This document shows, in pieces, positions 1 through 37,943 of a DNA stretch of 37,943 bases. The first letter of the stretch is position 1, and each line of letters starts with the position of its first letter. The notes beneath the pieces were generated by a model. That model was not told the origin of the DNA. It saw only the letters and a program-made list of their open reading frames with translations, and searched no databases. A program made the translations under genes and the position numbers. Source of the stretch: a virus; IMG/VR virus record IMGVR_UViG_3300007734_000660, positions 1-37,943 of that record; one strand, 5' to 3'.

Positions 1-1
1 G

Positions 2-568
2 GTGACCGCGCGAGGCCGTCCATTTTCCATGAGACCCATAAAAAAGCCTAAATCCCCCCTTGGTGAGCAAAAGAAGCCACGCAATCCGGGCGATGTGCTC
101 GACACGATCCGGCAGGCGGCAGGCGTGTGCGGCATCCCGTACGAGGTGTTGGTTGCGGCCAAGCATGGCGGGTGTCCTGGCTTCCGTCATGGCCGGGTGC
201 ATCTGTCGGAGGTGCTGCCATGGATGGACGAGCACGGCGGCGAACTCAAGGCTGCGACGGGAGGGGATGACTCGCTGGGCGAGGCGAAGCGGCGGGTGGA
301 GTGGGAAAAATACTACCGTGCGCGGGATCTGAACGCCATCGCGCGAGGAACGCTGGTGGAGGTCTCTGTTGTCAACGCCGCTCTCGCCACCGCTTGCAGC
401 GAGTGGAACTCGGCGCGGGTACATCTAGAGGCCGAGGGACCGGCGAGGATGGCAGGTAAAGAAGCGGACGAATGCCGCGTTGCCGTGCGCGCGTTCACTG
501 ACGAGGTGGGCGCGGTTCTCCATCGTGCTCTCGGCAAGTTCAACACCCAACCCAAGGACACGCTTTGA
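2..568 (+). CDS. Terminase small subunit-like DNA-binding protein
   Basis: 188 codons from a GTG at position 2; an in-frame ATG at 29 is an equally plausible start. Read across the circular junction, an in-frame TAA lies two codons upstream of the GTG, so the gene does not extend further. Residues about 36-80 have the look of a Nu1-type winged-helix/HTH (hydrophobic helices, then HGRVHLSEVLPWM). Residues 91-178 are two long charged helices of the kind used for oligomerisation and for contact with the large subunit. By family, such proteins recognise cos/pac DNA and recruit the large subunit. Context supports this: it starts the structural block, next to an HNH nuclease gene across the junction. 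The large terminase is unusually far away, at 8,753. Family assignment is from layout and pattern, not strong motif identity. Confidence 0.6.
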   Translation: MTARGRPFSMRPIKKPKSPLGEQKKPRNPGDVLDTIRQAAGVCGIPYEVLVAAKHGGCPGFRHGRVHLSEVLPWMDEHGGELKAATGGDDSLGEAKRRVEWEKYYRARDLNAIARGTLVEVSVVNAALATACSEWNSARVHLEAEGPARMAGKEADECRVAVRAFTDEVGAVLHRALGKFNTQPKDTL

Positions 569-975
569 CGCCTATCTATTACGACGAGGATCACCGTAGG
601 ATTCCGACGACAGAGTTCCCGTTTGATGAAGTAGGGCGAGCGCTTGGCGACCTAGACGTTGAGGGGGACGCGGTCAGTCGGGTGATTGAAGCGTTCACGT
701 CGATCCCGACGCATCTGCTTGCGATGGCGTTCGAGGGTCTGCCTGTTCCTGAGACTGGCAGGGCGAGGGCTTCACGTCACCGGACGATTGCAATGCGGAT
801 CATTGGGCTTCGGTACATTCTGGGATGTCCGACGATGCACGGGAAGACGGTGAAGGACATCGCGGAGAGCGAGGCATTTTATTACACGGACCTCGCGTTG
901 TCTGTTGCATGGGCGCGTAATGCTATTGGAGCGCACAAGATGCTGCGAAACCTAACGGGGACGGGCGCAAGCTAA
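565..975 (+). CDS. Hypothetical protein, possible HTH, terminase/capsid-adjacent
   Basis: 136 residues from a TTG that overlaps the upstream stop (TTGA), which suggests translational coupling. No catalytic motif is visible. The C-terminal half (about residues 80-125) is helical, with a GKTVKDIAESEAF stretch similar in pattern to a sigma-type helix-turn-helix. It could therefore be a second DNA-binding packaging or regulatory protein. Function not assigned. Confidence 0.6.
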   Translation: MTPIYYDEDHRRIPTTEFPFDEVGRALGDLDVEGDAVSRVIEAFTSIPTHLLAMAFEGLPVPETGRARASRHRTIAMRIIGLRYILGCPTMHGKTVKDIAESEAFYYTDLALSVAWARNAIGAHKMLRNLTGTGAS

Positions 976-1005
976 CTTTGGGCAAGAGAGGTTTCCTGAT
1001 GGCTA

Positions 1006-1467
1006 ATGACCATTCAGGGGCTTGTGGCCGAGCTTTCCGGCCTTCCTGGCAAAGTTGCCGACGCTCTCAAGGGGGCGAGTGCTCTCGCTGAGAGCAACGC
1101 GAAGCTGACGGCTGACCTGTCCGCATTGAGTGCAAAGCTCGCGGAAGCCGAAGCGAAGATCAGCACCAACGACAGCGAAGCCGCGCGGCATAAGGCCGAC
1201 GCGGATGCTGCGCTTGCTGCGAAGGTAGTCGCTGAATCCGAGGTTGCCCAACTCAAGGCTGCGGCTCTTGAGGTTGACGCTGCCGCCGAGGTAAAGGCGA
1301 AGGCGATCGTCGCGCTTCAAGGCACTCGCCCTGTCAACGACCGAGGCAACTCTGACCTTGGTTCCGCTTCTGGCGGCAAGGTCCGCGTGGATGCGTTTGG
1401 GCGACCCCTCTCTGGTTTGGAACTCGCCAAAGCGGCGAATGCCGAACTCTACCGCACCGGCAAGTAA
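1006..1467 (+). CDS. Scaffold-like coiled-coil protein upstream of capsid gene
   Basis: 153 residues from ATG 1006. Residues about 20-105 are almost continuous Ala/Glu/Lys/Leu helix with heptad character, that is, a long coiled coil. The C-terminal 45 residues are less regular and end in a Gly/Lys-rich tail. Length, acidic helical composition and position directly before the major capsid gene fit a capsid scaffolding protein, which directs procapsid assembly and then leaves. A tail or neck coiled-coil protein is the main alternative. An overlapping ATG at 999 is in another frame. Confidence 0.6.
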   Translation: MTIQGLVAELSGLPGKVADALKGASALAESNAKLTADLSALSAKLAEAEAKISTNDSEAARHKADADAALAAKVVAESEVAQLKAAALEVDAAAEVKAKAIVALQGTRPVNDRGNSDLGSASGGKVRVDAFGRPLSGLELAKAANAELYRTGK

Positions 1468-1490
1468 CTCTCAAACAACACCACTAAATC

Positions 1491-2456
1491 ATGGCTACTC
1501 TTTCGCTGCTCGATGTCGCGAAGTTGTCCAACTCGGACCGCGAGGTTGGGCTCATTAACGAGGTCGTCACCGTCGCCCCGGAACTCAACGTATTTAATAC
1601 GCGGATCATCCCGGGCTACCGATACGAAACCTCCATCCGCACCGGCCTCCCAACTGCCGCGTTCAGTGTCGTCAACGGCGGCGTCGTTCCAAGCAAGTCC
1701 TCGTTCCGCAAGAGTTCGGTCGAGTGTATGCCGCTTAGCTCGCTGGTCACGATCGACAAGCGCGCGACCACGTTGAGCGGTTCCCTTATCACCGACCTGG
1801 AGATGGAGGAAGCGGCGAACGTGATGAAGTCTGCGGCGATCACGATCGGCTCGCAGATTTTCAACGGCATCAGCGCCGACGCCAGCGGGTTCACCGGGCT
1901 CAAGGCGTTCATCCCGTACACTGCGACCTCTGGTACTTCGGCCATCATCGTTGACGCGGCTGGCACCACGTCCACCACGATGTCGAGTTTCTACGCCGTG
2001 AAAATGGGGCCGCAGGATGCGAGCCTCGTCTGGGGCGGCGGGACCACGTTCCGGCTCGGTGACTTCCGCGACGAACTGTTCGCGCCTGCTTCCGGTTCCG
2101 GTTCAATTGATGGCCGAGTCGCCGCCTTGAACGCGTGGGTGGGTCTCCAGTTGGGCAACGTGTATTGCGCTGGCCGTATCTATAACCTCACCGAGGACAG
2201 CGGCAAGACGCTGACCGACCTCAAGATTGCCGCGCTTCTCCGCAAGTTCCCGACTGGCTTCAAGCCCACCGCGTTCTTCGCGAATCGCCGCGATATCTAT
2301 CAACTCCAGTTGAGCCGTACGTTCACGAACTTCGCGACTGGCGCGAATAAGCTGACCGGCGGAAACGAGCTTGTCGCCCCGTGGCCGACCGAGGCGTTCG
2401 GCATTCCCATCATCGAAACCGATTCGATCGGCATTACTGACGCGCTCAACACCTAA
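1491..2456 (+). CDS. Major capsid protein (HK97-fold type, putative)
   Basis: 321 residues from ATG 1491. It shows an N-terminal region with NVFNTRIIPGYRYETSIRTG, a central helical segment (DLEMEEAANVMKSAAITIG) typical of the spine helix of HK97-like capsids, then a beta-rich GTSAIIVDAAGT stretch and a C-terminal KPTAFFANRRDIYQLQLSRT segment. The last pattern (naming a residue-level array position, then FGIPIIETDSI) is common in the P-loop/A-domain of phage major capsid proteins that recognise neighbouring subunits. Length is normal for the family. It lies between a scaffold-like and a cement-like gene. The leader is A/C-rich without an obvious Shine-Dalgarno, as expected if host initiation is SD-independent. 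Confidence 0.8.
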   Translation: MATLSLLDVAKLSNSDREVGLINEVVTVAPELNVFNTRIIPGYRYETSIRTGLPTAAFSVVNGGVVPSKSSFRKSSVECMPLSSLVTIDKRATTLSGSLITDLEMEEAANVMKSAAITIGSQIFNGISADASGFTGLKAFIPYTATSGTSAIIVDAAGTTSTTMSSFYAVKMGPQDASLVWGGGTTFRLGDFRDELFAPASGSGSIDGRVAALNAWVGLQLGNVYCAGRIYNLTEDSGKTLTDLKIAALLRKFPTGFKPTAFFANRRDIYQLQLSRTFTNFATGANKLTGGNELVAPWPTEAFGIPIIETDSIGITDALNT

Positions 2457-2487
2457 TCGGCAAGCAACATTTCACTGATCTAATCCT

Positions 2488-2916
2488 ATGGGATACACTC
2501 GCAAAGTTTACGACCTCGCCACTACGACCGTGCTGGCGCTGCCTGCCGGTGCCTCGACCACGGTCAACGGGACCATGATCGACTTGGGCTCTGTGCCCAA
2601 CGACGTGCTGGCCGAGAACCTTGAGGTTCACCTGTCCTTCCCTGCGCTGTCGACCACGATTGCCCCGGACACTCGCACGTTCATCTTCTCCATCGAAGAC
2701 AGCGCCGACAACTCGACGTATGCCGCGCTCGACCCTGTGGCGTCTAAGACCTACACGGGCGCTAGTTCCGCTGGCATTGGCGCGGTTGCTGCCACTGCCC
2801 CGTTCCAGTTCAAGTTGCCTCCCAACGTGAAGCGATACATCCGGGTCAAGTGCGTGTCTGGCGCTTCGACCACGGACGCGTCGGCCCTGTCCTATACGGT
2901 TCGGCTCGCGTACTGA
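2488..2916 (+). CDS. Capsid cement/decoration-like protein (Bbp16-like pattern)
   Basis: 142 residues, almost entirely beta-strand with many Thr/Ser/Ala turns and no Cys pairs. The LEVHLSFPALSTTIAPDTRTF and IRVKCVSGASTTDASAL segments resemble the jelly-roll cement proteins found after many phage major capsid genes (Bbp16-type). It would sit on the outside of the head and stabilise it. Position directly after the capsid gene and before a strong terminator suggests it is co-expressed with the capsid at high level. Assigned by pattern and place only. Confidence 0.6.
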   Translation: MGYTRKVYDLATTTVLALPAGASTTVNGTMIDLGSVPNDVLAENLEVHLSFPALSTTIAPDTRTFIFSIEDSADNSTYAALDPVASKTYTGASSAGIGAVAATAPFQFKLPPNVKRYIRVKCVSGASTTDASALSYTVRLAY

Positions 2917-2937
2917 TCGGTTGGTTGCTCGTTCGGT

Positions 2938-2973
2938 GGGCCAGCTAGCAGATGATGCTGGCTGGCCCTTTTT
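2938..2973 (+). terminator. Rho-independent terminator after the capsid operon
   Basis: A 13-bp stem (left arm 2938-2950, right arm 2956-2968, one G-U wobble) with a 5-nt GATGA loop is followed at once by TTTTT. It ends 24 bases before the next gene and would cut or reduce readthrough from the capsid genes into the tail-fibre cassette. Confidence 0.9.
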
Positions 2974-2997
2974 CTCGCCTCGGTTCCAAAACACAAG

Positions 2998-3396
2998 ATG
3001 GCACGACAAGCAATAGCGGTCGGGTCTACATCGAATGATGGAACCGGAGATTCCCTGCGTGTTGCCGGAACGAAGTCGAACGCAAACTTCACGGAGCTAT
3101 ATTCCGCGTCTTTCGGAGACACTGTGGCTTCGGATCAATGGTTGCTAGCCAACTTTCCGGCTGTGCAGTTCTCAACCATAACGCGTGACACGGACGACGT
3201 TGTTTCTTCCGCTACGGTGATATGGCCGGACGGATCGGGCGGGACGTTTACCACCACCGAGAAGCACGACACGCTGTTAGTCGTGGATGCGTTCACTGTG
3301 ACGCACACGCTTTCGGGAAAGACGCTCACTCAGCCTGCGGTTACACGGAATGCGGATGGGTCAGTTGTTACACAACCGGAAATCACGGTGACTTGA
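2998..3396 (+). CDS. Tail-fibre-associated protein with N-terminal anchoring motif
   Basis: 132 residues. The first 35 residues (GSTSNDGTGDSLRVAGTKSN, then ANFTELY) are the widespread N-terminal motif of phage fibre/baseplate proteins, believed to attach them to the virion. The rest is beta-rich and Thr-rich with no catalytic motif. A protein with the same N-terminus is encoded at 5703-6002, and the two bracket the SGNH hydrolase. It starts 25 bases after the terminator hairpin, so a promoter may lie in or near 2,974-2,997, but none is recognisable. Confidence 0.7.
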   Translation: MARQAIAVGSTSNDGTGDSLRVAGTKSNANFTELYSASFGDTVASDQWLLANFPAVQFSTITRDTDDVVSSATVIWPDGSGGTFTTTEKHDTLLVVDAFTVTHTLSGKTLTQPAVTRNADGSVVTQPEITVT

Positions 3397-3397
3397 T

Positions 3398-5698
3398 ATG
3401 GGCCTTCTTGATCCAGTGACGCCGCTAGTAGTGCGCCGAAGCGTTGAGTCCGTCTCGGGATGGACCGAAGTGCTTTCGCCTCCTGGCTCGCAGGTTACAG
3501 GTTCAGTCGGAACGTCGATTACTGGATGGGGTTTCCCGTGCGGATCGCCGCAGGGGTTCAAGCGGATCTCGTTCGACCTTCGGAACAGTGTCAGCGGCCA
3601 AAGCACAAGCTTGGTCCGTGTCCGTATCAAGGAGACGAACATCAGCGGGACGTTGCTTGCGGACAAGACGGCCAGCGTTTCGATGTCGCTTAACACGACC
3701 AGCAATGTCGTCGTGACATTTGATAGCGTGGTTGAAAATGCGTCTGCGCTGGCGCTTTGGTGCGAGATACTGACGGACGCTCGGATTGATGAGTTCCGGC
3801 TTTCTCCGGACGCGTACGCGACCCCGACCGCGAAGTATTGGACCGATGGAAGCGTAACTTCACCAAGCGCGTCTCCTAACACGGCTGTCTCTCAGCGCAA
3901 TTATCCGGTGACATTCTGGGCCGAGGATTCAAGCGTCCGGAGCTATCAGCTTTCCTCTACGTTCGCGACGTTGGTCGAAGGCGGAACTGTTCTGTCTCGG
4001 ATCGTGACGCCGACGTATGGCATTACGCCTGGGACTGTTCTCGGAACGGCTACGTCTACGTCGATGGCGTCGTCCTCGACGTTCTCCGCGTGGGGTCAAT
4101 ACGTCGGGAATATTTCCGTTCCGTTCAACTCGCTTAGTTTCTACCTGTACGCGTTCAACGCATCGTCCGTTCCGACGCAATGCCGTGTTCGCGTTCGACG
4201 GATGCCAAGCGACTCTGCCAACTGGGCAGACAATCCGGCAACGTGGGCCATCCTTGCGGATACGACGTTCAACGTAACACCGGCAGACAGCACGTTCACG
4301 AAGGTTACGGCGCGCTTCGACTCTTCCGCGTCGCTCTCTGGCCATCTGTGGGTTGAGTACATGACCAACGGGAAGGACGGCGGACGTGCAAACGGGGTGA
4401 CGGCCACGGGAAATCCGGGTCGCTGGTATGCAACGTCATCTTCGTTGTCCTCTGTAACATGGGTCAAAGCCGTCGCAAACCTGCAATGGTACATCGAACT
4501 GGGGGAACAGAGTTCGACGATTTCCAATTTCACGGTGACGGACGAGTTCAAGGCGCAGCTTGGGTCCGTTCCTTCGGCGCAGGGCGTCACGATTCATATT
4601 CCGAAAACGGTATGGGCGCTTGAGGGAAGGGAGCACAACATCTACGCGCGAAACATCATTCGCTCCGGTGCTGACATTGAGGGGTTGGACGTAAACTTTG
4701 CAGGCACGAAAGGATCGCAATACGGTGCCTTTGGCGGATTCTGGCGATACACGCCTACTTCCGGGGATGCGGGAACAAGCACGCTTTCAGTGTCCGTGAC
4801 GGACACGACCAGCAACACGTTGCTTGCAACTGCTTCGACCTCGCTTGTGACGGTTGCCCTTAGCCATCCGTCCGCTGGCGTAGCCAGGAAGCTGCTTTGC
4901 ATTAGCGACTCGACGATGGGAGGCGGCGGGGCTTCCGTGCTTGCCGAGTTGGTGAACCTATTCAGCGGGGACGCGAAATATACCCTAACGCTCGTCGGGT
5001 CGAACGATGGCAACTACAACGACAGCGGCGCGGTGAGTCGCGCGGTTAAGTGCGAGGCAATCAGCGGTTGGACGGTGGACAAGTTCTATACAGACACAGC
5101 AACCGCATGGACGGAGATTGGCGGAACGTCCCGCACCGGGTCTCCTTTCGTCTACTCTGGCGCGTTCAACTTCGGAACATACAAATCGACGCACAGCGTA
5201 ACGCTTTCTTCGGGCGACTGGGTTTTGCTGAATCTCGGAATCAACGACCTTTTTGGATACACGGACGACACGAACGTCTCCGTCAAGATGGACGCGATGG
5301 TGACGCAGCTAGAGGCGATGGTTACCAGCATCCAGTCTTCCACCTCTGGAGTTAGAATCGTGGTCTGCACGATGATACCACCACCCGATTCGCAGGACGC
5401 GTTCGCGGTGTATGGGGTCGGGCAGACGGTGAAACGTTACAAGCGGAACAGAGACCTCTGGGTTGAGCGTGTGTTGACGCAGTTTGGAGGAAGAACTTCG
5501 TCGCTTGTTTACGTTCTCGGGTACGGTGCCGTACTGGATACCGTGAACAATTTCGGGAACGTGTCCGCCGCCGTCAACGCTAGGAACGCAACAACCTATT
5601 CGCAGCCTTTGACGACGACCGGGGTGCATCCGTCCACGACTGGATATTACCAACTTGCGGACTGCATTCGCGCATTTCTAAAGGGAGTCGAAGCCTAA
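3398..5698 (+). CDS. Large tail/receptor protein with C-terminal SGNH (GDSL) hydrolase
   Basis: 766 residues. Residues 1 to about 490 are Thr/Ser-rich beta structure resembling stacked carbohydrate-binding or fibre domains. The C-terminal approximately 270 residues carry SGNH hydrolase blocks: block I ISDSTM (Ser505 as nucleophile, with Ser replacing the usual Gly of GDS), block III LGIND (Gly614, Asn616) and block V GVHPSTTGY (His744). The residue three before His744, normally the catalytic Asp, is Thr741. By family these domains remove acetyl or other ester groups from surface polysaccharides, so the likely role is deacetylating capsule or O-antigen during adsorption. Flanked by two proteins sharing an anchoring N-terminus. 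Confidence 0.82.
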   Translation: MGLLDPVTPLVVRRSVESVSGWTEVLSPPGSQVTGSVGTSITGWGFPCGSPQGFKRISFDLRNSVSGQSTSLVRVRIKETNISGTLLADKTASVSMSLNTTSNVVVTFDSVVENASALALWCEILTDARIDEFRLSPDAYATPTAKYWTDGSVTSPSASPNTAVSQRNYPVTFWAEDSSVRSYQLSSTFATLVEGGTVLSRIVTPTYGITPGTVLGTATSTSMASSSTFSAWGQYVGNISVPFNSLSFYLYAFNASSVPTQCRVRVRRMPSDSANWADNPATWAILADTTFNVTPADSTFTKVTARFDSSASLSGHLWVEYMTNGKDGGRANGVTATGNPGRWYATSSSLSSVTWVKAVANLQWYIELGEQSSTISNFTVTDEFKAQLGSVPSAQGVTIHIPKTVWALEGREHNIYARNIIRSGADIEGLDVNFAGTKGSQYGAFGGFWRYTPTSGDAGTSTLSVSVTDTTSNTLLATASTSLVTVALSHPSAGVARKLLCISDSTMGGGGASVLAELVNLFSGDAKYTLTLVGSNDGNYNDSGAVSRAVKCEAISGWTVDKFYTDTATAWTEIGGTSRTGSPFVYSGAFNFGTYKSTHSVTLSSGDWVLLNLGINDLFGYTDDTNVSVKMDAMVTQLEAMVTSIQSSTSGVRIVVCTMIPPPDSQDAFAVYGVGQTVKRYKRNRDLWVERVLTQFGGRTSSLVYVLGYGAVLDTVNNFGNVSAAVNARNATTYSQPLTTTGVHPSTTGYYQLADCIRAFLKGVEA

Positions 5699-5702
5699 CA
5701 TT

Positions 5703-6002
5703 ATGGCGAGACAGAACATCAACATCGGAACGTCAGCGAACGACACGACCGGCGACTCCATCCGCGTTGCTCTTGACAAGTCGAATGACAACTTCATCGA
5801 CCTATATGCGGCGAAGGCCGCGCTCGCTGCCGCCACGTTCACCGGTCTCGTTTCAACCCCGGCAAGCGCCGCTTCTTCGGCTGGCTTTCGGTTGGTTGCC
5901 GGTGTTGCGCCAACGTCTCCGGTGAACGGTGACATGTGGCAAGACGGGACCAATCTCAAAATCCGAATTGGTGGAGTAACTAGAACCATCACCATCACCT
6001 AA
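5703..6002 (+). CDS. Short tail-fibre-type protein, paralogue of the 2998 gene product N-terminus
   Basis: 99 residues. The N-terminus (GTSANDTTGDSIRVALDKSN, then DNFIDLY) matches that of the protein at 2998-3396 residue for residue at many positions. The C-terminal half has the APTSPVNGDMWQDGTNL motif that recurs at the ends of phage fibre and baseplate proteins, then a short beta tail. Probably a virion attachment piece for the hydrolase-bearing fibre or a mini-fibre. It starts 4 bases after the hydrolase stop. Confidence 0.72.
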   Translation: MARQNINIGTSANDTTGDSIRVALDKSNDNFIDLYAAKAALAAATFTGLVSTPASAASSAGFRLVAGVAPTSPVNGDMWQDGTNLKIRIGGVTRTITIT

Positions 6003-6016
6003 CCCAAACAACCTTT

Positions 6017-6091
6017 ATGATTCAAGACCCCAGTTATTCCACGGCAATCACGGCGTCCGGCATCGACTTCGCGGAAGTCACCTACGCATGA
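6017..6091 (+). CDS. 24-residue ORF coupled to the next gene
   Basis: ATG 6017 opens a 24-codon frame whose TGA overlaps the next ATG (ATGA at 6088-6091). The overlap style is that of real genes here, and without it 85 bases would separate two genes. The product is too short for a family call. It may be a leader peptide for coupled translation of the 6088 gene. Confidence 0.35.
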   Translation: MIQDPSYSTAITASGIDFAEVTYA

Positions 6092-6576
6092 ACGAGTTTC
6101 CCGAATACGCGCACGTTGCGAACGGTGACGTGCTCTATATACAGCGGCACGAAACGAATCCCGGCGCACCGTGGCTTCTCGTCGTGGAAGGCCCGAAGCC
6201 GGACTTCGCGCCCGAAACGCAAGAGCTTGTGCAGATCGGGTGGGACATCGCGGAAAGCACCGCATCGCGCGTCTGGCAGGTGCTCGACAAAGCTGCGCCG
6301 GACGCTGCCGTTGTCCGCGTTGCTCCGTCGTCCGTGCCAGATGAGGTTCCACTCTGGGCCTTCCGCGCGGTGCTCACCATCATGGGAATCGCCACTCAGG
6401 TTGACGCGCTGATTGGGTCGCTCGACGAGCCAGCGAAGACCGTAGCGCATGTTCAGTGGGAGTTCGGCAATTACATCGTGCGGAATCACCCACTGATTGC
6501 CGCTCTCGGTTCTCAACTCGGGCTTTCGTCCGCTCAGATCGACGCTGTTTTCACGCAAGCTAACTCCCTGAAATGA
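6088..6576 (+). CDS. Tail accessory protein (fibre-adjacent conserved family)
   Basis: 162 residues. The C-terminal half (VPLWAFRAVLTIMGIATQVD, then an EFGNY...IVRNHPLIAALGSQLG region and AQIDAVFTQA) matches a small helical domain often encoded just after phage tail-fibre genes. There it is thought to help fibre assembly or act as a minor structural part. The N-terminal half is unrecognised. It starts inside the upstream stop (ATGA) and its own stop overlaps the holin-like start, so tail accessory and lysis genes are one transcription unit. Confidence 0.62.
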   Translation: MNEFPEYAHVANGDVLYIQRHETNPGAPWLLVVEGPKPDFAPETQELVQIGWDIAESTASRVWQVLDKAAPDAAVVRVAPSSVPDEVPLWAFRAVLTIMGIATQVDALIGSLDEPAKTVAHVQWEFGNYIVRNHPLIAALGSQLGLSSAQIDAVFTQANSLK

Positions 6577-6815
6577 CCACCATCGAAGCAACCGCACTCG
6601 TAGTTCCCGCGCTAAACTTCCTCGGCCTAGCGATCAAGCGCAGCCCCGTGAAGGATTGGACTATTCCGTTCGCGCTCTGCGCTGTCGGGGCCATCGCGTT
6701 CCCTTCGATCACGCAATGGAACGGGGAGAACGTAATCCAAGGAATCCTCGCGGCGTCCGCCTCGGTCGCAATCAACCAGCTTTGGCGGCAGGGTAACGAG
6801 GCGATCAAGGCTTGA
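6573..6815 (+). CDS. Holin-like small membrane protein
   Basis: 80 residues with three hydrophobic stretches, about residues 8-21, 29-46 and 57-71, and a short charged C-terminus. Pattern and size fit a phage holin, which forms holes in the inner membrane at the end of infection. The next two genes encode a single-span coiled-coil protein and a lipoprotein, which is how lysis cassettes are often built. No endolysin is adjacent; a lytic transglycosylase is at 23,263. Confidence 0.6.
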   Translation: MTTIEATALVVPALNFLGLAIKRSPVKDWTIPFALCAVGAIAFPSITQWNGENVIQGILAASASVAINQLWRQGNEAIKA

Positions 6816-6817
6816 GC

Positions 6818-7042
6818 ATGAGCGAATCGATGAAGCTCAAGATTAACTGGGCGGTGACTGTGACCGTGCTGATACAGGCCGTCTGGGTGATTGTGTTCCT
6901 GACTCGCCTGGATTCAAAAGCGTCGGACGGGCTCCAGCAGATCAAGGCCATCCGGTCCGATTTCGGCGTGATCCAAAACAAGGTCCAAGACTTGGACGTT
7001 CGGACGGCGCGGCTTGAGGAACACACTTTGACTACCAAATGA
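6818..7042 (+). CDS. Single-span membrane protein with coiled coil (lysis accessory)
   Basis: 74 residues from ATG 6818, chosen over a TTG at 6812 inside the upstream stop. Residues about 10-30 form one transmembrane helix (NWAVTVTVLIQAVWVIVFLT), followed by a charged amphipathic helix to the end. Topology resembles inner-membrane spanin or XhlA-like accessory proteins, but it is shorter than typical i-spanins. The stop overlaps the next ATG. Confidence 0.55.
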   Translation: MSESMKLKINWAVTVTVLIQAVWVIVFLTRLDSKASDGLQQIKAIRSDFGVIQNKVQDLDVRTARLEEHTLTTK

Positions 7043-7422
7043 AAACAACTCTCGCGCAACTCCTGATGTGCTTCGCTCTTGTATGCGCCGCTACGGTTCC
7101 GTCCGGCTGCAAGGCCACGCCGAACGCCATCGCCTACAAAGCCAGCGCCGCAACGGTCGCAACGGTAGACGCTTCGATGCGCGCGTGGGCTGACTACGTC
7201 GTTGCCACGCGCCGATTGAACGAGGCGAGCGATAACGAGAAGGGCAAGGCCGACTTGCTCAAGCGTGAGTATGTCGTCCGCTCCGCTTTCGCTCGGTATC
7301 AGGAAGCCGTCACTGCGGCGTCCGTGGGGGTCGCCACGGCATCTGGCGGCGGATTCGCTCCCAACGTAGCGGGAGCCGCTGCCGCGCTCTTGTCGGTCAT
7401 CCAAGCGGAAACCCAACACTGA
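7039..7422 (+). CDS. Putative lipoprotein, possible outer-membrane lysis partner
   Basis: 127 residues. It has a signal peptide with a lysine at residue 2 and a hydrophobic core at residues 5-19, ending in a lipobox-like VPSGC with Cys24. The mature part is an Ala-rich helix followed by a Gly/Ala-rich tail. A small lipoprotein immediately after holin-like and coiled-coil membrane genes fits an outer-membrane spanin subunit, although the lipobox is weak at its first position. A superinfection-exclusion lipoprotein is possible. Confidence 0.5.
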   Translation: MKTTLAQLLMCFALVCAATVPSGCKATPNAIAYKASAATVATVDASMRAWADYVVATRRLNEASDNEKGKADLLKREYVVRSAFARYQEAVTAASVGVATASGGGFAPNVAGAAAALLSVIQAETQH

Positions 7423-7424
7423 CC

Positions 7425-7595
7425 ATGCAACTCGGAATCATCATCGCCCAACTGCTCCTGCAATACGGACCGGAGCTTGCGGGCAAATTCGCGGAGCTTG
7501 TCCACAGCGACAAGGAGCCAACGCTCGATGACTGGCGCGCGTTGCTCAAGCAAGCGGCGACCAAGAGTTACGACGAATACGTTCCAAAGGCATGA
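7425..7595 (+). CDS. 56-residue helical protein of the lysis/neck junction
   Basis: ATG 7425 to TGA 7595, whose stop overlaps the next start (ATGA). The residues are predicted helical, with an amphipathic N-terminus (QLGIIIAQLLLQYGPELAGK), then DDWRALLKQ and a SYDEYV tail. Small proteins of this pattern sit next to lysis genes in other phages. No function can be assigned. Confidence 0.6.
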   Translation: MQLGIIIAQLLLQYGPELAGKFAELVHSDKEPTLDDWRALLKQAATKSYDEYVPKA

Positions 7596-7963
7596 AGATT
7601 GCAGGATTTTCCCAAGGCGCGCTCGCTTCTATGCGCCGGGATCTTGGTGCCCCAACTTTCACTTGGAAGACCAAGGAGGTTCCGTGCGTGCCTCAGACGG
7701 TCGGGAACCTAGCCGTGGTCGCGCTTGGTGGGTTCGACGTGCAGATCCAAGCCACGCTGCGAGTTGACGCCCGCGAGTTCAAGACCGTCGATAGCACATT
7801 GATTCTCACGGACTCGACGCTCTACACGTCCGACAACGACCTGCCGACTCCGGTATCAGGGAAGCCTGTCACGTTCCGAGGTGCTGAATACAAGATCGCG
7901 CGCGTCTCCGTCTCGCCGTGTAGGTCGTACTACTCGCTGGAACTCATCGACAGGAACGCCTAG
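7592..7963 (+). CDS. Head-tail connector-like protein (putative)
   Basis: 123 residues, beta-rich. The VTFRGAEYKIARVSVSPCRS stretch near the C-terminus has the pattern of small head-completion/neck proteins in which a compact barrel ends in a strand describing how a grid coordinate is set. It precedes another neck-like gene and the large terminase. Assigned by size, fold pattern and context only; it may be a tail completion protein. Confidence 0.45.
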   Translation: MKIAGFSQGALASMRRDLGAPTFTWKTKEVPCVPQTVGNLAVVALGGFDVQIQATLRVDAREFKTVDSTLILTDSTLYTSDNDLPTPVSGKPVTFRGAEYKIARVSVSPCRSYYSLELIDRNA

Positions 7964-7965
7964 CC

Positions 7966-8769
7966 ATGGTCACGCACAACCTAGGAGACTTCCAGAAGGT
8001 GATGGACGCTTGGTTGTTGCGGTCTACGCGAGAGCTTTCTAGCGCAGTCAATCGGCGGATGTTCTTCCTACTTGTTCGCGTGTACTCGCTGCTTCCACCA
8101 AACAGCGTGGACGTGCAGCGTGCCAAGATCAAAGCCTATCTAAACACGCCGATTGGCTACAATGGAGGGTTGCGGCGGTTGGACCGGAAAAGCCAGAAGC
8201 CAATCGGCAAGGCGCGGCAATTCACGCTCGCGAATAAGATGGTCAACGCGAAGCTTGGAAAGGCTGGAAGTCCTGGACTTTACGGTGCCGCAATGAAGAA
8301 GGCGTCCGCAAGTCTTCGACGCCGAGCCATTGGTTCGGTCGGCTATCTCAAGTCTCCGGTCGTTAAGGCAATAAAGTCGATCAACGGGCACTTCACGCAA
8401 TGGGGCGGGCAGTTGAAGGCCGGGTTCAAGAAGTCGGACAAACACAAGGAATACGTCTCGTCCAATGCTGCGCTTGTGAAGATCGGAGCGGAATACGGCA
8501 TTTCGATGGCGCATGGCAACGTGTCGATGCACAAGGGCGCGAAGTCGTCGACCTATCCGGCGAGGCCGGGAATCAACCCGACCGCTTCCGCCGCTCTGTC
8601 TCTAGGTCTTGCCGGTGGGCAGGAAGGAAAGGTTGGCAGCATTTACGACGCGGCATTCGCGCGTGCGTTCTCGGATGAGAAAGACGAGATGTTGCGCCAT
8701 CTGTCGGACGTTATGGGCTCGACCGCAAACGAGGCGGTGCTAGTTTCAAGCGGTGGAAAAGCTAGCTGA
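7966..8769 (+). CDS. Basic structural protein of unknown family (neck or minor tail)
   Basis: 267 residues, rich in Lys/Arg/Ser with a basic central region (LRRLDRKSQKPIGKARQF). The N-terminal 60 residues are helical with a hydrophobic LLVRVYSLLPPNSVD segment. No known motif was recognised. It overlaps the large terminase start by 17 bases in another frame, so it is probably expressed with the packaging genes. Candidates are a tail completion protein or minor head protein. Confidence 0.55.
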   Translation: MVTHNLGDFQKVMDAWLLRSTRELSSAVNRRMFFLLVRVYSLLPPNSVDVQRAKIKAYLNTPIGYNGGLRRLDRKSQKPIGKARQFTLANKMVNAKLGKAGSPGLYGAAMKKASASLRRRAIGSVGYLKSPVVKAIKSINGHFTQWGGQLKAGFKKSDKHKEYVSSNAALVKIGAEYGISMAHGNVSMHKGAKSSTYPARPGINPTASAALSLGLAGGQEGKVGSIYDAAFARAFSDEKDEMLRHLSDVMGSTANEAVLVSSGGKAS

Positions 8770-10555
8770 GTTTTGGGAGTCGCTTCCGTGGAGGCCGGAC
8801 CGTCGCCCGATATACGAATGGGCGTCGGACCATGTGATTCTACCCGGCGCTTTGGCTAGGTCTGGTCGGTTCGACGTGTCCACGTCCCGGCACTTCATGG
8901 AGCCGCTAGACGCCATCCGGAATGACCTTGTGCGCGAGGTTAACATCATGGCCCCGCCGCGTTCCGGCAAGACTCTGATTGCCGACGTGACGGTGCCGTA
9001 TCTGCTCGCCAACGATCCTGGCAGCATACTGTTCCTGTTCAACTCGGACGACCAAGCCAAGGAACATTGCGAAACGAGGCTTCGACCCGTGCTGGAAGGA
9101 TGCGGTCCTGTGGCGGGCATCATGCCGAGCAATCGGCACAAGGATCGAACGCAGGAAATCGTGTTTCCTGACGGGCACTTGCTCAAGGTCTGCGGGACTT
9201 CGATTTCCAACCTGCAAGCCAAGGGGTATCGGTACGTCTTCCAAGACGAGTGTTGGCAGTACAAGCCGGGGATCATGGCGGAAGCGACCGCGCGAATGGG
9301 CGACTTCCGGAAGATGGGGAACAACAAGGGCATTTGCATTTCGCAGGGTGGCGTTGACGGTTCGGAGTGGGACCAACAATTCGCGAAGGGACACGTTTGC
9401 GAGTGGACCGTGCGCTGCGTTGAGTGCGGGCATCTTCAAGCGCCCGTCTGGTCTGAGACGCGAGACGATGGGAGCCGGTATGGGATCGTCTACGAGAGCG
9501 AGAAGAACGTGGATGGCGGGTACAACATCGCGCGCGGTGCAGAGACGGCGCGCTACGTCTGCCGCAACTGCGGGCACGCTCACGACAACTCGGCGCGCAC
9601 TCGGGCGCAATGGAACACTTCCGGCGAGTACGACAACAAGACGCGCAACGGGTGCGTCTCGTTCCACTGGAACTCAATCATCGACACAAACTGGGGAGAG
9701 CTTGTCTCGACGTGGTTGCTAGCCCGCAATGCCGCCCGCGTTGGAGCATACGCTCCGATCATCGCCTTTTTCCAAAAGCAGTTGGCGACCCACAAGAGCG
9801 AGCGAACCGCGCTTGATTTCGCGCAGCCGATGCAGCGCATTGAGATCGGGGAGAAAGCCACGGATGGGGAATCGGTTTTCATGTCGGTCGATGTCCAGAA
9901 GGACCAACTTCTCTACTGCACCGTCCGCGCGTGGGAGCCCGGTGGACGTAGCCGACGCCTGTTCCGAGGAAAACTCTACGGCTACCCAGAGATTGAGCGC
10001 ATCCGAACGGAGCACAACGTGCAACGCTCTGCGGTCCTGATCGACGGCGGCAATTGGCGATACGAGGTTTTCAGCATCGCGGCAGACAACGGCTACATCT
10101 GCACGATCGGCAAAGACCAGATGGCGTTTTCCCACTCGGTCATGGACGCCAAAACGCGGGTCAAGAAAACTCACCAAAAGCCATGGTCTCCGATGTTTTA
10201 CGGCGACCCCGACATTGGGAAGCAGGACAAGCGGACGGACCGCCGAGCCAAGGCTTTCTACGTCGCCATGCCGGTGACTGCCGACTGGCTCCAACGACTC
10301 ATCGACCTAGGCAAATGGACCGAGCCCAAGATCGACTCCAAGACGGACACGGACGAGGCCGACTATATGCGGCAGATGGGTGCAGAGGTGAAGCGCCGGG
10401 AACGCGATCGCGACGGGCACACGCGCGAGCGGTGGGTCAATCCGGGCCACAGGGACAACCACTATCTTGACTGCGGACGGATGCAGGTCTTCGCCGCAAT
10501 GGCGAAGGGGCTCATCCAAATCGAGTCGTCGATGGAGATTCAGGATAGGGCATAA
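8753..10555 (+). CDS. terL: Large terminase, GpA-like (packaging ATPase and nuclease)
   Basis: 600 residues, close to lambda GpA (641). The ATPase domain has Walker A APPRSGKT (67-74) and Walker B RYVFQDE (160-166, catalytic Glu166), with a coupling-type SQGG at 197-200. Two CxxC pairs (222/225 and 270/273) form a zinc-binding insertion seen in GpA relatives. The C-terminal nuclease region has acidic residues Asp380 (SVDVQ), Asp431 (LIDGG) and Asp573 (HRDNHYLDC). It cuts concatemeric DNA and pumps it into the procapsid through the portal. It starts inside the preceding gene and is followed by a gpW-like gene and the portal. This is the most secure assignment in the window. Confidence 0.95.
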   Translation: MEKLAEFWESLPWRPDRRPIYEWASDHVILPGALARSGRFDVSTSRHFMEPLDAIRNDLVREVNIMAPPRSGKTLIADVTVPYLLANDPGSILFLFNSDDQAKEHCETRLRPVLEGCGPVAGIMPSNRHKDRTQEIVFPDGHLLKVCGTSISNLQAKGYRYVFQDECWQYKPGIMAEATARMGDFRKMGNNKGICISQGGVDGSEWDQQFAKGHVCEWTVRCVECGHLQAPVWSETRDDGSRYGIVYESEKNVDGGYNIARGAETARYVCRNCGHAHDNSARTRAQWNTSGEYDNKTRNGCVSFHWNSIIDTNWGELVSTWLLARNAARVGAYAPIIAFFQKQLATHKSERTALDFAQPMQRIEIGEKATDGESVFMSVDVQKDQLLYCTVRAWEPGGRSRRLFRGKLYGYPEIERIRTEHNVQRSAVLIDGGNWRYEVFSIAADNGYICTIGKDQMAFSHSVMDAKTRVKKTHQKPWSPMFYGDPDIGKQDKRTDRRAKAFYVAMPVTADWLQRLIDLGKWTEPKIDSKTDTDEADYMRQMGAEVKRRERDRDGHTRERWVNPGHRDNHYLDCGRMQVFAAMAKGLIQIESSMEIQDRA

Positions 10556-10610
10556 AAGCCAACATTCGCGCCTCTTTCTGAATCTCGGCATGAGCGGTCC
10601 CGCATGAGCG

Positions 10611-10925
10611 GTGAACCTGTTCACGGGATGGACTGAGGCGGAACTGTTGGCTTCGTTGCGCGAGGCGCAGGAAGAATTGTCCGCAGGCTCCCAGCTTGAG
10701 GCGGCGGGATCTGGCGACGTTTCATCGACGCGCCGGATTCAGGTCGGGCCGGTGTCTCGGATTCGGATGCTGTCCACCGCGCTCAACAAGCTCGACCCTG
10801 ACACCTACCCGGCGAGCGATTACACGGTCCCGACTCGCGCGGTTGCCGTCATGGGCAACGTCTCGGACTTGTCGCAGGTGGACCCGTTCAATCGCGTAGG
10901 CTTGCCAGATCCCAAGCGTCCGTAG
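10611..10925 (+). CDS. gpW-like head-tail joining protein
   Basis: 104 residues from GTG 10611; an in-frame TGA at 10605-10607 excludes an earlier start. Residues 8-65 follow the lambda gpW layout (two helices around a beta hairpin): ELLASLREAQEELSAGS, then STRRIQVGPVSRIRMLSTA. The position between terminase and portal is that of gpW. It would plug or seal the filled head. A C-terminal extension of about 35 residues is unlike gpW. A directly repeated GCATGAGCGGT lies just upstream and across the start. Confidence 0.65.
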   Translation: MNLFTGWTEAELLASLREAQEELSAGSQLEAAGSGDVSSTRRIQVGPVSRIRMLSTALNKLDPDTYPASDYTVPTRAVAVMGNVSDLSQVDPFNRVGLPDPKRP

Positions 10926-10927
10926 CC

Positions 10928-12460
10928 ATGCCAGTTCAAGCCCCATACAAATTCACAGACCGGCGACGCTGGGCTCCTGGCGCTTCTCAGTTGCTTGAGG
11001 CCGCACGCCCTAACGTGCAGCGCCGAAGCCATCTAGGTTTTGACCGAGACACGCCCCGGTTGATTAGCGGGAGCGACCGCAAGAGCCTACTTTCGATCGG
11101 TCGGTGGCTGTACTGGAACGACGCCATTGTGCGCGGCGCTGTCAACGACATGGCGACCATCGCCGCTGGTAATCTTGCCATGCAGTTTGTTGGCGATGAT
11201 GCGGCGTGGGGACAGAAGGCGGAAGACTGGTTGGCGCAGCACGACCGCTTTTGCTGCATCCGTGGCTATCCCTACACGATGCAGGTACTCACGCGCTTGG
11301 TCGTCATCCACCGGCTGGTTGACGGTGACTGCTTCTTCATCCTTACAGAGGGCGAAAGCGGATACCCGTTGCTGCAATTCATACCGGCTAACCGCGTGCG
11401 TGGTGACTTCGCGAAAGCGGGCATGAACGCGCTTGGAGAGTCCTCCAATGCTGCGTGGGCAGAATATCCGGTGACGGACGGTGTTATCACGGACGACTAC
11501 GGGCGCCCGGTTGCGTACCGAGTGTTCGATGACAAGACGCAGGACTTCACCGACATCGACGCGGCCAACATGGTCCACGTCTACGGGGTAGAAGCTGGAG
11601 ACCAGAATCGCGGGGTGTCTGCGTTGGCTGCTTCTATTGGGGATCTGACGGACCTTGGAGAGACTCGGAAGTTTGAGCTGATCGCGCAGAAACTCGGGTC
11701 TGCAATATCCGTCGTTGAACACAACGAGACGGGAACGGCTCCGGAAGACGCATCCGTTATCATAGGTGGAGATGATAGCCCAGAGAGCGATTCCAAGCCT
11801 CCGGTTTACGGGCAGGAAATGCTTGGCGGCGAGGTCCGATACTTCCGCGCCGGAAGCGGGTCCAAGTTGGACACGCTGAATTTCGACAGGCCCACAAACA
11901 ATCAACGCGAGTTCGCGCGAGAAATTGCGCGCAACGCCCTGCACGGTCTCGGTTGGTCAATCGACTACAGCCTCGACCCGTCCCGCGTTGGCGGCGCTGC
12001 GATGCGGATCGTGGTCGAGAAGTTGAACCGGACGATGGGCGACATTCGCGAGCACACGCTGTTCCCATTCCGGCGACGTGTTGATGGTTGGCGCGTGGCT
12101 AAGGCCGAGAAGGCCGGACTCCTTCCCGCTAGCTCCGGCAACGACTGGCGCTCGTGGATGTACAAGGGCGCGCCGGATCTGACGGCGGACGCAATGTACT
12201 CCGCGCAGGTTATGGAGTTGGAGCTTTCCAAGGGACTCACATCCGAGGCTGTAGAGTGCAACAAGCGCGGCGCGGATTGGGAGACTGTGATGGATCAGAA
12301 AATTGCTTACGCCGTGCGCCTCCGCGACAAGTGCGCCAAGGCCGGAATCGACCCGTCCGAGGTTCGCATCATCGCAAAGCAGTCCACGCAGACTTTCAAC
12401 GACCCGGCGCAGATCGAGGCGCAGCAAAACACGACCACCGACAACAATGCCGACGCCTAA
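10928..12460 (+). CDS. Portal protein, lambda GpB-like
   Basis: 510 residues, near lambda GpB (533). Typical features in order: an N-terminal clip/wing region with YWNDAIVRGAVNDMATIAAG (about 58-77), a region naming the peptide FIPANRVRGDF, HGLGWSIDYSLDPSRVGGAA (GpB signature area, about 338-357), and a Lys-rich C-terminal region with a disordered NTTTDNNADA end. It forms the dodecameric ring through which terminase pumps DNA. The C-terminus overlaps the protease start by 14 bases, a layout shared with lambda-type B-C gene pairs. Confidence 0.93.
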   Translation: MPVQAPYKFTDRRRWAPGASQLLEAARPNVQRRSHLGFDRDTPRLISGSDRKSLLSIGRWLYWNDAIVRGAVNDMATIAAGNLAMQFVGDDAAWGQKAEDWLAQHDRFCCIRGYPYTMQVLTRLVVIHRLVDGDCFFILTEGESGYPLLQFIPANRVRGDFAKAGMNALGESSNAAWAEYPVTDGVITDDYGRPVAYRVFDDKTQDFTDIDAANMVHVYGVEAGDQNRGVSALAASIGDLTDLGETRKFELIAQKLGSAISVVEHNETGTAPEDASVIIGGDDSPESDSKPPVYGQEMLGGEVRYFRAGSGSKLDTLNFDRPTNNQREFAREIARNALHGLGWSIDYSLDPSRVGGAAMRIVVEKLNRTMGDIREHTLFPFRRRVDGWRVAKAEKAGLLPASSGNDWRSWMYKGAPDLTADAMYSAQVMELELSKGLTSEAVECNKRGADWETVMDQKIAYAVRLRDKCAKAGIDPSEVRIIAKQSTQTFNDPAQIEAQQNTTTDNNADA

Positions 12461-13319
12461 CGCCATCACGGGCGAACACTACAGCGAGCCAATGCTCGTT
12501 CGCCAAGCCTCCGCATCCGTCGTTTCGCGGCTGATGGCCAAGGCTTCAAACCGTCGCTTCTCCGCGTCCGGAATGGACGATTGCGACGACATGGAAGACG
12601 AAGGCGAAATGGACTCGCCTTCGTTTGAGATGGACGACGGCGAGATCGACATTGATACGGGCCAGAAGATCAACCGTCTCGCAATCGTGAAGGTCTGCGG
12701 CGTGCTGATGCGCGACGTTGCCGGTTGCTCCGCGTGGGGATTGGTCGATTATGAGGAACTGACGGATCAGATCGAAGACGCTGAGGGAGACAACAACATC
12801 GACGGAATCGTGCTGGTCATCGACTCGCCAGGCGGCGGGGTTACGGGATGCATCGAAGCCGCGCAGGTTGTCGAACGATGCACCAAGCCCGTGCTGGTCT
12901 TCTCGTCCGGCCTTCTGTGCTCCGCTGCCTACTGGCTCGCGTCTGGCGCTTCGATGATCGCGACGACTCGAAGCGCAAGCTCCGGGTCAATTGGGGTGTA
13001 CGTCCCACTCACGGACCTGTCCGGGATGTTCGGCCAGATGGGAGTTGCTGTGGATGTAATCGCCAGCGGGGAACAGAAGGGCGCGGGATACCCGGGAACG
13101 AGCCTAACGCCCGCACAACGCGATTTGATTCAGCGGCAGGTCAATGAGACCGCCAACGATTTCCAGACCGCCGTGCTTGATTCTAGGCCCAACCTAGACC
13201 TGTCCCTTTTCGACGGGCGCGACGTGCGCGGGGACGAGGCCAAAGAACTCGGGCTTGTGGATGTGGTCGTTCACGACTTCGACGAGGCGGTTGAGATGTT
13301 CCGGAAAACCTTCCTCTGA
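12447..13319 (+). CDS. S49 (ClpP/SppA-fold) prohead maturation protease
   Basis: 290 residues from ATG 12447 inside the portal gene; a longer frame upstream is only its open extension. An acidic 70-residue N-terminus (EMDSPSFEMDDGEIDID) precedes an S49 domain: DSPGGGV (126-132), catalytic Ser159 in LLCSAAYW, and Lys211 in EQKGAGYP, the expected Ser-Lys dyad. Phage S49 enzymes cleave portal, scaffold or capsid during head maturation, as lambda gpC does. The downstream start ATGA is overlapped with its stop, linking it to the tail genes. No in-frame scaffold extension at the C-terminus was found. Confidence 0.9.
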   Translation: MPTPNAITGEHYSEPMLVRQASASVVSRLMAKASNRRFSASGMDDCDDMEDEGEMDSPSFEMDDGEIDIDTGQKINRLAIVKVCGVLMRDVAGCSAWGLVDYEELTDQIEDAEGDNNIDGIVLVIDSPGGGVTGCIEAAQVVERCTKPVLVFSSGLLCSAAYWLASGASMIATTRSASSGSIGVYVPLTDLSGMFGQMGVAVDVIASGEQKGAGYPGTSLTPAQRDLIQRQVNETANDFQTAVLDSRPNLDLSLFDGRDVRGDEAKELGLVDVVVHDFDEAVEMFRKTFL

Positions 13320-13786
13320 TGGCGTCTTACTCATACGTCTTACCCAAGGTCGAGGTTGCGATTCGCGATGCTATTCGCGCGCGTGCCTTCGCGTGGGTTG
13401 GCGATGGGATCAAGGTGCAAGCGGGATTGACTGGCGGGCCTTTGGATGCTGACCCGGAGACCGCGCCGGATTCCACGGATCTGCCGAACGTGACGTGCGA
13501 AGCGTCGCAGGCGCAGGTTGACGTTCCGCACGCGGGGACGTTCCGGGTTTCGTGCTCTGTCCACGTCGCGCACAATGCGGACTCCACGAACTACGCGGAC
13601 TGCATGGACCAAGCCGGGGACGTGTTCGACTACGTCTTCGACTCCGACTTTCTCGACGCCCTAAGCGTTTCCGGTCTCACGGCGTACGGCATCACGCAGA
13701 CCGACCAGAGCAAAAGCCGAAGCGGTCGCCGTTGGATGTCTTCCCAATCTTTCGACCTCGTTTGCGCGGGTTCGACCATTTCGTAA
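13319..13786 (+). CDS. Tail terminator-like protein (putative)
   Basis: 155 residues from an ATGA overlapping the protease stop. N-terminal helix VEVAIRDAIRARAFAWVG, then beta-rich with paired Cys near residues 61 and 79. Size and place (between protease and tail tube) match tail-terminator/head-tail joining proteins, which cap the tail. No diagnostic motif is visible. Confidence 0.5.
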   Translation: MASYSYVLPKVEVAIRDAIRARAFAWVGDGIKVQAGLTGGPLDADPETAPDSTDLPNVTCEASQAQVDVPHAGTFRVSCSVHVAHNADSTNYADCMDQAGDVFDYVFDSDFLDALSVSGLTAYGITQTDQSKSRSGRRWMSSQSFDLVCAGSTIS

Positions 13787-13807
13787 CCACTAACTCTAGG
13801 AATCACA

Positions 13808-14320
13808 ATGGCTAGTTACGCCCAAGGCAAAGCTGTAGTTTTCGGAACGTCGGCAACGTCGTCCACTCCGGGGACTTTCACTCTCTATCCGCCCACCGCT
13901 GGCAGCACGGCGATAACCGGCTATGTCGCTGGGACCGTCAGCGGCATCAACGTCAGCCACGCGGCAGAGTCGTCTATGATTAAAAATCAAGACGGAGACG
14001 TTGACGCTGTGATTACTCACGGAGAATACCTTGAAGCGACGTTTGAGATCATCCCTAGCGGGACGACCAAAGACCTTGCCAAGCTGCACGCTTCGCTTCC
14101 GGAAGCTAACTCGACGCTTTCGATCACTGGCTTGGAAATCATCCCGATGGGGCCGTTCTCCGATGGCCTGAACCAGAGCGGATCGTCCCTTCCGCTGAAC
14201 GCTCGGTGGATCTATACCGGCGGCGCGTCGGTCCACCTGTCCACGGACGGTCACGCGACTATTTCCCTGCCAGTGAAGCGATTCCCTGCGCTCGTCGGTG
14301 CCACTGCCTTCTCGGGCTAA
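13808..14320 (+). CDS. Major tail tube-like protein
   Basis: 170 residues, Gly/Thr/Ser-rich beta structure with a GLEIIPMGPFSDGLNQSG loop, typical of small tail-tube proteins that stack in hexameric rings. It is preceded by the leader CTAACTCTAGGAA, repeated before the tape-measure gene. The following genes run as in siphovirus tail operons (putative chaperone, tape measure, distal tail). Confidence 0.6.
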   Translation: MASYAQGKAVVFGTSATSSTPGTFTLYPPTAGSTAITGYVAGTVSGINVSHAAESSMIKNQDGDVDAVITHGEYLEATFEIIPSGTTKDLAKLHASLPEANSTLSITGLEIIPMGPFSDGLNQSGSSLPLNARWIYTGGASVHLSTDGHATISLPVKRFPALVGATAFSG

Positions 14321-14324
14321 TCCA

Positions 14325-14900
14325 ATGCTCGACCACTGGAAGCCTCCCGGGGATGGCCCGATTGTCTGCGGACAGCGCTTGTCGCTGCCGTTGACGCTCG
14401 GGCACATCTTCCTGCTGGCCGAATGTGGTTCGCCGCTGCTCTACGGAGGTCCGATCCTTCCGGGAGATGTGGCGCTAGCGTCTGTGATTTGCAGCCAGGA
14501 CCACAAGGAAGCACGCAAGGATGTTGGGTCGTGGTGGATTCCGCTTCTCATGCGCTTTTGGGGACGGTTCAGCCGTCGCGACTGGGACGCGGAGTCCGAC
14601 CTTCTGGTTGCGTGGTTCGAGGAACACGCGACGCAACCAGCCGTTGTCCGCAAGGGCGCGTCGTCTGGCAAAGAGACAGCCGCCCCTTGGTGGGTCAATC
14701 GCACGGCTAACGCGATGACCGTCCTCGGCATGACATACGACGAGGCCGTGTCTTTGCCTCTCAAGACCGTCTCCCAGCTTGTGATTGCGAGCGCAGAGGC
14801 AGAAGGCCGCGTCGAGTGTTGGACGGATCGCCAGCAATCGTTTTGGGATTATTGCGCGGAGCAAGACGCGCTTGCCGAAGCGGCTAACTCTAGGAACTGA
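14325..14900 (+). CDS. Hypothetical tail protein, possible assembly chaperone
   Basis: 191 residues from ATG 14325, the first sensible start after the upstream stop. Trp-rich helical segments (GSWWIPLLMRFWGRFSRRDW) and a C-terminal acidic helix. It sits where lambda has the gpG/gpGT tail chaperones, between tube and tape measure. No slippery site or -1 extension was noticed, and sequence does not resemble gpG closely. The role is inferred from position. Confidence 0.5.
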   Translation: MLDHWKPPGDGPIVCGQRLSLPLTLGHIFLLAECGSPLLYGGPILPGDVALASVICSQDHKEARKDVGSWWIPLLMRFWGRFSRRDWDAESDLLVAWFEEHATQPAVVRKGASSGKETAAPWWVNRTANAMTVLGMTYDEAVSLPLKTVSQLVIASAEAEGRVECWTDRQQSFWDYCAEQDALAEAANSRN

Positions 14901-14901
14901 A

Positions 14902-15972
14902 ATGGCGCTTCTCTCTCTGTTGGTAAAGCTAGGTCTCGACACGGCTTCGTTCCAGTCGGGCGTGAAGCGCGCGGAGTCGTCCATCACAGGGATGGCGCGC
15001 GGTGCTCTTAGTAGCGTCAAGGGGCAGTTGGCTGCGGCGTTCTCTGTGGGTGCCGTGACTGCGTTCGCACACTCCGTCGTTGAGGCTGCTGACCGCATTG
15101 GCAGCTTGTCGGATCAGATGGGGATTTCTACGGATGAGGTTCAGAGGTTGGACATCGCCGCCAGTCGCAGCGGATTAAATGTTGAGCAACTTGGCGCGGC
15201 ATTTGTGAAGCTTGGAGAGTATCGGAAAGCTGCCGGTGAGGGCGGAAAGGATTCCGTTGAGGCAATTAAGCTTTCAAGGATGGGAATCACAATGTCCGAT
15301 ATTCAGGACAAGCAAAGGACCAATGAGGATTTGGCGAAGCAGATTTTTGGCTGGTACATAAAGACAAACGAGACGGCGAAGGATCAAGCGGACATTGCTG
15401 ATGTGATTGGTTTGAAGGCTGTGAAGCTTGTGGCTGCTTTTAAGGCGCTTGCAGAGCTTGGGCCTGTAAAGCTGTTCTCGAAAGAGGATATAAAAGCGCT
15501 TTCAGACTACAATAATGGGATGCAAGAGCTTGTTAGAAACCTGAAAGTTGCAGCCGCCCCTGGTGTTGGTTGGTGGGCTGGAGTAATGGCAAAGCGAAAC
15601 GAGAGCAATTCCGCGCCGGGAAACAAGTGGTATCACATGGACATGCTCGTTGCAATTGCCTCCGGTTTCACAGAGAAAGAAGGCGAGCTTTCACCGGCAA
15701 TGTCTCACGCCGAAGTCGCAGCGGAGTCTGCCAAGCGCAAGGCTCAACGCGCGGACATGGCAGCGAACCTGTACGGCAAGAAACAAGAGAAGGTTGACGC
15801 GAAATACGACGTGCTAAACAAGCCGCAAGGCGGGATGGCTTCGATTGGTGGGTTCTTCTTCGACGAGGGAACGCGCGACGATCATGTTCGGTCCATCGTG
15901 AAAAACACGGACCGAGCGGCGAAGGCGACGGAAGACCTTAGAAACGACGTGCGAAAGAACCTTGGACAATGA
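14902..15972 (+). CDS. Short tail tape measure protein
   Basis: 356 residues from ATG 14902. The first 90 residues (LLVKLGLDTASFQSGVKRAE, then AADRIGSLSDQMGISTDEVQ) match the start of phage tape measures, proteins that set tail length. The next 250 residues are mostly helical with hydrophobic stretches (near 180-195 and 255-265). At 1.5 angstrom per helical residue this would span about 53 nm, short for a siphovirus. Codon use in about 15,250-15,560 is more AT-rich than in its neighbours. The stop overlaps the next ATG. Confidence 0.75.
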   Translation: MALLSLLVKLGLDTASFQSGVKRAESSITGMARGALSSVKGQLAAAFSVGAVTAFAHSVVEAADRIGSLSDQMGISTDEVQRLDIAASRSGLNVEQLGAAFVKLGEYRKAAGEGGKDSVEAIKLSRMGITMSDIQDKQRTNEDLAKQIFGWYIKTNETAKDQADIADVIGLKAVKLVAAFKALAELGPVKLFSKEDIKALSDYNNGMQELVRNLKVAAAPGVGWWAGVMAKRNESNSAPGNKWYHMDMLVAIASGFTEKEGELSPAMSHAEVAAESAKRKAQRADMAANLYGKKQEKVDAKYDVLNKPQGGMASIGGFFFDEGTRDDHVRSIVKNTDRAAKATEDLRNDVRKNLGQ

Positions 15973-16835
15973 GTAAGTTTCAAGGCAGCGCCGGATTCCA
16001 GACGACCAACTACACGTTGGTCTCGCAGAACCTTTCCGGAGACAAGCAATCCGGGCCTTCGTTCACTCAGGTTTTCGAGGGAACGCGCGTAGCTCTAGAC
16101 GCGTTGCGGCGTCAGTTCCAGAACGCGGGGGCTCGCGTAGAACTCACAGCCCCGGCAGGCAAGGCGACGCTCTCGGTGACGTGGGCTAGCAACGGTCCGT
16201 CCGGACTCAATCCGGCAGGCGACCCGATGGCTTCGGCTTCGTCCGAGACCCCGACCGACCGTTGGAGCATCGACAGCGAGCCGCACCAAATCAGCGTGTG
16301 GAAGAATCCAGGCGTTGACGAGGAAGCTGCGAAATACGCGTCACCCGGGTATCCTCAAGAGTTCATCAACCCGGATACAAACGAGGTTTCTAGCGGAAAG
16401 CCTGCGTATAGGAAGGGGATTGAATATCAGGTTTCGGTTGGCAAGGCGTACCCGTACACGCGGTCAGACTTTCCGAAGGGGTACGACGTTTACCAAAACC
16501 TTATTCGGGGCGAGGAATACTGGAACAGCGACGTGCCGGTTGTGAGCCTGTCGCGTACCTACTCGCTGAACTACACGGGGGCGGCTTTCCCGGTCTCTCT
16601 CAAGACGCGCGTATATACCCGCTCCGCTTTGATACGGACCTTCGGCATTCCTGCGATTGTCGCGGACAAGATCCCGGCAGACCCGACGACGCCAGCAATC
16701 GAGTCGGACCTCATCTGGGGATGGCGTCAACGCAGGCAGTCGGACCAGTACAACCTCGCCACGCGACGCGTAGAAGAAAGCAGGTCTTGGGAGTTCGCCG
16801 CTTGGTCCCGAGCGTTCTACGACATCGTACAATGA
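15969..16835 (+). CDS. Tail protein, possible distal tail or hub component
   Basis: 288 residues, ATGA overlap with the tape measure and a second ATGA overlap with the next gene. Mostly beta with an aromatic/Arg-rich C-terminus (DLIWGWRQRRQSDQYNLATR). Its place directly after the tape measure suggests a distal tail/hub component. No recognised motif. Confidence 0.5.
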   Translation: MSKFQGSAGFQTTNYTLVSQNLSGDKQSGPSFTQVFEGTRVALDALRRQFQNAGARVELTAPAGKATLSVTWASNGPSGLNPAGDPMASASSETPTDRWSIDSEPHQISVWKNPGVDEEAAKYASPGYPQEFINPDTNEVSSGKPAYRKGIEYQVSVGKAYPYTRSDFPKGYDVYQNLIRGEEYWNSDVPVVSLSRTYSLNYTGAAFPVSLKTRVYTRSALIRTFGIPAIVADKIPADPTTPAIESDLIWGWRQRRQSDQYNLATRRVEESRSWEFAAWSRAFYDIVQ

Positions 16836-17041
16836 CAAAGCCCGAGAAAGTAAAGGAGCAGGGATTCGATCCTGACTTGCGCCGCGCGTTCAACTCGCTG
16901 CTGGAATATCTCCGATGCGTCGAACCGCGCACTTCGCACGGTGCAAAGATCGAACGCACGGCAAACGGCTTCTTCGTCGTCCCAACCGTCACGACTCAGC
17001 AAGACAACAACCAAAACAATTCCGCCCCGCGTTGGGGCTAA
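16832..17041 (+). CDS. Small tail-region protein
   Basis: 69 residues from ATG 16832 within the upstream stop. One helix (DLRRAFNSLLEYLRCVE) followed by a short strand and an Asn/Gln-rich tail. Unknown function; the coupled start supports expression. Confidence 0.55.
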   Translation: MTKPEKVKEQGFDPDLRRAFNSLLEYLRCVEPRTSHGAKIERTANGFFVVPTVTTQQDNNQNNSAPRWG

Positions 17042-17059
17042 CATCTAACACGAAACACT

Positions 17060-17494
17060 ATGGCTAACGAAATCTCTATTCAAGCGAAGCTGGCTTGCTC
17101 TGTGACTGCTGGCAGCGTGACCAACACCGACACTTCCAAGAGCTTCGACGCACTCATCACTACCGCTCTCGCGCAGTTCGATCACAAGTCTACTCCGTGC
17201 GCCGCATCAAGCGCGAAGACTGCTGTTCCTCTTGGGTCTTGCACCACCACGGCGGCGGGCGCGACTGGCGGATACTGGGTTTTCCTCCGTAATACCACGG
17301 CAACCGCTGCCGACATCGTGAACGTGTACGTTGAATACTCGTCCACGAACTACGCGCAATGTGGGCAGATTCCTGCGGGCGGGTTCTTCCTTACTAAGAT
17401 GGTTGGCAACTCTGGCGGCACTTACCCGCGCCTCGTCTTCGCGTCTGCCACCGCTAACCTTCCTGTCGTTGAATCGGTAGTCTGCGACGGCTGA
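17060..17494 (+). CDS. Tail-tip-proximal hypothetical protein
   Basis: 144 residues, Thr/Ala-rich beta sandwich pattern, four or more Cys (near 12, 47, 61, 116). It resembles a phage decoration or receptor-binding accessory domain, but no family is identified. It precedes the 1,241-residue protein by 6 bases. Confidence 0.5.
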   Translation: MANEISIQAKLACSVTAGSVTNTDTSKSFDALITTALAQFDHKSTPCAASSAKTAVPLGSCTTTAAGATGGYWVFLRNTTATAADIVNVYVEYSSTNYAQCGQIPAGGFFLTKMVGNSGGTYPRLVFASATANLPVVESVVCDG

Positions 17495-17500
17495 TTCATC

Positions 17501-20500
17501 GTGGCGATTTCGTTCCCATTGGTTTCAACGGTTTCGGCAGGTGATCGGGTAACGGCCCGGAACCTGTCGCAACTGTCTGGGGCTATCAACGCGCGCATCT
17601 TGTCGGGGCTTGGTGACGGAGCGTGGCGGATCGTCATGTATTGGTTGAACGCGTTCCGGCAGATTCGCAATCCGGACGCGACGGAAACGCTGTGGCCTTC
17701 GCAAGCGGAGTTCTTCACGTCTTACCAAGGCATCGGTCCTGACTTCACATGGCCGGACGCTCCCGCTGGGGAGTACGAGGGAATCAACGTCAACTCGCTT
17801 GCAGGCGGGTACGTCTTCGGCAACACGGTTGGCAACTTCTACGACGAGGCGACGCGTCTATCAATAGACGGCGTACCAGTGGAGACCGTTGGAAGCGCAA
17901 GTGCGGCGTGGGAACTCGGAAAGAAGCAGCGCGGCGCAGCGGACCCAATGACGGGCGCTGTAGGTTCTCCCGCATTCGCAGCGTCGGTCTCCTACTCGTC
18001 GCAGACGCGCGGGCAGTTCTCTAACTCTGGCAACAGCTACGGCGGATTCTTCCCAATCCCAGACGCGGCAGGCGCAACGTGCGCGGACGGTGCGGAATCT
18101 CTTGTCATCAAGTTCACCAAGATTTCCGACTCGACCGTTGTTAACTATCCCGGCTCTTGTGTTGAGAACGCGAGCGACGCCGCCGCAGTCTACCGGATGC
18201 CGCTTGGGTACTACGTCGTCAAAGGCTCCGGCTCGGTCGACTACTACCCGCGCTCTCTATACATCGAAGGACCATACACGCGCGGAGAGCACCCAATGCA
18301 TACTTGGGGCGATCACTTGCCCCGCGTCATGTCGCAATTCGCCGCAGAGTTCCGAGGCACAAGCGCGCAACGACAGGACGAACTCGCAGGCAAAGCGTGG
18401 CTCGGTGACGCGTTCGACATCGCGCATTTCCTGACGCGTCCGTACTACCTCGCGCCCGCAATCGGTACCACGGTTGGAAGCGACATCTTCGCGCAGTATC
18501 CGAGCGGGCGTATCGACAACACGTTCCCGACTTTTCCTAGCCCCAGCATCACGTTTTACAACTTCGTCGCAACGGGTCAGGTCGTTGAGGTTTGGAACCA
18601 TCCAACGGCCGGAACGTATCTGGGCGGTGGATCGCTTGCACAAGGCGAGCACCTTACAGTTTCCGGGCTGACTCTTGGCGGGAACTATTACGTCGCATAC
18701 TACCCGTACCCCGGATTCAGGACGCTGGTCGTGGCTAGTGGGTCAATCGTCAAATCCGTCAACGCAACGGGAGGCGGTCTTGCGGACTACTCGCCTCCTG
18801 CGTCCAATGCTTCGATTGCGCCAGGCACCAGAATCGGTGGAGCTATCAAAACGCACGACGGCTTTTGCATCGCTGCGGCTTTGGTTGAGTGCTCCGGAAT
18901 CTACGGCGACGCGAAGGTTACGTTCCGGAACGGTGACACGGTTATTGGAACGGCTACGGTCTCGGCAACGACTACGTCCGCAATCTGCACTTTCGAGTCC
19001 GCGCAGATAGGGAGCAACATCACGGCTACGCTAGACGATGGCGCGCGGTTCTCTGCTGCCGGTTCGATTCGTGTTGAGTGGGCCGAGTTGCTGACGATGA
19101 AGCCGGGTCTAAATGATCTCTTCGTCGTGCTCCGTCTCGCTGGTTGCAAGTCATCGGACGCTCTCGGTGCTGACGGCGGCGGAATCTCCGAGGACCAAGC
19201 CCTTGCGCTGTGGGAGTCGTACAAGACCAACGGGTGCGTCGCGCTGACGGAAGGCCACTCGGAAATGGAGTCTTCCACTTCCATCGGCGGCAACGCGTTC
19301 TATGACACCATGCGGCGGATGTCTAAGGTTGTCCGCATGGTCCCGCGCCAGAACCTCCTTGGCTACGCGGTAGAAGACGGCAACTCCGTCGTGTGGCTGT
19401 CTCCGGACTATGTCGCCGTCCCTAGGTCTGCGAACACGTCGATTCTGGAAGGCATCACGGACGCAATCGAACACACGGCACCGCCTCTCGGCGTGACTAA
19501 CGAATGGTGCGCTTTCGTAAACGTCCACCCGTACCACGTCAGCGAGTCGAGCATCTGGAAGGCGTCGTCCTTTACCGATTATTGGCCGATCATTGACCGA
19601 TGCCAGTTCTATACAGGGACCGGCATTGGGGCGGATCGTGAGTTCAAGCGGTTCATCACATGGTCCGGCGCAACCGCTGGCGGGAACCTAGACGCGAACA
19701 TCGACTTGACGATTTACCCGGAAGCTCCCAGCGGCTACCGTTACGCGAAGAATGCAAACCAGTCCCCAACCGATTCCTTCTTCAAGAGTTGCAGGATATA
19801 CGAGCCTCCACTTGCTGTCACTTCTGCTGAAAGCCAGTCGGACGGCTCGGTCAAGGTCACGTTCAAAGGCCGTTTTCACCACCACGCCGACGCCCCCGCG
19901 TCTCTCACAAGGGATGTTGACACTTGGGACATTGTAGCTTTGACCGCAGAGGCAGACGACTACCGAACCGAAGAGAACGCGCTCCGTGAATACCTCGTAC
20001 ACGCTCGAGGGTCGGGCTCGTATCAATGCTCCAACATAGGTGCAGGGAATAGCCAGCACCAGATGCAGGTGAATGCGCTTCCGGACAATCCGTTCGGGAC
20101 GTGTTACCCGACGATCTTTCTGGTCCAACTTCTCCCCAAACCATACCTCGACGGGAATGACAAACAGGGGCCGAACGACACCCCGTTTGAGTCTGGCTCG
20201 CTCCGTCAGGCCGAGCTTTATCTGCGCTGCATGGCCGAGGGATTCGTTGACAAACAGACCACCGAATCCAGCGGTTGCGCGGCAACGGCAACGTACGACT
20301 TCCGGTACGAGCAACTGTGCTACCAAGCCACCGGCCATCCGTACCTGTTGCCAATCGGGAACGTCGAATCGAAATACCTAGACGCGACCGAGGTTCGCAC
20401 GGACTCGCCCGAGGGGTTCGGGCCGATGCCGACGACTAAGGCTTCCTCTTCCGTGTTCAACGGATTCGCGAACGCAACGAACCTCCTAAACCGCGTCCGC

Positions 20501-21226
20501 GTCGCTCTGCCGTGGGAACTCAAGGTTGACACCAGCGCAACATCCAACACGACAACCACGGCAACGGGTGCGGCAATGTCTGACGGCACTCCGCTCGACT
20601 GTTCCACCTACTCAGGTGGCGGGTTCCTCTGGCGCGGCGCTCAGCCGGACCTTGTAGCGGGAGCGTTGCCGGGAGCGTTTGCCGTTCAGCCGTACGCGAC
20701 GAGCGAACTAGACACAGTCGTTTCCAATACGGGCCCGGCCTACACCTGCGACGGTTCCAATTTCCAACTTTATACTACCCGATACGACGCGGCCTATCTG
20801 TTCTCTCCGGTAGACGCCGACGCTCTCGACGCGATCCCGGACGAGTGGCGCGCGCAGTTGCAGACCGACGCGGAGTTTGTCGCTACGCAGGAAACCGTGC
20901 GCCGGAAAGTTTCGTGGACCGAGGTTGCGCCAGGTGGAGGGGAAATCTGCGACGCGACCGAGGGATGGACCACGGGCGGCGGCAACGTCCTCGCGGTCTC
21001 CTACACCGACGAGAGCGAGGTTGAGTGCGTGCAACTGGTCTCGGCTGGAACCGTGAGCGCACCGGCACAGCGGACAATCAACCTCGCAGCATCGCAGTCC
21101 GGAGGCACCGTCTGCTACGGAGGGGGCGGCTACTCGTCCGGTCATGTGGCCCGCACGCTCACGCCGATGGATGCGACGACACTAGTCCTGCCCGTGCCGC
21201 TGGTCGCGGGAGACCCTGCAACGTGA
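17501..21226 (+). CDS. Very large tail protein (probable tip/adhesin), unknown family
   Basis: 1,241 residues from GTG 17501, by far the largest gene. The N-terminus (SAGDRVTARNLSQLSGAINA) is a helical attachment-type domain, followed by many Tyr/Trp/Gly-rich beta segments (TRPYYLAPAIGTTVGSDIFA; YYVAYYPYPGFRTLVVASG) and Cys-rich patches toward the C-terminus. No enzyme motif was recognised. Size, beta character and position after the tape measure and hub-like genes point to the tail tip or host-recognition protein. Its stop overlaps the next GTG. Confidence 0.65.
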   Translation: MAISFPLVSTVSAGDRVTARNLSQLSGAINARILSGLGDGAWRIVMYWLNAFRQIRNPDATETLWPSQAEFFTSYQGIGPDFTWPDAPAGEYEGINVNSLAGGYVFGNTVGNFYDEATRLSIDGVPVETVGSASAAWELGKKQRGAADPMTGAVGSPAFAASVSYSSQTRGQFSNSGNSYGGFFPIPDAAGATCADGAESLVIKFTKISDSTVVNYPGSCVENASDAAAVYRMPLGYYVVKGSGSVDYYPRSLYIEGPYTRGEHPMHTWGDHLPRVMSQFAAEFRGTSAQRQDELAGKAWLGDAFDIAHFLTRPYYLAPAIGTTVGSDIFAQYPSGRIDNTFPTFPSPSITFYNFVATGQVVEVWNHPTAGTYLGGGSLAQGEHLTVSGLTLGGNYYVAYYPYPGFRTLVVASGSIVKSVNATGGGLADYSPPASNASIAPGTRIGGAIKTHDGFCIAAALVECSGIYGDAKVTFRNGDTVIGTATVSATTTSAICTFESAQIGSNITATLDDGARFSAAGSIRVEWAELLTMKPGLNDLFVVLRLAGCKSSDALGADGGGISEDQALALWESYKTNGCVALTEGHSEMESSTSIGGNAFYDTMRRMSKVVRMVPRQNLLGYAVEDGNSVVWLSPDYVAVPRSANTSILEGITDAIEHTAPPLGVTNEWCAFVNVHPYHVSESSIWKASSFTDYWPIIDRCQFYTGTGIGADREFKRFITWSGATAGGNLDANIDLTIYPEAPSGYRYAKNANQSPTDSFFKSCRIYEPPLAVTSAESQSDGSVKVTFKGRFHHHADAPASLTRDVDTWDIVALTAEADDYRTEENALREYLVHARGSGSYQCSNIGAGNSQHQMQVNALPDNPFGTCYPTIFLVQLLPKPYLDGNDKQGPNDTPFESGSLRQAELYLRCMAEGFVDKQTTESSGCAATATYDFRYEQLCYQATGHPYLLPIGNVESKYLDATEVRTDSPEGFGPMPTTKASSSVFNGFANATNLLNRVRVALPWELKVDTSATSNTTTTATGAAMSDGTPLDCSTYSGGGFLWRGAQPDLVAGALPGAFAVQPYATSELDTVVSNTGPAYTCDGSNFQLYTTRYDAAYLFSPVDADALDAIPDEWRAQLQTDAEFVATQETVRRKVSWTEVAPGGGEICDATEGWTTGGGNVLAVSYTDESEVECVQLVSAGTVSAPAQRTINLAASQSGGTVCYGGGGYSSGHVARTLTPMDATTLVLPVPLVAGDPAT

Positions 21227-21450
21227 GGTTCCCGATTACGCACCGCCTGCCACTGGGTGGGGTGAATGCAGCACCCACCACCGTCCGACGCGCCTACGGG
21301 CCAACTGAGAGCGATTGCGCGGCCTGCGAGTGGTTCCAGCAATCCGTTTCCCGCTGCGCCCACCCTCGCAACGGCTGTCCGAGGGGCGAGCACCGCCGCA
21401 CCCCGTGGCTCCGCGCCGTCGTTTGCCCCACGATTCGCGAGCGCAAGTAG
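21223..21450 (+). CDS. Cys/Arg-rich miniprotein after the tail-tip gene
   Basis: 75 residues from GTG 21223 inside the upstream stop (GTGA). CAACEWF, CAHPRNGC and one further Cys give a metal-binding or disulfide pattern. It ends the late operon. Unknown function; the overlap and the ordered Cys pattern support a real gene. Confidence 0.55.
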   Translation: MRFPITHRLPLGGVNAAPTTVRRAYGPTESDCAACEWFQQSVSRCAHPRNGCPRGEHRRTPWLRAVVCPTIRERK

Positions 21451-21535
21451 CGTTCCTGCAAGGTCTTCCAATCAATCGCACTTTCTGTGCGCTTTTCCGT
21501 TGCGTAACCTAAGCGGTTGGGTTTCTACTGCACCC
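21451..21535 (+). promoter_or_regulatory. Leader before the 21,536 gene (no clear promoter)
   Basis: 85 bases between the late operon stop and the next ATG, with A/T-richer and G-poor stretches. I see no convincing -35/-10 pair; only a weak transcription start could be placed here. It is the first intergenic space after the late genes. Confidence 0.2.
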
Positions 21536-21856
21536 ATGCAAAACGAAATGAACTACACGATCACCGGAACCGACGCCATCCGCCTCTCGGAGCGCGAGAA
21601 CCTCACGATCCGGTGCTACAAAAACCCAATCGACGACGGCGGTCCCGTCTCGGCAAACGTGGCTCGGCAGATTGCGCGAGAGGACGCCGGACTGGTCTAC
21701 GTCACCGTCATCCCTACTGGGTGGCGCGACGCGACGGGCAATCACTGCGACTCCGAGGGCCGCACGGTCGAGGGCTATTTCGCCTCGTCCGGGATGTCGT
21801 ATCTCGGACCCGATGATGACGGCGTGGAGCCATGCTGGAGCGATGCGACGGCCTGA
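21536..21856 (+). CDS. Hypothetical 106-residue protein of the late-early boundary
   Basis: ATG 21536 (the longer frame upstream lacks a sensible leader). ARQIAREDAGLVYVTVIPTGW is the core; several Cys (residues 23, 70, 99). No family recognised. It lies alone between the tail operon and the minus-strand regulator. Confidence 0.5.
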   Translation: MQNEMNYTITGTDAIRLSERENLTIRCYKNPIDDGGPVSANVARQIAREDAGLVYVTVIPTGWRDATGNHCDSEGRTVEGYFASSGMSYLGPDDDGVEPCWSDATA

Positions 21857-22043
21857 CCCTCGCCCCGCGCTCCCGAGCGAGAGCGCGAGCAGCCTCAAAC
21901 AGATCCGCATCCCAGCGTTGCTGCACCCGGACGCGTTTTTGTTTCGGGGACCCCACACCGTACGATGCGGGTCGGCACCCAGAAACGGGTAGCTAAATTG
22001 TGTGGCCACAAGGGCGTACACATGAGCACGTTTCATCGCCCCC

Positions 22044-22217
22044 ATGGAATCACAACCCCTACCCGAAATGTGCCTTGGTCTCACCGACGCGGAGAAACTC
22101 ACTTGCGCGGACCTCTTGGAGCTTTGGGCGTCGATGCTGCGCGAGCAAATCGGGCAGCAACTTCCAGAAACTCCTTCGCAGTCTCAGCTTCCCGCAGGTT
22201 GGAGAGATCGGAATTGA
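22044..22217 (+). CDS. 57-residue ORF antisense to the RHH gene end
   Basis: ATG 22044 to TGA 22217 encodes an amphipathic acidic protein (GLTDAEKLTCADLLELWASM), which looks like a helical domain, not a random frame. Its last 119 bases run antisense to the 3' end of the ribbon-helix-helix gene (22099-22395). Either may be a chance frame. The 10-bp palindrome TGTGGCCACA lies 34 bases upstream. Confidence 0.35.
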   Translation: MESQPLPEMCLGLTDAEKLTCADLLELWASMLREQIGQQLPETPSQSQLPAGWRDRN

Positions 22218-22395
22218 CATCCTTCGCAACCCGTGCGTGGACCATGGCGCGAAGGAGTTCGCTTCGGGATACGCCCAACCGCTCCGCTTCGGCGTTCAGT
22301 TCGTCGCGCAACTCTTCCGGAGCGTTAAAGGTGATGTTCGCCGTGCCTTCCGGGATTGGCTTCGTTTTCGTAGTTTTCATTGGTTTTTCTTTCAT
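22099..22395 (-). CDS. Ribbon-helix-helix (Arc/CopG-type) DNA-binding protein
   Basis: 98 residues on the minus strand, the only well-supported minus-strand gene. A second in-frame ATG five codons in (22,380) is preceded by an A/G-rich stretch and could be the true start. Residues about 18-50 (TANITFNAPEELRDELNAEA, then RLGVSRSELLRAMV) give the strand-helix-helix core of Arc/CopG dimers. The C-terminus is Ala/Lys-rich. It diverges from the early operon across a roughly 100-bp spacer, so it probably represses or tunes early genes, as antirepressor or Arc-like proteins do. Confidence 0.75.
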   Translation of the reverse strand: MKEKPMKTTKTKPIPEGTANITFNAPEELRDELNAEAERLGVSRSELLRAMVHARVAKDVNSDLSNLREAETAKEFLEVAARFARAASTPKAPRGPRK

Positions 22396-22502
22396 GTTTC
22401 CGGCTGCGTTTCGCTTCTTACTCGGGCACCTTAGCGGAAATTCCTAAAAAACAACGAAAGAGTGGTTGACCTTGCCACCATGTTTTACTAAGACTTTTAC
22501 CC
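22396..22502. promoter_or_regulatory. Divergent control region between RHH gene and early operon
   Basis: 107 bases between the minus-strand RHH gene and the first early + gene. A forward promoter candidate is TTGACC (22466-22471), a 17-base spacer and TAAGAC (22489-22494), whose -10 matches consensus at only 3 of 6 positions. The reverse side has weaker elements (TTGTTT and TAAGGT, spacing 15). No operator repeat stands out. Probably the lysis/early switch of this phage. Confidence 0.45.
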
Positions 22503-22640
22503 ATGCAGAACGTAGTCCGCTTCCCGACGACTCGGGCAGCAAAACGAAAACTTCAAGCCATCTCCAAGAAAGAGGGAATTTCTTTGGATCAAGTCATGCA
22601 AAAACTCATTCGGGACTGGCTTACTAAACCCACCTGCTAA
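22503..22640 (+). CDS. 45-residue RHH-like protein at the start of the early operon
   Basis: ATG 22503 to TAA 22640. A basic N-terminal strand (VVRFPTTRAAKRKLQAISKK), then helix LDQVMQKLIRDWL, fits a minimal ribbon-helix-helix DNA-binding protein. It lies 9 bases after a promoter candidate. Likely an early regulator paired with the divergent 98-residue RHH protein. Confidence 0.55.
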   Translation: MQNVVRFPTTRAAKRKLQAISKKEGISLDQVMQKLIRDWLTKPTC

Positions 22641-22644
22641 CCCC

Positions 22645-22800
22645 ATGAAACCCATCCTCCGGATCACCGGCTGGCGCGAGATTGAGACGCGACACTACAT
22701 CCAGCGCAGGAACGAATCCATGCGCTCCAGAAACCTGATGTTGGAAATCGTCATCGGGGAATGCATCCGGCACCTGATGCAGTTGGAGGTCGAGCGGTGA
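22645..22800 (+). CDS. 51-residue basic protein, early operon
   Basis: ATG 22645 to TGA 22800. Arg-rich helix (ETRHYIQRRNESMRSRN), then an amphipathic VIGECIRHLMQLEVER end. The next gene's GTG overlaps the stop. Unknown; possibly a second small DNA-binding protein. Confidence 0.45.
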   Translation: MKPILRITGWREIETRHYIQRRNESMRSRNLMLEIVIGECIRHLMQLEVER

Positions 22801-22985
22801 ACGCCATCGACTACATCACGGCTGCGGAAGTCGCCTCGGCTCTCGGTGTGACGCAGAAGACCGTCCGCCGCATGGCAAGGGTCGGGAAGCTCCCGCACTC
22901 CCGTATTAGCTCCCGACTCCTTGTGTTCCACCGCTCGTCGCTGGAACGGCATTTTAAACGCATCGAACAACCCGCTCTCGTATGA
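22797..22985 (+). CDS. Excisionase-like helix-turn-helix protein
   Basis: 62 residues from GTG 22797 within the upstream stop (GTGA). YITAAEVASALGVTQKTVRR, then MARVGKLPHSR and VFHRSSLERH form the winged-helix pattern of HTH_17/excisionase (Xis-like) proteins that bind DNA and set DNA architecture. No integrase gene was found, so a recombination role has no partner here; a transcriptional regulator is more likely. Confidence 0.7.
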   Translation: MNAIDYITAAEVASALGVTQKTVRRMARVGKLPHSRISSRLLVFHRSSLERHFKRIEQPALV

Positions 22986-23266
22986 ATCAGACAGACCTTC
23001 TCATCGCCGCGTCGTGCGGCTTCGGGCTCGGCTCGCTGATCTTCGGAATCGTCGCACAGACCGCGATCCAGTCCGCGCAGTACCACCACGACCGATGGGT
23101 GCGGGCCGACGAGCGCGCGCTGTTTGAGCGCCGCCAACGTGACGCCGCAATCCGGCAGATGGACGTGGACAGCATCAAAGTCGAGGAGTTGATCCTCTGC
23201 AACGTGCGACTGGCGCGCGAGAACGACCGTCTTACTAAGACCCTCGTTTGCGGAGGTGCCAATTGA
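22982..23266 (+). CDS. Single-span membrane protein with coiled coil
   Basis: 94 residues, ATGA overlap with the HTH gene. One transmembrane helix near residues 5-25 (LLIAASCGFGLGSLIFGIVA), then a long charged helix (about 35-88). Topology is of a small inner-membrane protein with a cytoplasmic or periplasmic coil. Function unknown; possibly exclusion or a lysis-timing partner of the next gene. Confidence 0.55.
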   Translation: MNQTDLLIAASCGFGLGSLIFGIVAQTAIQSAQYHHDRWVRADERALFERRQRDAAIRQMDVDSIKVEELILCNVRLARENDRLTKTLVCGGAN

Positions 23267-23817
23267 ATTTTCCAGCTAACAACGGGACACGGGTCGGGGT
23301 TGAAAGTCCCTCGTCATATTTCACCCGGTCGGCGCTTCTATGGCTGCTCGTGGCCGCGCCGATGTTTGCTGGTTCCCCTTTCCTCGACCGTCTCGCTGCG
23401 GTCGAGTCTCACGGAAACAACAATGCGCTCGGGTCGAGAGGCGAGCGCGGAGCGTGGCAACTGAGTCGTGTGGCATGGGCAGACGTGGACCGCGAGCGAG
23501 CGCGGTGCGGTCTGCCAGTCTACAAGCACACGGCGGCGCATGATCCGGTCATTGCGCGAGAGTATGCTGCCTCCTATATCGCCATCCTCTCCCGGCGTAT
23601 CCGATCGCACGGCATCGAACCAACGGAGGACCGGCTTGCCATCGCTTGGAATCGCGGCCTTGCAATCGCACTTCGAACAAATTTTGACGGCGTCAATTGC
23701 CCGAAGGCAACGCGCCGTTTCCTGACCTCGCGGACTTGTTGCCCGCTGCGGAATCCCGCGTCCCGACCGGACTGTGCCACTTCGGCAAAAAAGCAGACGG
23801 TCGGGAATCCCATTTAA
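23263..23817 (+). CDS. Lytic transglycosylase-like protein with N-terminal hydrophobic segment
   Basis: 184 residues from TTG 23263, which overlaps the upstream stop (TTGA). A signal-type hydrophobic stretch lies at residues 23-39 (SALLWLLVAAPMFAGSP). The SLT-like core starts at FLDRLAAVESHGNNNALGS with the presumed catalytic Glu48, continues GAWQLSRVAW and ends near AIAWNRG. The family cleaves peptidoglycan between sugars. Its place in the early region, away from the holin, suggests a cell-wall role that is not simple lysis, but it may be the endolysin. The last 40 residues are Cys/Arg-rich and may be degraded; another frame there is open (23,697-23,843). Confidence 0.7.
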   Translation: MNFPANNGTRVGVESPSSYFTRSALLWLLVAAPMFAGSPFLDRLAAVESHGNNNALGSRGERGAWQLSRVAWADVDRERARCGLPVYKHTAAHDPVIAREYAASYIAILSRRIRSHGIEPTEDRLAIAWNRGLAIALRTNFDGVNCPKATRRFLTSRTCCPLRNPASRPDCATSAKKQTVGNPI

Positions 23818-23843
23818 CCAAAAACCAAGAAAGCAAATCATGA
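23697..23843 (+). CDS. 48-residue overlapping ORF (possible)
   Basis: TTG 23697 to TGA 23843, in a different frame from the transglycosylase tail, with its stop overlapping the next ATG as real neighbours do here. Sequence FPDLADLLPAAESRVPTGLC reads as a plausible protein. It could be a separate tiny gene or the true continuation of the transglycosylase if one base is lost or gained near 23,690. Confidence 0.35.
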   Translation: MPEGNAPFPDLADLLPAAESRVPTGLCHFGKKADGRESHLTKNQESKS

Positions 23844-24385
23844 CAAAAGAGTTCGTCCCATTCCCTAAAATGCCTCGCCTGTTCCGCGAATGCACAATCA
23901 CGGAGAAAATCGACGGAACAAACGCGAGCGTTTATATCACCGATGACAAGCAGGTTTTTGCTGGCTCCCGCAATAGGTGGATCACGCCAGAGATGGACAA
24001 CTTCGGATTTGCCAAGTGGGTAGAAGAAAACAAAGAGGCGCTTTTGCGACTAGGTTCTGGGACTCACTTTGGGGAGTGGTGGGGGTCTGGCATCCAACGA
24101 TCGTACGGCTTCTCTAATGGAGAGCGGTTCTTTTCTCTTTTCAACGTACACAGATGGGAAGGCATCCAATTGCCGGCGGGTATCCGACTGGTTCCGATTC
24201 TGTATCGGGGCGAGTTCACTACCGACCGAGTGAATGCTGAGAAAATCGTTTTGCAGCGAGACGGATCTCGGGCAGCGCCAGGATTCATGAAGCCAGAGGG
24301 TGTCATTGTATTTCACGAAGCGGCAGGACACGCATTCAAGTCCACTATCGAAGGGGACGAGAAACCCAAGAGTCAAAAAAGATAA
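23840..24385 (+). CDS. Minimal RNA ligase (Rnl2-type nucleotidyltransferase)
   Basis: 181 residues from ATG 23840. Nucleotidyltransferase motifs: motif I EKIDGTNA with the adenylated Lys23, a downstream HFGEWWGSGIQRSYG stretch (77-90), motif IV EGVIVF (153-158) and motif V AFKSTI with Lys167. The family seals 3'-OH/5'-phosphate RNA ends with ATP, for example in tRNA repair after host defence cleavage. It is short (T4 Rnl2 has 334 residues) and has only the catalytic domain. It follows the transglycosylase and precedes recT. Target unknown. Confidence 0.82.
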   Translation: MTKEFVPFPKMPRLFRECTITEKIDGTNASVYITDDKQVFAGSRNRWITPEMDNFGFAKWVEENKEALLRLGSGTHFGEWWGSGIQRSYGFSNGERFFSLFNVHRWEGIQLPAGIRLVPILYRGEFTTDRVNAEKIVLQRDGSRAAPGFMKPEGVIVFHEAAGHAFKSTIEGDEKPKSQKR

Positions 24386-24400
24386 CCCAAAAACCAAACC

Positions 24401-25071
24401 ATGTCACAAATCGAACAACAGACACCCGAACCCGTGAGCGTTCCTGCTCGCGTCACGCCATCGAAAACGCCGATCCGAATGGAGTCGCGCGGGATCGTGC
24501 TGCAATCCATGGACGAGCTTGCACGGTTCGCTCAAACGGTCTGCGACTCTGGGCTCGCGCCGAAGGGGCTGAACACTCCACAGGCGGTCGCCATCGCGGT
24601 GCAGATGGGGCTTGAGGTGGGGCTGTCCCCGATGGCCGCGCTGCAAAACATAGCGGTATCAACGGACGCCCGACGATCTGGGGAGACGCAATGCTCGCCG
24701 TCTGCCGTAACACGGGCGAGATGGCCGTGTTCTCGGAATGGTATGAATCGGGAGGCGTTCGCGTCACCCGATCCCCATCGAAGTGGGCGGACGTGGATTG
24801 CGCCGTCTGCCTCGTCAAGCGAGAGGGCCAGGAAGAGCAAGAGACCTCATTCTCAGTTTCCGACGCCAAGCTCGCTGGCTTGTGGGGCAAGGCCGGTCCG
24901 TGGACTCAGTACCCCGCACGGATGCTCCGGTTCCGCGCCCGCTCATTCGCTCTGCGGGATCAATTTGGGGACGCGCTCCGAGGTCTCAAGGCTGCCGAGG
25001 AAGCGATGGACGAGCCGATCAACGTCACGCCTCGCCCTACGTTCACCGCCGCTCCGGAGGTGCAGCCGTGA
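24401..25071 (+). pseudogene. RecT-like annealing protein, interrupted by a -1 frameshift
   Basis: Frame 1 (from ATG 24401) reads a RecT-like N-terminus through LGLEVGLSPMAALQNIAV-type sequence and stops making sense after Val86. The continuation INGRPTIWGDAMLAVCRNTG and later PWTQYPARMLRFRARSFALR, both classic RecT-family blocks, lies in the -1 frame to TGA 25071. The join is at 24656-24660 (GTA then ATC), so one missing base would restore a 223-residue protein. By family it coats and anneals single-stranded DNA with the RecE-type exonuclease at 25594. An ATG at 24691 could give only the C-terminal part. A sequencing or assembly error, a real mutation, or (less likely) recoding without a standard slippery site are all possible. 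The stop overlaps the next GTG. Confidence 0.8.
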
Positions 25072-25334
25072 ACACGTCCACCCTCGCAGACAACCTGCAA
25101 CCGAAGCTCGAAGCGTCCGTGCGCAAGTTGATCGCGAACAACATTGCGGCGTTCACCGCAGAGCTTCAATCAGCAGAGGACGGCAAGCTCACGGTCGGAG
25201 TCTCAATGAAGCTCTGCCTGTCCAACAACCGCGTGTCATGCGTCGCGGATATGACCTACTCGCGCAAATTCAAGGACCAAGCGGAGTTTATCACGGAAGA
25301 TCAAAACCAACTCGAAATCGAAGGGACAAAGTGA
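25068..25334 (+). CDS. 88-residue hypothetical protein between recT and recE-like genes
   Basis: GTG 25068 inside the recT stop. Sequence LVGVSMKLC-type strands and a SRKFKDQAEF helix; no motif recognised. It ends inside the next GTG. Probably a cofactor in recombination. Confidence 0.55.
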   Translation: MNTSTLADNLQPKLEASVRKLIANNIAAFTAELQSAEDGKLTVGVSMKLCLSNNRVSCVADMTYSRKFKDQAEFITEDQNQLEIEGTK

Positions 25335-25597
25335 AGATTGACCCAAACGCACCCGTGTTTCCGCATCACGGCAACGGAATGTTTGGTGAGCCCGTCACGC
25401 ACACGCCCGGCATGACCTACCGGCAATGGTTGGTGGGAGTGATTGCCCAAGGGATGGTCTCTCACCCGGATACAATGGGCCAATGCGATGTTTCATCGGC
25501 AAAATTCAACATCACTGGGCCGCAGTTCTTAGTACAAAGCGCGATTGAGATTGCCGATACCATAATCGCGGCGCTCAACGCGGGGGACTCCAAGTGA
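25331..25597 (+). CDS. 88-residue conserved-type hypothetical protein
   Basis: GTG 25331 to TAG/TGA region ending 25597, overlapping the upstream and downstream genes by 4 bases. TYRQWLVGVIAQGMVSHPD and QSAIEIADTIIAALNAG are helical. Function unknown. It is in the same frame as the open extension of the recT first frame, which should not be read as one protein. Confidence 0.55.
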   Translation: MKIDPNAPVFPHHGNGMFGEPVTHTPGMTYRQWLVGVIAQGMVSHPDTMGQCDVSSAKFNITGPQFLVQSAIEIADTIIAALNAGDSK

Positions 25598-26436
25598 ACA
25601 TCCGCGAACGAGTGGGTGTCCATCGCCTGATGCCAGCGCGGGAGTACCACGGGTTGCCATCCGTGTCCGCGAGCCTGTTGCGCGTGCTGTGGTCTAGCAC
25701 CCCGGCGCATTGCAAGCTGGCGATGGACTCGAAGACGGAGGCGACTAGCGCGATGCGGGTTGGGACGTTGGCTCATGCTATGATTCTGGAACCATTCGCG
25801 GAGATTCCGTTCCGCGCTTGTCCCGAGACCTATACCAACGCGAAGGGCGAAGTGAAGGACTGGAATTGGAACGCGACCGAGTGCAAAGCGTGGAAGGCTG
25901 ACAAGGTAGCAGCCGGTTGCGAAATCTGCACAGCGGGCGAACTGGAGCGCGCAGAGGCCATCCGCGACGCTGTCGTGGGTCACGCGATTGCCGGTCCTAT
26001 CGTACAAGACGCGGCTACCGAGGTTTCGCTTGTAACTTGGGATACGACGAACGAAATCGCGGTCCGTTGTCGCGTCGATCTGGTTCCCACCGGGGCCGAC
26101 TTCCTCGCGGACATCAAGACCACGGCGACGCTCGACGGATGGGGCGAAAGAAAAGCCTACGCGGACGGGCTGCACATCCAGGCGGCGCTTTACCTAGACG
26201 TCTGGAACGCATTGACCGGCCAGACTCGCACGGGCTTCCGGTTCATCGCCGTCGAAGCCGACGCGCCGAACGATGTGCGCGTGTATTCGTGCCCGCCGGA
26301 GTTCATTGAAGCGGGCCGTACCGACTACGTTTCGGCGCTGAAAACATTCGCGGAATGCCATCGTTCAGGCGTCTGGCCGGGATCGCCCACGAAAGAGTAC
26401 GGAGTGCAAGTGCCAAAGTGGAGGATCGAACAATGA
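25594..26436 (+). CDS. RecE-like PD-(D/E)XK exonuclease
   Basis: 280 residues from GTG 25594 (an internal ATG at 25630 is possible). PF12684/RecE-type pattern: SASLLRVLWSSTPAHCK (25-41), RVGTLAHAMILEP (55-67, His61), Glu143, Asp162 in RCRVDLV, catalytic DIK (173-175) in LADIKTT, and the HIQAALYLDVW helix (194-204). The enzyme resects double-stranded ends 5' to 3' to make the single strand that RecT anneals. It is downstream of the RecT-like gene, the usual partner. The stop overlaps the next ATG. Confidence 0.82.
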   Translation: MNIRERVGVHRLMPAREYHGLPSVSASLLRVLWSSTPAHCKLAMDSKTEATSAMRVGTLAHAMILEPFAEIPFRACPETYTNAKGEVKDWNWNATECKAWKADKVAAGCEICTAGELERAEAIRDAVVGHAIAGPIVQDAATEVSLVTWDTTNEIAVRCRVDLVPTGADFLADIKTTATLDGWGERKAYADGLHIQAALYLDVWNALTGQTRTGFRFIAVEADAPNDVRVYSCPPEFIEAGRTDYVSALKTFAECHRSGVWPGSPTKEYGVQVPKWRIEQ

Positions 26437-26723
26437 CCGTCCCAGAAATAATCTGCGAAATGGTTCGCCAACGGGTAGTAAGGGGGATTACTAAGTACGG
26501 CGTAACGGTTGACCGCAAAGACCTGTCGATCGCTCAGTGGGTACGGCACGCGCAGGAAGAGATGTTGGACGGCGCGCAGTATTTAGAACGATTGAAACAA
26601 GAGCACGCGGAGGCGATCGAAGAAGCATTCCGCGAGGGGTTCCGGGAAGGCCACTGGGCAATGGACATCGACGAAGAAGTGCTTTGGGACGGGAGCAAAT
26701 CCAAACGGAAACTGGAACAATGA
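26433..26723 (+). CDS. Conserved phage protein with acidic helix pattern
   Basis: 96 residues from ATG 26433 inside the upstream stop. The core GITKYGVTVDRKDLSIAQWV, then AQEEMLDGAQYLERLKQ, is a motif known from small phage proteins of unknown role, sometimes linked to nucleotide metabolism. No enzyme site can be shown. Confidence 0.6.
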   Translation: MTVPEIICEMVRQRVVRGITKYGVTVDRKDLSIAQWVRHAQEEMLDGAQYLERLKQEHAEAIEEAFREGFREGHWAMDIDEEVLWDGSKSKRKLEQ

Positions 26724-26884
26724 ACGAAATCCCAGGAGACCCAAACTACCCCGCTGGCGTGAGTGCTCGGGACATCGACGAGCGGTTTGGATCGCCGGAC
26801 CATAGGTGCCCCGAATGCGGGGTAAGGATCGAAGAGGAATATGAGATTTGTGACGACTGCAAACAAAAACTAGACAACCAATGA
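26720..26884 (+). CDS. 54-residue zinc-ribbon protein
   Basis: ATG 26720 overlapping the upstream stop. CPECG and CDDCK give a CxxC/CxxC zinc ribbon in an otherwise acidic miniprotein. Likely binds nucleic acid or protein; target unknown. The stop overlaps the next ATG. Confidence 0.6.
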   Translation: MNEIPGDPNYPAGVSARDIDERFGSPDHRCPECGVRIEEEYEICDDCKQKLDNQ

Positions 26885-27213
26885 TCGACATCAACAACAT
26901 CACAATCGGGCAGGCGCGGGAAATCGCGAATGCGTTTGGAAACACCAATTCCGCTCCCGCGTCTACAGCGTCGCGTGAACTCGGGCAACACATAGTTGTC
27001 CTCGATCGGGGGTTCGTCTACGTCGGAAACGTGACCGAGTTGCCCGACCGCGTGTTTATCAAGGACGCGAAAAATATCCGTGTGTGGGGCACTACCAAAG
27101 GACTGGGTGAGCTTCGTGAAGGCCCGTTGACCGGCACCAAACTGGACGCGGTGGGCGAGGTCATCGCCTACCGCGCGGCCATCATCCATCTCGTACCGTG
27201 CAAAGGATTTTAA
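26881..27213 (+). CDS. Conserved phage hypothetical protein upstream of the Gly-repeat gene
   Basis: 110 residues. GQAREIANAFGN at the N-terminus, then VVLDRGFVYVGNV, IRVWGTTKGLGEL and a IIHLVPC end. This chain of motifs belongs to a small beta-rich phage protein family of unknown role that I recall being followed by Gly-Tyr-Ser repeat genes. It ends 16 bases inside that gene. Confidence 0.65.
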   Translation: MIDINNITIGQAREIANAFGNTNSAPASTASRELGQHIVVLDRGFVYVGNVTELPDRVFIKDAKNIRVWGTTKGLGELREGPLTGTKLDAVGEVIAYRAAIIHLVPCKGF

Positions 27214-27569
27214 CTCTCGACGGCTCCGGCTACAGCTACGGCTCCGGCTCCGGCTACGGCTACGGCTCCGGCTCCGGCTCCGGCTACAGCTCCGGCTACG
27301 GCTACAGCTACGGCTCCGGCTACGGCGACGGCTCCGGCTCCGGCTACGGCGACGGCGACGGCGACGGCTACGGCTACGGCTACGGCTCCGGCTACGGCGA
27401 CGGCTACGGCGACGGCTCCGGCTACGGCGACGGCTACGGCGACGGCTACGGCTACGGCTACGGCTCCTGCTACGGCTACGGCGACGGCGACGGCTACGGC
27501 TACGGCTACGGCTACGGCGACGGCGACGGCTACGGCGACGGCTACGGCGACGGCTACGGCGGAAACTGA
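27198..27569 (+). CDS. Gly-X repeat protein (X = Tyr, Ser, Asp)
   Basis: 123 residues from GTG 27198. After MQRILTLD comes an almost perfect Gly-X alternation, with X Tyr, Ser, Asp and one Cys, up to a GGN end. It is encoded by 56 GGC-NNC hexamers (27222-27560), see the repeat entry. Composition resembles flexible self-associating or adhesive protein segments, but no catalytic part exists. The 16-base overlap with the preceding gene supports expression as part of that operon. A role in structure or phase separation is only speculation. Confidence 0.6.
   Translation: MQRILTLDGSGYSYGSGSGYGYGSGSGSGYSSGYGYSYGSGYGDGSGSGYGDGDGDGYGYGYGSGYGDGYGDGSGYGDGYGDGYGYGYGSCYGYGDGDGYGYGYGYGDGDGYGDGYGDGYGGN
27222..27560 (+). 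repeat. Hexanucleotide GGC-NNC tandem array
   Basis: About 56 copies of GGC followed by TAC, TCC, GAC, AGC or TGC. Variants differ by one or two bases, so the DNA is a low-complexity array that is open in several frames on both strands. Copy-number change by slippage would keep the frame. Confidence 0.95.
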
Positions 27570-27611
27570 ACCAAACGAGGGGCGCGCATTCAATCAACGC
27601 GCAAACAACAA

Positions 27612-28052
27612 ATGACAACCCAATACCAACAGGTGAAGGACTTCATGATCGCATTCGGGCAGAGGGTGCCGGATGAGGTGACGATGCCGGGTATCACCGT
27701 GGAGGACATGCGCGAGCGATTGATTAACGAGGAGCGATATGAGCTTTTGATCGCCCAAACTCCGTTCGAAAAGCTCGACGCCGTCATCGACCTCCTATAC
27801 GTCGTGCTCGGCGCTGGTGTGGACTGCGGGTTCACGCCCGAGCAGATCGCGGCGGGGTTCGCGGAGGTGCATCGCAGCAACATGTCGAAGATGTGGAGCT
27901 ATCACGATGTTGAAGTGGCGATGCTGGACGAACATTCCAGCCAGAAGGCGGGAGACGGTCTGTACATCGTCCGCAACGCGACGGGCAAGATCGTCAAGTC
28001 GCCGTCGTACAGTCCGGCGAATCTGGGGCCGATTTTGGAGGCGAAGCCGTGA
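27612..28052 (+). CDS. MazG/PRA-PH-like NTP pyrophosphohydrolase
   Basis: 146 residues. All-helical; ERLINEERYELLIAQ (Glu40, Glu41, Glu44), FEKLDAVIDLLYVVLGAGVD (Asp56, Asp60) and EVHRSNMSKMW fit the metal-binding EEXXE and EXXD core of phosphoribosyl-ATP pyrophosphohydrolase/MazG-like enzymes. Such phage enzymes hydrolyse NTPs and may lower ppGpp or remove damaged nucleotides. A C-terminal 45-residue tail is extra. GTGA links it to the next gene. Confidence 0.75.
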   Translation: MTTQYQQVKDFMIAFGQRVPDEVTMPGITVEDMRERLINEERYELLIAQTPFEKLDAVIDLLYVVLGAGVDCGFTPEQIAAGFAEVHRSNMSKMWSYHDVEVAMLDEHSSQKAGDGLYIVRNATGKIVKSPSYSPANLGPILEAKP

Positions 28053-28345
28053 AGACGTGCCCGAAGTGCAGTGGGGTACTGAGCGAGGGATGCGAGCACA
28101 CGTTTATGTGTGGGTTATCGCTTGAGGGCGACGGTGTTTTTGTCGAGTCATGGCATTGCCTTCGCCGCCAACGCGACGCACTCGAAAAGCGCGTGCGGGA
28201 GTTGGAAGCGAACCAGTGCGAGAAGGAGCCGGTGGCACATATTACAGGGTCTAGATTGTTGAGATTGTTTTGGACCATAGACAGCAACGACATAGACACC
28301 CCCTCTACCGAAAGGCGAAGCGATGAACACCAAACCAAACGCTAA
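28049..28345 (+). CDS. Zinc-ribbon protein with coiled coil
   Basis: 98 residues from GTG 28049 overlapping the upstream stop. CPKCSG and CEHTFMCG make a metal site; RRQRDALEKRVRELEANQ is a short coiled coil. The C-terminal 30 residues are AT-rich coded and Ser/Arg-rich. Unknown role. Confidence 0.55.
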   Translation: MKTCPKCSGVLSEGCEHTFMCGLSLEGDGVFVESWHCLRRQRDALEKRVRELEANQCEKEPVAHITGSRLLRLFWTIDSNDIDTPSTERRSDEHQTKR

Positions 28346-28523
28346 GTGTCCGAGATGCGGAGTGCCGATGGAGCGGGACGGTCTTGGGCTGAGGTGCGGC
28401 CTTATCAAGTGCGGCACTTCATTCCTGCGATTGTACCTAGAAAGCACTCCGCTAAGGGGTTTGTTTGCGCCTCTCGCAGAACTCCGCACCAAAGGCAACC
28501 CGAACGCGGAGGGGGGGGAGTGA
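28323..28523 (+). CDS. 66-residue zinc-ribbon protein
   Basis: ATG 28323 within the preceding gene. KCPRCGVPMERDGLGLRCG, then KCGTSFLRL gives a likely zinc ribbon. It ends over the RusA start with a G-rich segment (GGAGGGGGGGGAG). Confidence 0.55.
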   Translation: MNTKPNAKCPRCGVPMERDGLGLRCGLIKCGTSFLRLYLESTPLRGLFAPLAELRTKGNPNAEGGE

Positions 28524-28954
28524 CTGAACTAACCTTCACCGCCCACGGAAACCCGAAGGGGCAGCCCCGCGCGCGAGCGTGCATTCGCGGGAAACACGCT
28601 GGAGTGTACGATCCAGGCACGGCAGACGACTGGAAGATGATCGTGCGATGCGCCGCGAAGGCTCGTTGGGACGGGGTGCCGTTCGATGGGCCGACCGCTG
28701 CCAGCTTCACGTTTGTTTTCGCTAGGCCCAAAAAGCACTTTCGCAGCAATGGTGAATTGAAGGCTGATGCACCTATATGGCACACGGCTAAAAGTGATAG
28801 GGACAATCTTGACAAGGGAATTTTGGACAGCCTGACGGATGCCGGGATTTTGCGGGACGACTCAATCGTTTGCTCTGGCGTCATTATTAAGCGATACGCC
28901 CAAGACAATGAGCTTCCGGGAGTTCAAGCAACCATCTACAGTCTGACTTACTAA
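28520..28954 (+). CDS. rusA: RusA-type Holliday junction resolvase
   Basis: 144 residues from GTG 28520. GNPKGQPRARACIRG (10-24), DRDNLDKGILDSLTDAG (93-109) and DDS (113-115) are the RusA signature; Asp93, Asp95 and Asp114 align with Asp70, Asp72 and Asp91 of E. coli RusA, Lys99 with Lys76. The enzyme cuts four-way junctions, resolving recombination intermediates before packaging. A G8 tract with a GGAG Shine-Dalgarno core sits immediately before the start. It fits with RecE/RecT/SSB in one operon. Confidence 0.9.
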   Translation: MTELTFTAHGNPKGQPRARACIRGKHAGVYDPGTADDWKMIVRCAAKARWDGVPFDGPTAASFTFVFARPKKHFRSNGELKADAPIWHTAKSDRDNLDKGILDSLTDAGILRDDSIVCSGVIIKRYAQDNELPGVQATIYSLTY

Positions 28955-28965
28955 GCCACCTTACT

Positions 28966-29376
28966 ATGGAAACGAACCAGATCGAAATGCCGGAAGACGA
29001 TTATACCAGCGCGTGGATGGCTGAGACGGTCCGAATGATCGCCACGAATTACCGACTCTGGGAACGGAAGCGAGGGCTCCCGTCAACCAACAGTTGGGGC
29101 ACAGGCTTTGTCTACGGCGAGGCCGAGCCGGTTTTGCGGGGCCGCGCCAAGTCGAACCGATCCGCGAAGCTCAAGGGGTCGAAGACGACTTGGTACGCGA
29201 ACGCCGAGTCCGCTGGTGTCTGCGCCAAGTGCCGCGTCTCAGCACGCGACGAGGGCCGTTGTGTGTGCGCTCCATGCGCCAAACTCACGGCGGACCAAGC
29301 CCGCGCAAAGTACCAAGCCAAGAAACTTTCCCGTCCGGAATCCGCGACGCGCCTTGCGTCTAACTCCCCAGAGTGA
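28966..29376 (+). CDS. Small protein with Cys-rich C-terminal region
   Basis: 136 residues. N-terminal acidic helix, a middle RMIATNYRLWERKRGL helix and C-terminal CAKCRVSARDEGRCVCAPC. The Cys cluster is a likely zinc-binding site; the tail is Lys/Arg/Ser-rich. It might bind nucleic acid. Unknown family. Confidence 0.55.
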   Translation: METNQIEMPEDDYTSAWMAETVRMIATNYRLWERKRGLPSTNSWGTGFVYGEAEPVLRGRAKSNRSAKLKGSKTTWYANAESAGVCAKCRVSARDEGRCVCAPCAKLTADQARAKYQAKKLSRPESATRLASNSPE

Positions 29377-29454
29377 CCACGGACCACGGACGGACCGGGT
29401 TGGGAACCTCAAGCCCTAGCCCGGGAACCTTTCGGAAAACATAACTGACACAAA
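29377..29454 (+). promoter_or_regulatory. 78-bp spacer before ssb with short repeats
   Basis: GGACCACGGACGG-type direct repeats and a GGTTGGGAACC inverted element occur here, followed by A-rich sequence. There is no convincing terminator or promoter. It is the longest gap inside the early operon after the control region and may hold an internal control element. Confidence 0.3.
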
Positions 29455-29844
29455 ATGACACCGTTTAACGCAACCCACATCTGTGGAACTCTGGAAGCAT
29501 GCGACACCGTCGCGCGAGGCTCCAAGGGGTTCCAAGTCGCAACGCTCCGAATCCGCATCGGGGACTCGCCAGACGATCCCGCCGTAGTGGCCGAGGCGAC
29601 CCACGAGGCTCGGCACGCGGCAGCCGCGATCCCCATCGGGGCGTCGGTCATCATCCACGGACGGGCGGAGGCCCGCGAGTGGCAAGGGAAATGGCTCCAG
29701 GCGATCCGGATTGAGTCCATCGCGCAGATTGCAGAGGCCACGCCGCGCGATGGCGCAGAGGGGCAGCCACAGCGGCAGGCGACCACTCCCGCGCCAAAGC
29801 CCTCGTCACCTATCGACCACAGCGCGGATGATGTTCCTTTTTGA
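29455..29844 (+). CDS. ssb: Single-stranded DNA-binding protein
   Basis: 129 residues with an OB-fold-like beta region (residues 5-90: CGTLEACDTVARG, then KGFQVATLRIRIG and VIIHGRAEAREWQGK), a Gln/Pro/Ala-rich linker and the acidic tip DDVPF (125-129), the classic SSB tail that binds replication partners. It is shorter than E. coli SSB and lacks some aromatic residues. It protects ssDNA during replication and recombination. The downstream gene starts 14-17 bases before its stop. Confidence 0.85.
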   Translation: MTPFNATHICGTLEACDTVARGSKGFQVATLRIRIGDSPDDPAVVAEATHEARHAAAAIPIGASVIIHGRAEAREWQGKWLQAIRIESIAQIAEATPRDGAEGQPQRQATTPAPKPSSPIDHSADDVPF

Positions 29845-30274
29845 TGTCGTGAAAAAGATTTGGCACCATTACGCGCTTTGGGAAGAAGTTCCCGGAGGGA
29901 TGTGGAGGGATGTCACAGCTAGAGAGGCTGCGGAAATGATGCCAAAAGCAGTCGAGTTCACGGGGGACGCGGAGCGTTACGGAGAAGCAATGCTTCGCGT
30001 CCCGGTTGAGTGGCCTATTTCAACAGAGCACAACCTGTCAGACACTGGGCAAAATAGGAGGGCGTGGATTGGCCATGCTGCGGCTTGCCTTTCGATGGGT
30101 TTTCCTGAATATGTCACGAGAAAGGCTTGGGGATACTTGAGCCAAAAGCAGCAAGACGATGCGAATGAAAAAGCAAGCCAGGCAATCGCGGCTTGGGAAA
30201 GGATACATGAGAGAGAAAATACGGAAGTGGATAAAGCAATGGGAAAGCAGATGTTACTCGCTTGGAATAACTGA
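29828..30274 (+). CDS. Conserved phage protein associated with the IbrA module
   Basis: 148 residues (ATG 29828; ATG 29831 also possible). EFTGDAERYGEAMLRVPVEW, HNLSDTGQNRRAWIGHAAAC and TRKAWGYLSQKQQDDAN are motifs that recur together in phage proteins of unknown role, often beside IbrA-like genes. It is AT-richer than the surrounding early genes, as are the next three. Possibly a partner in the same process. Confidence 0.6.
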   Translation: MMFLFDVVKKIWHHYALWEEVPGGMWRDVTAREAAEMMPKAVEFTGDAERYGEAMLRVPVEWPISTEHNLSDTGQNRRAWIGHAAACLSMGFPEYVTRKAWGYLSQKQQDDANEKASQAIAAWERIHERENTEVDKAMGKQMLLAWNN

Positions 30275-30455
30275 CGAGGCGCCTTCAAGACTTGAGAGCA
30301 GCGGGAGAGTGCCGTCGTATAGAACCGTGTGCCTTGCGATACTCAAGAACGACGTGAATTTGAAGTCCTTGGGATTTTCGCCAACGCCATGCACGGCATA
30401 CATGGCGATAAAGAGAATTGAAATCGAAGCCAGGAAGCCAAAGGATGTCGCATGA
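30207..30455 (+). CDS. Stand-alone DUF3440-like small protein
   Basis: 82 residues from ATG 30207, preceded by GGAAAGGA; a longer start at 30159 is possible. The segment VPSYRTVCLAILKNDVNLKS, then LGFSP, is clearly related to IPTYKRMCVCIMKNDHLCKY, LGF-like end, of the IbrA product (about residues 380-402). It is therefore a detached version of the C-terminal domain of that protein. Its stop overlaps the IbrA start (ATGA). Likely binds the same partner or competes for it. Confidence 0.7.
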   Translation: MREKIRKWIKQWESRCYSLGITDEAPSRLESSGRVPSYRTVCLAILKNDVNLKSLGFSPTPCTAYMAIKRIEIEARKPKDVA

Positions 30456-31750
30456 ATGTTTACCAAGCCGCGAAAGACAGGGTGGCGAAGGTGTTTTCCG
30501 AGTTCGATAACGTGTACGTTTCTTTTTCCGGAGGAAAAGATTCGGGCGTTCTTTTGAACCTTTGCATCGACCATATCAGGCAAAACGCACCGCACAGAAG
30601 AATCAGTGTGTTTCACATAGACTACGAGGCGCAGTACCAGATGACGACGGACTATGTGGACCGGGAGCTTGGCAAGAATCGCGACGTGATGGACGTGTAC
30701 CGGATCTGTCTGCCAATCGCCGCGAACTGCGCCACAAACATGGAGCGCGGGTTTTGGATTCCATGGGACCAAGACGCAAAGGATTTGTGGGTCCGCGATC
30801 TACCCAAAGAATCAGTGAACGAGTCAAACCATGAGTTCCCGTGGTTCACTAAGGGGATGTGGGATTACGACCTACAAGAAAGGTTTGCAGGATGGCTACA
30901 CAAGAAGAACAAGGCGAAGAATACGGCGTGCATGGTTGGCATAAGAACAGACGAAAGCCTGAACCGATGGCGCGCCATTCATTCGGACAAAAACAAAAAC
31001 AAACTCGGCTCATTCGCTTGGACATTGCAGATAGAAAAGAACGTCTATAGCGCATACCCCATATTCGACTGGAAGGTTGATGATGTGTGGATTGCAAACG
31101 GAAGGTGCGGTTGGGAGTACAACAGGCTTTACGACCTGTTTTGGAAGGCTGGTGTTCCGGTCAGCAAGATGCGGGTGGCAAGCCCGTTTCACGAGTGTGG
31201 CTTGGAAAACCTCAAGCTATACAAGGTAATTGACCCGAAGAACTGGGCCAAGATGGTTGGAAGAACAAACGGCGTAAACTTTGCGGGAATCTACGGCGGA
31301 ACGACGGCGATGGGGTGGAAATCAATCAAACTTCCTCCAGGTCACACATGGAAGAGTTACATGGAATTTCTATTGTCAACGCTCCCAAAGGAGGCGGCGG
31401 AATCGTACAAAAAAAAACTGGAAACAAGCGTCGCTTTTTGGCGGGACAAAGGTGGCTGCCTTTCCGTTGAGTTGATAGCAAAGCTTCGGGCAATGAATAT
31501 CCCGATAAAGGTCGAGGAATCAACAAACTATAAAACAGACAAAAAGCCTGTCCGAATGGAGTACCTTGACGACATTGACATAGAAGAGTTTCGAGAGATA
31601 CCAACCTACAAAAGGATGTGCGTGTGCATAATGAAAAACGATCACCTTTGCAAATACATGGGGTTTTCACTGACGAAGACGGAAACGCAATTGCGTCAGG
31701 AGGCTGAAAGGCAATATGGCGCGATTGAGTTTGAAAGGAGTCACCAATGA
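30452..31750 (+). CDS. ibrA: IbrA-like PAPS-reductase-family PP-loop protein
   Basis: 432 residues. PP-loop ATP-pyrophosphatase motif VSFSGGKDSG (23-32) near the N-terminus, a long middle region (FHIDYEAQYQ; CMVGIRTDESLNRW), and a C-terminal DUF3440-type domain ending ...IPTYKRMCVCIMKNDHLC. This is the IbrA/phosphoadenosine-phosphosulfate-reductase-like group, homologous to DndC in fold. In E. coli prophages ibrA is paired with ibrB and affects expression of Ig-binding proteins. The chemistry is unproven; adenylate-forming or sulfur-linked modification is possible. Its stop overlaps the IbrB start, so the pair is co-translated. Confidence 0.85.
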   Translation: MNVYQAAKDRVAKVFSEFDNVYVSFSGGKDSGVLLNLCIDHIRQNAPHRRISVFHIDYEAQYQMTTDYVDRELGKNRDVMDVYRICLPIAANCATNMERGFWIPWDQDAKDLWVRDLPKESVNESNHEFPWFTKGMWDYDLQERFAGWLHKKNKAKNTACMVGIRTDESLNRWRAIHSDKNKNKLGSFAWTLQIEKNVYSAYPIFDWKVDDVWIANGRCGWEYNRLYDLFWKAGVPVSKMRVASPFHECGLENLKLYKVIDPKNWAKMVGRTNGVNFAGIYGGTTAMGWKSIKLPPGHTWKSYMEFLLSTLPKEAAESYKKKLETSVAFWRDKGGCLSVELIAKLRAMNIPIKVEESTNYKTDKKPVRMEYLDDIDIEEFREIPTYKRMCVCIMKNDHLCKYMGFSLTKTETQLRQEAERQYGAIEFERSHQ

Positions 31751-32262
31751 GCGAGTTCAAGTCTCCGGTTTACAGCGTCAAAGCCGTTCCAATCGAAAAG
31801 GTGCGGGCAAACAGCTACAACCCAAACAGTGTAGCGCCACCTGAAATGGACCTGTTGGAGGTGTCAATTTGGGAGGATGGGTTCACGATGCCGGTCGTGT
31901 GTTACTATTTGAAAGATGATGATGTCTACGAGATTGTGGACGGATACCATCGATACACGACGCTCAAGACGAGCAAGCGCATATTTGAAAGAGAAAAGGG
32001 ACTCTTGCCGGTTGTTGTTATCGACAAGGACCCTTCCAATCGGATGGCGTCCACCATTCGACACAACAGGGCGCGCGGATCTCACTCTATCGACTTGATG
32101 TCTAACATCGTCGCGGAGCTTACAAGGGCAGGGATGTCGGATGCTTGGATTCTAAAGCACGTCGGAATGGATAAGGACGAGCTTTTGAGGCTGAAGCAAA
32201 TCACCGGCATTGCAGACCTTTTCAAGGACAAGGAATTTTCGGAAGCATTCGATGAAAAGTGA
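31747..32262 (+). CDS. ibrB: IbrB-like ParB-domain protein
   Basis: 171 residues from ATG in the IbrA stop. ParB core: NPNSVAPPEMDLLEVSI (25-41), DGYHRYTTL (ParB box, about 66-74) and RHNRARGSHS (about 105-114), the (CTP-binding) ParB/Srx fold pattern. It is the partner of IbrA in prophages. Probable DNA-associated adaptor or nucleotide-binding component. No HTH domain follows. Confidence 0.85.
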   Translation: MSEFKSPVYSVKAVPIEKVRANSYNPNSVAPPEMDLLEVSIWEDGFTMPVVCYYLKDDDVYEIVDGYHRYTTLKTSKRIFEREKGLLPVVVIDKDPSNRMASTIRHNRARGSHSIDLMSNIVAELTRAGMSDAWILKHVGMDKDELLRLKQITGIADLFKDKEFSEAFDEK

Positions 32263-32458
32263 AAGCGAGTCGCGGACTGAAATGTTCCTGGTTGAGTGGA
32301 CTGGCCCAATAAGCGGGATGAAGGAGTTCCGCATTGCTTTCGGAACTGTGGCTGCCGAGAAGCTGGCCAGCCTGTGGAAGGCTAAGGTTTACAAAATGGA
32401 AGCCGGCCCGGAAATTCAATCGTCGGAATTACTAATTGGGGTTAGTAGCAATGAATGA
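32252..32458 (+). CDS. Small protein after ibrB
   Basis: 68 residues from ATG 32252 inside ibrB. Beta-type sequence (MFLVEWTGPISGMKEFRIAF) with no motif recognised. Unknown; may belong to the IbrA module. Confidence 0.5.
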   Translation: MKSESESRTEMFLVEWTGPISGMKEFRIAFGTVAAEKLASLWKAKVYKMEAGPEIQSSELLIGVSSNE

Positions 32459-32633
32459 CAACCCCTACTGGTCCGACGAAGCCAAATACCGCTACGAGGA
32501 ACGGCTAGGGATGCTCTGCGGATCGAAAGAGCCAACCAAAGAACAGGAAGCCATCGCGAGGATGGAGGCCGACAATTGGCACTTCGCAAACCTAAACAAC
32601 AGACAATCAACCAAAAGGAAAACAACCAAATGA
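32451..32633 (+). CDS. 60-residue acidic helical protein
   Basis: ATG 32451, 8 bases before the upstream stop. YWSDEAKYRYEERLGMLCGS and EQEAIARMEADNWHFANLN are helical. Unknown function. Confidence 0.5.
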   Translation: MNDNPYWSDEAKYRYEERLGMLCGSKEPTKEQEAIARMEADNWHFANLNNRQSTKRKTTK

Positions 32634-32905
32634 CGAGCGACGAACGCAAAGAAGCACGGGCCAAAGCCGCAGAGGGCGGATACTGGCGACTGACCAACCC
32701 TTACGAGATCCGAAATCCGGAGCATATGACGGCCTACGCTAGCTGTCTGCGATCCTTATCAGGTGGGCGTAGCACCTACCGAATCGTCCGCACCGTGGAC
32801 GACGGCGCGGAGTGCCTGGAAGTCTGGCGCAAAGGCGGTATTCCGCCAACACCCGACGAGGACGAGCAGGAAGACCCCGCAGACGCGTCCAAACCCAACG
32901 ACTGA
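32630..32905 (+). CDS. Hypothetical acidic protein
   Basis: 91 residues from an ATGA overlap. N-terminal basic helix, beta TYRIVRTVDDGAECLEVWRK and an acidic Asp/Glu/Pro tail. Unknown; it precedes the replication initiator by 43 bases. Confidence 0.5.
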   Translation: MTSDERKEARAKAAEGGYWRLTNPYEIRNPEHMTAYASCLRSLSGGRSTYRIVRTVDDGAECLEVWRKGGIPPTPDEDEQEDPADASKPND

Positions 32906-32948
32906 CACAACGCCCGGGTTCCGAGATTCGGACCCGGGCAAACGATTT

Positions 32949-33734
32949 ATGGACGAGAAAACCAAGAGCAGAAACCCGTGGTTCAGGTTCTACGCGGATG
33001 ACTTTTTTGCCGGTACTGCCGACATGTCACAAGCCGAGGTCGGGGCGTACATTCGACTGCTTTGCCACCAGTGGAACCGTGGCTCAATTCCGGTTCAGCC
33101 GGACAAGTTGCAACGTCTCGCAGGTGGCATTGTGACAAACGAGGTGATGCAAAAGTTCAAAATTGTCGAAAACGACTGCCGGAAGAACCAACGAATGGAG
33201 GTTGAGAGAGGCAAGCAGGACGCGTTTATCGCAAAACAAAGGGGAAACGGCGTAAAGAGCGGAGAAGCAAGACGAAGGTTGGTTGAACCACGGTTCAATT
33301 CTGGTTCAACCAAAAACGAACCACGGTTCAATTCTGGTTGCGATTTGGTTCCAACCAAACATGAACCCCCCATAACCATAACCATTGGTAAAGACATATG
33401 CTCATCTGCGATGAGCGATGAGTTCGACAAATTCTGGAACTCCTACCCGAGACGCGTTGGAAAGAAAACCGCCAAGGCGTCATGGTCGAAGCTCAAACCC
33501 GAAGACAAGGCCGATGCCATGGGCAAGCTCCCGGCGTTCCTGTCGTCCGAGGATTGGACAAAGGACGGCGGGCAATTTGTCCCACACCCCGCGACTTGGC
33601 TCAACGGTCGCAGGTGGGAGGACGAGATCGCACCGCAGTCACCGAAGGCACAAGCCAACGGCAAGCCTCTCACGGCAGAGCAACGGTGGGGGCAGAAGAT
33701 GCTGGCGCAGATCGAAGCGGAGGCCGCGAAATGA
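32949..33734 (+). CDS. Replication initiator/helicase loader-like protein (DUF1376)
   Basis: 261 residues from ATG 32949. Residues 10-60 (WFRFYADDFFAGTADMSQAE, then GAYIRLLCHQWNRGSIP) are the DUF1376 domain of phage primosomal proteins. A middle linker has EPRFNSG twice (113-119 and 124-130); the C-terminal domain (FDKFWNSYPRRVGKKTAKAS to HPATWLNGRRWEDE) is a DnaT/replisome-organiser-like part. Together this loads the DnaB-like helicase next door. The linker DNA contains iteron-like repeats. Its stop overlaps the helicase start (ATGA). Confidence 0.8.
   Translation: MDEKTKSRNPWFRFYADDFFAGTADMSQAEVGAYIRLLCHQWNRGSIPVQPDKLQRLAGGIVTNEVMQKFKIVENDCRKNQRMEVERGKQDAFIAKQRGNGVKSGEARRRLVEPRFNSGSTKNEPRFNSGCDLVPTKHEPPITITIGKDICSSAMSDEFDKFWNSYPRRVGKKTAKASWSKLKPEDKADAMGKLPAFLSSEDWTKDGGQFVPHPATWLNGRRWEDEIAPQSPKAQANGKPLTAEQRWGQKMLAQIEAEAAK
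33074..33339 (+). repeat. Iteron-like repeats, candidate replication origin
   Basis: A perfect 22-bp repeat beginning GAACCACGGTTCAATTCTGG occurs at 33285-33306 and 33318-33339, 33 bp apart. A 27-bp relative with five transitions is at 33074-33100 in a different reading frame. TTGAACC-AC-GGTTCAA (33283-33298) is a perfect inverted repeat. Frame-independent conservation and the position inside the initiator gene recall lambda ori inside gene O. Confidence 0.6.
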
Positions 33735-35083
33735 TTGCCGACCCGATCAACGCGAACGCGGACGCCAGCCTGCCGCCGCATTCGATGGAATGTGAAAACG
33801 GGCTCATCGCGGCTACCATTGGAAACCGCGACGGCATTGCCGAGGCTTACGCACTCGGCATCCGAGACGATGCCTTTTTCTCGCTCCCTCACCGGCACGT
33901 CTGGCAGGCAATTACGGAACTTGAGGCGCAGGGCGCCCCAGTCGAGATCGTGGCCATCGCCCAGAGGCTCCGGGAGCAAGGCAGGCTCGACGGCGTCACC
34001 GCCTCCGTTTCCCTGTTCGCGTTAGCAAACGACGCAGTCCCCGGAATGCTCCAATGGTTCGTCCAAGGCATTCTGAAAGCGTGGGAGCTACGCAGAGTCA
34101 TTCGGGCATCCCAAAATGCCGTGGCGGTGGCAATGCGCGCGAATGCGGACCCCTCCCAGATCGTGCTTGAGCTTGAAAATGAGCTTGAGGCGGCAAAACA
34201 CCATTCGCAGGCATCGACTCGGACCGCGAAACAGGTCTGCCGATCGTGGATCGACCGGGTACAGCAACGGCAGGCTGACAGGGCAGCGGGAACGACCTTG
34301 TCGGGAATCCCGACGGGGTTCGCGAAGCTCGACGCCATGAGCAGTGGACTAATGCCGGGAACGATGACCGTGATTGGAGCCCGTCCATCTGTCGGGAAAA
34401 CGGCGATGCTGTGCAACCTCGTTCGGAGCGCGGGAATCGACGGACAGATCCCGACGACCGTCGTAAGCCTAGAGACGATGCACGAAACGCTAATGGACCG
34501 GATTGCGTCGGACGTTTGCCGGATCGACGGCTGGAAGCTCCGCGACGGCATCCAACTGGGCGATGAAGAGCAGCGCCGCCTTGTTGTGTTCGCTGCAAAG
34601 GCGTCCGCCGCGCCCGTTACTTGGTCTGTGGACGTGTTCGACTGTGCGGGCATCTGTTCCATGATCGGACGCCATGCCGACGCCGGAACGAAGTTGTTCC
34701 TCATCGACTACCTGCAAATCGTAAACCCAGGCGGCACACACGACCGCCGCGCCTACTCGGTCGGAAGCGTGGCAACGGCGCTCAAGCAGGCTTCATTGCG
34801 CCACAAGGTTGCCGTCGTCGTGTTGGCCCAGTTGAAGCGCACGGACACGGACGAGTCGCTTCCTACCGCAAACGACCTTGCCGACTCAGACCAGATATTC
34901 CGAGACGCTGACCTGCTGTGGCTTCTCCACCGGCCCGATAGGTTCGACGAGCCAACAAAGGGCTCGGTTGTCGTGGCGAAGAATAAGGAGGGCGAGACGG
35001 CAATCGTCCCCATGCACTACGACCCGTCAAATTTCCGGTGGACCGAAAACATCCCATCAAAAATCGACCATGACGCCCGCTGA
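33731..35083 (+). CDS. DnaB-like replicative helicase
   Basis: 450 residues from ATG 33731 (ATGA with the initiator). N-terminal domain with HSMECENGLIAATI, HRHVWQAITELE; RecA-like domain with Walker A GARPSVGKT (216-224), SLETM (246-250), Walker B KLFLIDYLQ (321-329) and a LAQLKR motif. Unwinds DNA at the fork as a hexamer. It forms the replication pair with the DUF1376 protein. Length near the family norm. Confidence 0.92.
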   Translation: MIADPINANADASLPPHSMECENGLIAATIGNRDGIAEAYALGIRDDAFFSLPHRHVWQAITELEAQGAPVEIVAIAQRLREQGRLDGVTASVSLFALANDAVPGMLQWFVQGILKAWELRRVIRASQNAVAVAMRANADPSQIVLELENELEAAKHHSQASTRTAKQVCRSWIDRVQQRQADRAAGTTLSGIPTGFAKLDAMSSGLMPGTMTVIGARPSVGKTAMLCNLVRSAGIDGQIPTTVVSLETMHETLMDRIASDVCRIDGWKLRDGIQLGDEEQRRLVVFAAKASAAPVTWSVDVFDCAGICSMIGRHADAGTKLFLIDYLQIVNPGGTHDRRAYSVGSVATALKQASLRHKVAVVVLAQLKRTDTDESLPTANDLADSDQIFRDADLLWLLHRPDRFDEPTKGSVVVAKNKEGETAIVPMHYDPSNFRWTENIPSKIDHDAR

Positions 35084-35276
35084 AAAGACTGAGTTTGACC
35101 AATGGTGGCGCACATACGGAAGCCGCATTTGCTCCCTGTTGCTACATCCTGACATGGAGACCAAGGCCGCGCTTCGCGTGTCTGCGCTAGAGGCATTCCG
35201 ACATTGCAACCAGAGAACCACCGAAAATTCTCTTGCCGCCTTAGTAATCCAGCCCACTAATAGCGTCCGTCGATGA
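35070..35276 (+). CDS. Hypothetical 68-residue protein
   Basis: ATG 35070 within the helicase stop region. WWRTYGSRICSLLLHPDMET, then helical ALRVSALEAFRH. Unknown; overlaps the next gene by 4 bases. Confidence 0.55.
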   Translation: MTPAEKTEFDQWWRTYGSRICSLLLHPDMETKAALRVSALEAFRHCNQRTTENSLAALVIQPTNSVRR

Positions 35277-36022
35277 ATATCACCCAACCCAAGCGCCGGT
35301 TGATGGCTGTCGGATGCAGCCACGGGAACCGAGCCAACGCTGGCGCACTAGACGCCGCGCTACGGTTCCGAGAGTCGTTCAGGCCGACACATGTCGTGCA
35401 TCTGGGAGACGCTTGGGATCTGGCAAGCCTACGCTCTGGGGCGCTGTCCAACTCAGGGGACGCGGACGTTGACGACGACTACAAGGGCGACATCGAGAGC
35501 GGCATCGCGTTTTTGAATGCGCTGCGCCCAACCGTTTTCTGTCTAGGCAACCACGACGAGCGGGCGAAGCGGTATTTGACCGACCATAGAGCCGTCGTTC
35601 GATGCGCTGCCGAGGCCGTCTGGGACTCCATGACGCGCTGTATTAAGCGGCACGCGAAGGTTTTCATTCAACACAACGACGTTTTCGACCGCTCGTTCCA
35701 CGTTCTCGGCGGCGTCAAATTCGGGCACGGCGTGCTGTTCTCGGAAAACTTCATCCGGGACAGCGCCGAGACCTTTGGCAATTGCGTCGTAGCCCACGCA
35801 CACCGAGCCGGTAGCGCAACGGGACGCAGGTCCGATAACCCCGTCTGCCTGTCGCCTGGCACCCTCGCTGACGTGCCGTGCATGGAGTACGCGCACAAGC
35901 GCCGGTCCACCCTCGCATGGTCGCACGGCATCGTGTTCGGGGAAGTCACAGACACCGAGGCCAATTTGTACGTTCACCAATGGCACCAAGGAGAGAAACA
36001 ATGGAAAATCCCGAGCTTCTAA
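35273..36022 (+). CDS. Calcineurin-like metallophosphoesterase
   Basis: 249 residues. Metal motifs in order: GCSHGN (14-19; the usual D-x-H has Ser at the Asp place), HLGDAWD (43-49), LGNHDE (91-96), His152 and AHAHR (174-178). The fold hydrolyses phosphate esters or phosphodiesters; phage members may act on DNA ends, cyclic nucleotides or proteins. The replaced first Asp may change metal choice or activity. It begins inside the preceding gene and ends inside the next one. Confidence 0.85.
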   Translation: MNITQPKRRLMAVGCSHGNRANAGALDAALRFRESFRPTHVVHLGDAWDLASLRSGALSNSGDADVDDDYKGDIESGIAFLNALRPTVFCLGNHDERAKRYLTDHRAVVRCAAEAVWDSMTRCIKRHAKVFIQHNDVFDRSFHVLGGVKFGHGVLFSENFIRDSAETFGNCVVAHAHRAGSATGRRSDNPVCLSPGTLADVPCMEYAHKRRSTLAWSHGIVFGEVTDTEANLYVHQWHQGEKQWKIPSF

Positions 36023-36372
36023 AGGCCCTGATCGACGCCATCACGGGCAAGCCTGACGCCATCCCCGATGGTTGGCGCACGGCGGAACAATGGGCGCAGA
36101 TCGCCGGCATAACCTCCGGACAGATGCGGCGCAAACTCACGGCGGCAGCTAAGGCAGGGAGAATGCAGAGGAGTGAGTTCTTAGTCCGCAAAGGGGTCAA
36201 GACGATTTCGGTGTCGCACTTCATTACAGAGGAAGAATACCGCGCGATCGACGAACTCCAAGCCGGACGCATGAGTTGCGGAATATCCCGAGAAGGAATG
36301 TCAATGTCTCTCGCCAACAAAGCGGCGCACAAGATCTGGTCAGGTATGCGAAAGGAACGGCGTGAAGCGTGA
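36001..36372 (+). CDS. Helix-turn-helix protein
   Basis: 123 residues from ATG 36001, overlapping the phosphoesterase gene. WRTAEQWAQIAGITSGQMRR, then KLTAAAKAGRMQRSEFLVR, is a winged-helix pattern. The C-terminus is basic. It could regulate the late switch. Unknown family. Confidence 0.6.
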   Translation: MENPELLKALIDAITGKPDAIPDGWRTAEQWAQIAGITSGQMRRKLTAAAKAGRMQRSEFLVRKGVKTISVSHFITEEEYRAIDELQAGRMSCGISREGMSMSLANKAAHKIWSGMRKERREA

Positions 36373-36460
36373 AGAGGAGGACCGCGGAATGTGCGCCGAG
36401 TACACATTCCGCTTGTGTAAGCATAAGCAACTGCGCCAACCAAAACCAACACGATACTAA
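36362..36460 (+). CDS. 32-residue ORF containing a hairpin
   Basis: GTG 36362 to TAA 36460, which overlaps the next ATG (TAATG). The product is basic with a Cys (TFRLCKHKQLRQPKP). It includes the strong inverted repeat at 36384-36412, so the stretch may be regulatory DNA instead of a gene. Confidence 0.3.
   Translation: MKREEEDRGMCAEYTFRLCKHKQLRQPKPTRY
36384..36412. promoter_or_regulatory. Strong 10-bp inverted repeat
   Basis: GCGGAATGTG (36384-36393), 9-base loop, CACATTCCGC (36403-36412): perfect 10-bp arms. No T-run follows, so it is not a standard terminator. It lies in the largest non-coding gap (36,373-36,459) of the right end and could be an operator or an RNA regulatory hairpin. Confidence 0.6.
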
Positions 36461-36651
36461 TGCCAACCAACGAAACAGGAGATAAGAGGCGCTGCAAAGC
36501 AAGGCATTCAGTGGTTGTTACAGTAATTGGACCGATAGAGGTTAGGATCGGAGAAACAAAGTGGCCATGCACGGCCTATAGTAAGGACGGCAAGGCTTTC
36601 GCTAGAACAAACAAAGAGTTCGACGCCAAGTTTGAGGAGATCAATCCGTGA
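36460..36651 (+). CDS. 63-residue beta-type protein
   Basis: ATG 36460 to TGA 36651. HSVVVTVIGPIEVRIGETKW suggests a small beta barrel. Function unknown. The next gene begins inside its stop. Confidence 0.55.
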   Translation: MPTNETGDKRRCKARHSVVVTVIGPIEVRIGETKWPCTAYSKDGKAFARTNKEFDAKFEEINP

Positions 36652-36866
36652 ATGCTATCAGTTGCAGCTATTGCGGCATTACAACTCACATTGAAGCCGT
36701 TGAGGTTGGAACATTGAAGGAATCAACAAGCGGGAAATCGCTGGTTGTAAGGTATGAATGCGAAAACGGGCACAGATATGAAGTGCGAACAGTAGACCAC
36801 TCTGGGGGAACGTGGCCATCTATTCATACTCTTGAACCAATTGACAATTGCGGATGCGGCAAATAA
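36648..36866 (+). CDS. 72-residue zinc-finger-like protein
   Basis: GTG 36648. CSYCG near the start and CENGH and CGCG later form a possible zinc site. Beta-rich middle. Unknown role. Confidence 0.55.
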   Translation: MNAISCSYCGITTHIEAVEVGTLKESTSGKSLVVRYECENGHRYEVRTVDHSGGTWPSIHTLEPIDNCGCGK

Positions 36867-36869
36867 CAA

Positions 36870-37043
36870 ATGAAGCTTTCCAACTGCGCGTGCTGGCACA
36901 TGCCCCGAATCACAGAGCGATCAGTCGGGACCGTCCTATTTGCCTGCGCCGACCCGCATTGCATAGCAGCAACCCCAGAGTGCGACATCGCAGCACACGC
37001 AGCCAAGGTCTGGCAGGCCATGCAGTCAGAGGCAATGCAATGA
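36870..37043 (+). CDS. 57-residue Cys-rich protein
   Basis: ATG 36870 to TGA 37043, whose stop overlaps the next ATG. CACWH, CADPHC and a C-terminal helix AAHAAKVWQAMQSEAM. Probably a metal-binding miniprotein. Unknown role. Confidence 0.5.
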   Translation: MKLSNCACWHMPRITERSVGTVLFACADPHCIAATPECDIAAHAAKVWQAMQSEAMQ

Positions 37044-37210
37044 ACGAGCAGCCCTGCACCTGCGGCAACGTCGGACGCATTAGCTACGGCGAAGACTACC
37101 GACCGATCCGCGAGTGCTCATGCGGCGGGACCGTCACTCACGGGGAATGGGTCGCGAGGAAGGAGAAGCAGGTGAAGAAGCGCGAGAAGAAAGGAAAGCA
37201 GGGAGAATGA
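37040..37210 (+). CDS. 56-residue zinc/basic protein
   Basis: ATG 37040. CTCGN and CSCGG pairs, then a Lys-rich end (KEKQVKKREKKGKQ) suggesting nucleic-acid contact. It overlaps the HNH start (ATGA). Confidence 0.5.
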   Translation: MNEQPCTCGNVGRISYGEDYRPIRECSCGGTVTHGEWVARKEKQVKKREKKGKQGE

Positions 37211-37875
37211 CAGCGGCACAGGAACAGAGTGGAGCTGAGGCAAAGCGATTCAAGCGCGGGGACGTGCGGGAGGATGGGAAGGTGTTTTGGCAATACACAT
37301 CGCGCGCAACAGGAAGAAAAGAGCTGTGGGCAACTCAAGCGTCATTTGAGAAATGGAAAGAAACAGAAAGAAGATGGAAGGCTTCAAATAAGGACAAGTT
37401 AAAGCAGCACCATGCTAGAAACCGGGCAAGAAACGGAGCAAAATACAACGGACGATTAAGGGAAAGATACGCAACTGACAATTCGTATAGGCAGAAGATA
37501 AGGGCCGCATGCAATAGCTTCAGGGCAAAGAACAGGGAAGCGATCAACGCAAAAGAAAGAGGCAAGCCAATAACCGCAAGATCTAAAGCAAGTACAAAGC
37601 TATCGGAAATGAGAGCGAGGGGATGTGTTCCGGATAATTACAATCACGAAGCTGTTGTGTGCATTTTTGAGATGCGTATTCGGGTGCAGAAGTGTTTGGG
37701 AATTGAGATGAACATCGACCACATCCTTCCCATCGCTGCCGGTGGATACCACCACCACCGGAACATGCAGGTTCTGCCAAGAGCGATCAACATGCTCAAA
37801 AGAAACAGCTTGTTCTATCAGGTTCCCGTCGCTTGGAAACAAGTGATCCATGGATACGGTCTGGGGTGCCAATAA
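37207..37875 (+). CDS. HNH endonuclease, terminase-adjacent
   Basis: 222 residues from ATG 37207. N-terminal Lys/Arg-rich helices (about 40-130), then HNH core: MNIDHILPIAAGGYHHH (168-184) with Asp171-His172 and His182-184, followed by NMQVLPRAINMLKRN with Asn195. HNH proteins next to terminase genes (HK97 gp74 type) nick DNA and support cos cleavage. Across the circular junction the next gene is the small terminase. AT-richer codon use than the late genes suggests recent arrival or a homing-type origin. Confidence 0.8.
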   Translation: MTAAQEQSGAEAKRFKRGDVREDGKVFWQYTSRATGRKELWATQASFEKWKETERRWKASNKDKLKQHHARNRARNGAKYNGRLRERYATDNSYRQKIRAACNSFRAKNREAINAKERGKPITARSKASTKLSEMRARGCVPDNYNHEAVVCIFEMRIRVQKCLGIEMNIDHILPIAAGGYHHHRNMQVLPRAINMLKRNSLFYQVPVAWKQVIHGYGLGCQ

Positions 37876-37943
37876 TAGGTCAGCAGACCCCCACCGGCCA
37901 AGGAAACCTACTGTAAAATACCGTTAACGGGTGACCGCGCGAG
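37876..37943 (+). other. Right terminal region with palindrome and overlap to position 1
   Basis: 68 bases without a gene. It contains a TAAAAT -10-like element (37914-37919), a perfect 10-bp palindrome CCGTTAACGG (37921-37930) and then the 14 bases (37930-37943) identical to 1-14. Could hold the late promoter, cos/pac region, or both. Confidence 0.5.

Follow-up and report, generated by a model that had tools for sequence, protein, structure and literature searches.

IbrA/IbrB of a viral genome with a helical protein and a stand-alone DUF3440 tail: a candidate adapter to the sliding clamp

Hundreds of phage records contain an IbrA/IbrB pair, as does E. coli. The IbrA/IbrB of E. coli prophages and the DUF3440 protein YbdN of strain K-12 have the same arrangement as the pair described here, a PP-loop protein with a DUF3440 domain encoded beside a ParB-like protein. 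In the literature that we found, IbrAB is described only as a pair of co-activators of prophage gene expression, and no mechanism is given. ParB-like partners are reported in DNA-modification settings, including CmoX neighbourhoods (PMC12783734) and, as cited in PMC12839542, DpdB. The N-terminal domain of IbrA has a fold in common with CysH/CysD, FAD synthase, TilS and TtuA. Among DNA enzymes that are tethered to the sliding clamp (DNMT1-PCNA, MutL and EndoMS; PMC9690074), the clamp on newly made DNA recruits the enzyme through a short tag; the bacterial clamp-binding consensus is QL(S/D)LF or, more generally, QxxLF (PMC9690074, PMC12309361).

The window analysed here is a stretch of 37,943 nucleotides (positions 1 to 37,943 of IMG/VR record IMGVR_UViG_3300007734_000660) in which IbrA and IbrB are preceded by two genes, designated p148 and the free tail. 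The name IbrAB is established in the literature; no description of p148 or the free tail was encountered in a search that mainly covered open-access journal papers. The IbrA of phage PhiR5_2 ends in a short-type tail that has the conserved Cys, whereas the window IbrA is of the long type and, unlike the window, the PhiR5_2 locus has neither p148 nor a free tail. The locus comprises the following features.

29828..30274, + strand: p148, an open reading frame of 148 residues, first gene of the accessory pair, from a virus-specific all-helical family
30207..30455, + strand: the free tail, a free DUF3440 C-terminal domain of 82 aa (Pfam DUF3440, co-occurrence, tree)
30309..30377, + strand: core motif of the free tail, VPSYRTVCLAILKNDVNLKSLGF (alignment and counts)
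30452..31750, + strand: IbrA of the "long" type, a PP-loop (PAPS-reductase-like) ATPase with a complete DUF3440 domain, 432 aa (Pfam)
30527..30544, + strand: PP-loop signature SGGKDS of IbrA (sequence)
31598..31666, + strand: IbrA's own C-terminal motif, IPTYKRMCVCIMKNDHLCKYMGF, with its conserved Cys (codon 31649-31651; alignment)
31747..32262, + strand: IbrB, a ParB/sulfiredoxin-fold protein of 171 aa (PHROG 2159 match)

The four-gene locus in the window

The tail open reading frame starts 68 bases inside p148, and a second possible in-frame start, an ATG at 30159, would give a tail of 98 aa. Four-base overlaps (ATGA) are present at both the tail/IbrA and the IbrA/IbrB junctions, suggesting that the tail and IbrA may be translationally coupled. 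AG-rich sequences resembling ribosome-binding sites precede the starts of the tail (GGGAAAGGATAC-ATG), IbrA (AAAGGATGTCGC-ATG) and IbrB (AAAGGAGTCACCA-ATG). As the earlier note had reported, the GC content of the block is below that of its surroundings: at 0.493 versus 0.580 for the window it lies at the low extreme, ranking 3 of 711 among sliding windows of equal length. Pfam places the block among genes of replication and recombination, including RusA, DnaB helicase and DUF1376.

IbrA of the window is a complete protein comprising a PP-loop domain and the whole of DUF3440, with nothing missing. It has each of the features by which an IbrA was recognized, namely the PP-loop, the PAPS_reduct match (48.2 bits, cut-off 22.5) and the full DUF3440 domain (302.9 bits, cut-off 25, covering profile positions 1-181 of 182). 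In the SGGKDS signature the S, second G, K, D and S are invariant in 59 aligned IbrAs, and the long-type protein has an insertion ahead of its own tail. The AlphaFold2 model of a homologous IbrA, from locus L043, matches CysH, CysD, FAD synthase and TilS in Foldseek, and by analogy with these PP-loop folds the IbrAB reaction is suggested to be adenylation of a substrate. IbrA of the window has only 12.7 bits against the CysH subfamily profile, for which the cut-off is 165.1. An ECGL sequence in the protein recalls the CysH catalytic motif, a reading that was dismissed since ECGL is not conserved in other IbrAs. IbrB, whose gene adjoins that of IbrA, matches the ParB-like PHROG 2159 at E 1e-76 and scores 23.3 bits with Pfam ParB_N, slightly under the cut-off of 26.3. 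Searches of PDB sequences with IbrA, IbrB and p148 gave no matches.

The earlier note had likened the pair to DndC/DndB. A PP-loop ATPase is common to both and IbrA of the window is weakly DndC-like (PADLOC E 2e-8), but its score against the DndC equivalog is 25.3 bits versus a cut-off of 290.4. PADLOC gave no match for IbrB (no DndB), p148 or the tail, and no DndA, D or E was found among the Pfam-tested neighbours of the block, which are replication and structural genes. Membership of the Dnd phosphorothioation system was therefore rejected on the DndC score and the missing DndB and DndD/E partners.

The p148 family is undescribed and virus-specific. It belongs to no Pfam, PHROG, NCBIfam or PADLOC family, and just scattered weak profile matches were obtained across 78 members. 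The AlphaFold2 model of p148 is all-helical (pLDDT 94.9) and has no fold match among PDB structures at E<=0.001 in Foldseek; among viral models there is one significant match, an unnamed protein of 116 aa with 47% identity that is probably the homologue from phage XCL1123. The model may therefore represent a new fold, allowing that Foldseek can miss similarities between helical proteins.

Recurrence of the cassette and origin of the free tail

Co-occurrence of the four genes elsewhere, which the earlier note had asked for, was found in several gene orders. No fewer than three lineages of isolated phages carry the set, as do scores of IMG/VR contigs; in Pseudoalteromonas phage XCL1123 and mycobacteriophages Gaia and Nebkiss the order differs from that in the window. 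A tblastn search of 50,697 phage records located p148 in just five phages (six records), XCL1123, Gaia, Nebkiss, Amjad_SA and Mwe-JY13, all with IbrA. None was found in the plasmids searched, and a single-pattern scan of 84,980 genomes gave one. In IMG/VR, 275 p148 relatives were identified among 310 candidates. IbrA is present in 78 of 80 IMG/VR loci seeded with p148, the remaining two being cut by a contig end. In the reciprocal search, seeded with the tail, all 95 new loci contained p148 and 90 also contained IbrA. Of the five without IbrA, four are truncated within the module, where the contig starts, and the fifth (L167) has only a fragment of p148, with no IbrA or IbrB in the locus DNA examined. 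Tails were recovered with alignment queries, a scan of viral contigs with the single 82-aa window tail having given no match.

The loci have two architectures. In one, which has three different gene orders, a long IbrA is accompanied by both p148 and a free tail; in the other, a short IbrA, whose own C terminus is the same kind of tail, is accompanied by p148 and no free tail. Among distinct rows of the IbrA tree, a free tail is present with 50 of 51 long IbrAs that have p148, none of 41 long IbrAs without p148, and none of 29 short IbrAs with p148. The lone exception, locus L089, encodes a long IbrA, IbrB, p148 and then, directly after p148, a complete short IbrA. Thus a single short-type tail, either free or within IbrA, is present in each of the complete p148 loci examined. 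The tree forces at least five gains or losses; the free tail is always encoded beside p148, and joint gain or loss of the two is partly expected from linkage because their genes usually overlap. At L089 (208-4123) a single operon encodes two different IbrAs, a long and a short one, which flank IbrB and p148. A cupin resembling ectoine synthase (PF06339, up to 130 bits; e.g. L003:3717-4109 and L004:4384-5283) is encoded between IbrA and IbrB or, in 25 loci, as a fusion with IbrB; it was confined to free-tail loci, being present in 40 of 73 and absent from all 89 of the remaining IbrA loci (counts include redundant loci).

The motif that the earlier note had recognized in both the small protein and the C terminus of IbrA reflects real homology. 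The free tail matches Pfam DUF3440 at E 4e-6 with 27.2 bits, above the cut-off of 25, and aligns with profile positions 140-176 of 182, an alignment that had been set beforehand as the test of the idea. The description of the locus as a split IbrA is unsupported, given that IbrA lacks nothing and that the free tail comes from another IbrA lineage. In the tail tree, which is based on a short alignment with a midpoint root, the free tails form one clade (100/94) inside a larger group (100/99) to which the short-IbrA tails also belong, and long-IbrA tails stand apart from this group; rows L150 and L098 are ends of short IbrAs and were grouped as such in the Cys counts below. The tree therefore rules out the free tail as a duplicate of the adjacent IbrA's own tail. 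MAFFT pulled the free tails onto IbrA's own tail, and they were excluded from that IbrA alignment. Judged by sequence, the free tail is an extra stand-alone copy of the C-terminal domain of a short IbrA, and it looks like the remnant, or the source, of a second IbrA located after p148. PHROG 15645 (a profile of 202 aa), which is matched by both 30207-30455 and 30452-31750 of the window, unites the central part of DUF3440 with the region of the free tail, and so there may be proteins consisting of DUF3440 only that bridge short IbrA and the free tail.

The Cys of the KNDHxCK/NDYWCK sequence, a putative catalytic residue, is present in about 94% of IbrA's own tails and in none of 54 aligned free tails; in the window the corresponding residue is Leu (codon 30360-30362). 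Free tails have also mostly lost the Arg that lies further upstream, in the (S/T)(W/Y)(K/R)R motif. The core N, D and G are conserved in 52-54 of the 54, and in non-overlapping codons the median dN/dS is 0.33, with most pairs near saturation.

The C-terminal motif and the role of the accessory pair

Many free tails end in a sequence resembling the clamp-binding consensus. The rule applied was QxxLF or QLxLxL within the last 11 residues; it was written after part of the data had been seen and held in a second set of tails. The motif was found in 38 of 53 tails in the first set (shuffled sequences: mean 0.98, maximum 4) and in 28 of 36 other tails in the second (mean 0.9, maximum 5). Over all free tails the count is 66/90, compared with 18/1179 (1.5%) for neighbouring open reading frames, and in 60 of the 66 the motif starts 5 or 6 residues before the C terminus. 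Free-tail ends include QMEMF, as in the SQMEMF of phage XCL1123, and QLKLF. It is present in 0/91 long IbrAs and 1/115 IbrBs; p148 C termini carry it in 15/86 cases versus 1.65 expected. In L043, one of these 15, the tail is in frame with IbrA and p148 carries QLGLF. In one further locus, a single metagenomic contig (L117:4071-5336), the reading frame of the tail continues without a break into that of a phage DNA polymerase processivity factor (phrog_947, E 1.3e-33). The remaining 24 of the 90 tails have no motif. These include that of the window, which ends in ARKPKDVA, and the window p148, which ends in QMLLAWNN, does not fit the rule either; a tether here would be lost, unrecognizable or supplied otherwise. 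In L242 (5001-5651) the reading frame of the free tail extends into a second domain, roughly 130 aa long, that has no Pfam match.

We consider it rather probable that p148 and the free tail are a two-gene accessory cassette of the IbrA/IbrB enzyme pair, an adapter linking the chemistry of IbrAB to the replicative sliding clamp. The free tail would be a catalytically depleted domain copy that works with p148 as one unit; the two would bind the IbrA/IbrB assembly, with the tail holding p148 to it, and in most family members the C-terminal motif of the tail would tie the assembly to the clamp. The ATP-dependent reaction, in which a nucleotide or DNA is probably modified by adenylation, would then be directed at phage DNA that has just been replicated. 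A clamp-binding tag on the accessory protein suggests that IbrAB may act on freshly copied DNA; it would work like the tags of DNMT1-PCNA, MutL and EndoMS, with the difference that the tag here is on a separate domain-copy protein and in those systems on the enzyme itself. An AlphaFold2 model of a natural tail-IbrA fusion was good for IbrA and of low confidence for the tail, which it did not place on IbrA with confidence. A more specific form, which we regard as doubtful, is hypermodification of DNA coupled to replication, in which IbrA would adenylate a base or nucleotide with the assistance of IbrB, p148 and the tail would dock the enzyme on the clamp and, in one large branch, the cupin would close a ring on the added group.

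Other roles would account for part of these data. An adapter that has no contact with the clamp is possible, if somewhat unlikely: p148 and the tail would form only a structural or regulatory sub-complex with IbrAB, the tail replacing the C-terminal domain of a second IbrA in an oligomer, and the C-terminal motifs would reflect contact with some other protein or variation between lineages. Tails of the window type without the motif, the two IbrAs in one operon at L089 and the provision of the same tail domain in cis by short IbrAs are consistent with such a role, whereas the motif in 66 of 90 tails against a background of 1.5% and the tail fused to a clamp argue for the tethered adapter. The fit of the motif to the bacterial DnaN-binding consensus, the precedent of SocB as a clamp-blocking protein (PMC9690074) and the restriction of p148 to viruses would also suit proteins that bind the host clamp so as to block or divert replication of the host, IbrAB then having host DNA or nucleotides as its target; we judge this improbable, since a plain clamp poison would need neither the tight linkage to IbrA and IbrB nor a tail homologous to an IbrA domain.

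That the free tail is a decaying piece of a deleted short IbrA, kept only through its overlap with p148 or IbrA, is scarcely credible. Its descent from short-IbrA tails, the loss of the putative catalytic Cys and the resemblance of L089 to an intact arrangement would be expected of such a remnant, but the core N, D and G are kept, the median dN/dS is 0.33 (most pairs being near saturation), the free-tail clade is deep and the motif is at the exact C terminus. The adapter tethered to the clamp is preferred; a sub-class of IbrAB linked to a new helical family and to the sliding clamp would provide the first concrete and testable place of action of these proteins, newly replicated DNA, and XCL1123, Gaia, Nebkiss, Amjad_SA and Mwe-JY13 are named isolates in which to look for the chemistry.

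Elsewhere in the window, positions 1-24000 have no megablast match among the 50,697 phage records. A lambda-type portal gene is located at 10928-12457, and at 27198-27569 the hexanucleotide ACGGCT is repeated in 57 copies, encoding an open reading frame of 123 aa rich in Tyr, Gly, Ser and Asp.

Follow-up and report, generated by a model that had tools for sequence, protein, structure and literature searches.

The sequence analysed, referred to here as the window, comprises all 37,943 nucleotides of IMGVR_UViG_3300007734_000660, a 37.9-kb virus record classed as linear by IMG/VR. It codes for a GpA-type terminase, a lambda-family portal, an S49 protease, a GP7-type major capsid protein, and an exonuclease VIII-like protein, and a replication block lies in its right part; on the basis of these genes, the window was assigned to a tailed phage. 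The block contains a 261-aa initiator (32949-33734, plus strand), composed of an N-terminal DUF1376 domain, a disordered linker, and a C-terminal F..FW..YP domain. It is followed by a DnaB-like replicative helicase (33731-35083, plus strand) with matches to PF03796 (E=3.2e-46), PF00772 (E=8.8e-11), and PHROG 19, which has both N- and C-terminal domains and whose start codon overlaps the initiator stop codon (ATGA). Further upstream, at 30452-32262, a PAPS-reductase-like/DUF3440 gene precedes a ParB-like gene, the latter 0.7 kb upstream of the initiator gene. The same pair is found in Streptococcus phages and is reminiscent of the IbrA/IbrB pair; this region has a GC content of 48-50%, lower than elsewhere in the window.

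The only Pfam match of the initiator was PF07120 (DUF1376), with E=2.7e-8 and 34.5 bits, above the gathering score of 30.1. The match is partial and covers residues 10-61, corresponding to profile positions 1-53 of 86. Among PHROG families, the protein was assigned to 9327 “primosomal protein” (E=2.9e-40) as well as to 9474 and 270, both “replication initiation protein”. Relatives of the initiator are annotated inconsistently in phage records (H4-H6, H19, and H23), where they appear as “putative antirepressor protein”, “coil containing protein”, “pyocin large subunit”, “hypothetical protein”, and “primosomal protein”.

An AlphaFold2 model of the initiator, built on an alignment of 27 sequences, reached a mean pLDDT of 74. 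The modelled N-terminal domain is well resolved, with three helices and a two-stranded wing followed by a long helix that extends to residue 111, and the modelled C-terminal domain, equally well resolved, is helical. Residues 116-153 form the sole long disordered stretch (pLDDT about 36) and correspond to nucleotides 33294-33407. Foldseek returned no match to the model below E=0.001, and a sequence search of solved structures with the initiator returned none. A second structure alignment weakly recovered winged helices of ORC, plasmid Rep, and DnaD proteins at Z 3.7-5.4 (best 5.4); the solved RepA structures 4pql, 4pt7, 4pta, and 5kbj, with Z 3.7-4.3, were recovered along with a large number of further winged helices (Z 3-5). 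As far as the broad fold of the model, its usable part, can indicate, these neighbours would be weakly compatible with an N-terminal domain that binds DNA.

Within the initiator gene, seven 11-bp units form an array at 33281-33357 on the plus strand, which begins where the long helix ends and from there on occupies the disordered linker. The units begin at 33281 (GGTTGAACCAC), 33292 (GGTTCAATTCT), 33303 (GGTTCAACCAA), 33314 (AAACGAACCAC), 33325 (GGTTCAATTCT), 33336 (GGTTGCGATTT), and 33347 (GGTTCCAACCA), and approximate GGTTCAACCAM with the core GGTT-N-AACC. Read as a 9-bp core close to GGTT-N-AACC plus two bases, which amounts to one helical turn per unit, they are GGTTGAACC-AC, GGTTCAATT-CT, GGTTCAACC-AA, AAACGAACC-AC, GGTTCAATT-CT, GGTTGCGAT-TT, and GGTTCCAAC-CA. 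GGTT itself occurs at 33281, 33292, 33303, 33325, 33336, and 33347. Across 33270-33362, lags of 11, 22, 33, 44, 55, and 66 were six of the seven best, with identities of 0.37-0.57 against a mean of 0.25. The comb score at 11 bp was 0.45, compared to 0.20-0.30 for all other periods from 7 to 16, and was reached by none of 5000 dinucleotide shuffles after correction for the choice among these periods. Elsewhere in the window, this score was reached by 32 of 3762 segments, the best of them in a 6-bp array at 27220-27560. No other repeat of the window comes near the latter in strength; it comprises 341 bp and approximately 57 copies of the unit ACGGCT at 86% matches. Tandem Repeats Finder run on the window did not report the 11-bp array, as its units are too diverged.

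Repetition at the protein level cannot account for the array because 11 is not a multiple of three. When the linker was recoded synonymously, with the protein kept and codons redrawn by the phage’s own usage, six phased GGTT cores appeared in 0 of 1000 recodings. The first-pass annotation had pointed out a perfect 22-bp direct repeat, GAACCACGGTTCAATTCTGGTT, and its two plus-strand copies are indeed present at 33285-33306, spanning units 1-3, and at 33318-33339, 33 bp (3 x 11) further on; an exact repeat of this length was likewise obtained in none of 1000 recodings. No further copies at 16 or more of 22 positions were found elsewhere in the window. The nested inverted repeat with 7-bp arms is also present (TTGAACC-AC-GGTTCAA, 33283-33298) and is contained in a larger perfect inverted repeat at 33279-33313, whose 12-bp arms TTGGTTGAACCA and TGGTTCAACCAA lie 11 nt apart (strand fold z = -2.1). 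These inverted repeats are explained by the unit, since GGTT-N-AACC is itself a dyad, and inverted repeat length in the iteron region was not significant taken alone, as 78 of 1000 recodings reached the same.

Directly behind the array, the 60 bp at 33341-33400 have the lowest stability in the initiator gene and fall near the window's 98th percentile by simple nearest-neighbour means. This tract, a putative DNA unwinding element, is moderately AT-rich at about 56-60%, includes a short 6-bp repeat CCATAA at 33370-33385 (Tandem Repeats Finder), and is exceeded in instability by other parts of the window. A perfect hairpin, GCTCATC-TGC-GATGAGC, occupies 33400-33416 at its 3' edge. No promoter-like site was detected in a scan of 32850-33750. 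Cumulative GC skew, which had been proposed as a check on an origin, showed no switch at the array site and, with co-directional genes, is uninformative there.

The element spans about 33277-33416. It had originally been drawn from 33074 to 33339; the linker repeats stand, while the upstream limit was given up together with the repeat copy that defined it. That diverged copy, GAACCGTGGCTCAATTCCGGTT (33074-33095, plus strand), exists as described: it lies 211 bp upstream, agrees with the 22-mer at 18 of 22 positions with four differences that are all transitions, and, as 211 is 1 mod 3, is read in a different frame. What did not hold is that protein conservation could not explain it. The copy lies in codons of the DUF1376 domain, out of phase with the 11-bp array, and codes for WNRGSIP in a conserved part of that domain, and when the first 100 codons were recoded synonymously, 27 of 1000 versions matched the 22-mer as well or better. 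The nearest relative found (L090) has WSRGSIP at this place, coded by TGGAGTCGTGGCAGTATCCCA, which resembles the codons of the window and not the iterons of L090 itself. Outlying iteron copies in N-domain codons showed no clear excess across 45 loci either, with 17 up and 11 down. The copy was therefore rejected as an outlying iteron, being unproven, and is probably a side effect of the conserved protein motif as judged from these sequences.

Relatives were gathered with patterns matching the conserved C-terminal domain and from eight phage records; the linker was not used for selection. An HMM search yielded 234 loci with this domain and, from these, 108 non-redundant 240-bp linkers, whose alignment to the C-terminal domain is approximate by a few codons. 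An array was scored when at least 25 of 40 positions were equal at a given lag, and 648 segments from the same loci served as controls; thresholds were fixed once nine sequences had been inspected, and controls were handled alike. Arrays with lags that are not multiples of three were detected in 62% of the 108 linkers and 1.1% of the 648 controls, those with lags that are multiples of three in 56 and 2.6%, respectively. Averaged over 31 N-domain clusters, the former amounted to 57% against 0.7% in controls, and other window sizes concurred. Arrays outside the codon register are thus a general property of the initiator linker across the 31 clusters. About a third of relatives had no detectable array, and their linkers may hold diverged ones; the linker of the window itself passes the threshold at lag 33 alone, its 11-bp phase being visible over longer stretches. 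An array filling the initiator linker was observed in a Bacteroidales MAG (L214), where the 12-bp unit ACGTACCACGAT is repeated about nine times with perfect lags of 12, 24, and 36.

The preferred lags were 5-7, 10-12, and 20-23, and lag 13 was nearly absent. The two types of array follow a fixed order, those of 10-11 or 20-23 bp lying approximately 115-135 bp before the C-terminal domain and those of 5-7 bp approximately 60 bp before it. In 22 of the 28 linkers holding both types, the longer-period array was located 5' of the 5-7-bp array; in the other six, a lag-10 array overlaps the lag-5 array and is probably its harmonic. Lags 11/22 occurred in 8 of 22 DUF1376-type linkers and lags 10/20 in none of the 22, compared to 18 of 86 for either pair with other N-terminal domains (Fisher p=0.014, with the counts treated as separate sets). 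By the same nearest-neighbour means, the 90 bp preceding the C-terminal domain showed lower stability than the remainder of the gene in 91% of 106 loci (p=1e-16). In the last 80-90 bp of the linker, 41.5% of relatives had a hairpin with arms of 6 bp or more, compared to 14.7% of controls.

The first-pass annotation had proposed comparison of the site in related phages. No exact copy of the 22-mer occurs in the viral collection, and searching viral contigs with the single protein confirmed no close relative; L090, which is only approximately 40% identical, keeps the 11-bp phasing with the different core GCCAT. The phase of the units is thus kept as their sequence differs, with GGTT in the window, GCCAT in L090, and GTGCAC in L003. 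Among locus pairs with N-terminal domains 35-75% similar and C-terminal domains below 60%, 29% shared at least four 7-mers in the iteron part; this was the case for 7.8% of pairs with similar C-terminal and unrelated N-terminal domains and 5.7% of pairs with neither similar. As the pairs are non-independent and common descent adds to the 29%, this figure is used as supporting evidence alone. By this comparison of sequences, the iterons appear to tend to go with the N-terminal domain, in agreement with plasmid pPR9, in which N-terminal domain and origin were exchanged together (PMC5703833).

Outside the window, initiator linkers of other phages carry a further element at their 3' end, the near-invariant CCCCCTATA(N0-2)TCCCCC(N0-4)GGGG (e.g., L139, L174, L183, L187, L265, and L303). 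A looser pattern of this C5/G5 element was found in 18 of 108 linkers against 2 of 1080 controls, in all three codon frames, and a scan of viral contigs returned at least 120 stretches. Among the matches listed, 51 stretches had the F..FW..YP domain nearby, and all but one of these 51 lay 24-161 bp 5' of it. Of ten of the other stretches, eight clearly match PHROG initiator, O-like, primosomal, or DnaD-like families; the remaining two were L285 with a weak match (E=0.007) and L252, which matches families of unknown function alone. Distinct cases, again among the matches listed, were distributed over the frames as 67/28/5, and tandem arrays occurred 5' of the element in 35% and 3' of it in 3%. 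A literature search found no description of the element.

Taken from the sequence, the locus is very probably an intragenic, lambda-like replication origin inside the initiator gene. The first-pass annotation had suggested such an origin in the DUF1376 linker by analogy with lambda ori in gene O, and in silico the suggestion is well supported by the array, the unstable tract, the hairpin, and the relatives. In the mechanism we propose, the N-terminal winged-helix DUF1376 domain would bind the 11-bp units at 33281-33357, and one unit per helical turn would place all bound protomers on the same face of the DNA. The resulting nucleoprotein complex may strain and open 33341-33400, beside the hairpin at 33400-33416, and the C-terminal domain would then deliver the DnaB-like helicase encoded by the adjoining, translationally coupled gene. 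Since the linker peptide would need flexibility alone, its codons would be free to carry DNA sites.

The disorder of the linker could also accommodate a neutral minisatellite, that is, slippage repeats in a linker of irrelevant sequence and without DNA function, as such linkers tolerate repeats and arrays in multiples of three are common too (56%). However, gain or loss of 11 bp puts the essential C-terminal domain out of frame, and neutral slippage would therefore be expected to favour periods in multiples of three, as in the 6-bp array at 27220-27560, whereas linker periods of 5, 7, 10, 11, and 22 occur as often as these. The constant phase of the units among relatives with different unit sequences and the association of iteron sequence with the N-terminal domain also speak against slippage, which we regard as improbable. 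Selection on the peptide instead, as an 11-residue period of EPRFNSG, would agree with the two 22-mers, which lie 33 bp apart in the same frame and both code for EPRFNSG. But the 11-bp phase runs through all three frames, and units 1, 2, and 3 code for unrelated peptides. Together with the failure of all 1000 recodings to retain six phased GGTT cores, the predicted disorder of the stretch, and a peptide that is not conserved in relatives, this makes selection as protein extremely unlikely.

Binding could also serve another purpose, the array being an operator or partition site of the initiator or of another regulator, with the origin elsewhere. Initiators often autoregulate as well, and the ParB-like gene 0.7 kb upstream would supply a candidate regulator. 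Against this reading stand the lack of promoter-like sites in 32850-33750 and of more 22-mer copies in the window at the similarity given above, and the unstable tract and hairpin that accompany the array in a layout recurring in relatives and in lambda ori. An operator or partition site is therefore rather less probable still than slippage, and an origin within the initiator gene remains the preferred reading.

A wider proposal is offered tentatively, and we consider it possible but on balance doubtful. Most phage initiators that combine an N-terminal DNA-binding domain, a linker, and a helicase-recruiting part, including DUF1376 proteins, might hold, in the codons of that linker, an origin made of three parts. 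DNA-binding domain and cognate iterons would be swapped as one cassette, and the 3' hairpin, in other phages often CCCCCTATA(N)TCCCCC-n-GGGG, would be a shared origin part read by a host factor and not by the phage initiator. A lambda-like intragenic origin is of a kind already known; the family-wide linker pattern and the C5/G5 element elsewhere are what is added here. If the proposals are true, DUF1376 gains a role as an origin-binding domain, the phage of the window gains a precise origin, and arrays out of codon register in the initiator linker provide a rule for locating origins in many tailed phages and prophages. Because each DNA-binding domain would travel with its own sites, many natural protein-DNA pairs would also become available for learning recognition rules and building compatible replicons.

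By profile match, the initiator of the window is a member of DUF1376 (PF07120) and of PHROG 9327, 270, and 9474. A literature search found no experimental origin for the DUF1376 family, nor any account of one located in the linker of its members. In RepA_N plasmids of the pSK41 type, an N-terminal winged helix binds Rep boxes located centrally in rep (PMC5703833). The part of rep that contains the origin serves purely as a linker there, and N-terminal domain and origin segment are swapped as a module, as in pPR9 (PMC5703833). These systems differ from the window in being plasmids and not phages and in their domain families; the initiator has no RepA_N match in Pfam, there is no detectable sequence homology, and the fold resemblance is weak.

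In lambda and Stx phages, the origin is described as iterons with an AT-rich tract midway along gene O, where extra iterons simply add residues to the protein (PMC7466680). With lambda gene O as positive control, the lag measure peaked over the annotated iterons at 20-24 bp with a score of 24, compared to 26 for the window, and the 60 bp of lowest stability started at locus position 624, iteron 4 ending at 619. The two loci differ in several respects. Lambda iterons are 18-bp units at 20-24-bp spacing, whereas the window has 11-bp units at an exact spacing of 11 bp, and its low-stability tract is less AT-rich. The N-terminal domain is Phage_rep_O in lambda and DUF1376 in the window, whose initiator has no match to Phage_rep_O (PF04492), and the next gene codes for a P-type loader in lambda and for the DnaB-like helicase itself in the window. 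In both, an initiator gene with an N-terminal DNA-binding part (putative in the window) carries dyad-like iterons mid-gene, a low-stability tract follows directly 3' of them with an inverted repeat beyond (that of lambda read from the sequence), and the helicase-recruiting gene comes next in the operon. The window thus has the sequence features of a lambda-type origin, namely mid-gene iterons, an adjacent unstable tract, and an inverted repeat beyond it.
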